The position numbers were made by a program, and so were the translations under genes. Positions 1-55,564 of a DNA stretch of 55,564 nucleotides are shown one piece after another (the stretch's first letter is position 1; each line of letters starts with the position of its first letter). Under the pieces are notes generated by a model. The model saw only the letters and a program-made list of their open reading frames with translations. It was not told where the DNA came from and searched no databases. Source of the stretch: Megasphaera sp. NM10 (GTDB lineage: Bacteria; Bacillota; Negativicutes; Veillonellales; Megasphaeraceae); the NCBI RefSeq assembly GCF_000417505.1, contig NZ_APHY01000025.1:3-55566 (forward strand). Reading direction: 5' to 3'.

Positions 1-204
1 CTGCAACAAGCCATAGTTTTCATTTTCCTTGCAAATGGGGTAATTTTCTTCGTACCGCAAGAATTGATGAGTATCGAAGTAATGCTGCCGAATCGTATAG
101 ACCGCTACATTGTACAGGTTATTGCTGTATTGGCACATTTCCCGGAGCATGGTATAATCTTGTTTCGACAAGCCGCGGATGACATTCGATTGCGTCAAGT
201 ACAT
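1..204 (-). CDS. tnpB: TnpB-like RNA-guided nuclease (IS200/IS605 OrfB), N-terminal part
   Basis: The gene is cut by the left window edge; only the first 68 codons are present. The translation starts MYLTQSNVIRGLSKQDY and continues with the NLYNVAVYTIRQHYF and KENENY segments typical of the N-terminal domain of IS605-type OrfB/TnpB proteins, which act as RNA-guided DNA nucleases in transposon maintenance. A strong Shine-Dalgarno (AGGAGGTG) sits just upstream of the ATG at 204, and a perfect TATAAT (minus strand, 233-238) lies upstream of that. The RuvC motifs, zinc finger and 3' omega-RNA region would be outside the window, so I cannot say whether the element is intact or whether a TnpA transposase accompanies it. 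Confidence 0.85.
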   Translation of the reverse strand, partial: MYLTQSNVIRGLSKQDYTMLREMCQYSNNLYNVAVYTIRQHYFDTHQFLRYEENYPICKENENYGLLQ

Positions 205-279
205 TTGGGATTCACCTCCTCTGTTATCTACCATTATACCGTAGCCGAAGTGAAAAGGCTAAGACAGGAAAGACATAGG

Positions 280-312
280 TGGATTTCGCAGGCATCGAAC
301 CTGCGAAATCCA
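280..312 (-). other. Perfect 13-bp hairpin resembling a tRNA acceptor/T-arm minihelix
   Basis: On the minus strand 13 bases pair perfectly around the 7-base loop TTCGATG. The loop and its closing pairs read GGTTCGATGCC, which fits the tRNA B-box consensus GGTTCGANNCC. A 5-bp T-stem (GCAGG/CCTGC) stacks directly on a 7-bp acceptor-like stem (GGATTTC/GAAATCC) followed by ACCT. No D-arm or anticodon arm is recognisable. It could be a tRNA remnant or a structural end of the IS605-type element. Confidence 0.5.
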
Positions 313-362
313 TCGCCATTGATGCCCCTACCTAAGAGGAAGGAGTCTTCTGGCGAAACTGT

Positions 363-533
363 GATAAAAAAAGCGCTGTCGCGATGCGACAGCGCCTTTT
401 TTTAGTGGTTAGTAGCTAGTGGCTAGGGGTTAGCGGAGGTTTTTAAATTTAAAGTCATCTTCTACAAACTATAAACTACATACTACAAACTATAAAGTGA
501 AAAGGACCTCGCATGATGACAAGCCCCTTTTTC
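363..533. repeat. Composite intergenic repeat, copy 1
   Basis: The copy starts with a terminator hairpin (373-395, GCGCTGTCGC/GCGACAGCGC, flanked by A and T runs). A block of TTAGTGGCTAG-like words follows, then a block of ACAAACTATAAACTAC-like words, ending with a degenerate CTCGCATGATGACA segment. The same order of blocks occurs at 13465-13645 and 24834-25018. The space from 205 to 660 otherwise contains only the minihelix, this repeat and the promoter region of the next gene. Confidence 0.75.
373..395. terminator. Bidirectional Rho-independent terminator hairpin
   Basis: A 10-bp perfect stem (GCGCTGTCGC) with a 3-base loop is preceded by an A run and followed by a T run, so it can terminate transcription from either side. 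It belongs to the TGTCGCA/TGCGACA terminator family seen repeatedly in this window. Confidence 0.75.
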
Positions 534-564
534 GACAGCGGGCGCCCTACGTGGCGCTCCTACA

Positions 565-592
565 GGGAATACCGCTTGAAAGCGGTATTCCC
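565..592. promoter_or_regulatory. 13-bp inverted repeat abutting a -35 box
   Basis: GGGAATACCGCTT and AAGCGGTATTCCC are exact reverse complements separated by two bases. The right arm ends one base before the -35 hexamer of the promoter at 593-621. It could be an operator for the EamA gene or a hairpin ending transcription from the left; there is no T run for a standard terminator. Confidence 0.45.
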
Positions 593-621
593 TTGCACCC
601 CTTCCTCACCTCGTGTATACT
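593..621 (+). promoter_or_regulatory. Sigma-70-type promoter for the EamA gene
   Basis: TTGCAC and TATACT are separated by 17 bases, 39 bp upstream of the ATG at 661, which has the RBS AGGAGG. Confidence 0.55.
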
Positions 622-660
622 TAGGATAATATGATTGCCCCAGGCAGAGGAGGTCTTAGT

Positions 661-1561
661 ATGACAAAAACGCAGCATGGTATTGTGGCTTGTGTCATCG
701 GTGCGACGACGTGGGGGTTCAATGGCGTTGTCAGTCAGTTCCTGCTCTCTCATTATCCTGTCGAGCCGTCCTGGCTGGCGTCGATACGCATGTGCCTGGC
801 CGGGTTGTTCCTGACGCTCATGGTACTGCCGACGAAGCGGGCCGAGATACGCCAGATGCTGCATGACCCGGTCAGTCTGCGCCACTTGGTCCTGTTTGCC
901 CTATTCGGCCTCATCTTGAGCCAGTTCTCGTATTTATCGGCCATAAAGAACTCGAACGCCGGCACGGCGACGGTCCTGCAGACCCTGAGTGTCGTCCTCA
1001 TGTCGCTCTATTTAGCCGTCCGCTTCCATAAACGGCCGACAGGGCGGGAAATCCTGTCGGTCTTCCTGGCCTTTGGCGGCGTCTACCTGGCTGCGACCAA
1101 CGGCACCCCGTCGACGATGGTCATTTCTCCGTTAGGCCTGACCTGGGGCCTCATCGGCGCCATCGCCTGTGTCACCCTATCCTGTCCTGTCCCAGGGGCT
1201 GGCAGCTCATTGGGGAGCGGCCGTTGCCAACGGCCTGGGCATGATCATCGGCGGCGTTTTTCTCAGTCTGACCCTGCAGGTCTGGACGGTCTGGCCCGCA
1301 TTGGACCTGACGGGCTGGCTGGCTGTTGCCTTTATCGTCATCATCGGCACGGCCCTGTCTTTTGCGGCTTTTGTCACGGGTATCAGTGAAATCGGGCCGA
1401 TGAAGGCGACTCTCCTGGGCACGCTGGAACCGGTCGTCGCTTCAGTGACTTCGGCCATCGCCTTGGGTACGACGTTCCATACGGTTGAACTCATCGGCTA
1501 TGCCTGTATCATCGCTACGGTCTTCATTATCATCTTGCAGAAGAAACCAGCTATTTCGTAA
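661..1561 (+). pseudogene. EamA/DMT-family transporter, frameshifted
   Basis: Ten-helix drug/metabolite transporter family permease of the inner membrane; substrate unknown. The N-terminal half starts MTKTQHGIVACVIGATTWG from an ATG with a good RBS and reads on to about 1180. The C-terminal half, from about 1185 (helices around GLGMIIGGVFLSL and ALSFAAFVTGISEIGP), is in the next frame. The break is at CACCCTATCCTG near 1177-1190; restoring two bases, for example CTCTAT for CTAT, rejoins the frames. Joined, the product is about 300 residues, the usual family length, so only the frame is disturbed. This is either a real two-base deletion or a sequence error. It stands alone on the plus strand, with its own promoter. 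Confidence 0.8.
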
Positions 1562-1633
1562 TACGTACTTTTCGTGTATAATAAGAGATGAATGAATAAT
1601 GTTTTTTTCATCTTTTGAGAAAGGTGTGTTACT

Positions 1634-2521
1634 ATGATTATTGATGATGCCGGCGGCCTCGTCTTCCGCCCGCCCAGTGAAGCCCGCAGCTTCATCCTGC
1701 GCGTTACTATCGGCTGTTCCCACAATACCTGCCGTTTCTGCGATATGTACAAAGCGTCTAAATTCCGCATCCGTCCCATGGAAGAAATAGAAGGGATCAT
1801 CGAGCGCGGCGCCTATGCCATGCCCTTCATCCGCCGGATTTTCCTGGCTGATGGCGATGCCCTGGTCCTGCCGACGGACAAACTCGTAGCTATCATGCAG
1901 AAATGCTACGAAAAATTCCCCAATCTGAACCGTATCGGTGCCTATGCGACTCCGGCTGACCTGGTCCGCAAGACGCCGAAAGAATTGAAGCGCCTCCGCG
2001 AAGCGGGCCTGGCCATCGTCTACATGGGCATTGAAAGCGGAGACGACGAAGTCTTGAAACTCGTCGATAAAGGGACGACGGCAGCCCTGACCATCGAAGC
2101 CGGGAAAAAAGCCCTGGCAGCAGGCATGAAGCTGTCGACGATGATTCTCCTCGGTCTGGGCGGCCAGGAACGGACCAAGGAACATGCCCTGCATACGGCC
2201 CAGGTCGTATCGGCCATCAACCCGACTATGCTCAGCGCCTTGTCGCTCATTATTCCCCGCGAAGTACCGCTCTACCAGGATGTCGTCAATGGAACGTTTA
2301 CCCCCCTGACAGCGCGGGGCTTCCTCCAGGAACTGGACATGATCCTGCGCCATACGGAAATGACCAAGCCCTGCATCTTCCGCAGTAACCACGTTTCCAA
2401 TCTCCTGCCTGTCGGCGGCACCCTGCCGATGGATAAGGAAAAAATGCTGGCCACTTTGGAACGCTACATCCCGCAAGTCGACGACACGCTGCCGCTCTTA
2501 AACGATAACGGCAATTTCTGA
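1634..2521 (+). CDS. Radical SAM protein of unknown substrate
   Basis: A 295-residue radical SAM enzyme expected to bind a [4Fe-4S] cluster and S-adenosylmethionine. The cluster motif is C28-X4-C33-X2-C36 (GCSHNTCRFC), the spacing of a subfamily that differs from the canonical CX3CX2C. The GIESGDDEVL segment near residues 137-146 matches the SAM-binding beta-strand of Elp3-like domains. No auxiliary cluster domain is visible at the C-terminus, so this looks like a minimal one-domain protein. The ATG at 1634 follows GAAAGGTG. The exported protein downstream begins 23 bp after its stop, so the two may be cotranscribed. The reaction is not known from sequence. Confidence 0.85.
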   Translation: MIIDDAGGLVFRPPSEARSFILRVTIGCSHNTCRFCDMYKASKFRIRPMEEIEGIIERGAYAMPFIRRIFLADGDALVLPTDKLVAIMQKCYEKFPNLNRIGAYATPADLVRKTPKELKRLREAGLAIVYMGIESGDDEVLKLVDKGTTAALTIEAGKKALAAGMKLSTMILLGLGGQERTKEHALHTAQVVSAINPTMLSALSLIIPREVPLYQDVVNGTFTPLTARGFLQELDMILRHTEMTKPCIFRSNHVSNLLPVGGTLPMDKEKMLATLERYIPQVDDTLPLLNDNGNF

Positions 2522-2544
2522 TTTTTTGCTGGAGGTGTTGCCTC

Positions 2545-3171
2545 GTGAAAAAACTCTGTCTTTTGCTCTTCTTCTGCATCCTGTCGATTACAACGGTCTT
2601 TGCCGACGGCCCGCGCTTCAATAACATGCGCACTGTCGTCATTGCCGATACGACACAGGACAGCTACGCCGCCCGTTTCATGAAAAACCGGCTGAAACAG
2701 CCGTTCCGCATCCCCTACTGGGACCGCATCGAAACGGATACGGCTCTGTCGCCGTCTGACGTCAACATCGACACGATGCGCGCCCTTTCGGCCCAGTATA
2801 AAGCCGACGTCGTCCTGGTCCCCGTCGTCCAGACCTGGTACTGGCGGCAGCACATGGCCGGGCTCTGGCGCTATGATGATGACGAAATCATCACGGAATG
2901 TCTCTATCACCTGACGGTATACGCCTACGATAAGCGGACCGATACCTTCAAGAGCTACAGCGACAAAGGCCGTGAAATCGAATCGGCATCTATCCTGAAC
3001 GACCCCAAGGAAATCCTGACGGAATCTATGGACCGCATTATGAAAAAGCTGCCCTATAAGCGCATCCCGACGGATATCGAAGACGTCGCAACGGTTGGAA
3101 CGTCCTTGCAGACCAAAACCACCGAAGGCGGGGCTAAAATACTGACCAACACCTTCCCGCAGGTCATTTGA
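2545..3171 (+). CDS. Exported protein of unknown function
   Basis: 208 residues beginning with a clear signal peptide (MKKLCLLLFFCILSITTVFA, with likely signal-peptidase I cleavage after VFA), so the mature protein is extracytoplasmic or periplasmic. There is no lipobox at the cleavage site. The mature part has an alternating strand/helix pattern with segments such as YKADVVLVPVVQTWYW, reminiscent of small envelope proteins that Negativicutes encode in several copies, but I do not recognise the family. The start is a GTG behind GGAGGTG. It lies 23 bp after the radical SAM gene and is followed by a strong terminator, so it probably ends a two-gene unit. Confidence 0.75.
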   Translation: MKKLCLLLFFCILSITTVFADGPRFNNMRTVVIADTTQDSYAARFMKNRLKQPFRIPYWDRIETDTALSPSDVNIDTMRALSAQYKADVVLVPVVQTWYWRQHMAGLWRYDDDEIITECLYHLTVYAYDKRTDTFKSYSDKGREIESASILNDPKEILTESMDRIMKKLPYKRIPTDIEDVATVGTSLQTKTTEGGAKILTNTFPQVI

Positions 3172-3210
3172 GGTTAGGGATTAGTGGCTCGTGGTTAGTG
3201 GCTCGTAAAA

Positions 3211-3244
3211 AAAGGGGCTGTCGCATGTGCGACAGCCCCTTTTT
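3211..3244. terminator. Strong bidirectional terminator
   Basis: A 13-bp stem AGGGGCTGTCGCA/TGCGACAGCCCCT is flanked by an A7 run on the left and T5 on the right. It serves the plus-strand operon ending at 3171. Confidence 0.85.
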
Positions 3245-3422
3245 GTGTTGTAGGGGCGACCCGTGGGGCGCCCGCTCCGGTATATGTACGATGTCCCAAT
3301 CAGCTTGCTAGGAAAACCATCCAAATCCCTAGCGGGTCGCCCACGGGCGACCCCCACAAACTTTCATTCATGCAAACGACACACATTCTTGTGGCGGGCT
3401 CGCCACGTGCGAGCCCCTACGT
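3245..3422. repeat. GC-rich GTAGGGGC...GCCCCTAC intergenic repeat
   Basis: The stretch is bounded by GTAGGGGCGACCCGTGGGGC and GCGGGCTCGCCACGTGCGAG followed by CCCTAC, with a third related word GGGTCGCCCACGGGCGACCC in the middle. Similar boundaries recur at 38347-38440 and, more loosely, at 12575-12690 and 43660-43712. No gene is visible in 3172-3437. Confidence 0.6.
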
Positions 3423-3437
3423 TAGAATGCTACTTTT

Positions 3438-4647
3438 TTATGAACTTTTATCTATAAGGTTTCCTATTTCATGCAGGCTGATTTCTGCTTTTTGGTCATC
3501 GAAGGGTTCGCAGTGGATGCGGTTGCGGCCGGCTTCTTTAGCCTGATAGAGGAAATGGTCGGCTAAGGCGAACATTTTCCGCAGGTCGACAGCGCCCTGG
3601 CAGAGGCCCCACGTATAGCCGCCGCTCATCGTCGGCTGGCGGGTCAAATCGTCAAAGGGCAAGTCCTTCAAGTGCCGCTGGAACCGCTCTACATCGTCCT
3701 GGAACGAAGGTTGATTCCGAAATGACAAAATCAGGAATTCATCGCCTCCATAGCGGTAGACACAATCATCCGGGAAGATATGGCACAAAAGCCGGCTGAT
3801 GCCGGACAGGATATCATCGCCGAGTACATGGCCATAAGTATCATTGAAAAATTTAAACCGGTCGATGTCGCAAATCATGACACAAATCGTCTGTCCTAAA
3901 TACTGTTCAAAATCTTCCCGCAGGGCTTCGCGGTTCAGCAGCCCGGTCAGCTCATCGGTCCGGCTCCGCTGGTAAAACTCTCTTCATTACTGGACCGGAG
4001 GTGCATGCGTATCTGGGCAAAAGCCAGGGCCAGATGGCGCCGCGAAAAGATGATGACCAGACAAACCAGATAAAAGAGGACGATATCGTATTGGTCCTGC
4101 CAGGCAATCTGATGACCTGTCATGGCGATGACGGCAAAGGTCGTGACCAGATTGACGGCGACGATGGGAAACAAAACCTTGAGGTTATCGTAAATGGGCA
4201 GCAAATAGACCATGATGAGCATGAGCAGGTATTCAAAGAAGAAACTGCTCCCGTCCTGGGTGCTGAAAAAAGTCAGGCACGCCAGGATGAATTGATGAAC
4301 AAAAAGATATAGACCAGATTTTCTAATATCTTTTCATTGCGGACCGCTCCGTGCAGACATCGGTAGAAACCGGCAAAAAAGAGGACATTGACGCTAAAAA
4401 TGATTCCATAGACTGCCGTTGCATTGATAGCCGGCAAGACGGCTCCGGCTGCATTGGGCGCATACGTACCGATGACCCCGGTCAGGGCGATGATGCACAG
4501 GAGGCAGGAAATGAAACTGCAGGCATAGAGATTATCCCGTATTTTCCGTTTCCTGAATTCCGGATCCGCCAAAATAGCCTGGATATCACCAAATGGCCCA
4601 TGAAATATTTTATGTACATGTTTTCGTAAATATATAACAAATCTCAT
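3438..4647 (-). pseudogene. Membrane-anchored GGDEF diguanylate cyclase, two frameshifts
   Basis: Three consecutive minus-strand reading frames together encode one protein. The first two parts (start 4647) carry several hydrophobic helices. The third carries the catalytic domain, with DIDRFKFFNDTYGH and the intact active-site loop RYGGDEFLIL. A single missing base near 4291-4298 breaks the first junction and one missing T in the run at 3974-3977 breaks the second. Restoring both gives a continuous linker that includes SRTDELTGLLNRE. An intact product would make cyclic di-GMP from two GTP. The usual RxxD inhibitory site before GGDEF is absent (FPDD), so product feedback would be weak. With two small indels it is a pseudogene or an error-affected gene. 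Confidence 0.8.
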
Positions 4648-4651
4648 GAAA

Positions 4652-4698
4652 AAGCCCCCATTTGTCTATACTTATAGTATCAAAACAAATGAGGGCTT
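4652..4698 (-). terminator. Terminator of the BASS transporter gene
   Basis: On the minus strand AAGCCCTCATTTGT pairs with ACAAATGGGGGCTT (one mismatch) and is followed by TTTTTC. It lies about 20 bp after the stop of the transporter gene and overlaps the start region of the diguanylate cyclase gene. Confidence 0.7.
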
Positions 4699-4718
4699 GC
4701 AAGTTTTACTCGATGACC

Positions 4719-5720
4719 TCAATGACTGCCCGGTACGGCTTCCATGAGCGTTTCGGCCTGAGCCTTCGCTTTTTCTTTGGTTTCATGAGCATCCATGTGG
4801 CGGGCAAAGATGCCGGCCAGGATAGAACCCGTTACCTGATGGATAGCCGCTCCGACGGCTGCCGGAATGGCGACGGCCGGGGCAAAGAAGACCGATACCA
4901 GCGAAATGGCCAGGGCGTCGTTCTGCATGCCGACTTCCAACGTGACCGAGTGCTGCTGTTTCTTGCCCAAGCCCAGCTTGCCTGTAACGAAATAGCCGAT
5001 GAGGAAGCCGCCGAGATTGTGCAGGAGGACCATGAGGATGATGAAGATACCCATGTCCAGGATTTTAGCGCCATTGATGGCAATGACGCCGCCGACGATG
5101 ACCAGGACGCCGAAAGCCGAAACGAGGACCAGGACCTTCGACAGGGAGGCAATATGTTTTTCTCCCATCAGGCGATGCGTCAATAAGCCGAGGATCAAGG
5201 GAACCAGGATGACTTTCATGACTGTCATGGCCATAGCCATAAAGGAAACTTCGACCCATTGGCCGGCCAGGCCCCAGACGATAAAAGGCATCATAATCGG
5301 CGCCAGCAAGGTCGAACACGTCGTAATGGAAACGGACAGGGGTACATCGGCCTTGGCCAGGAAGCCCATGACATTTGACGCCGTCCCGCTGGGACAGGAG
5401 CCGAGGAGGATCATGCCGACGGCGATTTCCGGCGGCATTTCAAAGGCCAGGACCAGGGCATAGGCCAAGAGGGGCATAATCGTATAGTGAGCCGTACAGC
5501 CGATGAGGACTTCCTTCGGCCGCTGGACGATCAATTTGAAATCCCGGGCATGGAGCGTCATACCCATACCGAACATGATGACGCCTAACAAGAGGACCGT
5601 ATGAGGAACCGCCCAGAGAAAGGCATTGGGCATGAAATAAGCCCAGATGACGACGAGAAAGACGATATACGTCAAATTCTTCCCAACAAAACCGCTCAAC
5701 TTTCCAATGAAATCCATCAT
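4719..5720 (-). CDS. BASS-family transporter (bile acid:Na+ symporter fold) under T-box control
   Basis: A 333-residue, roughly ten-helix membrane protein of the BASS superfamily, whose known members move bile acids, 2-keto acids, pantothenate or ketopantoate with sodium. The family signature GSCPSGTASNVM, followed by PLSVSITTCSTLLAPIMMP, is present in the middle, and GMQNDALAI near the C-terminus matches the second conserved motif. I choose the ATG at 5720 because AAAGGA lies 10 bases upstream. The leader is a T-box riboswitch whose specifier appears to be GUC (Val), so expression should rise when charged tRNA-Val is scarce. A valine-related substrate such as valine or 2-ketoisovalerate is therefore an inference worth testing. 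Confidence 0.85.
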   Translation of the reverse strand: MMDFIGKLSGFVGKNLTYIVFLVVIWAYFMPNAFLWAVPHTVLLLGVIMFGMGMTLHARDFKLIVQRPKEVLIGCTAHYTIMPLLAYALVLAFEMPPEIAVGMILLGSCPSGTASNVMGFLAKADVPLSVSITTCSTLLAPIMMPFIVWGLAGQWVEVSFMAMAMTVMKVILVPLILGLLTHRLMGEKHIASLSKVLVLVSAFGVLVIVGGVIAINGAKILDMGIFIILMVLLHNLGGFLIGYFVTGKLGLGKKQQHSVTLEVGMQNDALAISLVSVFFAPAVAIPAAVGAAIHQVTGSILAGIFARHMDAHETKEKAKAQAETLMEAVPGSH

Positions 5721-5786
5721 AGTCACGCACATCCTTTCTAAAATAAGACCTGACAAATACAAATACGCAAACGGTTTTGATGGAGC

Positions 5787-6072
5787 AAAAAAAAACTTTG
5801 CCTCTAAAAAGAGACAAAGTATTCACTCTGCGGTACCACTCTCATTGTCGTAATGACCACTTTTCCAGCATCTCCGGGACAGCCCATGTAATGCCTGGCA
5901 AGGTAACGGTTGCCTGCCGGCTGCGTCTACTAGCAAAATACGTTCGGGCAGCAGCTCCTGGACGACTTCACGCCGGGATTCCATCCTGCCTCTCAGCCGC
6001 CAGCAGGTCTCTGTCATGGTTTCCCAAACATTACTATTTCCATTCAACACTGTTTTGTATTTGTTGAGGCCT
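5787..6072 (-). ncRNA. T-box leader riboswitch, apparent Val (GUC) specifier
   Basis: On the minus strand the T-box sequence AGTGGTACCGC (5830-5840) precedes a terminator stem (5795-5820) with a U9 tail. Stem I can be folded with a loop-E AGUA motif and an AG-bulge (CAGAGAC). The opposite side of the specifier loop reads GTGAAGTCGTCC, placing GUC at 5964-5966. UGGU in the antiterminator bulge would pair with an ACCA tRNA end, consistent with tRNA-Val. The specifier assignment is by hand folding and by comparison with the ilvC leader in this window. Confidence 0.85.
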
Positions 6073-6101
6073 ATTATACCGTGTCGCTCCCGTGAAGTCA
6101 A
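6073..6101 (-). promoter_or_regulatory. Promoter of the T-box/BASS transcript
   Basis: Minus-strand TTGACT and a perfect TATAAT are separated by 17 bases, immediately upstream of the T-box leader. Confidence 0.75.
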
Positions 6102-6177
6102 TAAGCTTTTAAGTTAGTTGTACGTTTTACCGTCAAAAATTTACATATGTCATGGTCATCTTTTCTATATTTTATAG

Positions 6178-6206
6178 TTGAAATTTGAATTTGAATTATA
6201 TATAAT
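6178..6206 (+). promoter_or_regulatory. Promoter of the ABC efflux operon
   Basis: TTGAAA and a perfect TATAAT are separated by 17 AT-rich bases made of repeated TTTGAA words, about 55 bp upstream of the HlyD gene. The repeated half-sites overlapping the spacer could be where the operon's own TetR regulator binds; this is inference. Confidence 0.65.
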
Positions 6207-6260
6207 AGAAAGAGAAAATTCTGCTAATCTGCATACCGTCCTAAGAAAGAAGGAATGTCC

Positions 6261-7247
6261 ATGCTCTCCGCTTCCCTGCAAGCCCATAAGAAACAGCTCT
6301 TCATTTTCATCATCCTCCTGGCCGCTGCCGCTGGGGCCTGGTGCTACTGGCAGCAGCCTAAAGCAGCGCCGCTTACGCTCCATGGCAATGTCGATGTCCG
6401 TCAGGTTTCGCTCACATTCAATGCCAGTGAACGCATCGCCTCGATGAATGTCGAAGAAGGCGACCGTGTCCACCAAGGGCAGGTCCTGGCTACGCTCAAT
6501 ACGACGCCCCTAAAATTGACGATTGCCCGCTGCCAGGCGCAAATCGCCCAGCAGGAAGCCGTCGTCGCTAAGATGAACAACGGCTCGCGGCCCGAAGAAA
6601 TTGCCGAAGCAGCGGCTTCCGTCCAATCGGCTCAGGCCGAAGCGGATAATGCCGCCGCCGATTATCAGCGCATGAGTACGCTCTATGCCGGCGACGCCAT
6701 CAGCAAGCAGACCTTGGATGCAGCGGAAGCCAAGGCCAAATCGACAGCGGCTACCCTGGCCCATGCTCAGTCGGCCCACGACCTGGCCAGCAACGGCTAT
6801 CGCCAGGAAGACATCGACGCCGCACAGGCACAGCTCCAGTCCCTGCAGAACGAACTGCAGACCGCCCAGTATAACCTGAGCCAGGCCACTCTCGTCGCCC
6901 CGCAGGACGGCGTCATCCGCTCGCGCCTCGTCGAACCGGGCGACATGGCCTCACCGTCGACACCGGTCTATACGCTCAGCCTGGATACGACCAAGTGGAT
7001 CCGGGCCTACATTTCGGAAGATAAACTGGGAAAAATCCACGAAGGCCAGTCGGCAACGGTCACTATCGACAGCGTCGACACGCCCTTGACGGGCCAGGTC
7101 GGTTACATTTCCGACACGGCAGAGTTTACGCCGAAATCCGTGGAAACCGATGACCTCAGGACATCCCTCGTCTATGAAGTCCGGATTTACGTCACCGACC
7201 CCGACAACGTCCTGCGCCTGGGCATGCCGGCGACAGTCACCTTCTGA
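6261..7247 (+). CDS. HlyD-family membrane fusion/adaptor subunit (YbhG-like)
   Basis: Periplasmic adaptor subunit linking an ABC exporter to the outside. One N-terminal transmembrane helix (residues about 12-30, LFIFIILLAAAAGAW) is followed by a split biotinyl-lipoyl domain (GNVDVRQVSLTF...VEEGDRVHQGQVLATL and, later, APQDGVIRSRLVEPGD), with a long Ala/Gln-rich alpha-hairpin between. The C-terminal beta-barrel ends at LRLGMPATVTF. About 330 residues is the normal size for YbhG-type adaptors. I prefer the ATG at 6261, which has AAGAAGG at a proper distance, over the one at 6255. It heads the operon HlyD - dual ATPase - permease - permease - TetR. Confidence 0.85.
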   Translation: MLSASLQAHKKQLFIFIILLAAAAGAWCYWQQPKAAPLTLHGNVDVRQVSLTFNASERIASMNVEEGDRVHQGQVLATLNTTPLKLTIARCQAQIAQQEAVVAKMNNGSRPEEIAEAAASVQSAQAEADNAAADYQRMSTLYAGDAISKQTLDAAEAKAKSTAATLAHAQSAHDLASNGYRQEDIDAAQAQLQSLQNELQTAQYNLSQATLVAPQDGVIRSRLVEPGDMASPSTPVYTLSLDTTKWIRAYISEDKLGKIHEGQSATVTIDSVDTPLTGQVGYISDTAEFTPKSVETDDLRTSLVYEVRIYVTDPDNVLRLGMPATVTF

Positions 7248-7267
7248 GGCAGAAAGGAAGGATTCCC

Positions 7268-9034
7268 ATGACGAACTGTCAGCCTGCATCGACCTCCCCA
7301 GCCCTCGAGGCCCAGGGGATCGTAAAACAATTCATCCGCCCTGGTCAGTCCAGTCCGGTCACGGCTTTATCAGGGGTTTCACTGACCGTCCGCACCGGGA
7401 GTCTGACGGCCATCATCGGCCCTGACGGGGCTGGCAAGACGACTTTCATGCGCCTCGTCTGCGGCCTGTTGAAAAGCGATGCCGGCAGCCTGTCGGTCCT
7501 GGGTATGGACGTGGCCAGCCATCCTCAGGCCGTCCAGGACCATATCGGTTATATGCCCCAGGAATTCGGTCTCTATGAAGACCTGTCGGTCCAGGAAAAC
7601 CTGGACCTCTACGCCAACCTCCACGCGGTCCCTCAAGCCGTGCGCCAGGAGCGCTTCAAGAAACTGCTCGACCTGACCGGTCTGAGCCCGTTCACGAAGC
7701 GCATGGCCGGCAAGCTCTCTGGCGGTATGAAGCAGAAATTGGGGCTGGCCTGCACCCTCGTTTCCATGCCGCCGCTACTGCTCCTCGACGAGCCGACAGT
7801 CGGCGTCGACCCCCTATCGCGGCGGGAACTGTGGCAAATCCTCGACACCCTGTCGGCGTCGGGGTCCCTGACCATCCTGGTCGCAACGGCCTACCTGGAA
7901 GAAGCCGAACACTGCCACGACGTATACATCCTGCATAAAGGGCATATCCTGGCCCAGGGCGCACCGGACACGCTCTGCCACTATGCCCAGGGCCGCTGTT
8001 ATGTCGTCAGGCCGCCGGAAAATGTCCCACCGCGGCTCATACAGGCTGCCCTCATCGACGAAACGGAAGCCGTAGCCGATGCCGTTCCCGAAGGCGGGGC
8101 CGTCCGTTTCAGTCTGACGCCCCAGGCCAGCCTGAAGGACCTCGCCCTGCCCGGCCTGACAGTAACGGCCGTCCCGGCCAGACTGGAAGATAGTTTCATG
8201 AGCCTCCTGCGCCAGCAGGAACCGTCCCTTCCCTCCCACTACAGCCGCCCCGATATGACTGCTGCCAAAAGAGTAGAAACAGGACGGAAAATCATCGAAG
8301 TCCGGGACATTGTCCGCCGCTTCGGCGATTTCATCGCCGTCAATCATACGTCGTTCAGCGTCTACGAAGGGGAAATCTTCGGCCTCCTCGGCCCGAACGG
8401 AGCCGGGAAATCGACGACGTTCCGCATGCTCTGCGGCCTGCTTCCCGTATCGTCCGGCCAGATTTCCGTAGCCGGCGTCAACCTGCGAACCGCCCGAGCC
8501 CAGGCCAGGGCCCATATCGGCTACGTAGCGCAAAAATTCTCCCTCTACACGACGCTGTCCGTCGAAGAGAACCTCCGCTTCTTCGGCAGTGCCTACGGCC
8601 TGCGCGGCCGCCGGCTGGACCAGCGCATCGAAGCGGTCATCGAAGAATTCGATTTGTCCGGCTTCCGCCATATGCCGGCCGGCAGCCTTCCTGGCGGCTA
8701 CAAACAACGCCTGTCCATGGCAGCGGCCCTGCTCCACGAACCACCTATCCTCTTTCTCGACGAACCGACAAGCGGCATCGACCCGCTGGCCCGCCGTCTC
8801 TTCTGGCGGCAGATCACGGACCTGTCGGCCAAGGGGACGACGATCATCGTCACGACACATTTCATGGAAGAAGCCGAATACTGCGACCGCATCATGATAC
8901 AGGACCGGGGGCAGCTCATCGCCATCGGCACGCCGTCGGCCATCCGGAAACAGGGCGGTAATAGTCCGACTATGAATGACGCCTTCATCCATATCGTCGA
9001 GTCCGGCCGCCATCATCAGGAGGTATCGTCATGA
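7268..9034 (+). CDS. Fused dual ABC transporter ATPase (YbhF-like)
   Basis: 588 residues containing two complete nucleotide-binding domains in tandem. Domain 1 has Walker A GPDGAGKTT (about 51-59), signature LSGGMKQK and Walker B LLLLDEPTVG. Domain 2 has Walker A GPNGAGKST (about 375-383), a degenerate signature LPGGYKQR and Walker B ILFLDEPTSG. It powers efflux through the two ABC-2 permeases encoded next. Its stop overlaps the next start by four bases (ATGA), which indicates translational coupling. Gene content and order match E. coli ybhGFSR, implicated in export of drugs and cations; the substrate here is not known. Confidence 0.9.
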   Translation: MTNCQPASTSPALEAQGIVKQFIRPGQSSPVTALSGVSLTVRTGSLTAIIGPDGAGKTTFMRLVCGLLKSDAGSLSVLGMDVASHPQAVQDHIGYMPQEFGLYEDLSVQENLDLYANLHAVPQAVRQERFKKLLDLTGLSPFTKRMAGKLSGGMKQKLGLACTLVSMPPLLLLDEPTVGVDPLSRRELWQILDTLSASGSLTILVATAYLEEAEHCHDVYILHKGHILAQGAPDTLCHYAQGRCYVVRPPENVPPRLIQAALIDETEAVADAVPEGGAVRFSLTPQASLKDLALPGLTVTAVPARLEDSFMSLLRQQEPSLPSHYSRPDMTAAKRVETGRKIIEVRDIVRRFGDFIAVNHTSFSVYEGEIFGLLGPNGAGKSTTFRMLCGLLPVSSGQISVAGVNLRTARAQARAHIGYVAQKFSLYTTLSVEENLRFFGSAYGLRGRRLDQRIEAVIEEFDLSGFRHMPAGSLPGGYKQRLSMAAALLHEPPILFLDEPTSGIDPLARRLFWRQITDLSAKGTTIIVTTHFMEEAEYCDRIMIQDRGQLIAIGTPSAIRKQGGNSPTMNDAFIHIVESGRHHQEVSS

Positions 9035-10146
9035 ACCTGCATCGTTTTCTCGCCTTATGTCATAAAGAATTCTGTCAGATGCTGCGCGACCCCAGCAGCT
9101 TCCTCATCGGCATCGTCATCCCTCTCATGCTCATCATCCTCATGGGATCCGGCCTATCCCTCGATGTCAAGGACCTGCCCGTCGCCGTCGCCCTGGAAGA
9201 CAGCTCGCCGACGGCCCGCAGCACCCTTCACTTCCTCGACGGCTCGCCATATTTCTCACCGCACTACGTATCTTCCATAAGTGAGGCCGCCGCCCTGATG
9301 GATGCCCGCCAGGCCGATGCCATCATCGTCATCCCGCCGGATTTCACGGACCGCCTGGAACAAGGCCATGCGACGGTGCAGGTCCTCTTGTATGGCATCG
9401 ATGCGACGACGGCCAATGCGGCCAATACCTATATTTCCAGCGGCTTCCAGGCCTGGCAGGCCGCTTGGGCCAAAAGCCACGGCGCAGCGTCCCGGACGGG
9501 TACGATTACACTGGTGTCGCGGCAATGGTTCAACGACGCCAATACGAGTTCATGGATGTTCATCCCCGGACTCATCGTCATCGTCATGACCCTGGTCGGC
9601 GTCTTCCTGACCTCCCTGGTCATGGCCCGGGAATGGGAACGGGGCACACTGGAATCCCTCTTCGTCACACCCGTCCGGCCGCTGGAAATCATTGCCGCCA
9701 AAATGATACCCTATTTCTGCATCGCCCTGGTCGGCCTTGTTCTCTGCCTCGTCGCCGCTTATTACGGCTACGGCGTGCCCATGCACGGGTCTCTGGCCTT
9801 GATTCTTCTATCATCTATTGAATACATCTTCGTCGCCATCGGCATGGGCCTCACCATTTCGTCGCTGACCAAGAACCAGTTCCTGGCCTGCCAGATGGCC
9901 CTGGTCGTCAGCCTGCTCCCGACGATCATGCTCAGTGGTTTCCTCTTTGACCTGCGTAGCGTACCGACAGCCATTGCCGTCATCGGCCACGTCCTGCCAG
10001 CGACGTATTATATGGAATTGATGAAATCCTTGTTCCTGGCCGGCACGACGGGGCCCCTGGTCATCAAGGACTGTGCCATCCTCGGCGCTTATGCCGTATT
10101 CTTCGTTTTCCTGTCCCTGCGCGTCACCAAAAAGGGGGTTGCCTGA
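9031..10146 (+). CDS. ABC-2 type permease (YbhS-like)
   Basis: 371-residue membrane subunit of the efflux transporter. It has an N-terminal helix (SSFLIGIVIPLMLIILMG), a large extracytoplasmic loop (about residues 45-170) and a C-terminal bundle of five helices including the ABC-2 motif AREWERGTLESLFVTPVRPLE. The start overlaps the ATPase stop and its own stop overlaps the next start, so the block is a tight operon. It should heterodimerise with the following permease. Confidence 0.88.
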   Translation: MNLHRFLALCHKEFCQMLRDPSSFLIGIVIPLMLIILMGSGLSLDVKDLPVAVALEDSSPTARSTLHFLDGSPYFSPHYVSSISEAAALMDARQADAIIVIPPDFTDRLEQGHATVQVLLYGIDATTANAANTYISSGFQAWQAAWAKSHGAASRTGTITLVSRQWFNDANTSSWMFIPGLIVIVMTLVGVFLTSLVMAREWERGTLESLFVTPVRPLEIIAAKMIPYFCIALVGLVLCLVAAYYGYGVPMHGSLALILLSSIEYIFVAIGMGLTISSLTKNQFLACQMALVVSLLPTIMLSGFLFDLRSVPTAIAVIGHVLPATYYMELMKSLFLAGTTGPLVIKDCAILGAYAVFFVFLSLRVTKKGVA

Positions 10147-11262
10147 TGGACACATTCCGACTGACTTTTTATAAAATCTACCAGCTCATCGTCAAAGAAC
10201 TGCTGACGACCTTGAAAGACCCGAAGAGCCGTGTCATCCTGGTCATCCCCGTCCTCGTCCAAGGACTCCTATTTGGGTATACGGCGACGTATAACCTCGA
10301 CAATGTACCGTATGCCCTCGTCGATGAAGACCACAGCCGGGAATCGGCCGATTTCATCGCCCATCTCGATGGGACCGGCATCTTCCAGCGCGTCCAGACC
10401 TTGTCGTCGACACAGCAGATCGCCCAAGCCATCGACAGCGGCGAGGCCATGATCGTCATTACCATCCCATCGGACTTTGCCCGCCGACTGAACAGCGGCC
10501 AGGAAGCGCCGATCCAGACGGTCACCGACGGACGCAATCCCATGACAGCCGGCCTGGCGGCCAGTTATGCTGCCTCTATCAGTCTCAGCCATGAATGTCC
10601 AGCGAATCGGCCATCAGCCACTCATCGAAATCCGTTCGCGCATCTGGTATAACCCCAATAACATTACACGCCGCATGTTCCTGCCATCGCTCATCCCCAT
10701 GCTGGCCTTGACACAGGTCCTCATCCTGGCCGGCCTCTCCGTCGCCAGGGAACGGGAAAATGGCACCTTCGACCAGCTTCTGGTCACGCCGCTGACGCCG
10801 CCAGAAATCCTCATCGGCAAAGCCGTGCCGCCTATCCTCATCGGCCTCGTCCAGGCGACGCTCATGTTGTGCATCGCCGTGTTTTGGTTTAAAATACAAT
10901 TAGTCGGTTCCCTGGCCGCTCTCTACCTTACGATTTTCATTTTCCTCGTAAGTTGTGTCGGCCTGGGCCTGTCGATTTCAGCCGTAGCCAAGAACATGCA
11001 GCAAGTCATGGTATACTGTTTCTTATTCCTCATGCCCATGATACTCCTGTCAGGACTGGCGACACCAGTCCGCAACATGCCGCAGGTCCTGCAGTACGTG
11101 ACCTATATCAATCCCATGCGCTTTGCCATCGAAGCCATACGCCGCATCTACCTGGAAGGCGCCGGTATCCCTGTAATTGCCTATACTTATCTGCCCATGC
11201 TGGCCGTTGCCGCCGTCACCCTGCCCCTGGCTGCCTGGCTGTTTCGCCATAAATTATCATAG
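10146..11262 (+). pseudogene. ABC-2 type permease (YbhR-like), frameshifted
   Basis: Second membrane subunit of the efflux transporter, read in two frames. The N-terminal part (start 10146, MDTFRLTFYKIYQLIVKELL) carries the first helix and external loop up to AASYAASISLS. The C-terminal part is one frame over, from MNVQRIGHQPLIEIRSR onward, with the ABC-2 motif ARERENGTFDQLLVTPLTPPE and the last helices. The break lies at about 10580-10592 (AGTCTCAGCCATG). Everything else is conserved and of normal length (about 370 residues), so this is a recent mutation or a sequence error. If real, the exporter would lack one half of its membrane channel. Confidence 0.8.
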
Positions 11263-11276
11263 AAAGAGGGATTGCT

Positions 11277-11924
11277 ATGCCTCATAAAGCGCCTGTGACG
11301 TCGAGCCGCGAAGACGGCCGGGAAACAAAAGCACGCATCATCGAAGCTGCAGGCCCGCTCTTTGCCCAACACGGCTACGACGGTACGACAAGTAAGGAAA
11401 TCTGCCAAAAAGCTGGTGTCAATATGGCGGCTGTCAACTATCACTTCGGCAGCCGCGACGGCCTGTACGTCGCCGTCCTCGAAGAAGTCCAGGATTACCT
11501 GGTCAATGTGGACGTACTCAAAAAACTGGCGCAGCAAGAAGGCTCGCCGCGCCAGAAATTAGAACGTTTTGTCGATTATTTTATAGAAGATGCCTTTCGC
11601 CGCAACGACTGGCACGTCCGCGTCTGGATCCAGGAACTCCTGCACCCGTCGCCGTACATTCAGAATATCATTTCCCAAAAGGGCCTGCCCAAATTCTACG
11701 TATCCTCAGGCGTCCTGCAGCAGGCCTTGGGCTATGACACGGCGGATATCGGATTTTACAGTGCCTACCTCAGCCTCATCGCGCCGTTCACCCTGGCCTT
11801 CCTGGCCCAGAACAGCCCGGTCATCAAGGCTCTGCCCGTCCACTATCCAAAGGAAGAATTCATCCAGCACTTAAAGAAAAACTTCTTCAAGACTCTCGAT
11901 GCCTTGACGGTTCCCAAAACGTAG
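11277..11924 (+). CDS. TetR-family regulator, CecR-like
   Basis: 215 residues: an N-terminal TetR helix-turn-helix (TKARIIEAAGPLFAQHGYDG, then KAGVNMAAVNYHFGS) and a C-terminal ligand domain of the CecR (DUF1956) type. In E. coli, CecR (YbiH) is encoded with ybhGFSR and represses it. Here the homologous regulator lies at the 3' end of the efflux operon, 14 bp after the last permease. It most likely represses the promoter at 6178-6206 and releases it when a toxic ligand binds. The ATG follows GAAAGAGGGA. It ends 12 bp from the convergent glycosylase gene, with no terminator between them that I could see. Confidence 0.85.
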   Translation: MPHKAPVTSSREDGRETKARIIEAAGPLFAQHGYDGTTSKEICQKAGVNMAAVNYHFGSRDGLYVAVLEEVQDYLVNVDVLKKLAQQEGSPRQKLERFVDYFIEDAFRRNDWHVRVWIQELLHPSPYIQNIISQKGLPKFYVSSGVLQQALGYDTADIGFYSAYLSLIAPFTLAFLAQNSPVIKALPVHYPKEEFIQHLKKNFFKTLDALTVPKT

Positions 11925-11936
11925 TGCCTGGCTGAT

Positions 11937-12512
11937 TTACGGGAGTACAGACCGGACCCGATTCTGGAGCTCCGGCACGACGTCGGCCTCGAACCAGGGA
12001 TTCTTGGCCTGCCAGCGGAAGTTGAGCGGACTGGGATGAACGATGGGGAAATAGTCCGGCAAGTAAGCCTGATAATTCCGCACAGTCTCCGTCAGGTTGC
12101 GTTCCGTCCGGCCTTTCAAATAATAGTCGATGGCGTACTTGCCGACGAGGATGGTCAGTGCCAGGTCCGGCATGAGTTGCAGAATTTCACGATGATATTC
12201 CTGGGCGATGAACCGTCTCGGCGGTTTGTCGCCCGTTTTGGCTTTGCCCGGATAGTAGAAATCCATAGGCATAATGGAAATGGCCGGCGAATAGAAAGTC
12301 TGGCTGTCAATGCCCATCCAGGCCATCAGCTTTTCACCGGACTTGTCATGGAAAGGAATCCCCGATTCTTCGACCTTCTTGCCCGGAGCCTGACCGATGA
12401 TCAAGATTCTCGCTTTCTCGTGGATCTGAAAAATAGGACCGATGCCGCGGGCCGTATACGACGCGTTCCGTTCGTCCGTTTTTAATTGATCAATGATCTC
12501 CTGCAAATGCAT
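11937..12512 (-). CDS. Uracil-DNA glycosylase superfamily protein
   Basis: 191 residues with the uracil-DNA glycosylase fold. The first conserved segment reads ILIIGQAPGKKVEESGIPFH and the second HPSPLNFRW; these form the active-site loops in the superfamily. It lacks the four cysteines of family 4 enzymes and is close to the short Yqi-type group whose activity is not well established. It may remove uracil from DNA or act on another base. The ATG at 12512 follows TAGGAGGCG. It is a single gene convergent with the TetR gene. Confidence 0.75.
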   Translation of the reverse strand: MHLQEIIDQLKTDERNASYTARGIGPIFQIHEKARILIIGQAPGKKVEESGIPFHDKSGEKLMAWMGIDSQTFYSPAISIMPMDFYYPGKAKTGDKPPRRFIAQEYHREILQLMPDLALTILVGKYAIDYYLKGRTERNLTETVRNYQAYLPDYFPIVHPSPLNFRWQAKNPWFEADVVPELQNRVRSVLP

Positions 12513-12574
12513 AAAAACGCCTCCTAAATGGTAAAGAGCCTGCCATGATACACGAATAAGCTGTGGTCGAACAT

Positions 12575-12690
12575 CACCACGGGCCTCCCTGGCCGGGACG
12601 GCCCCTACGTAGGCGGCAGATAGCCGCGTTATTTTTCATCGCCTGTATGCGATGCCGTAGGGGACGCCTGTCTAAGGCGTCCCGCCGTGA
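12575..12690. repeat. Diverged GC-rich GGCCCCTACG/CGTAGGGG repeat
   Basis: GGGACGGCCCCTACGTAGGC and, further on, GCCGTAGGGGACGCC face each other, related to the repeats at 3245-3422 and 38347-38440. The rest of 12513-12744 holds nothing recognisable. Confidence 0.45.
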
Positions 12691-12744
12691 ATCCTGTAAA
12701 TGATTGGAATATATGACAAGTGGCACATTGTCGTAATACCATCA

Positions 12745-13421
12745 TCAGACGATTAAATGATAATAAATAATAGGTATGAATAGGGCTGGCAGGAAATCGG
12801 CTACTTTCAGCTTCGTCAACTGGAACATGTTGAGGGCAATACCCAGGATCATGACACTGCCGACGGCATTCAATTCCCGGATGACATCGGGCGTCATGAG
12901 GGGCATGATGAAGGTCGCCAACAGATAGAAAAAGCCTGATAGATGAAGAGGACGATGCCGACGGGAACGACGCCCAAGCCGTAAAGGGTCCCAAAAATGA
13001 AAGAAGACGTAAAGTCCAGGGCGCTCTTGAAATAGAGAAGGTCATGACTCCCCAGGGCCGCCTGGATAGGGCCGAGGATGGCCATGGCGCCGATGACCTG
13101 CATGATGGATAAGGTGACGAAGCCCCGGACGAACCGCGAATCATCGCCGTGGCCCATGCGTTTCTTGAGGAATTCGCCGAAGCGGTTCATGCCATCTTCG
13201 ATGCCGATAGCCGTCCCGACGAGGGTACCGATAATCATGCTAGCCAATACGAGGAGCAGATTCTGGCTCTGGACGGCTCCTTGTATGCCCATGATGGCGA
13301 CGCACAGAGAAATGACACCAAAAATGGCCTTGGTAAAGCGCTCCGGTATGCCGCGCTTCAAAAGAAATCCCAGCAATGCCCCTAATGACGACGTCACGGC
13401 ATTGACGATGACAGCGAACAT
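12745..13421 (-). pseudogene. DUF554 membrane protein (YdfK/YqgA family), frameshifted
   Basis: Small polytopic membrane protein of unknown function. The N-terminal part (ATG 13421, MFAVIVNAVTSSLGALLG) and middle (GTLVGTAIGIEDGM, FTSSFIFGTLYGLGVVPVG) are in one frame. The last third continues in another frame as FYLLATFIMPLMTPDVIREL and runs to a stop at 12745. The break is at 12935-12936, where CAGGC probably stands for CAGGGC. The joined product is about 225 residues, the normal size. I choose 13421 as start because AGGGGG precedes it; the upstream TTG at 13439 lies inside this RBS. Confidence 0.78.
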
Positions 13422-13464
13422 GTACTTTCCCCCTGACAAGTGAATTTGTATCCATTATAGCAGA

Positions 13465-13645
13465 AAAAAGGCGCTGTCGCACGAAGACAGCGCCTTTTTT
13501 TAGCAGTTAGCAGCTAGCCGTTAGCAGTTAGTGGATGGCTTTGAATTTAAAGGCTTTCTATGTAAACTACAAACTCCATACTATAAACTATAAAGAGAAT
13601 GGGAGCGCACATGATGGCAGAAGCCTTCGTGCGATAGTCTCTTTT
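13465..13645. repeat. Composite intergenic repeat, copy 2
   Basis: It starts with a terminator hairpin (AAGGCGCTGTC/GACAGCGCCTT, 13468-13496, with a T tail), then TTAGCAGTTAG-type words, then ACTACAAACTCCATACTATA-type words, then CGCACATGATGGCAGAAG and CTTCGTGCGATAG. Block order is as in copies 1 and 3. The second hairpin, CGCAC...GTGCG, ends in TTTT. Confidence 0.75.
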
Positions 13646-13669
13646 AGCAGTTAGTGGATGGAATCGAAT

Positions 13670-14680
13670 TTAATGGGCTGCTGTGGGCGATACGCTGGCA
13701 GCGGCTTTCTGGTCGGTTTCGTAGTTGGAGTCGAAGCGTTTGTTCAGGTAGTTGACGTAGAGATAGGCCAAGACGGCACCGGAGATGTTGTGCCATGCAC
13801 TGAAGACGGCACCGGGGACGCCGGCCATGGGCAGGGATGCAAAGTGTGCTTTGGCCAGGCCCGTTGCTAAGCCGGAATTCTGCATGCCGACTTCGATGGA
13901 CAAGGCGACCATTTTCTTCCAGCTCATGCCGCAGAGATGGCCGATAAAGAATCCCAGGGCATAGCCCAGGCAGTTGTGCAGGATGACGACCAGCAGGATG
14001 ATGCCCGAACTGTTGAGGATAGCATCGCGGCTGGCTCCGATGATGCCGGCGATGAGGAAGGAAATAGCCAGGGCCGAAACAGCCGGCAGGTAATCCGCAG
14101 CCGTATCAGCCAGCTTCGGCAGGAAGCTCTTGACGATGAGGCCCAGAGCGATGGGGACGATGACGATCTGCAGGATCGATAAGAACATGCCGACCGGGTC
14201 AAAGGAGATGCGCTGACCGATGATGAGATACGTCAAAAGCGGCGTCATGATCGGCGAAATTAACGTCGATACACTGGTCATCGTGACCGACAGGGGTACG
14301 TCGCCTTTGCTCATGAAGGTGATGACATTAGACGATGTACCGCCCGGGCAGGTCCCGACGAGGACGACGCCAACCGTCAGGGCCGGGTCGAGCTGGAAAA
14401 TCGTCGAAAGGACGTAGGCCAGGAAAGGCATGACGAAATACTGGGCGCAGGCGCCAAAAAAGACATCTTTCGGCCGCTTGAGGACCAGGGCGAAATCGTG
14501 GACGCTCATGGTCATGCCCATGCCGAACATGATGACGCCGAGGAGGACGGAGAGAACGGAAATGCCGCCCACCTTGCCGAGGACCCAAGAAAAGCTCGTC
14601 GGCAGGGTCATGCCGATGATGAGGAAGATGACGGCGATGACGCCGAAATATTTACCGATAAGGGCACAGACTTTTTTCAT
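13670..14680 (-). CDS. BASS-family transporter (second copy)
   Basis: 336-residue, roughly ten-helix sodium symporter-fold protein, a paralogue of the gene at 4719-5720. The signature segments are GTCPGGTSSNVITFMSKGD with PLSVTMTSVSTLISPIMTP, and GMQNSGLATGLAK near the C-terminus. The substrate cannot be read from sequence. It lies directly downstream of ilvD on the same strand, separated by a terminator-like hairpin (14732-14789). Partial read-through from the ilv operon is possible and would suit a keto-acid or amino-acid-related cargo; this is inference. The ATG at 14680 follows AAGAGGT. Confidence 0.85.
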   Translation of the reverse strand: MKKVCALIGKYFGVIAVIFLIIGMTLPTSFSWVLGKVGGISVLSVLLGVIMFGMGMTMSVHDFALVLKRPKDVFFGACAQYFVMPFLAYVLSTIFQLDPALTVGVVLVGTCPGGTSSNVITFMSKGDVPLSVTMTSVSTLISPIMTPLLTYLIIGQRISFDPVGMFLSILQIVIVPIALGLIVKSFLPKLADTAADYLPAVSALAISFLIAGIIGASRDAILNSSGIILLVVILHNCLGYALGFFIGHLCGMSWKKMVALSIEVGMQNSGLATGLAKAHFASLPMAGVPGAVFSAWHNISGAVLAYLYVNYLNKRFDSNYETDQKAAASVSPTAAH

Positions 14681-14719
14681 GATGAATACCTCTTTTTAAA
14701 ACAATATGTTTATAAGTCC

Positions 14720-14789
14720 AAAAAAAAGGAACCTCCTGCCCCGATGGGGATTCTCCGCCATTCCGAAGAGGCCCGGCCAGGGCAAGAGG
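14720..14789 (-). terminator. Terminator or attenuator between ilvD and the BASS gene
   Basis: On the minus strand CCTCTTGCCC (14780-14789) pairs over ten positions with GGGCAGGAGG (about 14732-14741), and a U8 run follows. The large apical part contains a competing GGGCCTCTTCGG segment. It lies just after ilvD and before a same-strand gene. Confidence 0.7.
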
Positions 14790-14805
14790 CTCGTTGAAAG
14801 ACTAA

Positions 14806-16458
14806 TTATTTCATGACAGCGCCGGTATTGGCAGACGTGACGAGTTTCGCATAGCGGGACAAGTAACCGGTCTTGACCTTCGGTTCCGGCTGCTTCCATT
14901 CAGCTTTGCGTTTTGCCAATTCTTCATCGCTGACTTCCAGTTCCAATTTACGGTTGGGAATGTCGATGGAAATAGTGTCTCCGTCGTGGACCAGGGCCAG
15001 GGGGCCGCCTTCCATAGCTTCCGGCGAGATGTGGCCGATGCAGGCGCCGCGGCTGGCACCGCTGAAGCGGCCGTCAGTCAGGAGGGCGACTTTCAGGCCC
15101 ATGCCGGTGATGACAGCTGTCGGGTTGAGCATTTCACGCATGCCCGGACCGCCTTTCGGGCCTTCGTAGCGGATGACGACGACGTGGCCTTCTTTGATTT
15201 CACCGCCGATGATAGCGGCAATAGCAGCTTCTTCCGAGTCATAGCATTTGGCCGTACCTTTATAGACCAGGAGGTCCGGTTCGACGGCACTTTCCTTGAT
15301 GACCGAGCCGAGAGGCGCCAGGTTGCCTTTGAGGACGGCAATGCCGCCTTTATGCATATAGGCGTTTTCTACGGAATGGATGACGTCGTGGTTGAGGATC
15401 TTCGCATCTTTGATGCGGTCGCCGACCGTGCCGGTAATGGTCTTGGCGTCGGTGTGGATGAGGCCCAATTTGGAGACCTCTTTCATGACAGCGCAGATGC
15501 CGCCGGCTTCATCGAGGTCCTGCATATGATACGTGCCGCCAGGGCTCATCTTGCAGATATAGGCTGCTTTACGGCTGATTTCGTCGAATTCATCGAGCGA
15601 GAGGTCGACGCCGGCTTCGTGGGCGATGGCCGGTAAATGGAGGGCCGTGTTGGTCGAACCACCGATAGCCATGTCGACGGCAATGGCGTTTTCAAAGGCT
15701 TCCAGGGTCATGATGTCGCGCGGCTTGATATCTTTGCGGACCAAATCCATGACGACCTGGCCGGCTTTCTTAGCCAACATGCGGCGCAGGCCCGTATAGG
15801 CAGCGGGAATGGTGCCGTTGCCGGGAAGGCCCATGCCGAGGACTTCGGTCATGCAGTTCATGGTGTTGGCTGTGAACAAGCCGGAACAGGAACCGCAGCC
15901 CGGGCAGGCCTGGAATTCCATCTGGTGCATTTCTTCCGGTGTCATCTGGCCCGATTCGACTTTGCCAGCGGCTTCAAACATGGTGCTGACGCTGATGTTC
16001 TTGCCGTTGTGACGGCCGGCGAGCATGGGGCCGCCGCTGACGACGACTGTCGGGATGTTGAGGCGGCCGGCAGCCATGAGCATAGCCGGGACGATTTTAT
16101 CGCAGTTCGGGATGAGTACCAGGCCATCAAAGGCATGAGCTGTCGCTACGGCTTCAATGGAGTCACAGATCAGTTCACGGCTGGACAAGGAAAAGCTCAT
16201 GCCGCGATGACCCATGGCGATACCGTCGCAGACGCCGATGGACGGGAATTCAATCGGTGTACCGCCGGCAGCGGCAACGCCGAGCTTGACTGCTTCGGCA
16301 ATATCGCGCAAATGGATATGGCCGGGAATGATTTCATTGAAGGCATTACAGATACCGATCAACGGTTTCTGCAAATCTTCATCGCTATAGCCCATAGCAT
16401 GGAATAACGTACGATGGGCGGTTCGGGTAACGCCCTTTTTAACAACATCACTGCGCAT
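14806..16458 (-). CDS. ilvD: Dihydroxy-acid dehydratase
   Basis: Converts 2,3-dihydroxy-isovalerate and 2,3-dihydroxy-3-methylvalerate to the keto acids of valine and isoleucine, using an Fe-S cluster. The 550-residue protein shows the conserved cysteines in [20 protein letters not shown] and [16 protein letters not shown], and the C-terminal [11 protein letters not shown] segment. I start it at the ATG at 16458, behind AGAAAGGATG; the longer reading upstream overlaps ilvN and has no RBS. It is the last gene of the ilvC-ilvB-ilvN-ilvD operon, 16 bp downstream of ilvN. Confidence 0.95.
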
Positions 16459-16474
16459 GGTATTCATCCTTTCT

Positions 16475-16978
16475 CTACATATCCTTGACGGCCATTTCGC
16501 CGCGGGACAGGGAAATCTGCCCGGTCCGGGCGATTTCAATAATATCATAATCTTTCAGCATTTCCAAAAGAGCCTCGATATGGTCTTCCCGGCCTGTCAG
16601 GCGCAGGACCAGGGAACGGCGCTGGACGTCGACGATCTTGGCGTTGAAGAGCTGGGCGATATTGGTCAGTTCTTCGCGGGTCTGCGGCGTCGGGCTCTGG
16701 ACTTTGATCATCGCCAGTTCATAGCTGATGAACGGCGCATCGTCGAGGTTGACGACTTTGATGACGTCGATGAGCTTGGCCAGCTGGTTGACGGCCTGGT
16801 CGAGTTCCCAGCGGTTTTCAACGGAAACGACGATGTTGATACGCGTTACGTCAGCTTCTTCCGTATAACCGGCATTGATACATTCAATATTAATGGCTCT
16901 GCGGCTGATCAGGCCGGCGACGTGCGTCAGGACGCCCGGTTTATTGTCGCAGAGAATAGCGAGATGTTGTCTCATCAT
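16475..16978 (-). CDS. ilvN: Acetolactate synthase small (regulatory) subunit
   Basis: 167 residues. The N-terminal ACT domain (residues 1-80, starting [20 protein letters not shown]) binds valine for feedback control, and a C-terminal domain activates the large subunit. Length and layout match IlvN/IlvH. Its ATG overlaps the stop of ilvB by four bases (ATGA), so the subunits are translationally coupled in the order needed for assembly. Confidence 0.94.
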
Positions 16979-18672
16979 TTCCCTTCACCTCCCAATACCA
17001 TCTGGTCCAGGCGCTTGCCGCCGGGAACCATGGGATAGACATTTTCATCAGCCGGGATGAAGACGTCGAGCAGTGCCGGCCCTTCCGTCTTGAACAGGGC
17101 TTCTACGGCTTTAGCCAGGTCTTCCGGCTTATGGACGGCCGTCCCGGGAACCCCCATGGACGCGGATACGGCTGTCAAATCGGGGTTATCCCCAATCAGC
17201 GATTCAGCGCAGTGGCCGTTGTAGAACAAGCGCTGCCACTGGTTGACCATGCCCAGGACGTTGTTGTGGAGGACGATGGTCTTGACATCGACGCCATATT
17301 TATGAAGAGTGGCGAATTCCTGGCAGTTCATCATGATACTGCCGTCGCCAGTGAATAAGACGACTTTCGACTTGGGACAGCCCAGCTTGGCACCGAGGGC
17401 AGCCGGCAGGCCATAGCCCATAGTACCCAGACCGCCAGAGGTAACGAAGCGGCGGGGCTTATTCAAATCGAAGAACTGAGCTGCCCACATCTGGTGCTGG
17501 CCGACGTCGGTAACGACGATGGTGTCGTCGTCGGTCCACTTCTGGACCTCTTCAAAGAGCTTCTGCGGCGAAACGGCATCGGGAAGGTCCCGCGTGGCAA
17601 AGGGATGAGCGGCCTTCATATCGAGGACGAAAGTCCGCCATTCACCATAGCGGTCCGCCAGATGCGTTTCATGAGCTGCCAGCTTTTCGTCGAGGAGCGG
17701 CAGGGACCAGCGGAGGTCGCCGTTGACGCTGATGTCGGCGTGGACGATTTTATTGATTTCTACTTTATCGATATCGAAGTGGACGATCTGCGCGTTCGGC
17801 GCGAAATTTTCGACGTCGCCAGTGACGCGGTCATCGAATCGGGCGCCGATGGCGACCAGGAGGTCGCATTTCGTAACGGCCATATTGGCAGCGTACGAGC
17901 CATGCATGCCGACCATGCCCAGGTGGGCGTCATACGTATCGGGGACGCAGCCCTTGCCCATGAGGGTCGTGACGACAGGGACATGCATCTGCTGGACGAT
18001 GTGCTTCAAGCGGTCCGACATGTTGGAAAGGACGACGCCGCCACCGGTGAGGATGACCGGGCGCTTTGCCTTTTCAATGGCTTCGACGGCGTGGTCGACA
18101 TCGGCTTCATTGCCGACGTGATGGCCCTGGTAGCCGCGCAGATGGACTTCTTCGGGATATTCAAATTCAAAAGGTGTATCGAATACATCCTTGGCAATAT
18201 CGACAAGGACCGGCCCGGGCCGGCCTGTGGTTGCGATGTAAAAGGCTTCTTTCAAGACCCGGGGCAATTCCTTGACGTTCTTCACTAAATAGTTGTGTTT
18301 CGTAATCGGCGTGGTAATACCGGAGATATCAGCTTCCTGGAAGGAATCGCGCCCGATAAGGGGCGTTGCTACCTGGCCGCTGATGACGACGAGGGGAATG
18401 GAATCCATGTTGGCCGTGGCAATGCCTGTAACCATGTTGCAGACGCCAGGACCGGACGTAGCAAAGCAGACACCGGGCTTGCCCGTAGCGCGGGCATAGC
18501 CGTCAGCGGCGTGGACAGCTCCCTGTTCGTGGCCTGTCAGGACATGGGGAAATTTGGCTTTATATAATTCATCATATAATGTCAGGACAGCCCCGCCGGG
18601 ATAGCCGAAGACGACTTGTACCTGTTCACGTTTCAAGCATTCGATCACTGCTTGTGCTCCGGTCATTTTCAT
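16975..18672 (-). CDS. ilvB: Acetolactate synthase large (catalytic) subunit
   Basis: Thiamine-diphosphate enzyme condensing pyruvate with pyruvate or 2-ketobutyrate, the first common step to valine, leucine and isoleucine. The 565-residue protein shows the catalytic glutamate in LTGHEQGAVHAADGYA, the FAD-binding central domain, and the C-terminal ThDP motif beginning GDGSIMMNCQEF and ending at HNN. I start it at 18672 (MKMTGAQ), behind GAGGTG; the first ATG of the open frame lacks an RBS. It sits between ilvC (145 bp upstream) and ilvN (overlapping). Confidence 0.95.
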   Translation of the reverse strand: MKMTGAQAVIECLKREQVQVVFGYPGGAVLTLYDELYKAKFPHVLTGHEQGAVHAADGYARATGKPGVCFATSGPGVCNMVTGIATANMDSIPLVVISGQVATPLIGRDSFQEADISGITTPITKHNYLVKNVKELPRVLKEAFYIATTGRPGPVLVDIAKDVFDTPFEFEYPEEVHLRGYQGHHVGNEADVDHAVEAIEKAKRPVILTGGGVVLSNMSDRLKHIVQQMHVPVVTTLMGKGCVPDTYDAHLGMVGMHGSYAANMAVTKCDLLVAIGARFDDRVTGDVENFAPNAQIVHFDIDKVEINKIVHADISVNGDLRWSLPLLDEKLAAHETHLADRYGEWRTFVLDMKAAHPFATRDLPDAVSPQKLFEEVQKWTDDDTIVVTDVGQHQMWAAQFFDLNKPRRFVTSGGLGTMGYGLPAALGAKLGCPKSKVVLFTGDGSIMMNCQEFATLHKYGVDVKTIVLHNNVLGMVNQWQRLFYNGHCAESLIGDNPDLTAVSASMGVPGTAVHKPEDLAKAVEALFKTEGPALLDVFIPADENVYPMVPGGKRLDQMVLGGEGK

Positions 18673-18744
18673 CTCATTCACCTCATCATAAAACATGACT
18701 CATACTTACAAAGAAGCTATTCTTCAATCAACCTGCTTCTTGGG

Positions 18745-18812
18745 TTTGATGTCTGAAGTTTGATGTTAAAAGTTATTTCCAACTTCAAACTCCAAACATC
18801 CAACTTCAAACT
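18745..18812. repeat. Low-complexity AACTTCAAACTCCAAACATC repeat between ilvC and ilvB
   Basis: Words of the type AACTTCAAACT and CCAAACATCC alternate, with the mirror form GTCTGAAGTTTGATG at the left side. The style is similar to the ACAAACT blocks of the composite repeats, though the sequence differs. The left and right parts can pair (GAAGTTTGATG with CATCCAACTTC), so the spacer RNA may fold. Confidence 0.5.
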
Positions 18813-18817
18813 ATGTC

Positions 18818-19876
<1,059 letters not shown>

Positions 19877-19900
19877 TTAGAGATTCGTCGAAAGAGGCCA

Positions 19901-20205
19901 ACAAAAAAAACTCCGCCCCTCACTGAGGGACGGAGTACTATTCCGCGATACCACCCTGATTCCCGGCGCATTACTGCAGCCAGGCTCTCTACAACGTACC
20001 AACATACGCGTTTCCTATAACGTGGAAAAATCGTCAGTGCTTAATCTTGCTTCAGCACTTCTCTTCGGGGATGATTTTCAATCGCCATTCATTACCGGCT
20101 CGCACCAGCCGCCGGTTCTCTGGGAATGTCCGGACGAACTACTCTTTCCCGTCATCAGATTTCACTATATGCTTTTGCGAGCCTTTATCGTTGTGGCCCG
20201 TTTGA
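19901..20205 (-). ncRNA. T-box leader riboswitch, Ile (AUC) specifier
   Basis: Minus strand: the T-box AGGGTGGTATCGCGG (19943-19957) is followed by a terminator stem (19911-19935) with a U8 tail. In stem I the lower helix CGGG/CCCG encloses AGAGUAGU on the 5' side and TTGAAAATCATC on the 3' side. This places AUC (isoleucine) in the specifier position at 20073-20075. An isoleucine specifier agrees with the downstream ilv operon. Uncharged tRNA-Ile should stabilise the antiterminator and allow transcription. Confidence 0.9.
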
Positions 20206-20218
20206 AAAGCTTGAACAC

Positions 20219-20247
20219 ATTCTACAAAATGCCGTGCTGTTTGTCAA
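20219..20247 (-). promoter_or_regulatory. Promoter of the ilvCBND operon
   Basis: Minus-strand TTGACA and TAGAAT with a 17-base spacer, just upstream of the T-box leader. Confidence 0.75.
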
Positions 20248-20305
20248 TGCTTTTTTGGAATTTTTCCGAAAAAAGTTTGGTTAAACGTTTACTTGCCTAA
20301 GATTC

Positions 20306-21541
20306 TTAAGCCTTGCGATTGCCCAGATACCATTTCACAAACTGCTGAGCAATGCGGCCATTGCGGCCGGAATGTTCCATTTCCCAGCGGACGCCTTCGA
20401 CACGAAGCTCTTCCGGGTCCAGGGTAATGCCGGCTTTTTTCAGCTCATGGGCGATGATCTGCAAGTATTCATCCTGCGTCGGCGCCGAGTAATGGAGGAT
20501 GAGGCCGAAGCGGTCCGACAGGGAAATCGACTCGTTCGTGCTGTCATCGCGGTAGACTTCGTCCAGTTCGTCGTTGCGGTCGTGCCACGTTTCCTTCAAG
20601 AGGTGGCGACGGTTCGATGTTGCATAAATAAGCACGTTTTTCGGCTGTGGCGTGACGCCGCCGTCGATGGCCGACTTGAGGTATTTATACTCTTTTTCAT
20701 TTTCATCGAAGGACAAATCATCCAAGAAGAGGATGAACTTCTTGCTGCCGATGTCGCCGAGTTTTTCCATGAGCTGCTGCAGATTGTGGAGCTGGCCGCG
20801 CTGGACCTGGATGAGGCGCAGGCCCTGTTCATGGTAGCGGCAGACCAGGGCTTTGACAGCCGTCGACTTGCCCGTCCCGCGGGAACCCGTCAAGAGGACG
20901 TTATTGGCCGCCCGGTCAGCCAGAAAGGCCGTCGTATTGGCCAGGAGCTTTTCTTTCTGAGCCGCATAGCCGATGAGGTCATCCCAGGCAAGATGGGGGA
21001 AATTCTCGATGCCTACGAGGTCCCCGTCTTCACCGATGCGGAAGGCCATGAACTGTGCCAGTTTGCCCCGGCCGTATACTGCATAATGATGCAGTAAGAC
21101 TTTCGTCGCTTCTTCTGGCGTCGACGCTGCCATGAGGGCCGTTTCCAGGGTCTGGACATAGCCGTAAACTTTGGGGACAGCCGGTTCGTAGTTGTCGAGG
21201 AAATCGACGCCGAGGAAGTCGGAAGCGGCCTTTTGCAGATACGGCCAGAGCAGAGTCATATCCAAGAGCAGGGCCTTGGTCATGCCCGTGCCGGCCTTGC
21301 CCAACCGTTCAATGGCTTCGGCAGCGACCGTATCGCCTTCCCCCAAGAGATAGAGGAAATACTGGCGCAGGATATTGCCGCTGAGGCCCAGCTGTTCCGC
21401 CCGTTCCAAGAGGACCGCTGCCGCTTCATGCTTGCCAAAGGGATTATCCCCCTGTTCCTGGACGGCCAGCAGGGCCTTGATGACGGGATCCTGTAAAAAA
21501 TTGCGGCATACGACGAGGCCGCGCAGACTTTTATTTTCCAT
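20306..21541 (-). CDS. DUF815-family AAA+ ATPase
   Basis: 411 residues. The N-terminal half (about 1-200) is helical and specific to the family; the C-terminal half is an AAA+ domain with Walker A GSRGTGKST (about 220), Walker B FILFLDDLSF and the sensor-1-like IYATSNRRHL. DUF815 proteins are widespread in Firmicutes and proteobacteria and their function is not established; a chaperone or remodelling role is commonly supposed. The ATG at 21541 follows AGGGAGG. It lies about 120 bp downstream of folP on the same strand, and no terminator is visible between them. Confidence 0.85.
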   Translation of the reverse strand: MENKSLRGLVVCRNFLQDPVIKALLAVQEQGDNPFGKHEAAAVLLERAEQLGLSGNILRQYFLYLLGEGDTVAAEAIERLGKAGTGMTKALLLDMTLLWPYLQKAASDFLGVDFLDNYEPAVPKVYGYVQTLETALMAASTPEEATKVLLHHYAVYGRGKLAQFMAFRIGEDGDLVGIENFPHLAWDDLIGYAAQKEKLLANTTAFLADRAANNVLLTGSRGTGKSTAVKALVCRYHEQGLRLIQVQRGQLHNLQQLMEKLGDIGSKKFILFLDDLSFDENEKEYKYLKSAIDGGVTPQPKNVLIYATSNRRHLLKETWHDRNDELDEVYRDDSTNESISLSDRFGLILHYSAPTQDEYLQIIAHELKKAGITLDPEELRVEGVRWEMEHSGRNGRIAQQFVKWYLGNRKA

Positions 21542-21658
21542 GTAGAAACCTCCCTATCAGCTTATATACATTTGAGCCATTATACCGCCGCCAGGCCACG
21601 GCAGTCAAGGAAGTTCCGTCATATTTATACAGTAAAAGGTTTTACCTGACTAATTTAT

Positions 21659-22486
21659 CTAACGCAGAGCATCGGCCATCTGGCACATGCGGACGATGGG
21701 TTTGACGTCATGGACGCGGACAATCGCGCAGCCGGCCAGGACGCCAGCGACACAGGTCGTCCCGGTCCCTTCCATCCGTTCCGTAACCGGCAGGTCGAGG
21801 ATCTTGCCGATAAAGCCCTTGCGGCTCGTCCCCAGGAGCATGGGATACGGCAGGCCTGTCAGATCCCGCAAGTGCTTCATGACGTAGACATTCTGGTCAA
21901 AGGTCTTGCCAAAGCCGATGCCCGGGTCGGTGATGATCTGGTCCTGGCTCATGCCGGCCTGGTCTGCAATGATGGCCGAGCGGATGAAGAAGCGCTTCAT
22001 ATCCTCGATGATGTCGCCGTATTCTGTACCGTCCTGGTTATGCATGACGACGACAGGAACGCCGTATTTTGCGGCTACAGCGGCCATCTGTCCCGGTTCC
22101 GGCGCATACTGGAGGCCCCAGATATCATTCATGATATGGGCACCCGTACGCATGGCATAGTCTGCCGTTTCAGCCTTATACGTATCGACAGAAATGGGGA
22201 CCGGGCAGGCTTTGACAAGGCGCGGCAAAATCGTTTCCAGCCGGGAAATCTCTTCGGCTGCCGAAATCGGCGTAAAACCCGGCCGTGACGATTCGGCGCC
22301 GATGTCGATGATATCCGCCCCTTCGGCTACCATTTCTTCCATGTGCTTCAAGGCTACATCGGCATTATTCCATTTCCCGCCATCAGAAAAAGAGTCAGGC
22401 GTATAATTGAGGACGCCCATGACCAGCGTCCGTTCCCCGACAGTCAGGGATTTTCCATCTTTCCAATGATAATGACGAACTTCCAC
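21659..22486 (-). CDS. folP: Dihydropteroate synthase
   Basis: Joins p-aminobenzoate to 6-hydroxymethyl-dihydropterin diphosphate in folate synthesis; it is the sulfonamide target. The 275-residue TIM-barrel protein has the two PROSITE-type signatures MGVLNYTPDSFSDGG and DIGAESSRPG, plus the GTSRKGFIG loop. I start it at the GTG at 22486, because GGGAGG is correctly spaced there; the ATG 18 bases upstream overlaps the RBS. No other folate genes are adjacent. A terminator-like hairpin directly upstream suggests attenuation. Confidence 0.92.
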   Translation of the reverse strand: MEVRHYHWKDGKSLTVGERTLVMGVLNYTPDSFSDGGKWNNADVALKHMEEMVAEGADIIDIGAESSRPGFTPISAAEEISRLETILPRLVKACPVPISVDTYKAETADYAMRTGAHIMNDIWGLQYAPEPGQMAAVAAKYGVPVVVMHNQDGTEYGDIIEDMKRFFIRSAIIADQAGMSQDQIITDPGIGFGKTFDQNVYVMKHLRDLTGLPYPMLLGTSRKGFIGKILDLPVTERMEGTGTTCVAGVLAGCAIVRVHDVKPIVRMCQMADALR

Positions 22487-22501
22487 AATAATTCCTCCCA
22501 A

Positions 22502-22552
22502 CAAAAAAAGAGATAACGAAGGCGCCCAAAAGGACGCACAGTCGTTATCTCT
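22502..22552 (-). terminator. Intrinsic terminator in the folP leader (possible attenuator)
   Basis: On the minus strand AGAGATAACGA and TCGTTATCTCT form an 11-bp stem around a GC-rich inner part and are followed by U7. It ends only about 15 bases before the folP start codon and lies after the folP promoter, so it must be bypassed for expression. A small GTAAC/GTTAC hairpin precedes it. I do not recognise a known riboswitch. Confidence 0.65.
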
Positions 22553-22588
22553 AAAAAATCAAGTCCGTAACCTGTACGTTACCCGTTC

Positions 22589-22617
22589 ATTATAGCAAAA
22601 GAAGCGTATCCTCACAA
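22589..22617 (-). promoter_or_regulatory. Promoter of folP
   Basis: Minus-strand TTGTGA and a perfect TATAAT with a 17-base spacer, upstream of the leader hairpins. Confidence 0.65.
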
Positions 22618-22658
22618 GTAAACGAAAAATCCAACTACTATACTAGTTAGAATTCCTA

Positions 22659-22702
22659 TTTTCCATAATTCATACTAGTATAATAGTATGAATTATGGAA
22701 AA
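22659..22702. promoter_or_regulatory. 19-bp perfect palindrome with a repeated half, upstream of the DUF4143 ATPase
   Basis: TTTTCCATAATTCATACTA and its exact reverse complement flank the 6-base loop GTATAA. The segment ATACTAGTATAATAGTAT recurs with one change at 22710-22727 (ATACTGGTATAATAGTAT), and each copy contains a TATAAT. The layout suggests tandem promoters under an operator. Confidence 0.55.
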
Positions 22703-22758
22703 CTGTAAAATATACTGGTATAATAGTATAAATAGTTTTTCAGAAAGGATGGGATACC

Positions 22759-23961
22759 ATGATTCAGCGCGAATATTACATGAAACAAATCAGACCGTTC
22801 ATTAACACGGATCTCATAAAGGTATTGACAGGAATACGCCGCAGCGGAAAATCAGTCATGCTGCAATTAATCCAGGAAGAACTATTATCTCAACAAGTCC
22901 GTCCTGATCAAATGATAAGCCTAAATTTTGAAGATTTGGCCAATCTCCCCTTGTGCCAACCCATGGCACTCTATCAATGGATTGCAGACAAAGCAGCTGC
23001 CATAAAAGGAAAAATATACATTTTTTTAGATGAAATACAAGAAGTGACGAATTGGGAACGGGTCATCAACTCCCTGCGTGTCGCTTTCGATGTCGATATT
23101 TATCTTACCGGTTCAAATGCTAAGCTGCTTTCTGGGGAACTTTCCACCTATTTAGCCGGCCGCTATGTTCAATTCGTCATTTATCCTTTTTCTTATCAAG
23201 AATTTATATTAGCAAATCAATTAGACGATACCCCGCAAGCCTTCCAAAAATACCTACTCTTCGGCGGGATGCCTTTCTTAATGAATCTCCATTTCCAAGA
23301 AGGCCCATCTCGTCAGTATTTGCAGGATATGTACAATTCCGTAATTTTAAAGGATATTGTCCAACGGAATAATCTGCGCGACGTCGATTTATTAGAGCGC
23401 ATCATCGGATATGCCCTCAGCAGTATCGGCCACGTTTTCAGTGCTTCTAACATTACAAAATACTTGAAAAGTGAACATCGAAAAGTTTCCAACGATACCG
23501 TATTGAATTACCTGAATGCTTGTACAACAGCTTATTTATTCTATAAAATCCCCCGCCAAGATTTATTAGGGAAGAAACTGCTTTCTATCAATGAAAAGTA
23601 CTATGTCGTTGACCATGGCCTGCGAGAAGCCGTATATGGCCACAATGCCCGCGATATCGACCAAATATTAGAAAACATTGTCTGCTTGGAATTATTGCGC
23701 CGCGGCTATACGGTAACGATTGGCAAAACAGGAAATTTTGAAGTCGATTTCATTGCCGAAAAAGGAAATCGAAAATGTTATGTCCAGGTCACATATTTAC
23801 TCGCTTCACCAGAAACTATCGAACGCGAATTCCGTGTATATAAAGACATAAAAGACAATTATCCCAAATACGTCGTTTCTATGGACGAACTCGACTTTAG
23901 CCAGGATGGAATCCAGCACTATAATATTCGTAAATTTTTGCGACTCCCTCGTGATTATTAA
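22759..23961 (+). CDS. ATP-binding protein with DUF4143 domain
   Basis: 400 residues: an N-terminal AAA-type ATPase (Walker A GIRRSGKS near residue 27, Walker B IFLDEIQEV near 90, then TGSNAKLLS), a winged-helix-like middle, and a C-terminal DUF4143 region containing EVDFIAEKG, a motif of PD-(D/E)XK-like nuclease folds. Such genes are common solitary accessory genes in gut anaerobes; their role is unknown, with defence or toxin-like functions often suggested. Its codon use is markedly more AT-rich than its neighbours, and it has its own AT-rich palindromic control region, both signs of transfer. The RBS GAAAGGATGGG precedes the ATG. Confidence 0.85.
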   Translation: MIQREYYMKQIRPFINTDLIKVLTGIRRSGKSVMLQLIQEELLSQQVRPDQMISLNFEDLANLPLCQPMALYQWIADKAAAIKGKIYIFLDEIQEVTNWERVINSLRVAFDVDIYLTGSNAKLLSGELSTYLAGRYVQFVIYPFSYQEFILANQLDDTPQAFQKYLLFGGMPFLMNLHFQEGPSRQYLQDMYNSVILKDIVQRNNLRDVDLLERIIGYALSSIGHVFSASNITKYLKSEHRKVSNDTVLNYLNACTTAYLFYKIPRQDLLGKKLLSINEKYYVVDHGLREAVYGHNARDIDQILENIVCLELLRRGYTVTIGKTGNFEVDFIAEKGNRKCYVQVTYLLASPETIEREFRVYKDIKDNYPKYVVSMDELDFSQDGIQHYNIRKFLRLPRDY

Positions 23962-24060
23962 ATATGTGAAAAATGGCAGTTTGTTGACGTAAAGTAACTT
24001 CATGATATACTAAAGATGGTTTTATCTTTATGGTTTCTATGCAAAGGGGGATTCATCATA

Positions 24061-24834
24061 ATGAAAAAAACGCCTGTTATCTTCACCGGTCATGGCAGTC
24101 CGATGCTGGCTATCGATGAAAACGACTTGACGCGCGAAATGCAGCGCGTCGGCGCAGACGTTCTAACCAGTGAGGACAGACCGAAAGCCATCCTGGCCAT
24201 CTCGGCCCATTGGTATGTCCCAGGCACGTATATCCAGAGTGCCGACAAGCCGCGTCAAATCTACGACATGTACGGCTTCCCAGAAGAGCTCTATCAGCTC
24301 CAATACCCAGCCAAGGGCTGTTCGGAACTGACCCAGGACGTCTGCCAGCTTTTGGGCAATGACGTTTCTATCGACGATTCATGGGGTATCGATCACGGAA
24401 CATGGAGTGTTATGGTCCACATGTTCCCCAACGCGCCCATCCCAGTCGTCCAGCTTTCTGTAAACAGCACGTTTACACCGGACCAATGCTTTGAACTCGG
24501 CCAGAAACTCGCCCCGCTCCGAGAAAAAGGCTACCTCATCTGGGCCAGTGGCAACATCGTCCACAACCTGCGCCGCGTCGAATGGAACAAGCGCGGCGGC
24601 TCCGAAGCAGCCAAACACTTCAACCAGGATATCGTCGATAATGTCATCGCCGGCAACATCGACAACATCATCCACTACGAAAACCACGAACACGCAGCCT
24701 ACGCCGTGCCGACACCGGAACACTACCTGCCCCTGCTCTATTGCCTGGGCGCCGCCGGAACGGATAAAGCTACACCATTCAATAATACCTGCACCTTAGG
24801 ATCCATGGCTATGACCGGATTCGTCTGGGCGTGA
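24061..24834 (+). CDS. DODA-type extradiol ring-opening dioxygenase family protein (YgiD-like)
   Basis: 257 residues of the LigB/DODA superfamily, non-heme metal enzymes that include 4,5-DOPA dioxygenase. The expected metal ligands are visible in FTGHGSPMLA, AISAHWYVPG and IDHGTWSVMVHMFP. It may act on a catechol-type compound; in a strict anaerobe a true oxygenase reaction is doubtful, so the physiological role is open. I start it at 24061 behind AAAGGGGG. It stands alone and is followed by a terminator and composite repeat copy 3. Confidence 0.85.
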   Translation: MKKTPVIFTGHGSPMLAIDENDLTREMQRVGADVLTSEDRPKAILAISAHWYVPGTYIQSADKPRQIYDMYGFPEELYQLQYPAKGCSELTQDVCQLLGNDVSIDDSWGIDHGTWSVMVHMFPNAPIPVVQLSVNSTFTPDQCFELGQKLAPLREKGYLIWASGNIVHNLRRVEWNKRGGSEAAKHFNQDIVDNVIAGNIDNIIHYENHEHAAYAVPTPEHYLPLLYCLGAAGTDKATPFNNTCTLGSMAMTGFVWA

Positions 24835-25018
24835 AAAAAGGGCTTGTCATCATACGACAAGCCCTTTTTGAGTTGTTAGTGGCTAGTGGTTCGGGGTTAG
24901 CGGATAGTTTTAAATTTAAAGGTTTTCTCTGCAAACTACAAACTCTGTGCTACAAACTATAAAGTAAACGGGGCCTCGCATGATGACAAAATTCTTCGTG
25001 CGACAGCCCCTTTTATAA
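24834..25018. repeat. Composite intergenic repeat, copy 3 (with two terminators)
   Basis: It opens with the hairpin GGGCTTGTC/GACAAGCCC (24840-24864) and T5, followed by TTAGTGGCTAGTGGTTCGG words, TTTTAAATTTAAAG, a run of ACAAACTACAAACTC words, and finally CCTCGCATGATGACA...CTTCGTGCGACAGCCCC ending in TTTT. The last part can form a second hairpin (GGGGC and TCGCA pairing with TGCGA and GCCCC). Copies at 363-533 and 13465-13645 share the same order. Confidence 0.78.
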
Positions 25019-25020
25019 AT

Positions 25021-25500
25021 TCAACGCGGCCCCATAAACCGATTGCCGTTAAGGTGAATCATGTGATCTGGTTCATCGGCAATCCAAACTTCGGTTTCCC
25101 AAGCTAAGTCCGCCACAAAACGTTTGTAGACGGTTACATCAGGAAAAGCGGTAACATAGATTTTCCCGCTCGTGACCTGCTGAGTCATAGCTTCCAATTC
25201 TTGTAAGCGTTTAGGACTCATAGGACCCACGGAGGTCACGGCTTCAACAAAGTAAATCCAGTCGACGTCCTTGCAATACAGGATGACATCGGGCAACTTA
25301 TCATGTTCTGTCAGAGCAATTCCTAATTGTTTCAGTAACGTCTGGTTTTCCACTAAGTTTTTATTAGTCGTATCACCAACATACAAGCAAATAGCCCCTG
25401 GTGCAAAGCGCGGTGCAAATTCTTCCAAGATAGCTTTTTGTAAGGCATTATGCTTACCTGGTGAAAAAGTATAGGCCGTCTCATTAATCATGACTGGCAT
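25021..25500 (-). CDS. BsuBI/PstI-type restriction endonuclease, C-terminal catalytic part
   Basis: 159 residues matching the catalytic domain of BsuBI/PstI endonucleases (recognition CTGCAG in the prototypes): GDTTNKNLVE, KLPDVILYCKDVDWIYFVEA (acidic and Lys/Glu catalytic region), TSVGPMSPKR, VTAFPD, and the C-terminal AWETEVWIADEPDHMIHLNG. The ATG at 25500 has no convincing RBS. It is in a different frame from the N-terminal part, with the two joined at an A9 tract; removing one A would make a single 305-residue enzyme, the normal length. It therefore looks like the second half of one gene rather than an independent one. Reinitiation after the overlapping stop is an alternative. Confidence 0.8.
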   Translation of the reverse strand: MPVMINETAYTFSPGKHNALQKAILEEFAPRFAPGAICLYVGDTTNKNLVENQTLLKQLGIALTEHDKLPDVILYCKDVDWIYFVEAVTSVGPMSPKRLQELEAMTQQVTSGKIYVTAFPDVTVYKRFVADLAWETEVWIADEPDHMIHLNGNRFMGPR

Positions 25501-25939
25501 TTTCTGAACGTTTTTTTTTCGATGCGTAAATGGAAATCAGTGATTCGTGAACATCAGTAAATTCTTTCAAAGATTTTTCCCATAAGTCGGTGTGAAAAGT
25601 CTGCAAAAGGCGGACTGTTTCCTGAGTCAACCGATAGCGATAGTTGGGACTATTCGTCGCTTTTCCATTATCTTCAATCAAAGCGGCATTGCGAAAATGA
25701 TGCATAGCCTGCTTTCGGAACGTTTCCCGACTATTCTCTGCATAATCAACTTCATAATTCAGATTAACGAACTGAATTATATCGTGAATACGAATCCACT
25801 CATTGCTAGCCTGACACCAGTCATCATCAGGCCGTATATGAGCCAAAGCCAGCAAACTCAACGCACAAATAGGCGTTTGCTGGCGTTCGGGCATCCCAAT
25901 AGCTCTAAGAATGGCTTGAGCTTCGCTGATTTTTCCCAT
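25484..25939 (-). CDS. BsuBI/PstI-type restriction endonuclease, N-terminal part
   Basis: 151 residues, corresponding to the N-terminal helical/winged DNA-binding domain of BsuBI/PstI endonucleases (AQAILRAIGMPERQQTPICA, ALAHIRPDDDW, NSRETFRKQAMHHF). Its frame runs through an A9 tract (25511-25519) into SKKKRSENASHD and a stop 13 codons later. The start lies 35 bp inside the end of the methylase gene, so translation of endonuclease depends on the methylase, as usual for safe restriction systems. Together with the next part it makes a Type II P endonuclease that is currently out of frame. Confidence 0.8.
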   Translation of the reverse strand: MGKISEAQAILRAIGMPERQQTPICALSLLALAHIRPDDDWCQASNEWIRIHDIIQFVNLNYEVDYAENSRETFRKQAMHHFRNAALIEDNGKATNSPNYRYRLTQETVRLLQTFHTDLWEKSLKEFTDVHESLISIYASKKKRSENASHD

Positions 25940-27416
25940 GTAAAAATCCCTCCAAGATCTGATTGCACGTTTTTTCTGTTATATCGGATTGCTTCAAAAA
26001 TGCTCGCCCTAGTTCTTCAATAATCGAAATAGCTGGAACAGGCATATGATTGATTTCTGTAGCATTGACCTGCGTAGAACCATTGAGTACCCGGTAATAT
26101 ACATCATAAAGGGTAGAATTGAACAAAACATATAGCCCATATACTACATCTTTAGACAATGTATGGTCCGCATTATCAATGAAATTGATTTTATTCTGCG
26201 TGCTTATGGTCTGATATTGCGGAAATTGTTCTGCCAAATAAATACCACATTGTAATCGGCGCTTTTCCTCCTTTGCCGTAAACCGCCTGATAAACAAATA
26301 ATTAGTATTAGGCTGTACCAAACTTTTCCGGGATGGTACTAAATATTCCCCTTCTTTACCAATCGGAAAGCAAATATGACCGTTTTGTATATGCTGGGCA
26401 AAAAAGAGCGGTACGGCCCCATCGACTTCAGTATTCCGCAAAGACTCCCTCTCCCTAAAATCAACAGTCAATCCCGTTTTCATTTTCATACCGAAATCTG
26501 GCAGGGTATAGGGAAATGTGTTTAACAAGCAGATAGCGTCTACTTCCCGATGATTAGTCATCAAAAAGACATACTGGTCCGATCCGGAAACTACATCCGA
26601 ATAAGGCAATGAAATCTGCTGTAAATGACGGAAATCACAATTAGCTTCAGAAGAAGTGACCAATATATCCGAAGGAACCTGACGCTGTTTCCGTATCTTG
26701 ACAATCATCGTTTCTTGCAATACCTGTTCGGTATCAAAGACCTTATCCCGACTGGTAAACAAGTGAATCTGCTCAATCACACCATGGCTGAATAAATATT
26801 GGCGAAAGCGCTTGAAATACATGCCACTTGTCCAAGAACGGGGAATGATGTAAACCATTTCTCCGCCGTCACGGACATTAAATAACGACATAGCCGCAAA
26901 GAGAAAATATAAATTAGGAGCACCATAACAAATTGCCGGCATGGCTTTAGCTTCAGGCGCATCTTTTCCGATTTTCATATACGGCGGGTTGCCAATACAG
27001 AGGTCGCAAGTGATGCCTGATTCTGGAAACAGGCCTCCATTGAAAGCATTTTCCTGGCTTGTAATATAATTCAAAGTGCGGAGCTCATAGTCAGCTTTTT
27101 TTAAACAATGAGCGGTCACATAACGAAGATTATCTTCTAAAACAGGAATGATTTTTTCATCTGTTTCATAACATATAAGGTGTACTCGTTCCACAGCTGG
27201 GATTGCCGAAATACGTTCCAATAAAGCAGCCGTAAGGATACCCGTGCCAGCTCCGGGATCCAATATGGTAATTTCAGGCTGTGCAGGGATAGCAAACAGC
27301 CCGGCCATGAACCGGGCTGTTTCTATGCTGGTAAAGAATTGACCACTTTTTTTGCGAATCTGTTTAGGCATGGATTCCATGTAGGCCGCCGTTTGTCGAA
27401 CTACATACTCTAGCAT
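25905..27416 (-). CDS. Type II N6-adenine DNA methyltransferase (M.BsuBI/M.PstI-like)
   Basis: 503 residues, the size of M.PstI/M.BsuBI. An N-terminal Rossmann-type SAM domain shows motif I ILDPGAGTGILTAALLE and motif IV CIGNPPYMKIG (NPPY, adenine-N6 class); the C-terminal half contains the target recognition region. It should protect the endonuclease's sites, CTGCAG if specificity follows the family. Its ATG overlaps the last seven bases of yhaN (ATGCTAG), and its GGAAGG Shine-Dalgarno lies inside yhaN, so it is translated by coupling with that gene. Base composition is clearly more AT-rich than yhaN, suggesting that the restriction-modification pair was acquired and inserted behind it. Confidence 0.88.
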   Translation of the reverse strand: MLEYVVRQTAAYMESMPKQIRKKSGQFFTSIETARFMAGLFAIPAQPEITILDPGAGTGILTAALLERISAIPAVERVHLICYETDEKIIPVLEDNLRYVTAHCLKKADYELRTLNYITSQENAFNGGLFPESGITCDLCIGNPPYMKIGKDAPEAKAMPAICYGAPNLYFLFAAMSLFNVRDGGEMVYIIPRSWTSGMYFKRFRQYLFSHGVIEQIHLFTSRDKVFDTEQVLQETMIVKIRKQRQVPSDILVTSSEANCDFRHLQQISLPYSDVVSGSDQYVFLMTNHREVDAICLLNTFPYTLPDFGMKMKTGLTVDFRERESLRNTEVDGAVPLFFAQHIQNGHICFPIGKEGEYLVPSRKSLVQPNTNYLFIRRFTAKEEKRRLQCGIYLAEQFPQYQTISTQNKINFIDNADHTLSKDVVYGLYVLFNSTLYDVYYRVLNGSTQVNATEINHMPVPAISIIEELGRAFLKQSDITEKTCNQILEGFLHGKNQRSSSHS

Positions 27417-30406
27417 AAGCCTTCCTTTCCCCGTATCGTCCCTTTTTCGATTTCAAAGAGATGGATCGTGTCTGTTTCTCCAGACAGTTGTTTTTGGACT
27501 TCTTCGGCCAGGTGCAACGTGGCATCGGAGCAGGTGAACAGGAATATCTGTTCTTTTTTGCCCAACGAGGCCAGGAACTGGATGGCTTCTTTCTGGCGCT
27601 GTTCGTCGAAGCGGACGAGGATGTCGTCGAGGATGAGCGGCATCGGTTCGATTTGTTTGGAGAAGGCCATGGCCAGGCTGATGCGGATGGCCAGGTAAAT
27701 CTGGTCGCCCAGGCCGCTGCTCCACTGTTTTTCCGGGACGCGGCGCTGGCTGCCATCGACGGCAAAGAGCTGTTTGCCGTCCAGGCTAGCCTGCAGGGTA
27801 TAGCGGCCCTGGGTCATGAGATTGAGGTATTCGCCGGCCTGGCGGATGACGATAGGCTGGCGGACCCGTTCGTAGTATTCCTGGGCCTGTTCCAGCATGT
27901 ACTGGGTGTACATATTGGTCAGCCAGTCGTCGACGTCGCGGTCCAGTTCGGCCTTGCGGTTCTGTTTGGCCTGCAGGAGCTTGCCGTATTCGTCGCTCTT
28001 GGCCATCTGGCTCAGGCGTTCAATGATACTGCCTCGTTTTTCTGCGACTTCAGCCAGTTTCTTTTCGGCATCGGCGATTTTTTTCTGGTAGTAGTCGCGT
28101 TCATCTGTCCAGGTCTTCAAGGTATGGATTTTCAATTCATGGCGCAGTTCGGCCAGGTTTTTCGGCGTCTTGGCGATGAGGCGGATATGGGCTTCCGTCT
28201 GGTCATAGACTTCTTTGTACTGGTGGAACTGGCGGAAGCGCAGGACTTTGCTGCGGAATTCGCCTTCCGTCTGGGCGCCGGTTGCCTTGAGCAGTTCCTG
28301 CTGTTCTTGGACGCGCTGCTGCCGTTCTTCTCCCAGGCTGGCAATCTGACTTTCCCGTTCTTTCTGCTGACGGTCCTGTTCTTTGGCCACTTCAGCCTGG
28401 ACGCGGATGTCCTGCCACTGTTTGTAGACGTCTTCGACGGTATCCGGGGAAACGGCCTTCTTGACGCCGACTTCCCGGAAAATCTGTTCTGCCGTATCGC
28501 TCCAGCGGGAAATGGCGCCTTTCAATTCCAACTTGCGTCGCTTCCAATCGGCAGCGGCCGTCGTGACTTCATGCCACGTATCCCAGGCTTCTTTGGCTTT
28601 GGCCACATCGGCCGTATCCAGTTTGCTGAAACTATTTTTATCGCGCCAGCCGTCCCAGGCCGTTTCACAGGCCAGGAGCTGTTTTTTGCAGGTATTGCCA
28701 TCGGACTGCCATTTTTCATAAATGGCGTCGTACATGACTTTCTGTTCTTTCTGCCAGGCATTCTTCGTTTCCCGCGTCTGCCAGTCCAGATACTGCTTGC
28801 GGACGGCGTCCAGTTCCTGGAGCCAGCGTTCGTTCGATTCGTCCGTACTGAGGGTCATTTCCGCTTCTTTGGCTAAGTCGCTGATTTTGCGGTTGACGCC
28901 TGCCAGCTGGCCTTCGATTTCTGCGATTTTCCGGGGAACCCGGTCGGCACCGGTACTCTGGCGGACCAGGGAAATGATGGCGATGACGACACAGGCAGCG
29001 GCACCGCCCAGGCCCAGGGTCGAATCGAAGTGAGCCAGATAGACAGCGGCGACGCAGAGAGCCGCCAGGACCAGGAAAGCGATGCCGACGAAGGTAAAGG
29101 CCTTCGACGAGCCAGCCGGTTCGTTCTTCAGCCATTCCAGCTGTTCCTGTATCTTCTGGCGTTCCATGACGACGTTCTGGATCGTCGCTACGGCCGTCCC
29201 GATGACATCCCATTCGTCCTTGGTCTTTTCAGCCGGACCGTCTTCGCCGCTGGCACCGGAAACATTCTTGGGCTTGTCAGCCTGCCATTTCTCTAAATCC
29301 TGACGACTGTGGTCGAGGGCAGCGGCGGCCGAAATCCCCTGAGTCCAGTTGACGGCTGCCGGAATATCCTTGCCATCGGTCCAGGACTTGAGCAGGTCGG
29401 CTTGTTTCGTGCCTTCAAATTCCCAGTCCATTTCCTTATCTTCATGGTCCGAAAGCTCTTCCAGCCCCTGCTTCCATTCACCGACATGGTGAGCCATGGC
29501 GTCGAGCTGGGGGCCGCAGGCCAGCCAGCGGTTCCACGATTCCTGGAAGGCCGGGCCTTTGCGGCTCGTCGCCTTGAGCTTGCGGACCTGTTCGTCAATG
29601 GCCTTGATGTTCTGTTCCAGCTCGGCCCATTTCTGCGCGCCGTCAGCCGGGAACTGGGATACATCGGCCAGGGCCTGCATATGCTGCATGGCGTCCTGGC
29701 CGCGTTTATAGACATCCCAGGCAGCGATAGGCATGGAAATCCGTTCGATCTGCTGCTTCGATTCTTCGATATCCAGGCGGATGCGGTTCTCGATTTCATG
29801 CGTCGTCTGTTCCGTTTCCTGCAGGCTGGCGAATTCATCTTCATCGTAGGCCATGCCGGTAATGCGGCGGTCGAAGTCCTTCTGCTCGTTGAGCAGGGCA
29901 TTGATGGGTTTCTTGCCCTGCGGCGAAGCGACCAGGAGGTCACCCATATGCTTGGTCACTTCACTGCGGGCCAGGCCCATGCCGATGCCGCCTTCGATGC
30001 TGAAGAAATGGCTGCGCACGGCTTCATTGGACAGGATTTTGAAGCCCTGCAGGTCTTCCAGGCCCATGGCAAAAATCGTATCATACGTCTGACGGTCCAG
30101 GCCGTGCCACCACAGATTCGCTGGCTCTTCCTGTACTTTTTCCTGACCGTCTGACAGGAAATATTCTTTTTCATTGCGGACGATGCGGTATTCCTTTCCG
30201 TCTTCCCGACGGATGCCCATGCTGCCGAAATAGCCCTTCCAGTCTCCGCGCAGATAGCCGAAGAACATGGAGCGGACATATTTCATGAGCGTCGTCTTGC
30301 CGCTTTCGTTGCGGCCATGCATGACGATCAGGCCGTGTTCCGGCGGATTCCAGCTCACATTATGGTAAATCCCGAAATCATCCAAATGCATCTCTGTAAT
30401 CTTCAT
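27410..30406 (-). CDS. yhaN: SbcC/Rad50-like membrane-associated ATPase (YhaN family)
   Basis: 998 residues with the architecture of an SMC/Rad50-type ATPase. N-terminal Walker A (GRNESGKTT, about residues 33-41), long coiled-coil arms rich in Glu, Gln, Lys and Trp, and a C-terminal head with signature SSGLGDQ and Walker B MPLILDDILVRFDE. Two hydrophobic helices near residues 445-500 (TFVGIAFLVLAALCVAAVYL and a following Gly/Ala-rich one) interrupt the first arm, as in Bacillus YhaN, so it is probably membrane-bound. It should pair with the YhaO nuclease encoded 5 bp upstream to process DNA ends. Its stop overlaps the methylase start. Confidence 0.9.
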   Translation of the reverse strand: MKITEMHLDDFGIYHNVSWNPPEHGLIVMHGRNESGKTTLMKYVRSMFFGYLRGDWKGYFGSMGIRREDGKEYRIVRNEKEYFLSDGQEKVQEEPANLWWHGLDRQTYDTIFAMGLEDLQGFKILSNEAVRSHFFSIEGGIGMGLARSEVTKHMGDLLVASPQGKKPINALLNEQKDFDRRITGMAYDEDEFASLQETEQTTHEIENRIRLDIEESKQQIERISMPIAAWDVYKRGQDAMQHMQALADVSQFPADGAQKWAELEQNIKAIDEQVRKLKATSRKGPAFQESWNRWLACGPQLDAMAHHVGEWKQGLEELSDHEDKEMDWEFEGTKQADLLKSWTDGKDIPAAVNWTQGISAAAALDHSRQDLEKWQADKPKNVSGASGEDGPAEKTKDEWDVIGTAVATIQNVVMERQKIQEQLEWLKNEPAGSSKAFTFVGIAFLVLAALCVAAVYLAHFDSTLGLGGAAACVVIAIISLVRQSTGADRVPRKIAEIEGQLAGVNRKISDLAKEAEMTLSTDESNERWLQELDAVRKQYLDWQTRETKNAWQKEQKVMYDAIYEKWQSDGNTCKKQLLACETAWDGWRDKNSFSKLDTADVAKAKEAWDTWHEVTTAAADWKRRKLELKGAISRWSDTAEQIFREVGVKKAVSPDTVEDVYKQWQDIRVQAEVAKEQDRQQKERESQIASLGEERQQRVQEQQELLKATGAQTEGEFRSKVLRFRQFHQYKEVYDQTEAHIRLIAKTPKNLAELRHELKIHTLKTWTDERDYYQKKIADAEKKLAEVAEKRGSIIERLSQMAKSDEYGKLLQAKQNRKAELDRDVDDWLTNMYTQYMLEQAQEYYERVRQPIVIRQAGEYLNLMTQGRYTLQASLDGKQLFAVDGSQRRVPEKQWSSGLGDQIYLAIRISLAMAFSKQIEPMPLILDDILVRFDEQRQKEAIQFLASLGKKEQIFLFTCSDATLHLAEEVQKQLSGETDTIHLFEIEKGTIRGKEGLC

Positions 30407-30411
30407 ACTGC

Positions 30412-31677
30412 TTAACCTCTTCTATGTTCCAGCAATTTCTGTACGCCCAGCCACTTGGCTTTCTCGAACGTTTCCAGCAGGCGCTGGTCCGTCAGGGCCC
30501 TTCCATAGGCCCCGAGGCGTTCAAATTCCGGGCGGCTCATGAGAATATCCCGCAGCGCCTTGGCCCTTTCTTCAGGAGCCAGCTTTTCCAGCTTGTCGAA
30601 GACATTCAAGTAGTCGCCGACGGAGTCGGGCAGTTTACTTCGTTCGTCCATATTCATCTTGGGACGGGCCAGGTTACGCAGGCGTTCGACCATGACGAAG
30701 GCGTATTTCCCCTGTTCTTCTTCACGCCAGCTTTCCAGCCAGTACTGCGTCGCCTCCGGATTGTTGAGGACGTGGTACATACTGCCGGAACCGGTGAAAT
30801 TGACCGTCAGGAACGTCGGCTTGCCGATATCACGGCGCACTTTTTCCTTAGCGAAGCGGACGGACTCGCGCAGTTCCGACACCGATTCGATACCGTCGAT
30901 GGCGAGGTCGATGCTTTCCCAGCGGACGATGCTCGTGTCGATGAATTCCAGGTCCGTCGTCCCATACGGTCCGACTTCGACGTAATAACAGCCCCGCGGC
31001 CCCGTTTCCGTACAATCGAGGCCCTGCGGGTTGCCGGCATAGACGACATAGGGCTTTTCGCAGAGTATCTCATGCTTGTGGATATGCCCGAGGGCCCAGT
31101 AATCCATGCCACATTCTTTCAAATCTTCCAGGGTGCACGGCGCATATGTCGAATCCCGGCTGCCTACCTGGGTATGGAGCATGCCGATGGAAAATCGGTC
31201 GCCAGCAGCGCGGTTGAATTTCCAGGCCAGATTGTCCCGCTGTTCGCTCTTGGCATAACTCTGCCCGTAAATGGCCGCTACTTCTTCGCCATCTACGACC
31301 AGGGGGACCCGTTCGACAGCATCGGTCGGAAACACGTGGACATTCGGCGGAAAGGGAATCTTCGCCTTCCACGCTTCGAGCGGGTCGTGATTCCCCAGGA
31401 CGGCAAAGACCTGGATGTTATTCTGTGCTAATTTATGTAAAAGGCGCACGTAATCGAGCTGTGCCGTCAAGTTGTGATCGGCACTGGTGTAGACATCGCC
31501 GGTGATGAGGACAGCGTGGACCCGTTTATCAATGGCCATCTGGACGATTTTCTGGAACGCCCGGACCGGCGCTTTCCCGACGATGCGCTGCCACCGTTCA
31601 TCAATAGCGGAGAGGTTATGGAAAGGGCTCCCTAAGTGGAGATCCCCGCATTGAATAAAACGCAAACTTTTCGCCAT
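30412..31677 (-). CDS. yhaO: Metallophosphoesterase DNA exonuclease (YhaO/SbcD-like)
   Basis: 421 residues. The N-terminal calcineurin-like nuclease domain has all metal motifs: FIQCGDLHLGSPF, VLITGDVYTS, AVLGNHDP, and WALGHIHKHE. The C-terminal part matches the capping/ATPase-binding region of YhaO rather than SbcD. It is the nuclease partner of YhaN, an Mre11-Rad50-like pair thought to process DNA ends. I choose the start at 31677 (MAKSLRF) behind AGAAGGA; its A is the last base of the stop of the MocR gene (TAATG), so the genes are translationally coupled. Confidence 0.88.
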   Translation of the reverse strand: MAKSLRFIQCGDLHLGSPFHNLSAIDERWQRIVGKAPVRAFQKIVQMAIDKRVHAVLITGDVYTSADHNLTAQLDYVRLLHKLAQNNIQVFAVLGNHDPLEAWKAKIPFPPNVHVFPTDAVERVPLVVDGEEVAAIYGQSYAKSEQRDNLAWKFNRAAGDRFSIGMLHTQVGSRDSTYAPCTLEDLKECGMDYWALGHIHKHEILCEKPYVVYAGNPQGLDCTETGPRGCYYVEVGPYGTTDLEFIDTSIVRWESIDLAIDGIESVSELRESVRFAKEKVRRDIGKPTFLTVNFTGSGSMYHVLNNPEATQYWLESWREEEQGKYAFVMVERLRNLARPKMNMDERSKLPDSVGDYLNVFDKLEKLAPEERAKALRDILMSRPEFERLGAYGRALTDQRLLETFEKAKWLGVQKLLEHRRG

Positions 31678-33077
31678 TAGTATCCTTCTTTCTCTGACCA
31701 CGCTCCATGCAACGCCGCTACGGCATCGCGGAGCCTGCAGGTGGGAATTTTTGAAAATGACAGGAGAAATTCTTTATCCGTTTCCTGCGACGGTGTTTCA
31801 TAAAAAGACTGCATGGACAAGACACGGCAGCCCTGCAGTTCCGCCCGGCGGCGCAGTTCTTCTTCCGATAAGCGGCTGTGCAGGCGGATATGGCAGTATA
31901 CGCCGGAAACCAGCCGCCCTACGACGATATCCTGACCAAAGGCTTCGACTAAGAGCCGGCCTAAGAGCTCCCCTTTTTCCTGGTATTCCTTGCGCAGGCG
32001 CCGTACCTGACGGGCCAGTTCGCCGCTCTCGATATATTCCGCCAGAACGCACTGCTCCGGAACCGACGCGCCCTGGCGGAACAGGCTGCGCCGCTGTTCG
32101 TAAAGGGGCATGAGCTGAGGCGGCAGTACCATATAGCTGAGGCGGATGAAAAAGGGCAATACCTTGGACAAGGCCCCCATGTAGACGACACGGCCGTGGC
32201 GGTCCAGGCCCTGCAAAGCCGGGACGGGGCGGCCATAATAGCGCAGCTCGCTGTCGTAATCGTCTTCGATGATCAGTCCATCCGTCTTTTCAGCCCAATG
32301 CAGCAGACGATGGCGGATGCCGGCGGGCATGACCGTCCCCGTCGGGAACTGATGGGACGGGCTGACGTAGACCAGGCGGACGCCGCTGGCTTCCAGGGCA
32401 TCGACGTGGAGCAGTCCGCCGCTGATGGGAATGGGCACGATGGAATAGCCGCTGTTGCGGAAAATCTCCCGGCCCAGGCGGAAGCCCGGGTCTTCGACGC
32501 CGATGCAGGCATATTTATCGTGAAGCAGATTGGTCAGGACGCCGAGAAGAGAAATCGTCCCGGCACCGATGATAATCTGCGACGGCTCTGCATGGACGCC
32601 GCGCGTTTCATAGACGTAACGGCTCAAGGCCCGGCGCAAATCAGGGACGCCCTGGTCATCATTGGCCGCCAGCAGCCGGTCTGGCTCCGATAAGATCCGA
32701 TTCATATATTTCCGCCATATGTCGAGGGGAAAGCGTTCCAAAGCCATGTCGCCACTGGCAAAGTCATAGGCATAGACAGGGAGACGGCTGGCTTCACGCA
32801 ATACGGGCGCAGCAGCCTCTTCGGTCCGCGCTTCCAGACCGCCCAGGGAGGCCACTTCATAGCGGGCCTTATGGCGGCGCAGGATGTAGCCTTCACTGGC
32901 CAGCTGGTAGTAGGCCTTTTCGACGGTCATCTTGCTGATGCCCGCAGCCTGGGCCAGTTCACGGACCGAGTCGAGGCGCATGCCGGCTATCATCCGGTGC
33001 TCTTCGATTTCCCGGCGATAATATTCATAGATTTGTACGTAATAGGGTTTGCTGGTAGATTTATCGAGTTGCAGCAT
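31677..33077 (-). CDS. MocR/PdxR-type GntR regulator with aminotransferase domain
   Basis: 466 residues: an N-terminal GntR winged helix (residues about 10-75, SVRELAQAAGISKMTVEKAY) linked to a fold-type I aminotransferase-like domain. The pyridoxal-phosphate lysine is likely that of MGALSKVLPF, with the upstream IIEDDYDSELRYYG segment typical of MocR proteins. Such regulators sense PLP or amino acids and control vitamin B6, GABA or related genes. It is the first gene of the run MocR-yhaO-yhaN-methylase-endonuclease, an unexpected partner for DNA enzymes; it may simply supply the promoter or may regulate the operon. Upstream (33078-33218) lies AT-rich promoter-like DNA and a GTGGTTCGTGGCTCG-type repeat. 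Confidence 0.88.
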   Translation of the reverse strand: MLQLDKSTSKPYYVQIYEYYRREIEEHRMIAGMRLDSVRELAQAAGISKMTVEKAYYQLASEGYILRRHKARYEVASLGGLEARTEEAAAPVLREASRLPVYAYDFASGDMALERFPLDIWRKYMNRILSEPDRLLAANDDQGVPDLRRALSRYVYETRGVHAEPSQIIIGAGTISLLGVLTNLLHDKYACIGVEDPGFRLGREIFRNSGYSIVPIPISGGLLHVDALEASGVRLVYVSPSHQFPTGTVMPAGIRHRLLHWAEKTDGLIIEDDYDSELRYYGRPVPALQGLDRHGRVVYMGALSKVLPFFIRLSYMVLPPQLMPLYEQRRSLFRQGASVPEQCVLAEYIESGELARQVRRLRKEYQEKGELLGRLLVEAFGQDIVVGRLVSGVYCHIRLHSRLSEEELRRRAELQGCRVLSMQSFYETPSQETDKEFLLSFSKIPTCRLRDAVAALHGAWSEKEGY

Positions 33078-33167
33078 CGTGACCTGGCGCCGTCTCCTTT
33101 CCCTGAACTACAGATATGGTGGAAATATCTCTGCAATATTATATTGTACCGAAAAAACGTGGCCGTG

Positions 33168-33212
33168 GCTAGTGGTTCATGGTTCGTGGCTCGTGGTTCG
33201 TGGTGGGCCGGC
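33168..33212. repeat. Low-complexity GTGGCTAGTGGTTCATGGTT repeat
   Basis: Seven- to eight-base units GTGGTTC and GTGGCTC alternate. The same type of word occurs at 3175-3205, 43645-43665 and in the composite repeats. Confidence 0.6.
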
Positions 33213-33218
33213 CTGCTG

Positions 33219-34496
33219 TCACCGGCCTTCGCCTGCCATGGCCGCTGCGACGGCGGCGCCGACTAAGGGGCCGTCCTGGATGAGTACCGGGTCGACGGGA
33301 ATCTGCTTGTCCCGGCTCACGCCTTCATTCTGGCAGGCCTGCATGGCATCTTCCATCATGAACAAGGCACCGCGGACGTGTTCCAAGAGGCTGCCGTCGA
33401 CGGCCACGGACTGGGCCGGAACGGCTTCGCCGCCATAAAGATGGCGCAGGATGCCGCAGCTCACGGCGCCGGCCAGCTGGGCAGCGCGGACGAAAATGGC
33501 GGCGCCGATATTGCGGACAGGCCGCATCTCATCGGGCCGCACGATGCACTTCCACAGCTGGCCCATCTTGAGCCGGCACTGCAAATCATTGTCGCAGCTG
33601 ATGATGTCATTCATAGCGGCTGTGGAAAACACCGGGAGCTGGCGAGTCTTGAAATAAGACAGCAAGGTCTGCCGGAAGATTTCCGCTGCATAGGCACCGC
33701 CTGTCATCTTTTCCATCCGATGCTGACCGGGCTGGGCCGACAGGGCGTCGACTGCCTTGTCCCAGCGATTGCGTATGAGGCCGCCATAGTCGCCGGCTTC
33801 CAGATTGACGATCATATCCCAGGCCGGCTCATAGTAGCAGGCGTTGAAGCCCGTCCCGCAGACGAGGCCCAGGCGGACCCGTTCCAGCGTATACGCTGCC
33901 GACAACAGCAGGGCCGTCGTGTCATTGACCAGGGCCACCGGTTCGACAGCCCTAAAGCCCTGACGGGCCAGGGCCTGTTTGAGCATGGCGTTGACCCATT
34001 CGCCTTCCACACCGGGAACGGCAATTTCTTTCGACCACGACAGGAGCCGGCCATCGCGCAGGTCCTGCCGCTCTATAGCAAAGGAAAAGGTATGGCCCAG
34101 GGTATAGGCCTGCTGCCCATGGGCAACCTGACCGACGAGGCGGGCCAGGAAATCGAAAAGCTCCCCAGCCGTCGTCGCCGAAGAGAGATAGTCGTACTGG
34201 CCAGGCAGCCGGAGCGGCTGGCAGACCTTCTTTTCGATGAGGTAACAGTGCCGGCCCAACAGGCGGATCCGCGCAGCCCTTGCGTTCGTACCGCCGAAAT
34301 CCAGGACCAGATAGACACCGCGCTCCTCACCGCCAGGCAGGGACACATACGACTTCAGGGCTGATACGGTCGCTCCCGGCTTTCCCTGCAGGGCCCGTTC
34401 CATGTCGTCTGCAAAATCGCGGGAAATCTGCTGCAGCCGCTCGTCGGTCAAATAAAAATAACGGGCAATATTCATCCAGTCCATCCGTTCTTCCAT
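33219..34496 (-). CDS. Eukaryotic-type hexokinase
   Basis: 425 residues resembling the hexokinase family of yeast and animals rather than bacterial ROK or Glk kinases. It shows the phosphate-1 loop LVLDFGGTNARAA, the sugar-binding region FSFAIERQDLRDGRLLSWSKE, the catalytic-loop Asp in ALVNDTTALLLSAAY, and GLVCGTGFNACYYEP. It should phosphorylate glucose or another hexose with ATP in the cytoplasm. The 34496 ATG is preferred, with GAGAGGTG upstream, although the spacing is long. It is a single gene divergent from the thi operon. The PTS gene at 41.4 kb provides an alternative route of sugar phosphorylation. Confidence 0.85.
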   Translation of the reverse strand: MEERMDWMNIARYFYLTDERLQQISRDFADDMERALQGKPGATVSALKSYVSLPGGEERGVYLVLDFGGTNARAARIRLLGRHCYLIEKKVCQPLRLPGQYDYLSSATTAGELFDFLARLVGQVAHGQQAYTLGHTFSFAIERQDLRDGRLLSWSKEIAVPGVEGEWVNAMLKQALARQGFRAVEPVALVNDTTALLLSAAYTLERVRLGLVCGTGFNACYYEPAWDMIVNLEAGDYGGLIRNRWDKAVDALSAQPGQHRMEKMTGGAYAAEIFRQTLLSYFKTRQLPVFSTAAMNDIISCDNDLQCRLKMGQLWKCIVRPDEMRPVRNIGAAIFVRAAQLAGAVSCGILRHLYGGEAVPAQSVAVDGSLLEHVRGALFMMEDAMQACQNEGVSRDKQIPVDPVLIQDGPLVGAAVAAAMAGEGR

Positions 34497-34602
34497 GGCA
34501 GTGATCACACCTCTCGTAAAATCATAACTTTATTATACTATAGTTTTTCGGCCTTTGTCGTCTTCCCCGGTCATTTCTCTCAAGACAGTTCATTATCAAC
34601 GG

Positions 34603-34630
34603 TTGACTTTTTGTGACAATAGGCTATAAT
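34603..34630 (+). promoter_or_regulatory. Promoter of the thi operon
   Basis: TTGACT and a perfect TATAAT separated by 16 bases, upstream of the thiS leader. Confidence 0.7.
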
Positions 34631-34656
34631 CATAGGCAGAGTGAGACCGAATCACA

Positions 34657-34716
34657 AGGGTCGCACGAAGGGGTACACCACCTTGGGTGTAATTCTTCGT
34701 GCGACCCTTTTTTCAT
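34657..34716 (+). terminator. Intrinsic terminator in the thiS leader (possible attenuator)
   Basis: AGGGTCGCACGAAG pairs with CTTCGTGCGACCCT around an inner TACACC/GGGTGTA hairpin and is followed by T6. It lies between the promoter (34603-34630) and thiS (34738). No TPP riboswitch core (CTGAGA and related motifs) is visible. It resembles the TGTCGCACG terminator family of this window. Confidence 0.7.
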
Positions 34717-34737
34717 TTGAGAGAAAGGAGGACCTCC

Positions 34738-34932
34738 ATGGTACGGATCAACGGCAAAGACATCGAAGCGGCCGGCCAGAACCTGCTCGCTTACCTGACC
34801 GACCAGGAATATCGTACAGACCGCATCGCCATCGAGCTGAACGGTGATATCGTATCGCGCAAGGATTACGATAAAGTGACTTTGAAAGACGGCGATTCCA
34901 TGGAAATCGTACACTTCGTCGGCGGGGGCTGA
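34738..34932 (+). CDS. thiS: Sulfur carrier protein ThiS
   Basis: 64-residue ubiquitin-fold protein ending in Gly-Gly (HFVGGG). Its C-terminal thiocarboxylate supplies sulfur for the thiazole ring of thiamine. The start at the ATG 34738 follows GAAAGGAGG; longer readings have no RBS and run into the leader hairpin. It is the first gene of thiS-thiG-thiH. No thiF-type adenylating enzyme is encoded in the window, so activation of ThiS must depend on a gene elsewhere. Confidence 0.92.
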   Translation: MVRINGKDIEAAGQNLLAYLTDQEYRTDRIAIELNGDIVSRKDYDKVTLKDGDSMEIVHFVGGG

Positions 34933-34989
34933 TTCCCTGCGGCAAAGCAGTCATGAACTCATCTATCATTATAAAAGGAGTGTTTCCCA

Positions 34990-35760
34990 ATGGAAAAAAA
35001 AGATACCCTGGTCCTTGGCGGCCACGAATTCACATCGCGTTTCATCTTAGGTTCCGGTAAATTCTCTGTCGACCTCATCAAGGCCGCTGTCGAACAAGGC
35101 GGTGCCCAGATGGTAACCATGGCCCTGCGCCGCGTCGAAGCCGGCCAGAAAGACAATATCCTCGACTATATCCCGAAAGATGTCACCCTGCTCCCCAATA
35201 CGTCCAGTGCCCGCAATGCCGACGAAGCCGTCCGCATCGCCCACTTGTCCCGTGAAGTCGGCTGCGGCGATTTCATCAAGATTGAAGTCATGCGCGACTC
35301 CAAATATCTCCTGCCGGACAACAACGAAACCATCAAAGCTACGGAAATTTTGGCTAAAGAAGGCTTCGTCGTCCTGCCGTACATGTATCCGGACCTCTAC
35401 GCCGCCCGTGCCCTGGCTGACGCCGGCGCTGCTGCCATCATGCCTCTGGCTTCGCCTATCGGCACAAACAAAGGCTTGTCGACGAAAGATTTCATCCAGA
35501 TCCTCATCGACGAAGTCGACCTGCCGGTCATTGTCGACGCCGGTATCGGCCGTCCGTCCCAGGCCTGCGAAGCCATGGAAATGGGCGCCGCTGCTATCAT
35601 GGCCAACACCGCCGTCGCTACGGCTGGCGACCTGCCTCTCATGGCCAAAGCCTTCGGTGAAGCCATCCGTGCCGGCCGCAATGCTTACCTTGCCGGCTTG
35701 GGCCGCGTCCGCGAAACGGCTTCGGCTTCGGATCCGCTGACGGGATTCTTAGGAGACTGA
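34990..35760 (+). CDS. thiG: Thiazole synthase
   Basis: 256-residue TIM-barrel enzyme that assembles the thiamine thiazole from deoxyxylulose phosphate, dehydroglycine and ThiS thiocarboxylate. The Schiff-base lysine is in FIKIEVMRD, and the C-terminal phosphate-binding segments [11 protein letters not shown] and [12 protein letters not shown] are intact. It lies 57 bp after thiS with RBS AAAGGAG and 13 bp before thiH. Confidence 0.95.
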
Positions 35761-35773
35761 GGAGGAATCGAAC

Positions 35774-36961
35774 ATGACGGAAGAAACTAAAACTATCGAT
35801 CAGAGCAAACTCATCGACCACATGAAATATTTACCGGGCATGGAAGTCATCGACTCGGATATGCTCGACCAGGTCGTCGCCATCCGCAATTCCTTCAACA
35901 ATGACGACTTCACTGATAAAGACGTCCGCCTGGCCCTGTCGAAAGAACATCTGGACCCGCGGGACTTCATGGCCCTCTTATCGACGGCCGCTGCACCGTT
36001 CCTGGAAGAAATGGCCCAGAAAGCCCATCTGGTCACGCGGCGCCATTTCGGCAACAACATCACCATCCTGACGCCGATCTATTTCGCCAACTACTGCGAT
36101 AACTACTGCATCTACTGCGGCTTCAACTCGCACAACAAGATCAAGCGCGCCCGCCTGACGGACGAAGAACTCCACCGCGAATGTAAGAACATCGCCGATA
36201 CGGGTATCGAAGAAGTCATCATGCTCACCGGCGAAAGCCCGAAGATGAGCGATATCAAATACATCGGCAACGCCGTCAAGATCGCCAGCCAGTATTTCCG
36301 GGTCATCAACATGGAAATCTACCCGGTCAATTCGGAAGACTACAAATATCTCCACGAATGTGGCGCCGACTACGTCACGGTCTTCCAGGAAACGTACAAT
36401 TCAGACAAGTACGCTACCCTTCACCTGGCCGGTCACAAGCGCATCTTCCCGTACCGCTTCTACTCCCAGGAACGGGCCATCCTCGGCGGCATGCGCGGCG
36501 TCGGCTTCGCAGCCCTCTTAGGCCTGGACGACTACCAGAAAGATGCCCTGGCAACGGGGATGCACGCATGGCTCATGCAGCGTAAGTACCCGCATGCCGA
36601 AATTTCCCTGTCCTGTCCGCGCCTGTGCCCGATCATCAATAACGATAAGATCAACCCGAAGGACGTAGACGAACGGAAACTGACGCAGATCATCTGCGCC
36701 TACCGTCTGTTCATGCCTTACGCCTGCATCGTCGTATCGAGCCGTGAAAGCGCCCGCTACCGCAACGCCATCATGAAAATCGCCGCTACCAAAGTATCGG
36801 CCAGCGTCTGCGTCGGCATCGGCGGCCATCTGGAAAATGACGGCTCCGAAATGGGTGACGAACAGTTCGAAATCACTGACGGCCGGTCCTTTGACCAGAT
36901 GTACTCCGACATCAAGGGCATGGGCCTGCAGCCTGTCACCAGTGAGTATATTTATTTGTAA
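35774..36961 (+). CDS. thiH: 2-iminoacetate synthase (radical SAM)
   Basis: 395 residues. It cleaves tyrosine to dehydroglycine and p-cresol by radical SAM chemistry; the oxygen-independent ThiH route fits an anaerobe. The cluster motif is YCDNYCIYCGF (CX3CX2C), followed by the BATS-type C-terminal domain. The start follows GAGGAGG, 13 bp after thiG. Confidence 0.95.
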   Translation: MTEETKTIDQSKLIDHMKYLPGMEVIDSDMLDQVVAIRNSFNNDDFTDKDVRLALSKEHLDPRDFMALLSTAAAPFLEEMAQKAHLVTRRHFGNNITILTPIYFANYCDNYCIYCGFNSHNKIKRARLTDEELHRECKNIADTGIEEVIMLTGESPKMSDIKYIGNAVKIASQYFRVINMEIYPVNSEDYKYLHECGADYVTVFQETYNSDKYATLHLAGHKRIFPYRFYSQERAILGGMRGVGFAALLGLDDYQKDALATGMHAWLMQRKYPHAEISLSCPRLCPIINNDKINPKDVDERKLTQIICAYRLFMPYACIVVSSRESARYRNAIMKIAATKVSASVCVGIGGHLENDGSEMGDEQFEITDGRSFDQMYSDIKGMGLQPVTSEYIYL

Positions 36962-36998
36962 ACCATCTAACGTAATCCATTACCAATCCTATAAAATG

Positions 36999-37051
36999 TA
37001 TATGACAAAAACGGTCCGGGACCCAATCCACCCCGAACCTGTTGTCATATA
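36999..37051 (+). other. Extended hairpin between thiH and thiE
   Basis: TATATGACAA (36999-37008) and TTGTCATATA (37042-37051) are exact reverse complements. Inside, GGTCCGGG pairs with CCCGAACC with one mismatch, leaving an 11-base ACCCAATCCAC loop. No T run follows, so it is not a standard terminator. It may be an RNA-processing or regulatory element. Confidence 0.5.
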
Positions 37052-37113
37052 TCTTCTCGTTTTAGGGCGTTAAACTCATATAGAACATTTATTATATTCT
37101 ATTGGTATAATTG

Positions 37114-37142
37114 TTGACGTTAGTATGAGATTCATGTATAGT
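37114..37142 (+). promoter_or_regulatory. Promoter of thiE
   Basis: TTGACG and TATAGT with a 17-base spacer, 38 bp upstream of the GTG start. Confidence 0.6.
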
Positions 37143-37180
37143 TATATATATAAAATACTCTAATATTCAGGTGATAAATC

Positions 37181-37771
37181 GTGTTAAAAGTAGCTGCAAT
37201 TACAAATCACGAATTGGCTTCGACGAACTACTGGGATCAGCTCGAGCAAATCGCCGCATCCGATGTAGATTTCATCGTCCTTCGTGAAAAAAACCTTTCT
37301 GAAGAAGAATACACGGACTATGCGAAACGGGCCCTGCGCCTGTGCAGCATCCATCAGAAGACGTGTATCCTCCAGCATTTCGGAAAGGCTGCTATCCGTC
37401 TTCATATTCCCCGTTTCCAGTGCTCTCTGCCTTATTTGGAAACCCATTCGTCCCTGCTCTATTACATGACGACCCTCGGCGTCTCCGTACACACCGTCGA
37501 AGAAGCCGTCAAAGCCGAACAGCTCGGCGCTACGTACCTCATGGCCAGCCACGTCTTCCCGACAGCCTGCAAGCCGTCGGATCCGCCTATCGGCGTCGAC
37601 ACGGTCGAAGCCATCTGCAAGGCCGTCAAGATTCCGGTCTATGCCTTAGGCGGCGTTACGCCGAAGACCATCTCTCAGCTCCAGGACGTCCCCATCAAAG
37701 GCGTCGCCCTCATGTCGGGCCTCATGACCTGCCCGGACGTACCGGGATATTTAAAAGAATTGCGTGCCTAA
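37181..37771 (+). CDS. thiE: Thiamine phosphate synthase family protein (ThiE/TenI)
   Basis: 196-residue TIM-barrel protein. ThiE couples the thiazole phosphate and hydroxymethyl-pyrimidine diphosphate to thiamine phosphate; TenI relatives are thiazole tautomerases. The segments VLREKNLSEEEY, ASHVFPTACKPSDPPIGV and YALGGVTPKTI correspond to the family's substrate and phosphate loops. The lack of the usual DHVG-type segment makes a TenI-like role possible. The start is GTG behind AGGTGA. It is downstream of thiSGH but has its own promoter and is separated by the hairpin at 36999-37051. Confidence 0.82.
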   Translation: MLKVAAITNHELASTNYWDQLEQIAASDVDFIVLREKNLSEEEYTDYAKRALRLCSIHQKTCILQHFGKAAIRLHIPRFQCSLPYLETHSSLLYYMTTLGVSVHTVEEAVKAEQLGATYLMASHVFPTACKPSDPPIGVDTVEAICKAVKIPVYALGGVTPKTISQLQDVPIKGVALMSGLMTCPDVPGYLKELRA

Positions 37772-37789
37772 AGAGAAGGGATGACCGTA

Positions 37790-38311
37790 ATGACCCAGGC
37801 TTATATCATCATCGATATGCAGAATGATTTCATCGACGGCGCCCTGGGAAGCGCTCAGGCTCAAGCCGTCGTCCCCCGCATCGAGGCCAAGATCGTGGCC
37901 AGCAAAAAGGATGCCGACCAGGAAACGGACCTGATTTTCACCCAGGACACCCACGACGAGGCCTACAGCGAAACCCAGGAAGGCCGGAAACTTCCCGTTC
38001 CACACTGCCTGAAAGACACGCGGGGCTGGCGCATCTGCAAACAGCTCCTGCCGTACACCATGTGGGCCACCATCCTGGAAAAGCCATCCTTTGGCTGTCC
38101 GGCCCTGGTCGATGAAGTACGCGACTACGACCGGCTGGTATTGATGGGCTTGTGCACGGACATCTGCGTCATCGCCAATGCCATGCTGCTCAAAGCCTTC
38201 TACCCGGAAAAGGAAATCATCGTCGACAGCACATGCTGTGCCGGTTCGACACCAGAAAACCACGAAAGAGCATTACAGGCCATGAAAGCCTGCCAAATCG
38301 ATATTGTATAA
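37790..38311 (+). CDS. Isochorismatase/nicotinamidase-like cysteine hydrolase
   Basis: 173-residue protein of the isochorismatase-like hydrolase superfamily. The catalytic Asp is in IIDMQNDFIDG and the nucleophilic Cys in MGLCTDICVIANA; the Lys region is near EKPSFGCPAL. Members hydrolyse amides such as nicotinamide or N-carbamoyl compounds; which one applies here is not clear. I start at 37790, where GAAGGG is 9 bases upstream; the ATG at 37781 directly abuts that RBS. It lies 18 bp after thiE and is followed by a terminator, so the two genes form a unit. Confidence 0.82.
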   Translation: MTQAYIIIDMQNDFIDGALGSAQAQAVVPRIEAKIVASKKDADQETDLIFTQDTHDEAYSETQEGRKLPVPHCLKDTRGWRICKQLLPYTMWATILEKPSFGCPALVDEVRDYDRLVLMGLCTDICVIANAMLLKAFYPEKEIIVDSTCCAGSTPENHERALQAMKACQIDIV

Positions 38312-38346
38312 AAAAAAGGCTTGTCGCACGTGCGACAAGCCTTTTT
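38312..38346. terminator. Bidirectional terminator
   Basis: The stem AAGGCTTGTCGCA/TGCGACAAGCCTT is flanked by A and T runs, after the hydrolase gene. It is one of the TGTCGCACGTGCGACA family. Confidence 0.85.
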
Positions 38347-38440
38347 CTGTAGGGGCGCCACGCGGGGCGCCCGCTCATGCCAATTGTTCACGGAATTCTT
38401 ACATATATCTGGCGGGCTCGCCACGTGCGAGCCCCTACGA
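38347..38440. repeat. GC-rich GTAGGGGC...GCCCCTAC repeat
   Basis: It opens TGTAGGGGCGCCACGCGGGG and ends GGCTCGCCACGTGCGAGCCC followed by CTACG, closely like the two ends of the repeat at 3245-3422 but with a shorter interior. Confidence 0.65.
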
Positions 38441-38452
38441 ACCTGCAGCCTC

Positions 38453-38866
38453 TTAACTGATGATTCCCGTGATTTCGGCTTTGGTCTGGTTGTTGTTGAT
38501 TTTCTTTTCATAGCCTTTCAGGACCAGGCAGCCGATGATGCCGCCTGCAATCATGCCGGCAAAGGCCGTCATTTCCGGTTTGACCTGCCATGATTCTCCC
38601 AGCAGGTAGCCTGCGACGCCACAGACGATGATGAGCAGCAAGGGGACGCCGAAGCAGATGATGCCCTTGACGCCCATGCCGGCGTCGGGGATGTTGAACT
38701 GTACATACTGTCCCTTTTTGGCCCCGATGGGGTTCACAGCATCGATGACGACATTGTCCGCGCACATGCTGTCGCTGCACGGCGAATATAGATTATTGCG
38801 GTTGGTCTGGATTTTGGCCAGGCCATTCGGGCAGACTTCTTCGACGACGCCCGTTCCAGTTCTCAT
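38453..38866 (-). CDS. RseC/MucC-like membrane protein (SoxR-reducing system type)
   Basis: 137 residues. An N-terminal Cys-containing domain (GTGVVEEV..., with cysteines in SPCSDSMCADN) is followed by two transmembrane helices (about residues 66-90 and 100-118). RseC-family proteins accompany Rnf-type electron transfer complexes and are thought to help reduce or maturate Fe-S proteins; no rnf genes are in the window. It is the last gene of the operon thioesterase - LUD protein - RseC, 24 bp after the LUD gene. Confidence 0.8.
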   Translation of the reverse strand: MRTGTGVVEEVCPNGLAKIQTNRNNLYSPCSDSMCADNVVIDAVNPIGAKKGQYVQFNIPDAGMGVKGIICFGVPLLLIIVCGVAGYLLGESWQVKPEMTAFAGMIAGGIIGCLVLKGYEKKINNNQTKAEITGIIS

Positions 38867-38890
38867 AATAAAATACCTCTCTTTTCAGGA

Positions 38891-39535
38891 CTAAAAGCCC
38901 AGATTTTCTCCGACCAGGATAACCTTGATGCGGCCCTGGGGCTTGCAGATACGCGTCCGGACGACTTGGGCACAGACGCTGTCCGGCCGGATGCAGTGGC
39001 CACACATGCCCGTCTTGGCACAAGGCGTACCGACACCGGGGAAGCGGCCGATATTCTGCGGCGACGCCACGGTGTGCGCCCGTTCGATGCCGGCTTCGAC
39101 CGTCGGGACGACCTTGTTCATACCGACGATGGCGATGACCTGTTTCGGCCCGTAGCAAAGGGCGGCGACGCGGTTGCCGTTGCCATCGATGTTGATGAGC
39201 TGGCCGTCCTGGACGGCTGCGTTGGCCCCCATGAGGAAGGTGTCACAGAGCAGGGCCTTGCGCATCAGTTCGACCCGTTCTTCCGGCGTCTTGGCCGAAT
39301 CGCGGTCGATGACCGGATTGTGTTCCAGTACATAAGGCCGCAGGCCGATTTCATTGATGGATACAGAGCCGCCCCAGGATACGACATCCGTTTCCGGGAT
39401 ATACGAGATGGCCTGCTTCAAGGCTTCTTCCTTCGTCGGACAGTATACGGCTTCAAAGCCGCGGGCTGCAAACTTCTTGGCCACTAAAGGCCCTTTAATA
39501 TCATACATGCGGTGCATCATATCGCTTCTATCCAT
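38891..39535 (-). CDS. LUD-domain protein
   Basis: 214 residues of the lactate-utilisation (LutC/YkgG-type) domain family: GGSVSINEIGL, DTFLMGANAAVQDGQLINID and VVPTVEAGIERA are the recognisable blocks. The C-terminal tail has a cluster of four cysteines (PCAKTGMCGHCIRPDSVC) that could hold an Fe-S cluster. The exact reaction is unknown. The ATG follows GGAGGAG. It lies 13 bp after the thioesterase gene. Confidence 0.85.
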   Translation of the reverse strand: MDRSDMMHRMYDIKGPLVAKKFAARGFEAVYCPTKEEALKQAISYIPETDVVSWGGSVSINEIGLRPYVLEHNPVIDRDSAKTPEERVELMRKALLCDTFLMGANAAVQDGQLINIDGNGNRVAALCYGPKQVIAIVGMNKVVPTVEAGIERAHTVASPQNIGRFPGVGTPCAKTGMCGHCIRPDSVCAQVVRTRICKPQGRIKVILVGENLGF

Positions 39536-39548
39536 AGTAACTCCTCCT

Positions 39549-39947
39549 TTATTTAGCCAGCATCATTTCCGCTTTGGCTTCGGCAGCCGGCGTACCATCA
39601 GCGTGGGTAATCTTTCCTTTCATGATGAACAGACGGCCGCGGTGGACTTCCGGCCAGCCTTCGACCTTGACCGTTTCGCCGATGCGTATGGCACTGCGGA
39701 AACGGATTTCCAGCCGCGCCGTATAGGCTGGTTTACCGGCAATGCGGAACACATAATCTCCCATGACTTCATCCAGCAGCGTACTCGTCAGGCCGCCGTG
39801 CATGCGGTCACCATAACTTTCATGCTCTGCCTTGGGCGTAAAATAAGCCACGCAGTGATCGCCTTCCATCTTCATGTCCAGCTTCAGGCCAATCGGGTTA
39901 TCGCGGCCACAGCCGAAACAATGATTCGTATCATAAGCAGTTTCCAT
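39549..39947 (-). CDS. PaaI-type hotdog-fold thioesterase
   Basis: 132-residue single hotdog domain with the HGGLTSTLLDEVMGD motif (catalytic Asp/Glu region) and an N-terminal CFGCGRDNPIGLKL typical of 4-hydroxybenzoyl-CoA thioesterase-like proteins. It probably hydrolyses short acyl- or aryl-CoA thioesters in the cytoplasm. The start follows a GGGGGGG run. It is the first gene of the three-gene minus-strand operon and is divergent from the flavodoxin operon. Confidence 0.82.
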   Translation of the reverse strand: METAYDTNHCFGCGRDNPIGLKLDMKMEGDHCVAYFTPKAEHESYGDRMHGGLTSTLLDEVMGDYVFRIAGKPAYTARLEIRFRSAIRIGETVKVEGWPEVHRGRLFIMKGKITHADGTPAAEAKAEMMLAK

Positions 39948-40017
39948 CTAATCCCCCCCTCCGAATATTCTTCACACTACCTTTATTATACTATACTTGG
40001 CAAGCCTTTCGCTTATT

Positions 40018-40056
40018 TGAAACGAATTATCATATTAGTATTGACAATCACTTTCA
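40018..40056. promoter_or_regulatory. Two Fur-box-like sites
   Basis: TGAAACGAATTATCA (40018-40032) and TGACAATCACTTTCA (40042-40056) each match the 7-1-7 Fur consensus TGATAATnATTATCA at 11 of 14 positions. The second overlaps the -35 box of the flavodoxin operon promoter. Iron repression would fit the established iron-limited induction of flavodoxin in M. elsdenii. Confidence 0.55.
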
Positions 40057-40069
40057 AATAAATTATACT
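40041..40069 (+). promoter_or_regulatory. Promoter of the DUF3793-flavodoxin operon
   Basis: A perfect TTGACA and TATACT separated by 17 bases, 35 bp before the DUF3793 gene. Confidence 0.75.
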
Positions 40070-40103
40070 TACAGTATCAAAGCGAAAGGAGCGGCAACCG
40101 GAT

Positions 40104-40661
40104 ATGAACCTGGATTTCGTCTTAATAACCCACTGTTCACCGACTTTAGCGGGTCTCAAACAGGCATCCCTTCTCTGTCTACCCCGCTTGGACAGCGGCT
40201 GTACCTATGATGATATAATTGAAAATTATAATCATAAATATAATGCAAAAGGCTTGTATTTCCGTATCTTGTACGCCTGTTCCAAACGCACTTTGCTGTA
40301 TGTATACCGACCGGCCAGGGTCTGGGCCTACGTACAGCAGCGGGACATTTCATCATTTCTGCAGCAATTCGGCTATCAGGACTGCCAGGACATCTCTTCC
40401 CTGCTGGACCGTCTTGCCGAACGCTTTGCAGAAGATGGCTGTTTCCCTCATGAATCGGGCATTTTCCTCGGCTATCCCCTAGAGGACGTGTGCGGTTTCA
40501 TCGCCAACAAGGGAAACCATGCCAAGCTTTGTGGCGAATGGAAGGTATACGGCGACGCCCACGCTGCCGCCCGTACTTTCCATCGCTATACGTGCTGCCG
40601 GCAAGACTATTTGAATCGCTTTGCCGTTGGGACAACATTAGACTCGCTCATTGTAGCATAA
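40104..40661 (+). CDS. DUF3793-family protein
   Basis: 185 residues with recognisable DUF3793 blocks: LITHCSPTLAGLKQASLLCL near the N-terminus, LLYVYRP in the middle and IFLGYPLEDVCGFIANKG in the C-terminal half. The function is unknown. It lies 13 bp upstream of flavodoxin and shares its iron-type promoter. DUF3793 genes next to flavodoxin genes are frequent in anaerobic Firmicutes, which hints at a role in flavodoxin use or iron limitation; this is inference. The ATG follows AAAGGAG. Confidence 0.85.
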   Translation: MNLDFVLITHCSPTLAGLKQASLLCLPRLDSGCTYDDIIENYNHKYNAKGLYFRILYACSKRTLLYVYRPARVWAYVQQRDISSFLQQFGYQDCQDISSLLDRLAERFAEDGCFPHESGIFLGYPLEDVCGFIANKGNHAKLCGEWKVYGDAHAAARTFHRYTCCRQDYLNRFAVGTTLDSLIVA

Positions 40662-40674
40662 GGAGGATTTAATC

Positions 40675-41088
40675 ATGGTAGAAATCGTTTATTGGAGTGG
40701 TACAGGTAATACAGAAGCAATGGCTAACGAAATCGAAGCAGCCGTCAAAGCTGCCGGTGCTGACGTAGAATCAGTCCGCTTTGAAGATACAAATGTCGAT
40801 GATGTAGCTAGCAAAGACGTCATCTTGCTCGGCTGCCCGGCCATGGGTTCAGAAGAACTGGAAGACTCTGTCGTCGAACCGTTCTTCACCGATTTGGCTC
40901 CGAAATTGAAGGGCAAAAAAGTCGGCCTCTTTGGTTCTTACGGCTGGGGTTCCGGCGAATGGATGGACGCATGGAAACAGCGTACAGAAGATGCCGGTGC
41001 CACCGTCATTGGTACGGCCATCGTCAACGAAACACCGGACAACGCTCCTGAATGCAAAGAATTGGGCGAAGCCGCTGCCAAAGCATAA
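40675..41088 (+). CDS. Flavodoxin (short chain)
   Basis: 137-residue FMN electron carrier that replaces ferredoxin under iron limitation. The phosphate loop is WSGTGNTEAM; the isoalloxazine loops are GCPAMGSEEL and GSYGWGSGEW. From memory the sequence differs from the published M. elsdenii flavodoxin at only about two positions, the main reason to assign the window to Megasphaera. It is the second gene of the DUF3793-flavodoxin operon, with RBS AAGGAGG, and is followed by a terminator hairpin at 41127-41160. Confidence 0.97.
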   Translation: MVEIVYWSGTGNTEAMANEIEAAVKAAGADVESVRFEDTNVDDVASKDVILLGCPAMGSEELEDSVVEPFFTDLAPKLKGKKVGLFGSYGWGSGEWMDAWKQRTEDAGATVIGTAIVNETPDNAPECKELGEAAAKA

Positions 41089-41126
41089 AAATCAGAAAAC
41101 AACTTCACATTCATTCTCCTCTTAAC

Positions 41127-41260
41127 GAAAAGAGGCTGTCGTCACAGACAGCCTCTTTTCGAGTTTTCAGTTTATAGTTTTTAGTTTGCAGTAAATAGCA
41201 AAAATTTCTAAAGCCATCCTCTACAAACTACAAACTCCATGCTGCAAACTATCACTCCTT
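41127..41260. repeat. Composite intergenic repeat, partial copy 4, with terminator
   Basis: The hairpin GAAAAGAGGCTGTC/GACAGCCTCTTTTC (41127-41160) terminates the flavodoxin operon. It is followed by TTTATAGTTTTTAGTTTGCA words and ACAAACTACAAACTCCATGC words. The final CTCGCATGATG block of copies 1-3 is absent. The remainder of 41089-41395 holds the PTS control region. Confidence 0.75.
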
Positions 41261-41294
41261 TACTTTTTGTCAAGTATATATGCTAGATAGGCAC

Positions 41295-41343
41295 GATGAG
41301 ACGTAACTCTCATCCTTCTCATTTGCCTAGGGTATGTTAAAAT
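41295..41343 (+). promoter_or_regulatory. Control region of the PTS gene: dyad and weak promoter
   Basis: GATGAGA (41295-41301) and TCTCATC (41308-41314) form a perfect 7-bp dyad. It lies just upstream of a candidate promoter TTCTCA-16-TAAAAT (41316-41343). The dyad could be an operator or an RNA hairpin. Confidence 0.35.
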
Positions 41344-41395
41344 AGGAACGTACTGTCTCATACTTATTTATTCCTATAGTAAAAGGAGGAATTTT

Positions 41396-43567
41396 ATGAA
41401 AGACCAAGTCTTTTCCATCTTGCAGGCTGTCGGCCGCAGTTTCATGCTGCCTGTCGCCATCCTGCCGATTGCCGGCTTACTCCTCGGTATCGGGGCTTCT
41501 TTCACGAATGCTACGACCATCCAGACCTATGGATTGGAAAGCATCCTCGGAAACGGCACGATACTCCATTCACTGCTCACCATCATGAGCGATGCCGGCA
41601 ACATCATTTTCGGTAACCTGCCCATCATCTTCGCCGTCGGCGTCGCCATCGGCATGGCCAAGCAGGAAAAGGAAGTCGCCGCCTTATCGGCGATGATCGC
41701 CTTTTTCGTCATGCACGCCTCGACCAACGCCGTCCTCAAACTGACTGGCAAGGTATTGGCCAATAACACCGTATCTCCCGATGTCCTGGAAGGTACGATT
41801 GCCAATGTCTGCGGCATCATGTCCCTCCAGGAAGGCGTCTTCGGCGGTATCATCGTCGGCATCGGCGTCGCCTACCTGCACAACCGCTATCATAAAATCG
41901 TACTGCCCAATGCCCTGTCCTTCTTCGGCGGGTCGCGCTTCATCCCTATCATTTCCACCGTCGTCTACATGTTCGTCGGCATTGCCATGTATTTCGTCTG
42001 GCCTGTCGTCCAGAGCGGCATCTTCGCCCTCGGCGGCCTGGTCACGGGTACGGGCTACATCGGCACCTTGATTTTCGGCATCATCAAGCGGGCCCTCATC
42101 CCCTTCGGCCTGCATCACGTCTTCTACCCGCCCTTCTGGCAGACCGGCGTCGGCGGTTCGATGATGATCGACGGCAACCTCGTCCAGGGCGGCCAGAACA
42201 TCTTCTTCGCCCAGCTCGCTTCGCCTAACGTCACTCACTTCAGTGCTGATGCAACCCGGTATTTCTCGGGCGAATTCATCTTCATGATCTTCGGTCTGCC
42301 CGGCGCCGCCCTGGCCATGTACCGCACGGCAAAACCGGAAAAACGCAAAGTCGCCGGCGGCCTGCTCTTATCGGCAGCCCTGACGTCCATGTTCACGGGC
42401 ATCACGGAACCGATTGAATTCTCCTTCCTCTTCGTCGCACCGATGCTCTTCTACGTCCAGGTCGTCCTGGCCGGTGCCGCTTACATGATCGCCCACATGC
42501 TGAACATCGCCGTCGGCCTGACCTTCTCTGGCGGCCTGTTGGACCTGTTCATCTTCGGTATCCTGCAGGGTGAAGCCAAGACCAACTGGATGTACATCAT
42601 CCCGGTCGGCATCATCTACTTCTTCCTCTACTACTTCATCTTCACGTTCCTCATCAAGAAGTTCGACCTCAAGACACCGGGCCGTGAAGACGACGATGTG
42701 GAAACGAAACTCTACACCAAAGCCGACGTCAAAGCCCGTGACGCCGCAGCCAAAGCCGGCGACGGCGAGGCTGCCACGGACGTCGTCAGCCAGGCCATCA
42801 CCCGCGCCCTGGGCGGCACCAAGAACATCACTTCCGTCGACTGCTGCGCTACGCGCCTGCGCTGCTCCGTAGCCGATTCGGCCTTGGTCAACGATGCAGC
42901 TCTGAAAGCCACTGGCGCTGTAGGCGTCATCAAGAAAGGCCAGGGCGTCCAGGTCGTCTACGGCCCGCAAGTCGCCGTCATCAAGGCCAACCTGGAAAGC
43001 TATCTGGCAACCAACCCGGCAGACGGCCCTATCGAAGCCGTACCGGCAGCGGAAACGGTTCCGGCTGAAGAAGCGCCGAAAGCCCAGGAAACACAGACTG
43101 AACCGGAAACAGATGCTGAAAAGCATTACTTCAATTCGCCCTTCACCGGCAGCCTCCATCCCATTACGGAAGCCCCGGATGAAGCCTTTGCCGGCAAAAT
43201 GACAGGCGACGGCTTCTTCGTCTATCCGACAGACGGCACGGTCTATGCGCCGGAAGACGGAACAGTCACCTTCGTCTTCGATACGAAACACGCCATCGGT
43301 ATGACCACGGCAGACGGCGTAGAATACCTCCTGCACATCGGCATCGATACGGTCAAACTCGAAGGCAAAGGCTTCAATGTCTTCGTCGAAAACGGCCAGG
43401 AAGTCAAGAAAGGCGATAAACTGATGGAATTCGACGACGAATTCATCAAGGCCAACGCCCCATCTGACGCCTGCCTGTGCATCTTCACCGACCTCGAAGA
43501 CGGTCAGGAAGTCCACCTGGCAGCCGACGGCAACGTAAAAGCCGGCGACCAGGCCGTCTGGTTCTAA
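41396..43567 (+). CDS. PTS glucose-family EIICBA permease
   Basis: 723 residues with three fused domains in the order IIC-IIB-IIA. IIC (about 1-430) is the multi-helix sugar channel, with GITEPIEFSFLFVAP. IIB (about 455-540) has the phospho-cysteine in DCCATRLR. A Pro/Glu/Ala-rich linker leads to IIA (about 575-723), with the phospho-histidine in LLHIGIDTVKL. It imports and phosphorylates a hexose of the glucose / N-acetylglucosamine / maltose group using phosphoenolpyruvate via HPr; the substrate within the group is not certain. It is a single gene with RBS AAAGGAGG. Confidence 0.92.
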   Translation: MKDQVFSILQAVGRSFMLPVAILPIAGLLLGIGASFTNATTIQTYGLESILGNGTILHSLLTIMSDAGNIIFGNLPIIFAVGVAIGMAKQEKEVAALSAMIAFFVMHASTNAVLKLTGKVLANNTVSPDVLEGTIANVCGIMSLQEGVFGGIIVGIGVAYLHNRYHKIVLPNALSFFGGSRFIPIISTVVYMFVGIAMYFVWPVVQSGIFALGGLVTGTGYIGTLIFGIIKRALIPFGLHHVFYPPFWQTGVGGSMMIDGNLVQGGQNIFFAQLASPNVTHFSADATRYFSGEFIFMIFGLPGAALAMYRTAKPEKRKVAGGLLLSAALTSMFTGITEPIEFSFLFVAPMLFYVQVVLAGAAYMIAHMLNIAVGLTFSGGLLDLFIFGILQGEAKTNWMYIIPVGIIYFFLYYFIFTFLIKKFDLKTPGREDDDVETKLYTKADVKARDAAAKAGDGEAATDVVSQAITRALGGTKNITSVDCCATRLRCSVADSALVNDAALKATGAVGVIKKGQGVQVVYGPQVAVIKANLESYLATNPADGPIEAVPAAETVPAEEAPKAQETQTEPETDAEKHYFNSPFTGSLHPITEAPDEAFAGKMTGDGFFVYPTDGTVYAPEDGTVTFVFDTKHAIGMTTADGVEYLLHIGIDTVKLEGKGFNVFVENGQEVKKGDKLMEFDDEFIKANAPSDACLCIFTDLEDGQEVHLAADGNVKAGDQAVWF

Positions 43568-43731
43568 TGTGTAAAACCGCAGGCCGCAGGCAAGCCTCTC
43601 CTGATAGGAGAGGTGGCCCGCAGGGCCGGAGAGGTTGAACCCTTCAGTTAGCGGCTAATGGCTCGCCCGGGATTCCCACATGGCCCGAGACGGGCCGCCC
43701 ACGTGCGGCCCCTGCGACTAACCACTAGCCA

Positions 43732-44844
43732 CTAATACAGTTTCTTGTAAATGCCGTACACCTTATCATAATCGAGGGGCACAAAGCTGTGCTTCATGAG
43801 ACGCTGCTGATTTTCGATGACCGATTTAGCAAATTCCGGCAATTCTTCTTCTTTGACGCCGTATTCATGGAGCGCTTTCTTGGGCAGGATGACGTTGAGC
43901 AGTTTTTCCAGTTCTTCATAGACGTGTTCCGGTTCGCAGCCCAGGATGTCGGCGATGAAGCCGTTCAATTTCGCGATTTCACCGTCCGATTTGATGGACA
44001 TGTAGCAGTTCATGACGCCTGTGAACATGGCGTAGTTCGATTCACCATGAGGTACATGATACTTTGCCCCCAGAGGATAGCTCATGGCATGGACAGCGGC
44101 GCAGCCAGGGACACTGAAAGCGATGCCGGCCCAGTTGCTGGCCAGGAGGAAAGCCTTCATAAGCGGGATGCGCGCTTCCGGACCATGGTCGCGGATCTGC
44201 AAATAGCCCTTGAGGATGAGTTCAATGGCGTTATAACTGAAAACGCGGAAGCTGGCGCTGGAATCCGGAGACAAGGCCGATTCGACAGCGTGGACGAGGG
44301 CATCGATGGAACTGGTCGCAAAGACCTTGAAAGGCAGGGTCTTCAAGAGCTGCGAAATGAGGACGGCTTTATCGGCATAGAGCGCATTGTCGGCAATGCC
44401 CTTCTTCGTGTTGCGGCTAACCAGGGCCATGACCGATACATTGGTGACTTCACTGCCCGTCCCGCACGTCGTCGGGATGAGGATGAGTTCCTTTTCCTTT
44501 TCCACAGGAATCTTGCCATCGAACAAATCGAGGACCGGGCTGACCTGCTTCAAGATGAACAACTTGCACAAGTCCATGACCGTGCCGCCGCCGATACCGA
44601 TGATGCGCTTCACATCCTTGGGCATATCTTTATAAATGGCTTCTGCCATTTCATCAGACGGTTCACCCATACCATACTTTTCCTGGAACAAGACGTGGCA
44701 CGTAAGGCCTAAATCCTTGAAATTCGGGTCAAAGATATACTGATTGGTAACAATCAGGTCATCGGCTCCGACCTGCAGGTCTTCCACAAATTCCCGGCAC
44801 GTATCGTAAGAGTAAATCGTCGGTTTCAACTGTAATTCAATCAT
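43732..44844 (-). CDS. 4hbD: 4-hydroxybutyrate dehydrogenase (iron-containing alcohol dehydrogenase)
   Basis: 370 residues of the Fe-ADH family, most like 4-hydroxybutyrate dehydrogenase of Clostridium kluyveri. It shares FQEKYGMGEPSDEM, LILIPTTCGTGSEVTNVSV and the C-terminal YKKLY. The NAD-binding loop is GIGGGTVMDL and the metal ligands include the histidines of AVHAMSYPLG and YHVPHGESN. It interconverts succinate semialdehyde and 4-hydroxybutyrate, feeding the 4-hydroxybutyryl-CoA operon at 46.5-53.2 kb, yet it is encoded apart from that operon. The start at 44844 follows AGAAAGGAG. Confidence 0.9.
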   Translation of the reverse strand: MIELQLKPTIYSYDTCREFVEDLQVGADDLIVTNQYIFDPNFKDLGLTCHVLFQEKYGMGEPSDEMAEAIYKDMPKDVKRIIGIGGGTVMDLCKLFILKQVSPVLDLFDGKIPVEKEKELILIPTTCGTGSEVTNVSVMALVSRNTKKGIADNALYADKAVLISQLLKTLPFKVFATSSIDALVHAVESALSPDSSASFRVFSYNAIELILKGYLQIRDHGPEARIPLMKAFLLASNWAGIAFSVPGCAAVHAMSYPLGAKYHVPHGESNYAMFTGVMNCYMSIKSDGEIAKLNGFIADILGCEPEHVYEELEKLLNVILPKKALHEYGVKEEELPEFAKSVIENQQRLMKHSFVPLDYDKVYGIYKKLY

Positions 44845-44953
44845 TTCATTAACTCCTTTCTAATGGGTAATGCACTCACCGCCTTTAGTGTAACAAAGAT
44901 GGAAACAGTTTTGCAAGATACAGGATGCCCGTGATATAATAAACCTGTCCTGG

Positions 44954-45048
44954 GGGAGGATGGGTTCTGGTGTTCCCTCTGGTCTTCAAAACCAGCATGG
45001 GGAGTTAACAGCTTCTCAGGTGGGTTCGATTCCCACACTTTCCCGCCA
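44954..45048 (+). tRNA. selC: tRNA-Sec (anticodon TCA)
   Basis: The anticodon arm CTGGT-CTTCAAA-ACCAG contains TCA, which reads UGA. The long variable arm (GGGGAG...CTTCTC), the T-arm GTGGG-TTCGATT-CCCAC, a discriminator G and an encoded CCA are all visible. A length of about 95 nt equals that of typical bacterial selC; the 5' end could shift by one or two bases. The gene decodes selenocysteine UGA codons and agrees with the selenoprotein gene at 46479-46817. A terminator follows at 45061. Confidence 0.95.
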
Positions 45049-45054
45049 GAAAAC

Positions 45055-45180
45055 GAAAAAGGGCTGTCGCACGTGCGACAGCCCTTTTTTGAGTTTTAAG
45101 TTTGTAGTTTTTAGTTTGCAGCAAATGGTAAAAAATTTGAGCCAGCTTCTACAAACTGCTCCATACTACAAACTTTGCGT
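45055..45180. repeat. Composite intergenic repeat, partial copy 5, with terminator
   Basis: The hairpin GGGCTGTCGCAcgTGCGACAGCCC (45061-45084) is flanked by A5 and T6 and terminates selC. It is followed by TTTGTAGTTTTTAGTTTGCA words and ACAAACTGC/CTACAAACT words, as in copy 4. Confidence 0.75.
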
Positions 45181-45190
45181 TATAAGCCAA

Positions 45191-45388
45191 TTAGTGGTTC
45201 ATCGATTTCTCATCTGTTTTTTCCGTCTTTTCCTCTATCTGCTTTGTTTCATCCGTATTGACGGCTTCCTTGAATTCACGGAGGCTCTTCCCCAAAGCCC
45301 GGCCGATGGTCGGCAGTTTCCCCGGTCCGAATACGACCAGGGCGATGACTAAAATGAGCAGTAATTCCGGTGCGCCTAAGCCAAACAT
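45191..45388 (-). CDS. tatA: Sec-independent translocase protein TatA
   Basis: 65 residues with the TatA/E plan: one N-terminal transmembrane helix ([20 protein letters not shown]), the FGPGKLP hinge, an amphipathic helix ([15 protein letters not shown]) and a short charged tail. It forms the pore-like part of the twin-arginine export system for folded proteins. No tatC is nearby in the window. Confidence 0.92.
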
Positions 45389-45459
45389 GTCCTTCCTCCT
45401 ATAATGCCATTACTTCTTCACATGCCTTCATGATACCCTTATCCGCAGAGGATGTCAAT

Positions 45460-45654
45460 GAACGCGGGAGGAGAAGAGTTTTTTCAAGCCAAAGGATTTA
45501 TCGACGCGGCACGGCGTCACTTCCAGGCACAACGGCTCAGAATGATAGACTTCGGCCCGTCCCAGATAGAGCTGGGACAAGAGGGGATTGAGAGAGTAGC
45601 AATACTGAATCTTGGAATACCGTCCACCATACCTGGGACAGATGCGGACTTCCT
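45460..45654 (-). pseudogene. Possible gene remnant without start codon
   Basis: Between two stops the minus strand encodes about 65 residues beginning EVRICPRYGGRYSKIQYCYS and containing CLEVTPCRVDKSFGLKKLF. The cysteine spacing and composition look like real protein, but there is no start codon or RBS and I do not recognise the family. It lies between tatA and the MFS remnant, in 45389-45717, which holds no intact gene. Chance reading is possible. Confidence 0.35.
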
Positions 45655-45689
45655 AAATTTTCTTATACTTCAATCTGTCAAATAGGAAT

Positions 45690-46210
45690 CCGCATTCAGT
45701 GGCTGCCATGGCATTTCATGTATTTCAGGCTCATCGGCGTCTACGGCATCATCAACCAGTACGGCCTGAAAATGGTCGGCGGCCTGTTATCGGACAAACT
45801 CTTCCATTCGCCGACCAAATACCTGCGCATCGGTTATCTGATCACAGCCGTCGTCCTCATCGCCTTCACCTGGATGCCCTACCAGACCCTTCGGCATCTG
45901 GGCCGGCATCATCATCTCCCTGGCCATCAGTGCCTGCGTCTACAGCATGCGCGCCGTCTTCTTCGCCCCCATGGATGAAGTCGACGTCCCCCGCGAAATC
46001 ACAGGCTCTGCCATGTCCATGGCCTCCTTCATCGGCTATCTGCCCGGCGCCTTCATGTACGCCGTCTACGGCTCCATCCTCGATAGCCATCAGGGTATCG
46101 ACGGCTACCAGATTGTCTTCCCCGTCATGACCGTCTTTACCATCCTCGGCGTCCTGCTGAGCACCTATATCACGCACCGCATCAAAGCCGCCCATACGCT
46201 GGCAAAATAA
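45690..46210 (+). pseudogene. MFS transporter remnant (5'-truncated and frameshifted)
   Basis: C-terminal part of a major facilitator permease: WHFMYFRLIGVYGIINQYG, KMVGGLLSDK (the loop motif DK), then, in a second frame, MRAVFFAPMDEVDVP and the last helices to HTLAK. The frame changes at 45887-45889, where ACCCTTC probably stands for ACCTTC. The first seven or so helices are missing; the sequence just upstream is unrelated. It is a decayed gene, truncated before or in addition to the frameshift. Confidence 0.75.
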
Positions 46211-46260
46211 ACATATAGAAAAAAGCGCTACCGATAGACGGTTAGCCCTCAAAGATTATT

Positions 46261-46310
46261 TAAAGAAAAAATAACCGTTGCGTTGGGAGCGAGGCGGTTA
46301 TTTTTCTTTA
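46261..46310. terminator. Bidirectional terminator
   Basis: TAAAGAAAAAATAACCG and CGGTTATTTTTCTTTA form a long stem that is A-rich on one side and T-rich on the other, so it works in both directions. Confidence 0.7.
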
Positions 46311-46430
46311 TGTGAATACGGATTTCTAATCTGGGTGGAGGGTAGAGCGCCCTCCGAAGAGGGATAACCGCCTACCGTTTTGGTAGCACCTATAAAAAGT
46401 ATAACAAAATTATAATATATCGTCCATAAA

Positions 46431-46476
46431 AGATAAGCTGCCTCTATAAAGATTTCCTTCATAAGGCAGCTTATCT
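46431..46476 (-). terminator. Terminator of the 4-hydroxybutyrate operon
   Basis: AGATAAGCTGCCT and AGGCAGCTTATCT form a perfect 13-bp stem 2 bp after the selenoprotein stop codon. On the minus strand TTTTATGG follows. Confidence 0.8.
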
Positions 46477-46478
46477 CT

Positions 46479-46817
46479 TTATTCAAACCCTTTTTCACGT
46501 GTTATAGCCATTCCTTGCGCCCCTTCTATTGTCAGCCATTGATGGAATAAAAATCGCTTCATATGGATAACAATAGATTGATACCCTTGTTGAATTTGTA
46601 ATTTAGGATGATACCAAACGACAATATCATCAACTAATTCAAAAGGATAGTCCATTTGTTGACCCGGTTTACCTAAACCGATTTCGGGAACATAACTGCC
46701 CCAAATCAAATCGCCTTTTCAACAACTCCCTCCAGACGGTTCAAAGGTCAAGGTAATAATGACATGACCGCCATGAGCGTGAATATATTGTTTTGCTTGT
46801 TCTGTTATGGTAAACAT
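46479..46817 (-). CDS. Selenoprotein with Cys-Sec motif (HesB-like CC/Se motif family)
   Basis: The frame from ATG 46817 (RBS GAGGA) to TAA 46479 contains one in-frame UGA at codon 33 (46719-46721), directly after Cys32: PSGGSC-Sec-KGDLIWG. Sequence on both sides reads as one 112-residue protein: ITEQAKQYIHAHGGHVIITL before, and EIGLGKPGQ, HMKRFLFHQWLTIEGAQGMA after. This matches the plan of HesB-like (seleno)proteins with a CC or CU motif; their function is unknown, probably redox or Fe-S related. A SECIS-like hairpin follows the UGA, and selC lies 1.8 kb away. It is the last gene of the operon, 10 bp after gldA. A conventional gene call would give only the part from 46709. Confidence 0.88.
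46679..46713 (-). promoter_or_regulatory. Bacterial SECIS-like hairpin
   Basis: On the minus strand, five bases after the UGA, CGATTT pairs with AAATCG. Above an internal loop, GGG pairs with CCC around the apical loop GCAGTTATGTT, which offers G and U residues for SelB binding. Position and size fit bacterial SECIS elements. Confidence 0.7.
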
Positions 46818-46827
46818 GTTGAAATCC

Positions 46828-47916
46828 TCACGATTGTCCTAATGTATCTGCTTTCATAATGGCATCATACACTTCATCTGCCGTAATGTCAGCACGCACA
46901 TTTTTTGTGAACTGAGTTGGCACGGTAGCTGCTTCCGCAACCAAACGGATTTCGTCTTCTTTTACATCCGTAATTCCTAAATCAGCTAAGCATGAAGGAA
47001 GTCCTACCGATTTTATATAGTGCAATACTGTGTCCCACTCATCTTTTGGTGCTTTTTCTAAGATAAGCTGTGATAATAATCCAAAAGCAACTTTTTCACC
47101 ATGAGAAGCTCCATGGGCCTGTGGAACATGAGCAAATCCATCATTGATAGCATGTGCTGCCGCAAGGCCTCCCGACTCAAATCCGACACCGCTGAGATAG
47201 ACGCAGGCCTCAATGACTCGTTCTAAAGCAGGGTTTACTTCCTGATTTTCAACAGCGCTAAGTGCTTCCAGTGAATCATTTAATAAAGTTTTATAACATA
47301 ATTCAGCCAAAGCCAGTGCCGTTGCCGAACAAGTCCCCCGAGCCATCGTCTTTGCACCACTTCGCTGACAGGCGCGTGCTTCAAAATAGGTAGATAAGGC
47401 ATCCCCCATACCAGAAACTAAATATTGTTTAGGCGCTTGAGCGATAATTCCAGTGTCGACTAAAACGAGATCCGGATTGTGTTTCATCATTAAAGCCTTG
47501 ATAACGACACCTTGTTCATTGTAAATAACAGCCACACTGCTACACGGTGCATCATTGGAAGCAATGGTAGGAATAATAATTGTCGGTAAATCGCCTAAAT
47601 TAGTGGCCACGGCTTTAGCCGTATCCAGTGCCTTACCTCCGCCAACGCCAATGATAGTATCACAACCATGCTGGTACGCTATATCTTGTGCATCGGCAAT
47701 AGCCTTTTTAGAACATTCACCTTGAAATTCGGCATAGAATACAGATTTATTCGCACTATGCAAAGCTTTATCCAGGCGGTCACCAATTCTTCGCTTATTA
47801 TTAGGCGATAGTAAGACCAAGAAACTATTGCCCATTTTCTTAACATATTTCCCTAATTTATCTAACTCCCCATTGCCTTGCACATAGTATCCCGGTGCTT
47901 TAATTCCAATCGTCAT
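46828..47916 (-). CDS. gldA: Glycerol dehydrogenase-like iron/zinc alcohol dehydrogenase
   Basis: 362 residues of the GldA branch of the Fe-ADH family: NAD loop GVGGGKALDTAK, PTIASNDAPCSSV, and metal ligands around HAINDGFAHVPQAHGASHGEKV. GldA oxidises glycerol or 1,2-diols, or reduces hydroxyketones. In this operon it could instead serve a hydroxyacid or aldehyde linked to 4-hydroxybutyrate metabolism; the family does not decide this. It lies between the unknown 204-residue protein (separated by a terminator-like hairpin) and the selenoprotein gene. Confidence 0.85.
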   Translation of the reverse strand: MTIGIKAPGYYVQGNGELDKLGKYVKKMGNSFLVLLSPNNKRRIGDRLDKALHSANKSVFYAEFQGECSKKAIADAQDIAYQHGCDTIIGVGGGKALDTAKAVATNLGDLPTIIIPTIASNDAPCSSVAVIYNEQGVVIKALMMKHNPDLVLVDTGIIAQAPKQYLVSGMGDALSTYFEARACQRSGAKTMARGTCSATALALAELCYKTLLNDSLEALSAVENQEVNPALERVIEACVYLSGVGFESGGLAAAHAINDGFAHVPQAHGASHGEKVAFGLLSQLILEKAPKDEWDTVLHYIKSVGLPSCLADLGITDVKEDEIRLVAEAATVPTQFTKNVRADITADEVYDAIMKADTLGQS

Positions 47917-47935
47917 GACATAATACCACCTTTCT

Positions 47936-47985
47936 AAAAAACCTCTCCCAGCTGGGGTACTAGGCTACCCTTACCAGAAGAGGTT
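47936..47985 (-). terminator. Terminator-like hairpin upstream of gldA (possible attenuator)
   Basis: On the minus strand AACCTCT pairs with AGAGGTT, with further pairing inside (CTGG/CCAG), followed by T6. It lies within the operon, 20 bp before the gldA start. Confidence 0.55.
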
Positions 47986-48003
47986 CTACGCAACACATAC
48001 CAA

Positions 48004-48618
48004 TTATGAAGAGAAATCAGGCATTTCCTGAAGACGACAAACCAATATGTAGACATCTTCTCCAACCCGATAAACGAGTAAATCACGATTTTCATCCGTA
48101 CACGGGATATTAGATTCTTTTCCACCATTCAGATTATCATGACAAATACTGTTGAGGTCTTCAAAAATTTCCATGACACCTTCTTCGCCTTTGCGGACAA
48201 TCCGTAAAAGATCATTAAAATAAATTTTATCTTGGTCATCATATTTAAAAATAGTACACCAACGACTCAGAAGTTCTTCTTCATTCATGCCCGTTTTCTG
48301 AGAAATTAATTTTTTCTGAGAAGCTAATAGAAGCAACATGCATGATAAGTAAGATTTTACGACCAGTGGGATATGGTCTTTAACCTTGGCAAAATATCGA
48401 CGATGTGACCAATAGCCATCAAAAGTTAAATCATTCTTTTCTAAAAACTCTTTGATGCCATCATTAGCTGATACCCCACAGATCATGAAAAAGCGCTTCA
48501 TAGCTTCATTTGTCGACTTACTCTTCGCATTCATCAGGCACTTTTTCACGAAGAATTCACAGATTTCTGTCGTGTTCGATTTTGTCAGTTTGCGCAATAA
48601 ATCACCATAATACTGCAT
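48004..48618 (-). CDS. Unknown cytoplasmic protein
   Basis: 204 residues, mostly helical by pattern and without signal peptide or clear transmembrane helix; one hydrophobic stretch (SYLSCMLLLLASQKK) lies in the middle. Notable are a Cys near the start of several helices and an acidic C-terminal region ending LVYRVGEDVYILVCRLQEM. I do not recognise a family. The RBS GGAGG and its position between the permease and gldA, all on one strand, indicate that it is a genuine member of the 4-hydroxybutyrate operon. Confidence 0.7.
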   Translation of the reverse strand: MQYYGDLLRKLTKSNTTEICEFFVKKCLMNAKSKSTNEAMKRFFMICGVSANDGIKEFLEKNDLTFDGYWSHRRYFAKVKDHIPLVVKSYLSCMLLLLASQKKLISQKTGMNEEELLSRWCTIFKYDDQDKIYFNDLLRIVRKGEEGVMEIFEDLNSICHDNLNGGKESNIPCTDENRDLLVYRVGEDVYILVCRLQEMPDFSS

Positions 48619-48651
48619 AGTTCAACCTCCGGTCATCAAGAGTCTTCTTGC

Positions 48652-50099
48652 TTATTTTTCTGCGCCTTCCTTTTCAGCATTCAGTTCTTTCAAAGCTGCA
48701 ATATTGAAAAGCGGGTCAGACTTCGTATTGTACAGAGACATTTTACGTTTAAAGAAGTTTTTGCCAAATACGAGCAGGCAAAGGACAATGCCAACACCCA
48801 AAGCCATTGCAGCGCCGCGGGATACGAGGACACCGCCAATGACGCCGGCAACACCGAGGTCATTGAAAGTCTTAGAGCGAAGTACGCCGACACGGACAGC
48901 AACATAACCTTGAATCAACATGGTCAATGCCAAAGCAATCGGCAGGACAGGCTTAACAAAACTTACGATAGGCGATAACCAGTACCCAGTAAAGGTCCCC
49001 AAACGGAAGGAAGCAACGCCGCCAATTAAGCTATCCATGGCATCACGACCGTGTTTGTAACGTTCACAAATAACGACCTGCATAGCTGCCCATAAAGGAC
49101 CGCACATCGAAAGGTCAGGACCTAACAAGGACATAACCATATTACGGACACCAACGATAACGTTATTTCTGTTGGCATCGAAATGGATATTTTCATCACC
49201 ATGACGGAATTCACGAGCTTCATCAATCAGGCATCGGCCTGGATCAATTCACCAAAGAGTACAACATAAGTAGCAATAACTAACGGAGCTGCTTGGATAT
49301 AGTAAGTCATACCCGGGAAGCCAATGCGTTCAGCGAAAGGACTCCACTGGGTAAAGACTTCAATGAAATGAGGATGAGTAAAGCCCATTTCAATAGTTGG
49401 CCAAGGTAATTCGCCCACCAACGGAGCAATAATGACAGCCAGAACCATAGCAGGCAGCAATCCCAAGTCAGAAATAATCTGGAAAACTTTATTTTTATTC
49501 ATGATGCTCTTGAAATGATTACTAAAAGAGCAATAGAAAGCAAAGCCTACGGCAATAGCGATAGTAAATGGATATTTATCGAAGTTACCACCCGTATTGA
49601 ATACCAGGCGTACAGCTGCGATACCGGCCCCGATAAGGATCCCTGATTTCAAAGCATCGGGAACTAAGTCGACGACGCGTTTAGCAAGGCCTGTAGCCCC
49701 TAACAAGAAAGTAAGCAACCCGAGTTCAAATTCAAATGCAATAAGTGCATGCATACGTTCAGCCGTATCATTGGGGAACTCGCCCAGCCACAGCAATAAC
49801 AGCGGAATAGCCGGAGTAATCCAGCCAGGGACAACGGGGTCACCCAAGTGAGCATGCCAAGTATATAAGAACCCGTTCATAATGACAATGGTAATAGCAA
49901 TTTCAAAAGGCATCCCTAAATATTCTTGCAATACCGGGATGATGCCGAGACAAACGGCACATAAAAGCAGCCCTTGAACATAATCAGGCCATTCAAAGCG
50001 ATAATGGATGAAAGGTAAACGCAGGACTAAGTTAAATACGTGTAAATTAATTCCCGGTTGTATTTCGCCTTCTTTTCGTTTATAAACAGGACCAAACAT
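48652..50099 (-). pseudogene. Polytopic permease, frameshifted (possibly DUF3360 / SLC23-like)
   Basis: Reading frames from 50099 and down to 48652 together encode about 482 residues with 12 or more hydrophobic helices. The first frame ends at a TGA at 49227 after GELIQADA. The next frame continues LIDEAREFRHGDENIHFDAN and then NMVMSLLGPDLS. A missing C at 49229-49231 (GCCTG for GCCCTG) explains the break. Segments such as DALKSGILIGAGIAAVRLVFN recall the uracil/xanthine or SulP transporter fold; I would place it near DUF3360 proteins, without certainty. By context it may import 4-hydroxybutyrate or a related acid. The start follows GAGGGG. Confidence 0.7.
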
Positions 50100-50147
50100 A
50101 TTTCGTCCCCTCTTTCTTTGTAAATTTAAAAATCAACAGAAAATTTA

Positions 50148-50245
50148 GATAAAAATAGCGCCATGGCCAAGTTATTCGATATGTAATTATCTACGAATAG
50201 AACAGCCGCCATGGCGCATGCGTATTAAAAACCGCTATTTTTATC
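50148..50245 (-). other. Nested hairpin between cat2 and the permease gene
   Basis: GATAAAAATAGCG (50148-50160) and CGCTATTTTTATC (50233-50245) are exact reverse complements. Inside, GCGCCATGGC (50158-50167) pairs with GCCATGGCGC (50208-50217). The arms overlap by three bases, so the two helices partly compete. The cat2 stop codon lies in the structure. It may control read-through or mRNA stability. Confidence 0.55.
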
Positions 50246-51545
50246 CTTCATACTTACAATGGAAGCGTTTTTCAAATTCTGCAATCAATCCATCTCTAAA
50301 ATCAGGATGGGCAATCTTAATGAGGGCAATAGCACGCTGCCGCAAAGTACGTCCTTTAAGGGGAGCGATACCAAATTCTGTAATGACATAGTCTACATCA
50401 TTGCGGGATGTCGTAACAGCAGCGCCTTCGTCTAAAAGCGGTACAATCTTGGAAATCTTGCCATGGCCTGCAGTCGAAGGCATAGCAATAATAGCTTTAC
50501 CGCCCTTTGCACGGGAAGCCCCTCGAACGAAATCGACCTGGCCGCCAACGCCGCTGAACTGTTTATAGCCAATCATTTCAGCATTGACCTGCCCCATCAA
50601 ATCGACCTGCATAGCCGAGTTGATAGAGATGATATTGTCAATTTTAGCTACAACAAAGGGATCATTGGTGTAATCGACACGTTCCATTAAGACATCAGGA
50701 TTGTTATTTACAAAATCATAGAGTTTCTTTGTCCCCATGAGGAAGCAAGAAACAAATTTTCCCTGGTCAATCGTCTTTTTCTTATTCGTAATAACGCCCT
50801 TACGCGCTAAGTCGATAACCCCATCAGAGAACATTTCGGAATGAATCCCTAAATCTTTTTTATCTCCGAGGAAGGATAAGACAGCATCCGGAATAGCACC
50901 GATGCCCAGTTGCAGCGTATCACCATCATGGATCAACGAAGCTACATATTCCCCGATTTTATGTTCTGTTTCCCCAATTTTAGGAGGCTGCAATTCAATA
51001 AGGGGTTCATCCTTTTCTACGATATAATCAATGTCTTTCAAGTTAATACCATTGCCATAGGTATAGGGCATATTCTTATTGATCTGTGCAATGACCAGTT
51101 TAGCTGCTTCCGCCGCTGGCTGTGTATAGTCAACAGAAACCCCATAAGAGCAGACACCATTTTCATCAGGTTCACTGAGCTGTAAAAAAGCAACGTCAAC
51201 AGGTAATGTACCATCCGTAAAGAGCTTGGGTATTTCATGGAAGAAGCACGGCGTATAATCCCCGCGGCCTTCTTCTACCGCTTTACGAGTCGACCCGCCT
51301 ACGAACAATGCATTATGACGAAAATGTTTTTCCATCCCTGGCTGACAATAAGGTGCTTTACCCATGGCAACCATGTGAACAATTTCAACATTTTCCAGGC
51401 GATCTGCCTGGCGAACTAATTCTTCTGTTAAAGCTTGAGCTTCACCGCAAGCATGGGTGAAAACGATACGATTGCCGGATTGGACATGGCTTACAGCTTC
51501 TTCGACAGAGACAATTTTGTTCGCATATTCTTTTTTCCAATCCAT
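50241..51545 (-). CDS. cat2: 4-hydroxybutyrate CoA-transferase
   Basis: 434 residues of the class I acetyl-CoA hydrolase/transferase family, very similar in plan to C. kluyveri Cat2 and C. aminobutyricum AbfT: RVFTHA-type N-terminus, EIVHMVAMGKAPY, FRHNALFVGG, GIGAIPDAVL, the catalytic glutamate in HSEMFSDG, and GVGGQVDFVRGA. It moves CoA from acetyl- or butyryl-CoA to 4-hydroxybutyrate. The start at 51545 (MDWKKEY) is chosen on AGGTG spacing. It is second in the operon, after abfD. Confidence 0.93.
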   Translation of the reverse strand: MDWKKEYANKIVSVEEAVSHVQSGNRIVFTHACGEAQALTEELVRQADRLENVEIVHMVAMGKAPYCQPGMEKHFRHNALFVGGSTRKAVEEGRGDYTPCFFHEIPKLFTDGTLPVDVAFLQLSEPDENGVCSYGVSVDYTQPAAEAAKLVIAQINKNMPYTYGNGINLKDIDYIVEKDEPLIELQPPKIGETEHKIGEYVASLIHDGDTLQLGIGAIPDAVLSFLGDKKDLGIHSEMFSDGVIDLARKGVITNKKKTIDQGKFVSCFLMGTKKLYDFVNNNPDVLMERVDYTNDPFVVAKIDNIISINSAMQVDLMGQVNAEMIGYKQFSGVGGQVDFVRGASRAKGGKAIIAMPSTAGHGKISKIVPLLDEGAAVTTSRNDVDYVITEFGIAPLKGRTLRQRAIALIKIAHPDFRDGLIAEFEKRFHCKYEG

Positions 51546-51570
51546 CACACACACCTACTTTCCTATAACT

Positions 51571-51620
51571 GACTGACGGCCTGCAACGAAGGAGGAGCAG
51601 CCTAGTTGCAGGCATCAGTC
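51571..51620 (-). other. Intercistronic hairpin between abfD and cat2
   Basis: GACTGA-N2-GCCTGCAAC and GTTGCAGGC-N2-TCAGTC form a 15-bp interrupted stem. No U run follows on the minus strand, so it is more likely an mRNA stability or processing element than a terminator. Confidence 0.5.
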
Positions 51621-51703
51621 AAAATCACGTCTATATACTCATACTATATTTATTCTGTACTACTTCATTACGCAAGGATAGCGATTTCCAGTGTAAAATC
51701 AAC

Positions 51704-53155
51704 TTATTCTTCAATGTGTGCAATGGCTTTAGCCAAGGCTTTCTTCATGCGCAAGTTGCCCTGACGAGAAATCATGATACGCTGTGCCTGCGGCGAACCT
51801 GCGCCATGCATGGATTCTGTACGATAGCCGACAGCGGCCGTGCCAAGGCTGAGGTTTTCGATGAGGCGTAAAATCTTGAGGCGGTTTTCCGTCGATACAT
51901 TATTGACACCACGGAGATACTTATCGATATACGGCCCAATCTTCGGATCACGAAGGTCTTTTTCAGACGGTGCCGTAACCATCAAGCCACCAGCAATATC
52001 TTCAGCCAGACGGACGATTTCATAGGGGAAACGCGTAACATTCTGTTTGCAGACGTTAGCCAGGAGCAAGTCGATAAGATAGTTGCCCGATTCTGTTTTC
52101 GTGCCCAAGGCCGAGCAAGCAATACCGCAAGCATACAGTGTTTCATTGAGGTGCTGCATTTCAATGATCTTATCTTTAATATGAGATGCTTTCGGGCAGC
52201 CATTATAATCAGCGGCAACAGCTGCGGCACCGATAAGGACGTCACCTACGCCAACTTTGCAGCCGCCGTAGGACTGACGATGGTAACCAGCAAAGCGTTC
52301 AACGAGGACACCGGCAAATTCATATTCACCGTTAAGATAGATATTTTCGTTCGGAATGAAGACATTATCAAAGATGACCAGGGCTTCGGTACCACCGAAT
52401 TCAGGGTTGCCCGTATCCATCGGAGTGCCTTCCATTTTACGGGTATCGCAGGACTGACGGCCAACAATCATGAAAATGCCTTCAGCATCTGTCGAGCAGG
52501 AGAAGCAAACGGCATAATCTTTATCATCTTCGCCCATGGAAATGGTCGGCATAACAATGACTTCATGAGAATTGATGAAACCAGTCTGATGAGCTTTTGC
52601 CCCACGGACTACGATGCCGTCCGGACGACGTTCTACAACATGGAGATAGAGGTCCGGGTCTGCCTGTGCATGCGGTGCCAAGCCACGGTCGCCTTTCGGG
52701 TCCGTCATAGCTCCATCAACAGTAAGGTCTTCCGTCTGTACGCGTTTAAGGAATTTCATGAAGTTTTCATGATATTTCGTACCATATTTTTTATCCGTAT
52801 CGTACGTCGTAGAGAATACCGCATTGAAAGCATCCATGCCGACGCAGCGCTGGAAGCAGGAAGCCGTTTTCTGACCACAAAGGCGCTGCATCTTCACTTT
52901 ATTCATCAAGTCCGTCGTGCTCTGATGGATATGAGTAAAGCGGTTAACACGTTCGCCGGTGTACGGGGAAATCGCCGTCATCAGTTCCTGGTATTCCGGT
53001 TTCTGAGCCAGATCATAGGTCATCCGAACGGAGTTCATAGACGGACGGAGAATCGGGTCATCTGCCGGACACGGAATCTTTTTACCGAACATGTAGACCT
53101 GTAAATTTTTCTTTCTCATGCTTTCGATGTACTGTTCGCCTGTCATTAATGCCAT
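51704..53155 (-). CDS. abfD: 4-hydroxybutyryl-CoA dehydratase / vinylacetyl-CoA isomerase
   Basis: 483 residues. FAD and [4Fe-4S] enzyme that dehydrates 4-hydroxybutyryl-CoA to crotonyl-CoA by a ketyl-radical mechanism. The cluster ligands are visible: Cys100 and Cys104 in KTASCFQRCVGMD, and His292 and Cys299 in AGYHRQSYGGCKVG. The start at 53155 (MALMTGE) follows AAAGGA. It is first in the operon abfD-cat2-permease-unknown-gldA-selenoprotein, behind the sigma-54 promoter at 53235-53251. Together with cat2 and 4hbD it links succinate semialdehyde or 4-hydroxybutyrate to butyrate formation. Confidence 0.95.
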   Translation of the reverse strand: MALMTGEQYIESMRKKNLQVYMFGKKIPCPADDPILRPSMNSVRMTYDLAQKPEYQELMTAISPYTGERVNRFTHIHQSTTDLMNKVKMQRLCGQKTASCFQRCVGMDAFNAVFSTTYDTDKKYGTKYHENFMKFLKRVQTEDLTVDGAMTDPKGDRGLAPHAQADPDLYLHVVERRPDGIVVRGAKAHQTGFINSHEVIVMPTISMGEDDKDYAVCFSCSTDAEGIFMIVGRQSCDTRKMEGTPMDTGNPEFGGTEALVIFDNVFIPNENIYLNGEYEFAGVLVERFAGYHRQSYGGCKVGVGDVLIGAAAVAADYNGCPKASHIKDKIIEMQHLNETLYACGIACSALGTKTESGNYLIDLLLANVCKQNVTRFPYEIVRLAEDIAGGLMVTAPSEKDLRDPKIGPYIDKYLRGVNNVSTENRLKILRLIENLSLGTAAVGYRTESMHGAGSPQAQRIMISRQGNLRMKKALAKAIAHIEE

Positions 53156-53234
53156 AATAATCATCCTTTCTTCTTATCATATAATAAAGTATTGACAGTA
53201 GGTTCACACGTTAGTGTGTTTTGCCTATAGTAAG

Positions 53235-53251
53235 AGCAAGAATCGTGCCAA
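53235..53251 (-). promoter_or_regulatory. Sigma-54 (-24/-12) promoter of the abfD operon
   Basis: The minus strand reads TTGGCACGATTCTTGCT, a full match to the consensus YTGGCACGRNNNTTGCW, about 80 bp upstream of the abfD start. Transcription would therefore need RpoN and an ATP-dependent activator. Confidence 0.85.
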
Positions 53252-53371
53252 GTAAGCTTCCAATAGGATTTTTCTTTTGACTCGTTCCGCAAAAGCATAG
53301 CAACTATCCCATTCTTGAAATCCAAAAAATATTTTCTCTGAATTCTTGTTCTGAATTTCACGTTATTTTTG

Positions 53372-53606
53372 TTATATTTATAACGTTTTTTCGTTTCATT
53401 TTTGGTTCGTATTCCTTAAATCGTTGTTCCATATATAAAACAAACCCAATATTGTTCCATATTTAAAACGCTATTTAGTTGTATTTTTTAGACTTTTCCT
53501 TGATTTTATCTTATTTCTTGATAAAAAATATTCGTAATATGATGTATTCACAAATATTATTTTATTTATTCTTTTAGCCCAATTCTTTATATTTAAAACG
53601 TTTATG
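53372..53606. promoter_or_regulatory. Repeated AT-rich elements, candidate activator-binding sites
   Basis: Four related words lie between the divergent sigma-54 promoters: TTATATTTATAACG (53372-53385), TTGTTCCATATATAAAACA (53424-53442), TTGTTCCATATTTAAAACG (53452-53470) and TTCTTTATATTTAAAACG (53583-53600). Placement about 70-370 bp from the promoters is right for enhancer-type sites. The rest of 53162-53733 is AT-rich and holds no gene. Confidence 0.5.
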
Positions 53607-53678
53607 TAGCTTTTCCATTTTTCTCGATTTCTTATTTGTGAATTTTATAACAATCTAATTTGATTCTTTCTCCATATT

Positions 53679-53695
53679 TTGGCACGATAATTTCA
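53679..53695 (+). promoter_or_regulatory. Sigma-54-like promoter of the Nfu operon
   Basis: TTGGCACGATAATTTCA matches YTGGCACGRNNNTTGCW except for one base in the -12 part (TTTC for TTGC). It lies 39 bp before the Nfu ATG. Confidence 0.6.
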
Positions 53696-53733
53696 TATAT
53701 ATAATTAACTACTATATAAGGATGTGAATTACT

Positions 53734-54033
53734 ATGACTCTATCAATTCGAGAACAAATCGAAAATGTCTTAGAAAAAGAAGTGCGCCCATCGCTGGCTG
53801 AACACCAGGGAGACGTCGTCATTGTCGATTATGCCGATCATATTTTGCGAATCCGCCTAACCGGCCAATGCAGCGGCTGTCCTTCAGCACAGTTGACGAC
53901 AGAAGAATTAATCAGTGCTAAAGTCCGCGAAGCCGTTGAGGATGTCCACGATGTCATTCTCGTCAGTGGTGTCAGCGATGCTCTCATCGCTCAAGCCAAG
54001 GCGATTTTAAGAGAGCGCCATATGCAGAGGTGA
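53734..54033 (+). CDS. NifU C-terminal-domain (Nfu-type) Fe-S protein
   Basis: 99 residues consisting of a single Nfu domain, with the CxxC cluster motif in GQCSGCPSAQLTTEE. Nfu proteins carry a [4Fe-4S] cluster between subunits and deliver it to target enzymes. Here it is the first gene of the sigma-54-type operon Nfu - Cys-rich/MaoC - ACP - MBL and is divergent from the operon of the Fe-S enzyme AbfD, so a role in maturing AbfD or the next gene product is an attractive inference. The start follows AAGGATG. Confidence 0.88.
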   Translation: MTLSIREQIENVLEKEVRPSLAEHQGDVVIVDYADHILRIRLTGQCSGCPSAQLTTEELISAKVREAVEDVHDVILVSGVSDALIAQAKAILRERHMQR

Positions 54034-54037
54034 ATCT

Positions 54038-54751
54038 ATGAAAATCGGGATAAAATACTGTGGCGGCTGTAACCCACGCTATGACCGCAGTCAGGAAGTA
54101 GAAAAACTTAAAAAAAAATTTCCCCAGCATACATTCACATATGAAATAGAAAATACAGTTTGCGACATCTGCCTCCTTGTCTGTGGCTGTATGACAGCCT
54201 GTGCAGAAGAAACGGGTATTGCAGCCCGAAAATTCAAAAAACTTTGTACGCCCCAACAGTTTGCCGCTTTCGCTAAAGAACTGGCAGAAGCACCTCCAGA
54301 AACGGCTGATACAAAAAGGCGTATCTGTTTAGGAGATACGGCCACCATGGAGAGGACGTTTACTGAAGAAGATATCCAACAATTCGCAAAGTTGACAGGA
54401 GATTATGGTAAGCTGCATACCGACGCTGCTTTTGCTGCAAAATACGGATTCGGCCGCCCCGTCGTTCATGGCATTTTAACCGGAAGCTTATTATCTTCCA
54501 TAATGGGCACTACATTACCCGGAGCAGGGACCATCTTAATGGACGAAAACCTGACCTTTACAGCCCCCGTTTATGCCGGGGATACCATTACGGCTTCTAT
54601 AAAATTAGTCCATATGGAAGAAAAAAAGCGCTGGTACATCGGAGAATTCAAGGGAACCTGCAAAAAATCCGACGGGACACTGGCCGTAGAAGGAACCATC
54701 CATCAATTAATGATGAAAACCTTATTTACGTATTATGAAAACAACCAATAA
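54038..54751 (+). CDS. Fusion of a Cys-rich domain and a MaoC-type hotdog (enoyl-CoA hydratase) domain
   Basis: 237 residues in two parts. Residues 1-75 are Cys-rich (C8, C11, C42, C45, C49, C51, C55, C70), with KYCGGCNPRYDR and CDICLLVCGCMTAC, suggesting metal or Fe-S binding. Residues about 95-225 form a MaoC-like hotdog domain with the hydratase motif LTGDYGKLHTDAAFA (likely catalytic D122 and H127) and GRPVVHGILTGSLLS. Such a domain hydrates (R)-specific enoyl thioesters on CoA or ACP; an ACP is encoded directly downstream. The fusion of the two parts is unusual and I know of no established function for it. It lies 4 bp after the Nfu gene. Confidence 0.8.
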   Translation: MKIGIKYCGGCNPRYDRSQEVEKLKKKFPQHTFTYEIENTVCDICLLVCGCMTACAEETGIAARKFKKLCTPQQFAAFAKELAEAPPETADTKRRICLGDTATMERTFTEEDIQQFAKLTGDYGKLHTDAAFAAKYGFGRPVVHGILTGSLLSSIMGTTLPGAGTILMDENLTFTAPVYAGDTITASIKLVHMEEKKRWYIGEFKGTCKKSDGTLAVEGTIHQLMMKTLFTYYENNQ

Positions 54752-54779
54752 TTTTAATTATCAGAATAGGAGTAGTATC

Positions 54780-55016
54780 ATGACAAATTTAGAAAAATAC
54801 GACAATCTTTTTATCAACAGCTTTAAATTAAAAAAGGAAGACCTTCCTGGTTTAAAATATCGCAGCATAAAACTGTGGGATTCAATGGGTCACATGAACT
54901 TGATGGAAGAAATGGAAGATACCTTTGACATTTCCATCGATACCCCGGACGTCTTGGCCTTCAGCTCTTATGAAAAAGGAATGGATATTCTGCGGAAATA
55001 CGGAGTCGATATCTAA
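54780..55016 (+). CDS. Acyl carrier protein-like protein
   Basis: 78 residues with the four-helix ACP plan. The phosphopantetheine serine is in WDSMGHMNLME (Ser35), and the acidic helix II EEMEDTFDISI is typical of ACPs. It is clearly not the housekeeping AcpP, which has DSLD at this point, and is more like specialised carrier proteins of biosynthetic clusters. The start follows TAGGAG. It lies between the MaoC fusion and the MBL gene. Confidence 0.85.
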   Translation: MTNLEKYDNLFINSFKLKKEDLPGLKYRSIKLWDSMGHMNLMEEMEDTFDISIDTPDVLAFSSYEKGMDILRKYGVDI

Positions 55017-55017
55017 C

Positions 55018-55221
55018 ATGCCTGCGGTCATCCAGCCCCACTGCATTACAGACCCACTGACACAGAGTAACTGTTATATTCTTACTGCTGAATCCCACGC
55101 CCTCATCATCGACCCAAACTGTTATCAAGAAATCCATTCCTATCTTGCTAGTCATCAACTCGTTCCAGAGTATATCATTTTAACGCATGAGCACTGCGAT
55201 CATATCGTAAGCGGAAAATAA
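55018..55221 (+). pseudogene. Metallo-beta-lactamase-fold hydrolase, truncated by IS66
   Basis: The gene starts one base after the ACP stop. It encodes 63 residues of an MBL-fold protein (SNCYILTAESHALIIDPNC) up to the zinc motif LTHEHCDHI (HxHxDH). At 55207 the sequence changes into GTAAGCGGAAA, the typical end of an IS66-family element, which adds a few foreign codons and a stop. Intact, it could be a thioesterase-like hydrolase acting on ACP or CoA substrates, as in some polyketide clusters. The missing rest may lie beyond the IS element outside the window. Confidence 0.8.
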
Positions 55222-55234
55222 ATCAGTGTATAGA

Positions 55235-55281
55235 AAAAGCCCCAGACTTATGCTATCCTTTTTTCATAAGTCTAGGGCTTT
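55235..55281 (-). terminator. Terminator at the IS66 transposase gene end
   Basis: AAAGCCCCAGACTTATG and CATAAGTCTAGGGCTTT form a long stem with one mismatch, just after the transposase stop codon. Confidence 0.7.
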
Positions 55282-55289
55282 GATTCTAT

Positions 55290-55564
55290 TTATTCTTTGC
55301 ACTTTTCCTGGGGCTTTGTTGCCCAAGGCAGGTATTGATCCAAGGTTTCGGTATCTTTGAAGTTTGCTGTATTCGGCAGCTTTTCAAAAAGGTATTTCAG
55401 ATACCGTTCGGGGTCCAAGCCGTTGGCTTTGGCTGTTTCAATCAGGCTGTAGACGATGGCACTGGCTTTGGCTCCTTTGGCGCTGTTACTGAAAAGCCAG
55501 TTTTTCCGCCCAACGGTGAAAGGTCGGATGCTGTTTTCCGCGGTGTTGTTGGAAACTGTCACAG
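55290..55564 (-). CDS. IS66-family transposase (TnpC), C-terminal part
   Basis: The gene runs off the right edge; 91 codons are visible. The segments NNTAENSIRPFTVGRKNWLF (with the catalytic Glu), SNSAKGAKASAIVYSLIETA and ANGLDPERYLKYLFEKLP are the characteristic C-terminal blocks of IS66 transposases. It is the DDE enzyme of the insertion that interrupts the MBL gene. Confidence 0.92.
   Translation of the reverse strand, partial: VTVSNNTAENSIRPFTVGRKNWLFSNSAKGAKASAIVYSLIETAKANGLDPERYLKYLFEKLPNTANFKDTETLDQYLPWATKPQEKCKE

Follow-up and report, generated by a model that had tools for sequence, protein, structure and literature searches.

The closest described relatives of the gene treated here are the proteins of NCBIfam family NF041239, 'CC/Se motif family (seleno)protein' (Moor_selen_rel), whose motif holds Cys or Sec. 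A 2026 review, the sole source that our literature search for NF041239 found, gives the family in its Table 1 the motif CxxU and describes it as a selenoprotein predicted in Moorella (PMC13188914). In the available excerpts of that review CxxU is the only motif given for the family, with no mention of a Cys-Sec or vicinal arrangement, and no function is stated beyond predicted hypothetical protein (PMC13188914).

We analysed a stretch of 55,564 nt from the gut bacterium Megasphaera sp. NM10 (contig NZ_APHY01000025.1), here called the window, which carries a further member of this known, uncharacterised family; its link to a 4-hydroxybutyryl-CoA operon is a first clue to function. Judged from sequence, the gene very probably encodes a genuine NF041239-family selenoprotein in which UGA33 is read as selenocysteine and whose predicted fold is of the A type. 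An earlier note on this DNA had called the selenoprotein overlooked, which is overstated, the family being already in NCBIfam and in the 2026 review (PMC13188914). Features are collected in Table 1; sampled genomes are cited by number, G000 being the genome of the window itself.

Table 1. The CC/Se gene, its signals and its neighbours in the window (positions count from the first letter of the window)
Feature	Position	Strand	Basis or remark
CC/Se-family selenoprotein CDS, 112 aa, ATG to TAA via UGA	46479..46817	minus	ORF reading, family match, dN/dS
TGA codon 33, read as selenocysteine	46719..46721	minus	In-frame; TGA in G006, TGC in G013
GAGGA, ribosome-binding-site-like	46825..46829	minus	Overlaps stop of upstream dehydrogenase gene
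Candidate bacterial SECIS stem-loop	46675..46717	minus	Folding; without statistical support
Strong hairpin, 3′ arm ending in a U-run, probable terminator	46428..46479	minus	Folding
Iron-containing alcohol dehydrogenase (glycerol dehydrogenase subfamily model), upstream neighbour	46828..47916	minus	Profile matches
204-aa operon protein (DUF), no family match	48004..48618	minus	Distant homologue (28-29%) in G182
Permease, Xan_ur_permease match below Pfam cut-off, frameshifted	48652..50099	minus	Profile and comparison with relatives
CoA-transferase	50241..51554	minus	Best model butyryl-CoA:acetate CoA-transferase, below cut-off (360/674.8 bits)
4-Hydroxybutyryl-CoA dehydratase (AbfD type)	51704..53164	minus	1u8v match, E 3e-233
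tRNA-Sec (selC), anticodon TCA	44952..45048	plus	tRNA/Rfam search

The frame lies on the minus strand, from an ATG at 46817 to a TAA at 46481-46479, and is interrupted by a single in-frame TGA directly 3′ of the TGT codon of Cys32 (46722-46724); its read-through translation was used as the candidate protein. The earlier note had described this UGA after a Cys codon but named no strand. The plus strand of 46479-46817 has several stops. Where the note had claimed a ribosome-binding site for the upstream ATG there is a GAGGA resembling one, 7 nt before the ATG, with GAGG kept in G006 and G013, and 10 bases separate the dehydrogenase stop from that ATG. An ORF that skips the UGA can start at a TTG at 46709 and is open downstream; annotation without Sec decoding would drop the first third of the protein.

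Scored against NF041239, the read-through protein reaches 41 bits, just above the cut-off of 40, and it has C32 and U33 in the motif. No other NCBIfam model matched it at E up to 1. A genome scan that scored only the 46523-46816 portion gave 37.4 bits, below the cut-off. Pfam did not help in naming the protein: the sole match, Cu-oxidase_3 (E 0.018), is below its cut-off and was taken as chance.

The search for relatives covered whole genomes, 17 of the same taxonomic family, 61 of the order and 398 of the phylum. Eight of the 17 hold a homologue, and the profile search of the 61 returned the identical eight; a scan of a contig database found a single relative. The G006 protein is 91% identical and has TGA at the same codon, and a distant member in G004 (29% identity) has TGA after Cys. 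Five Cys-type relatives have Cys at the UGA33 position: G013 (Megasphaera massiliensis, codon TGC), G011, G002, and G015 and G016, which belong to another genus and are 51-52% identical to the candidate. The homologues thus align through this codon, which in them is either UGA or a Cys codon, and they neither end nor begin here. Protein-like sequence on both sides of the UGA, another claim of the earlier note, is seen in dN/dS ratios that indicate purifying selection: in comparison with G006, the nearest relative, 0.15 for the part ahead of the UGA and 0.04 for the part behind it, and in comparison with G013 0.16 and 0.13. A stop with an unrelated frame behind it would not produce such a pattern.

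Selenocysteine machinery is present in the host. SelA, SelB and SelD profiles all match above curated cut-offs, with selA split over two contig ends and the selD gene itself carrying one in-frame TGA. Two usual marks of a bacterial selenoprotein are therefore in place, a UGA that is conserved or replaced by Cys in homologues and a host with selA, selB, selC and selD. Of the three findings that the earlier note named as refuting (no homologue across the UGA, no selAB, homologues that stop or start at this point) none was made, and its core claim of a selenoprotein of CC/Se (HesB-like) kind with Sec after Cys is supported.

The tRNA-Sec gene is 1.4 kb from the near end of the candidate gene and 1.8 kb from its start, so that the distance of about 1.8 kb given before is right for the gene start. 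We rejected this nearness as meaningful: among relatives only G006 has it, the two genes being ~10 kb apart in G013 and on different contigs in G011 and G004, and it therefore looks incidental. A tRNA-Sec match of at least 68 bits was found in 12 of the 17 genomes of the taxonomic family, and the Sec form of the protein in 3/17. The 68-bit line is our choice, and 15/17 exceed Rfam's score of 47; matches of 48.6 bits or less were taken for other tRNAs because such matches co-occur with a clear tRNA-Sec. By this line selC accompanies all three Sec forms and two of the five Cys forms (G013 and G011), while G002, G015 and G016 seem to be without it, in a comparison of eight genomes, too few for statistics.

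A SECIS stem-loop in the candidate gene is plausible. Its apical stem-loop is at 46702-46687, with a 4-nt loop beginning with G, and the stem begins ~5 bases after the UGA; all three Sec genes of the taxonomic family (G000, G006 and G004) have a stem-loop with a short loop at equal distance from the UGA. Against shuffles the post-UGA region folds no better than chance (z -0.75, 41/200 as good). Synonymous recodings were as good or better over the wide region in 49% (G000), 11% (G006) and 46% (G004) of cases and over the apical part in 47%, 14% and 5%, the last being the nearest to an exception. Of the five Cys-type genes, those of G013, G016 and G015 also have a hairpin of similar energy at this position; the probable reason is that part of the hairpin is coding sequence for the protein motif GSYVP. 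Matched as it is by shuffles, recodings and Cys-type genes, the hairpin was rejected as independent support; of the SECIS-size hairpin that the earlier note placed five bases after the UGA, the stem is there and the support beyond chance is not. The terminator claimed right after the stop fared better on folding, 58 nt around the stop giving -30.3 kcal/mol (z -7.4, 0/200 shuffles as good). The 3′ arm itself finishes with the U-run (CUUUU), with no separate tail, and a simple terminator scan listed none at the candidate's stop.

The family is common, with a match in 90 of the 398 sampled genomes of the phylum and several in some. We took a motif census of 120 proteins, the eight of the taxonomic family and 112 of 141 rows of the phylum scan, counted by hand; the remaining, mostly weaker rows were left out (two are G000 and G013 themselves) and the duplicate locus L004 was dropped. 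A Sec codon (TGA) is in the motif of 90/120. These 90 comprise 28 proteins with no Cys within three residues before or two after the Sec, 25 with CxxU, 25 with UC, six with CU, three with UxC and three with CxU; the C-U order of the candidate is thus rare (6/90) and U-C commoner. Among the 30 proteins without Sec, 21 have CC, three CxC, two Cys otherwise spaced and four neither residue in the motif region; one of the 30 has TAA in frame.

Some loci of the scan deserve mention in their own right. Two CC/Se paralogues, one Cys-Cys and one Cys-Sec, stand back to back at L134 (G104:C17:28400-30100). Paralogues without motif Cys and Sec (GTAGGP) were found at L130 (G295) and L141 (G072), both genomes also having a Sec copy. 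At L116 (G439:C13:31100-32600) the gene has TAA in frame and a second copy on the contig has TAG; it is perhaps decayed.

Aligned with MAFFT and hhalign, the family's usual Sec falls on Cys32 of the candidate, and Sec33 is the next residue. Selenium in the candidate is therefore likely one residue beyond the family's usual Sec position, the alignment having a gap around the motif. The protein of G182, a genome of another class of the same phylum, has the same long form with the motif U-x-C, and from the C-U of the window protein versus this U-x-C, selenium seems to have changed partner within the Cys/Sec pair. C32 and U33 are the sole Cys/Sec residues of the window protein, so any thiol/selenol chemistry must occur there. 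A 17-row tree, with eight of 14 inner branches open, leaves gain versus loss of Sec undecided.

The AlphaFold2 model of the candidate has a mean pLDDT of 83.4, with a mean of 57 in the motif loop (residues 31-40). The six best Foldseek matches are IscA/SufA chains, with probability up to 1.00 and E of 0.010-0.21; none reached E 0.001 or better. VIA-align placed the model on IscA 1r94 with Z 7.9 and 2.9 A over 84 residues, a score that alone is weak, since Z below 8 can reflect a common arrangement. The ten rows shown by VIA-align are four IscA/SufA, two 'putative Fe-S biosynthesis', DsrR, AQ_1857, hi1723 and one integrative model; the list has no family of clear function outside the A-type kind, which proves nothing. 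By hhalign the main CC/Se family aligns with A-type proteins at 96.2% (E 2e-9), its Sec opposite the first Cys conserved in IscA/HesB proteins, and the candidate's subfamily alone weakly so (33.6%). Of the 38 relatives in the alignment, 16 match PF01521 (E up to 1, the best being 8.8e-5), and other family members of this set match SufA/IscA/HesB models. With Z 7.9 and these matches in members, an A-type (HesB/IscA/SufA-like) fold shared by the CC/Se family is well supported as a prediction.

The candidate itself has no PF01521 match. Its genome has none at E up to 0.001, and the CC/Se protein may be the sole protein of A-type fold there. A-type carriers have three conserved cysteines, the first Cys and those of a C-terminal CGC. 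We saw these three in four of 13 rows of the comparison alignment; the candidate, having only C32 and U33, is without the C-terminal CGCG. A true Fe-S carrier function of the candidate is doubtful because the C-terminal cysteines are absent. Weak matches of bacilliredoxin type in 7/38 members (PF06491, best E 0.002; TIGR04191, best E 0.0013) may be chance, and sequence searches of PDB with family profiles gave nothing firm.

The place claimed for the gene at the end of a 4-hydroxybutyryl-CoA operon was confirmed by the match of the dehydratase to 1u8v, a gamma-aminobutyrate metabolism dehydratase/isomerase, and by gene order. The order dehydratase, CoA-transferase, permease, DUF, dehydrogenase, CC/Se recurs in five Megasphaera genomes (that of the window, G006, G013, G011 and G002); six of the sampled genomes of this genus carry the CC/Se protein, the sixth being G004. 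A NifU-type gene adjoins the module in the window. The permease is frameshifted in this assembly and intact in the relatives compared, which may reflect faulty assembly or a recent loss. Elsewhere the window has two T-box leaders (Rfam RF00230; 5807-6056 and 19923-20164, minus strand).

Within the taxonomic family the CC/Se gene is outside the operon in G004, G015 and G016. The permease is found in 7/17 genomes, six of which also have a CC/Se protein (in G016 on a different contig from the permease); G010 has the dehydratase, CoA-transferase, permease and DUF without a CC/Se protein. There was no CC/Se match in G005, G009 and G001, which have dehydratase and dehydrogenase, and a second dehydratase/dehydrogenase pair in G011 has no CC/Se gene. 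With close relatives that have the dehydratase and lack the CC/Se gene, the protein can be at most an aid and not a core part.

Outside the taxonomic family, G182 has the permease, dehydratase, NifU-like gene, CoA-transferase, a distant DUF homologue and then a Sec-type CC/Se gene (7754-8083 of L178, G182:C1:874000-890000) whose product is 42% identical to the window protein. In G205 the CC/Se gene precedes a 710-residue frame and the complete module, all on one strand. The G097 copy is downstream of the permease at a distance of 3 kb, with a dehydrogenase and a 584-residue frame in between; the 13 kb examined there showed no dehydratase, and the CC/Se protein of G097 is on the main family branch. 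These three, G000 and G013 are the five that have CC/Se within 10 kb of the permease among the 12 genomes with the highest permease scores in the phylum sample (570 bits or more). In the other seven (G387, G120, G247, G222, G094, G201 and G310) the 9-16 kb around the permease had no CC/Se gene, G094 showing a 27-residue partial match only, and four of these genomes carry a family member at another site. Overall 15 of 23 permease genomes have the family versus 90/398 (hypergeometric 7.5e-6, uncorrected for ancestry, genome size and selenium use). The apparent link to 4-hydroxybutyryl-CoA operons is recurring, though not universal. Judged by titles, a literature search found no report tying a CC/Se or HesB selenoprotein to a 4-hydroxybutyrate operon, the sole match for the dehydratase together with selenoproteins being a paper on oral transcriptomes, and among the matches listed for Megasphaera selenoproteins none was on the candidate.

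On the reading that we prefer, UGA33 would be translated as selenocysteine by the host's own SelA, SelB, SelD and tRNA-Sec, and the adjacent Cys32 and Sec33 would make up one redox or soft-metal site. A redox site, cycling between selenol/thiol and selenenylsulfide, has nearly an even chance of being right; a site for Fe-S or metal handling, at which the pair would briefly hold iron or another soft ligand, is rather less probable, and some other use of the pair is distinctly unlikely. The protein may be an accessory that keeps the operon's dehydratase pathway working, a role that we put forward tentatively, at somewhat short of even chances. 4-Hydroxybutyryl-CoA dehydratase is an oxygen-sensitive [4Fe-4S]/flavin enzyme, which makes repair or protection reasonable. 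A more speculative extension, to which we give about the same weight as to metal handling, is that the long CC/Se clade (C-U in Megasphaera, U-x-C in G182, C-x-U in G205) serves 4-hydroxybutyryl-CoA fermentation as a dedicated accessory, and that in this clade selenium has moved between the dithiol partners while the site was kept; if so, selenium can be carried by either residue of the pair.

It is scarcely credible that UGA33 is a true stop, or an error of sequencing, and the locus a pseudogene or two short genes. The TTG-started ORF, the lack of statistical support for the SECIS and the permease frameshift in the same assembly would all suit such an account, but G006, a separate genome, and the distant G004 member have the UGA too, dN/dS is low on its two sides (0.15 and 0.04), Cys-type relatives run straight through, and TGA is in the motif of three quarters of the census (90/120). 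Cross-species conservation already goes most of the way to refuting it.

The two other rivals accept a selenoprotein and differ in what it does. A true A-type carrier with IscA/ErpA/SufA function, Sec taking part in cluster binding, is unlikely: fold and profile similarity, the NifU-type gene beside the module, a genome without a PF01521 match and an iron-sulfur dehydratase all point towards it, and against these stand the missing C-terminal CGCG, which leaves only C32 and U33, and the candidate's own lack of a PF01521 match. Slightly better placed, though still improbable, is a redox, selenium- or metal-handling protein that is unrelated to 4-hydroxybutyrate and came by chance to lie in the operon in Megasphaera. 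Copies are placed differently in G004, G015 and G016, many family members are elsewhere, several per genome in some, and seven of the 12 best permease genomes have the 4-hydroxybutyrate operon with no CC/Se gene nearby; yet the association with this module is seen again in G182 and G205 and, in a looser form, in G097, and the family is enriched in permease genomes (with the reservation on ancestry given above).

Compared with known systems, the candidate resembles A-type IscA/SufA/ErpA proteins (PF01521) in its predicted fold and in where its motif lies, namely in the loop that holds the first conserved Cys, and differs in its C-terminus and its sequence profile, as set out above. It is like the HesB-like selenoproteins (TIGR01911, NF038090) in having Sec in the corresponding loop, and some CC/Se members match their models weakly: at E up to 0.1 NF038090 matches five of 38 aligned members and TIGR01911 three, the candidate matching neither. 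These are nevertheless a different family, the motif given for them in the available excerpts of the review being UxGP (PMC13188914), versus CUKGD in the candidate. With NF041239 the candidate shares a whole-length profile match, Cys/Sec in a GG-C/U motif and the character of a small HesB-like protein. It differs in barely passing the cut-off, in its greater length, with extra residues (KGDLIW...) inserted behind the motif, and in having C-U versus the U-C, U-A or CxxU of the family, with Sec one residue further on; this shift of Sec between Cys/Sec partners is a natural experiment on selenium use in a redox or metal site. Operons for 4-hydroxybutyryl-CoA dehydratase, CoA-transferase and permease have the same neighbour genes as the window, the CC/Se gene being an extra gene near only some of them, and this operon link gives a common family a testable role.
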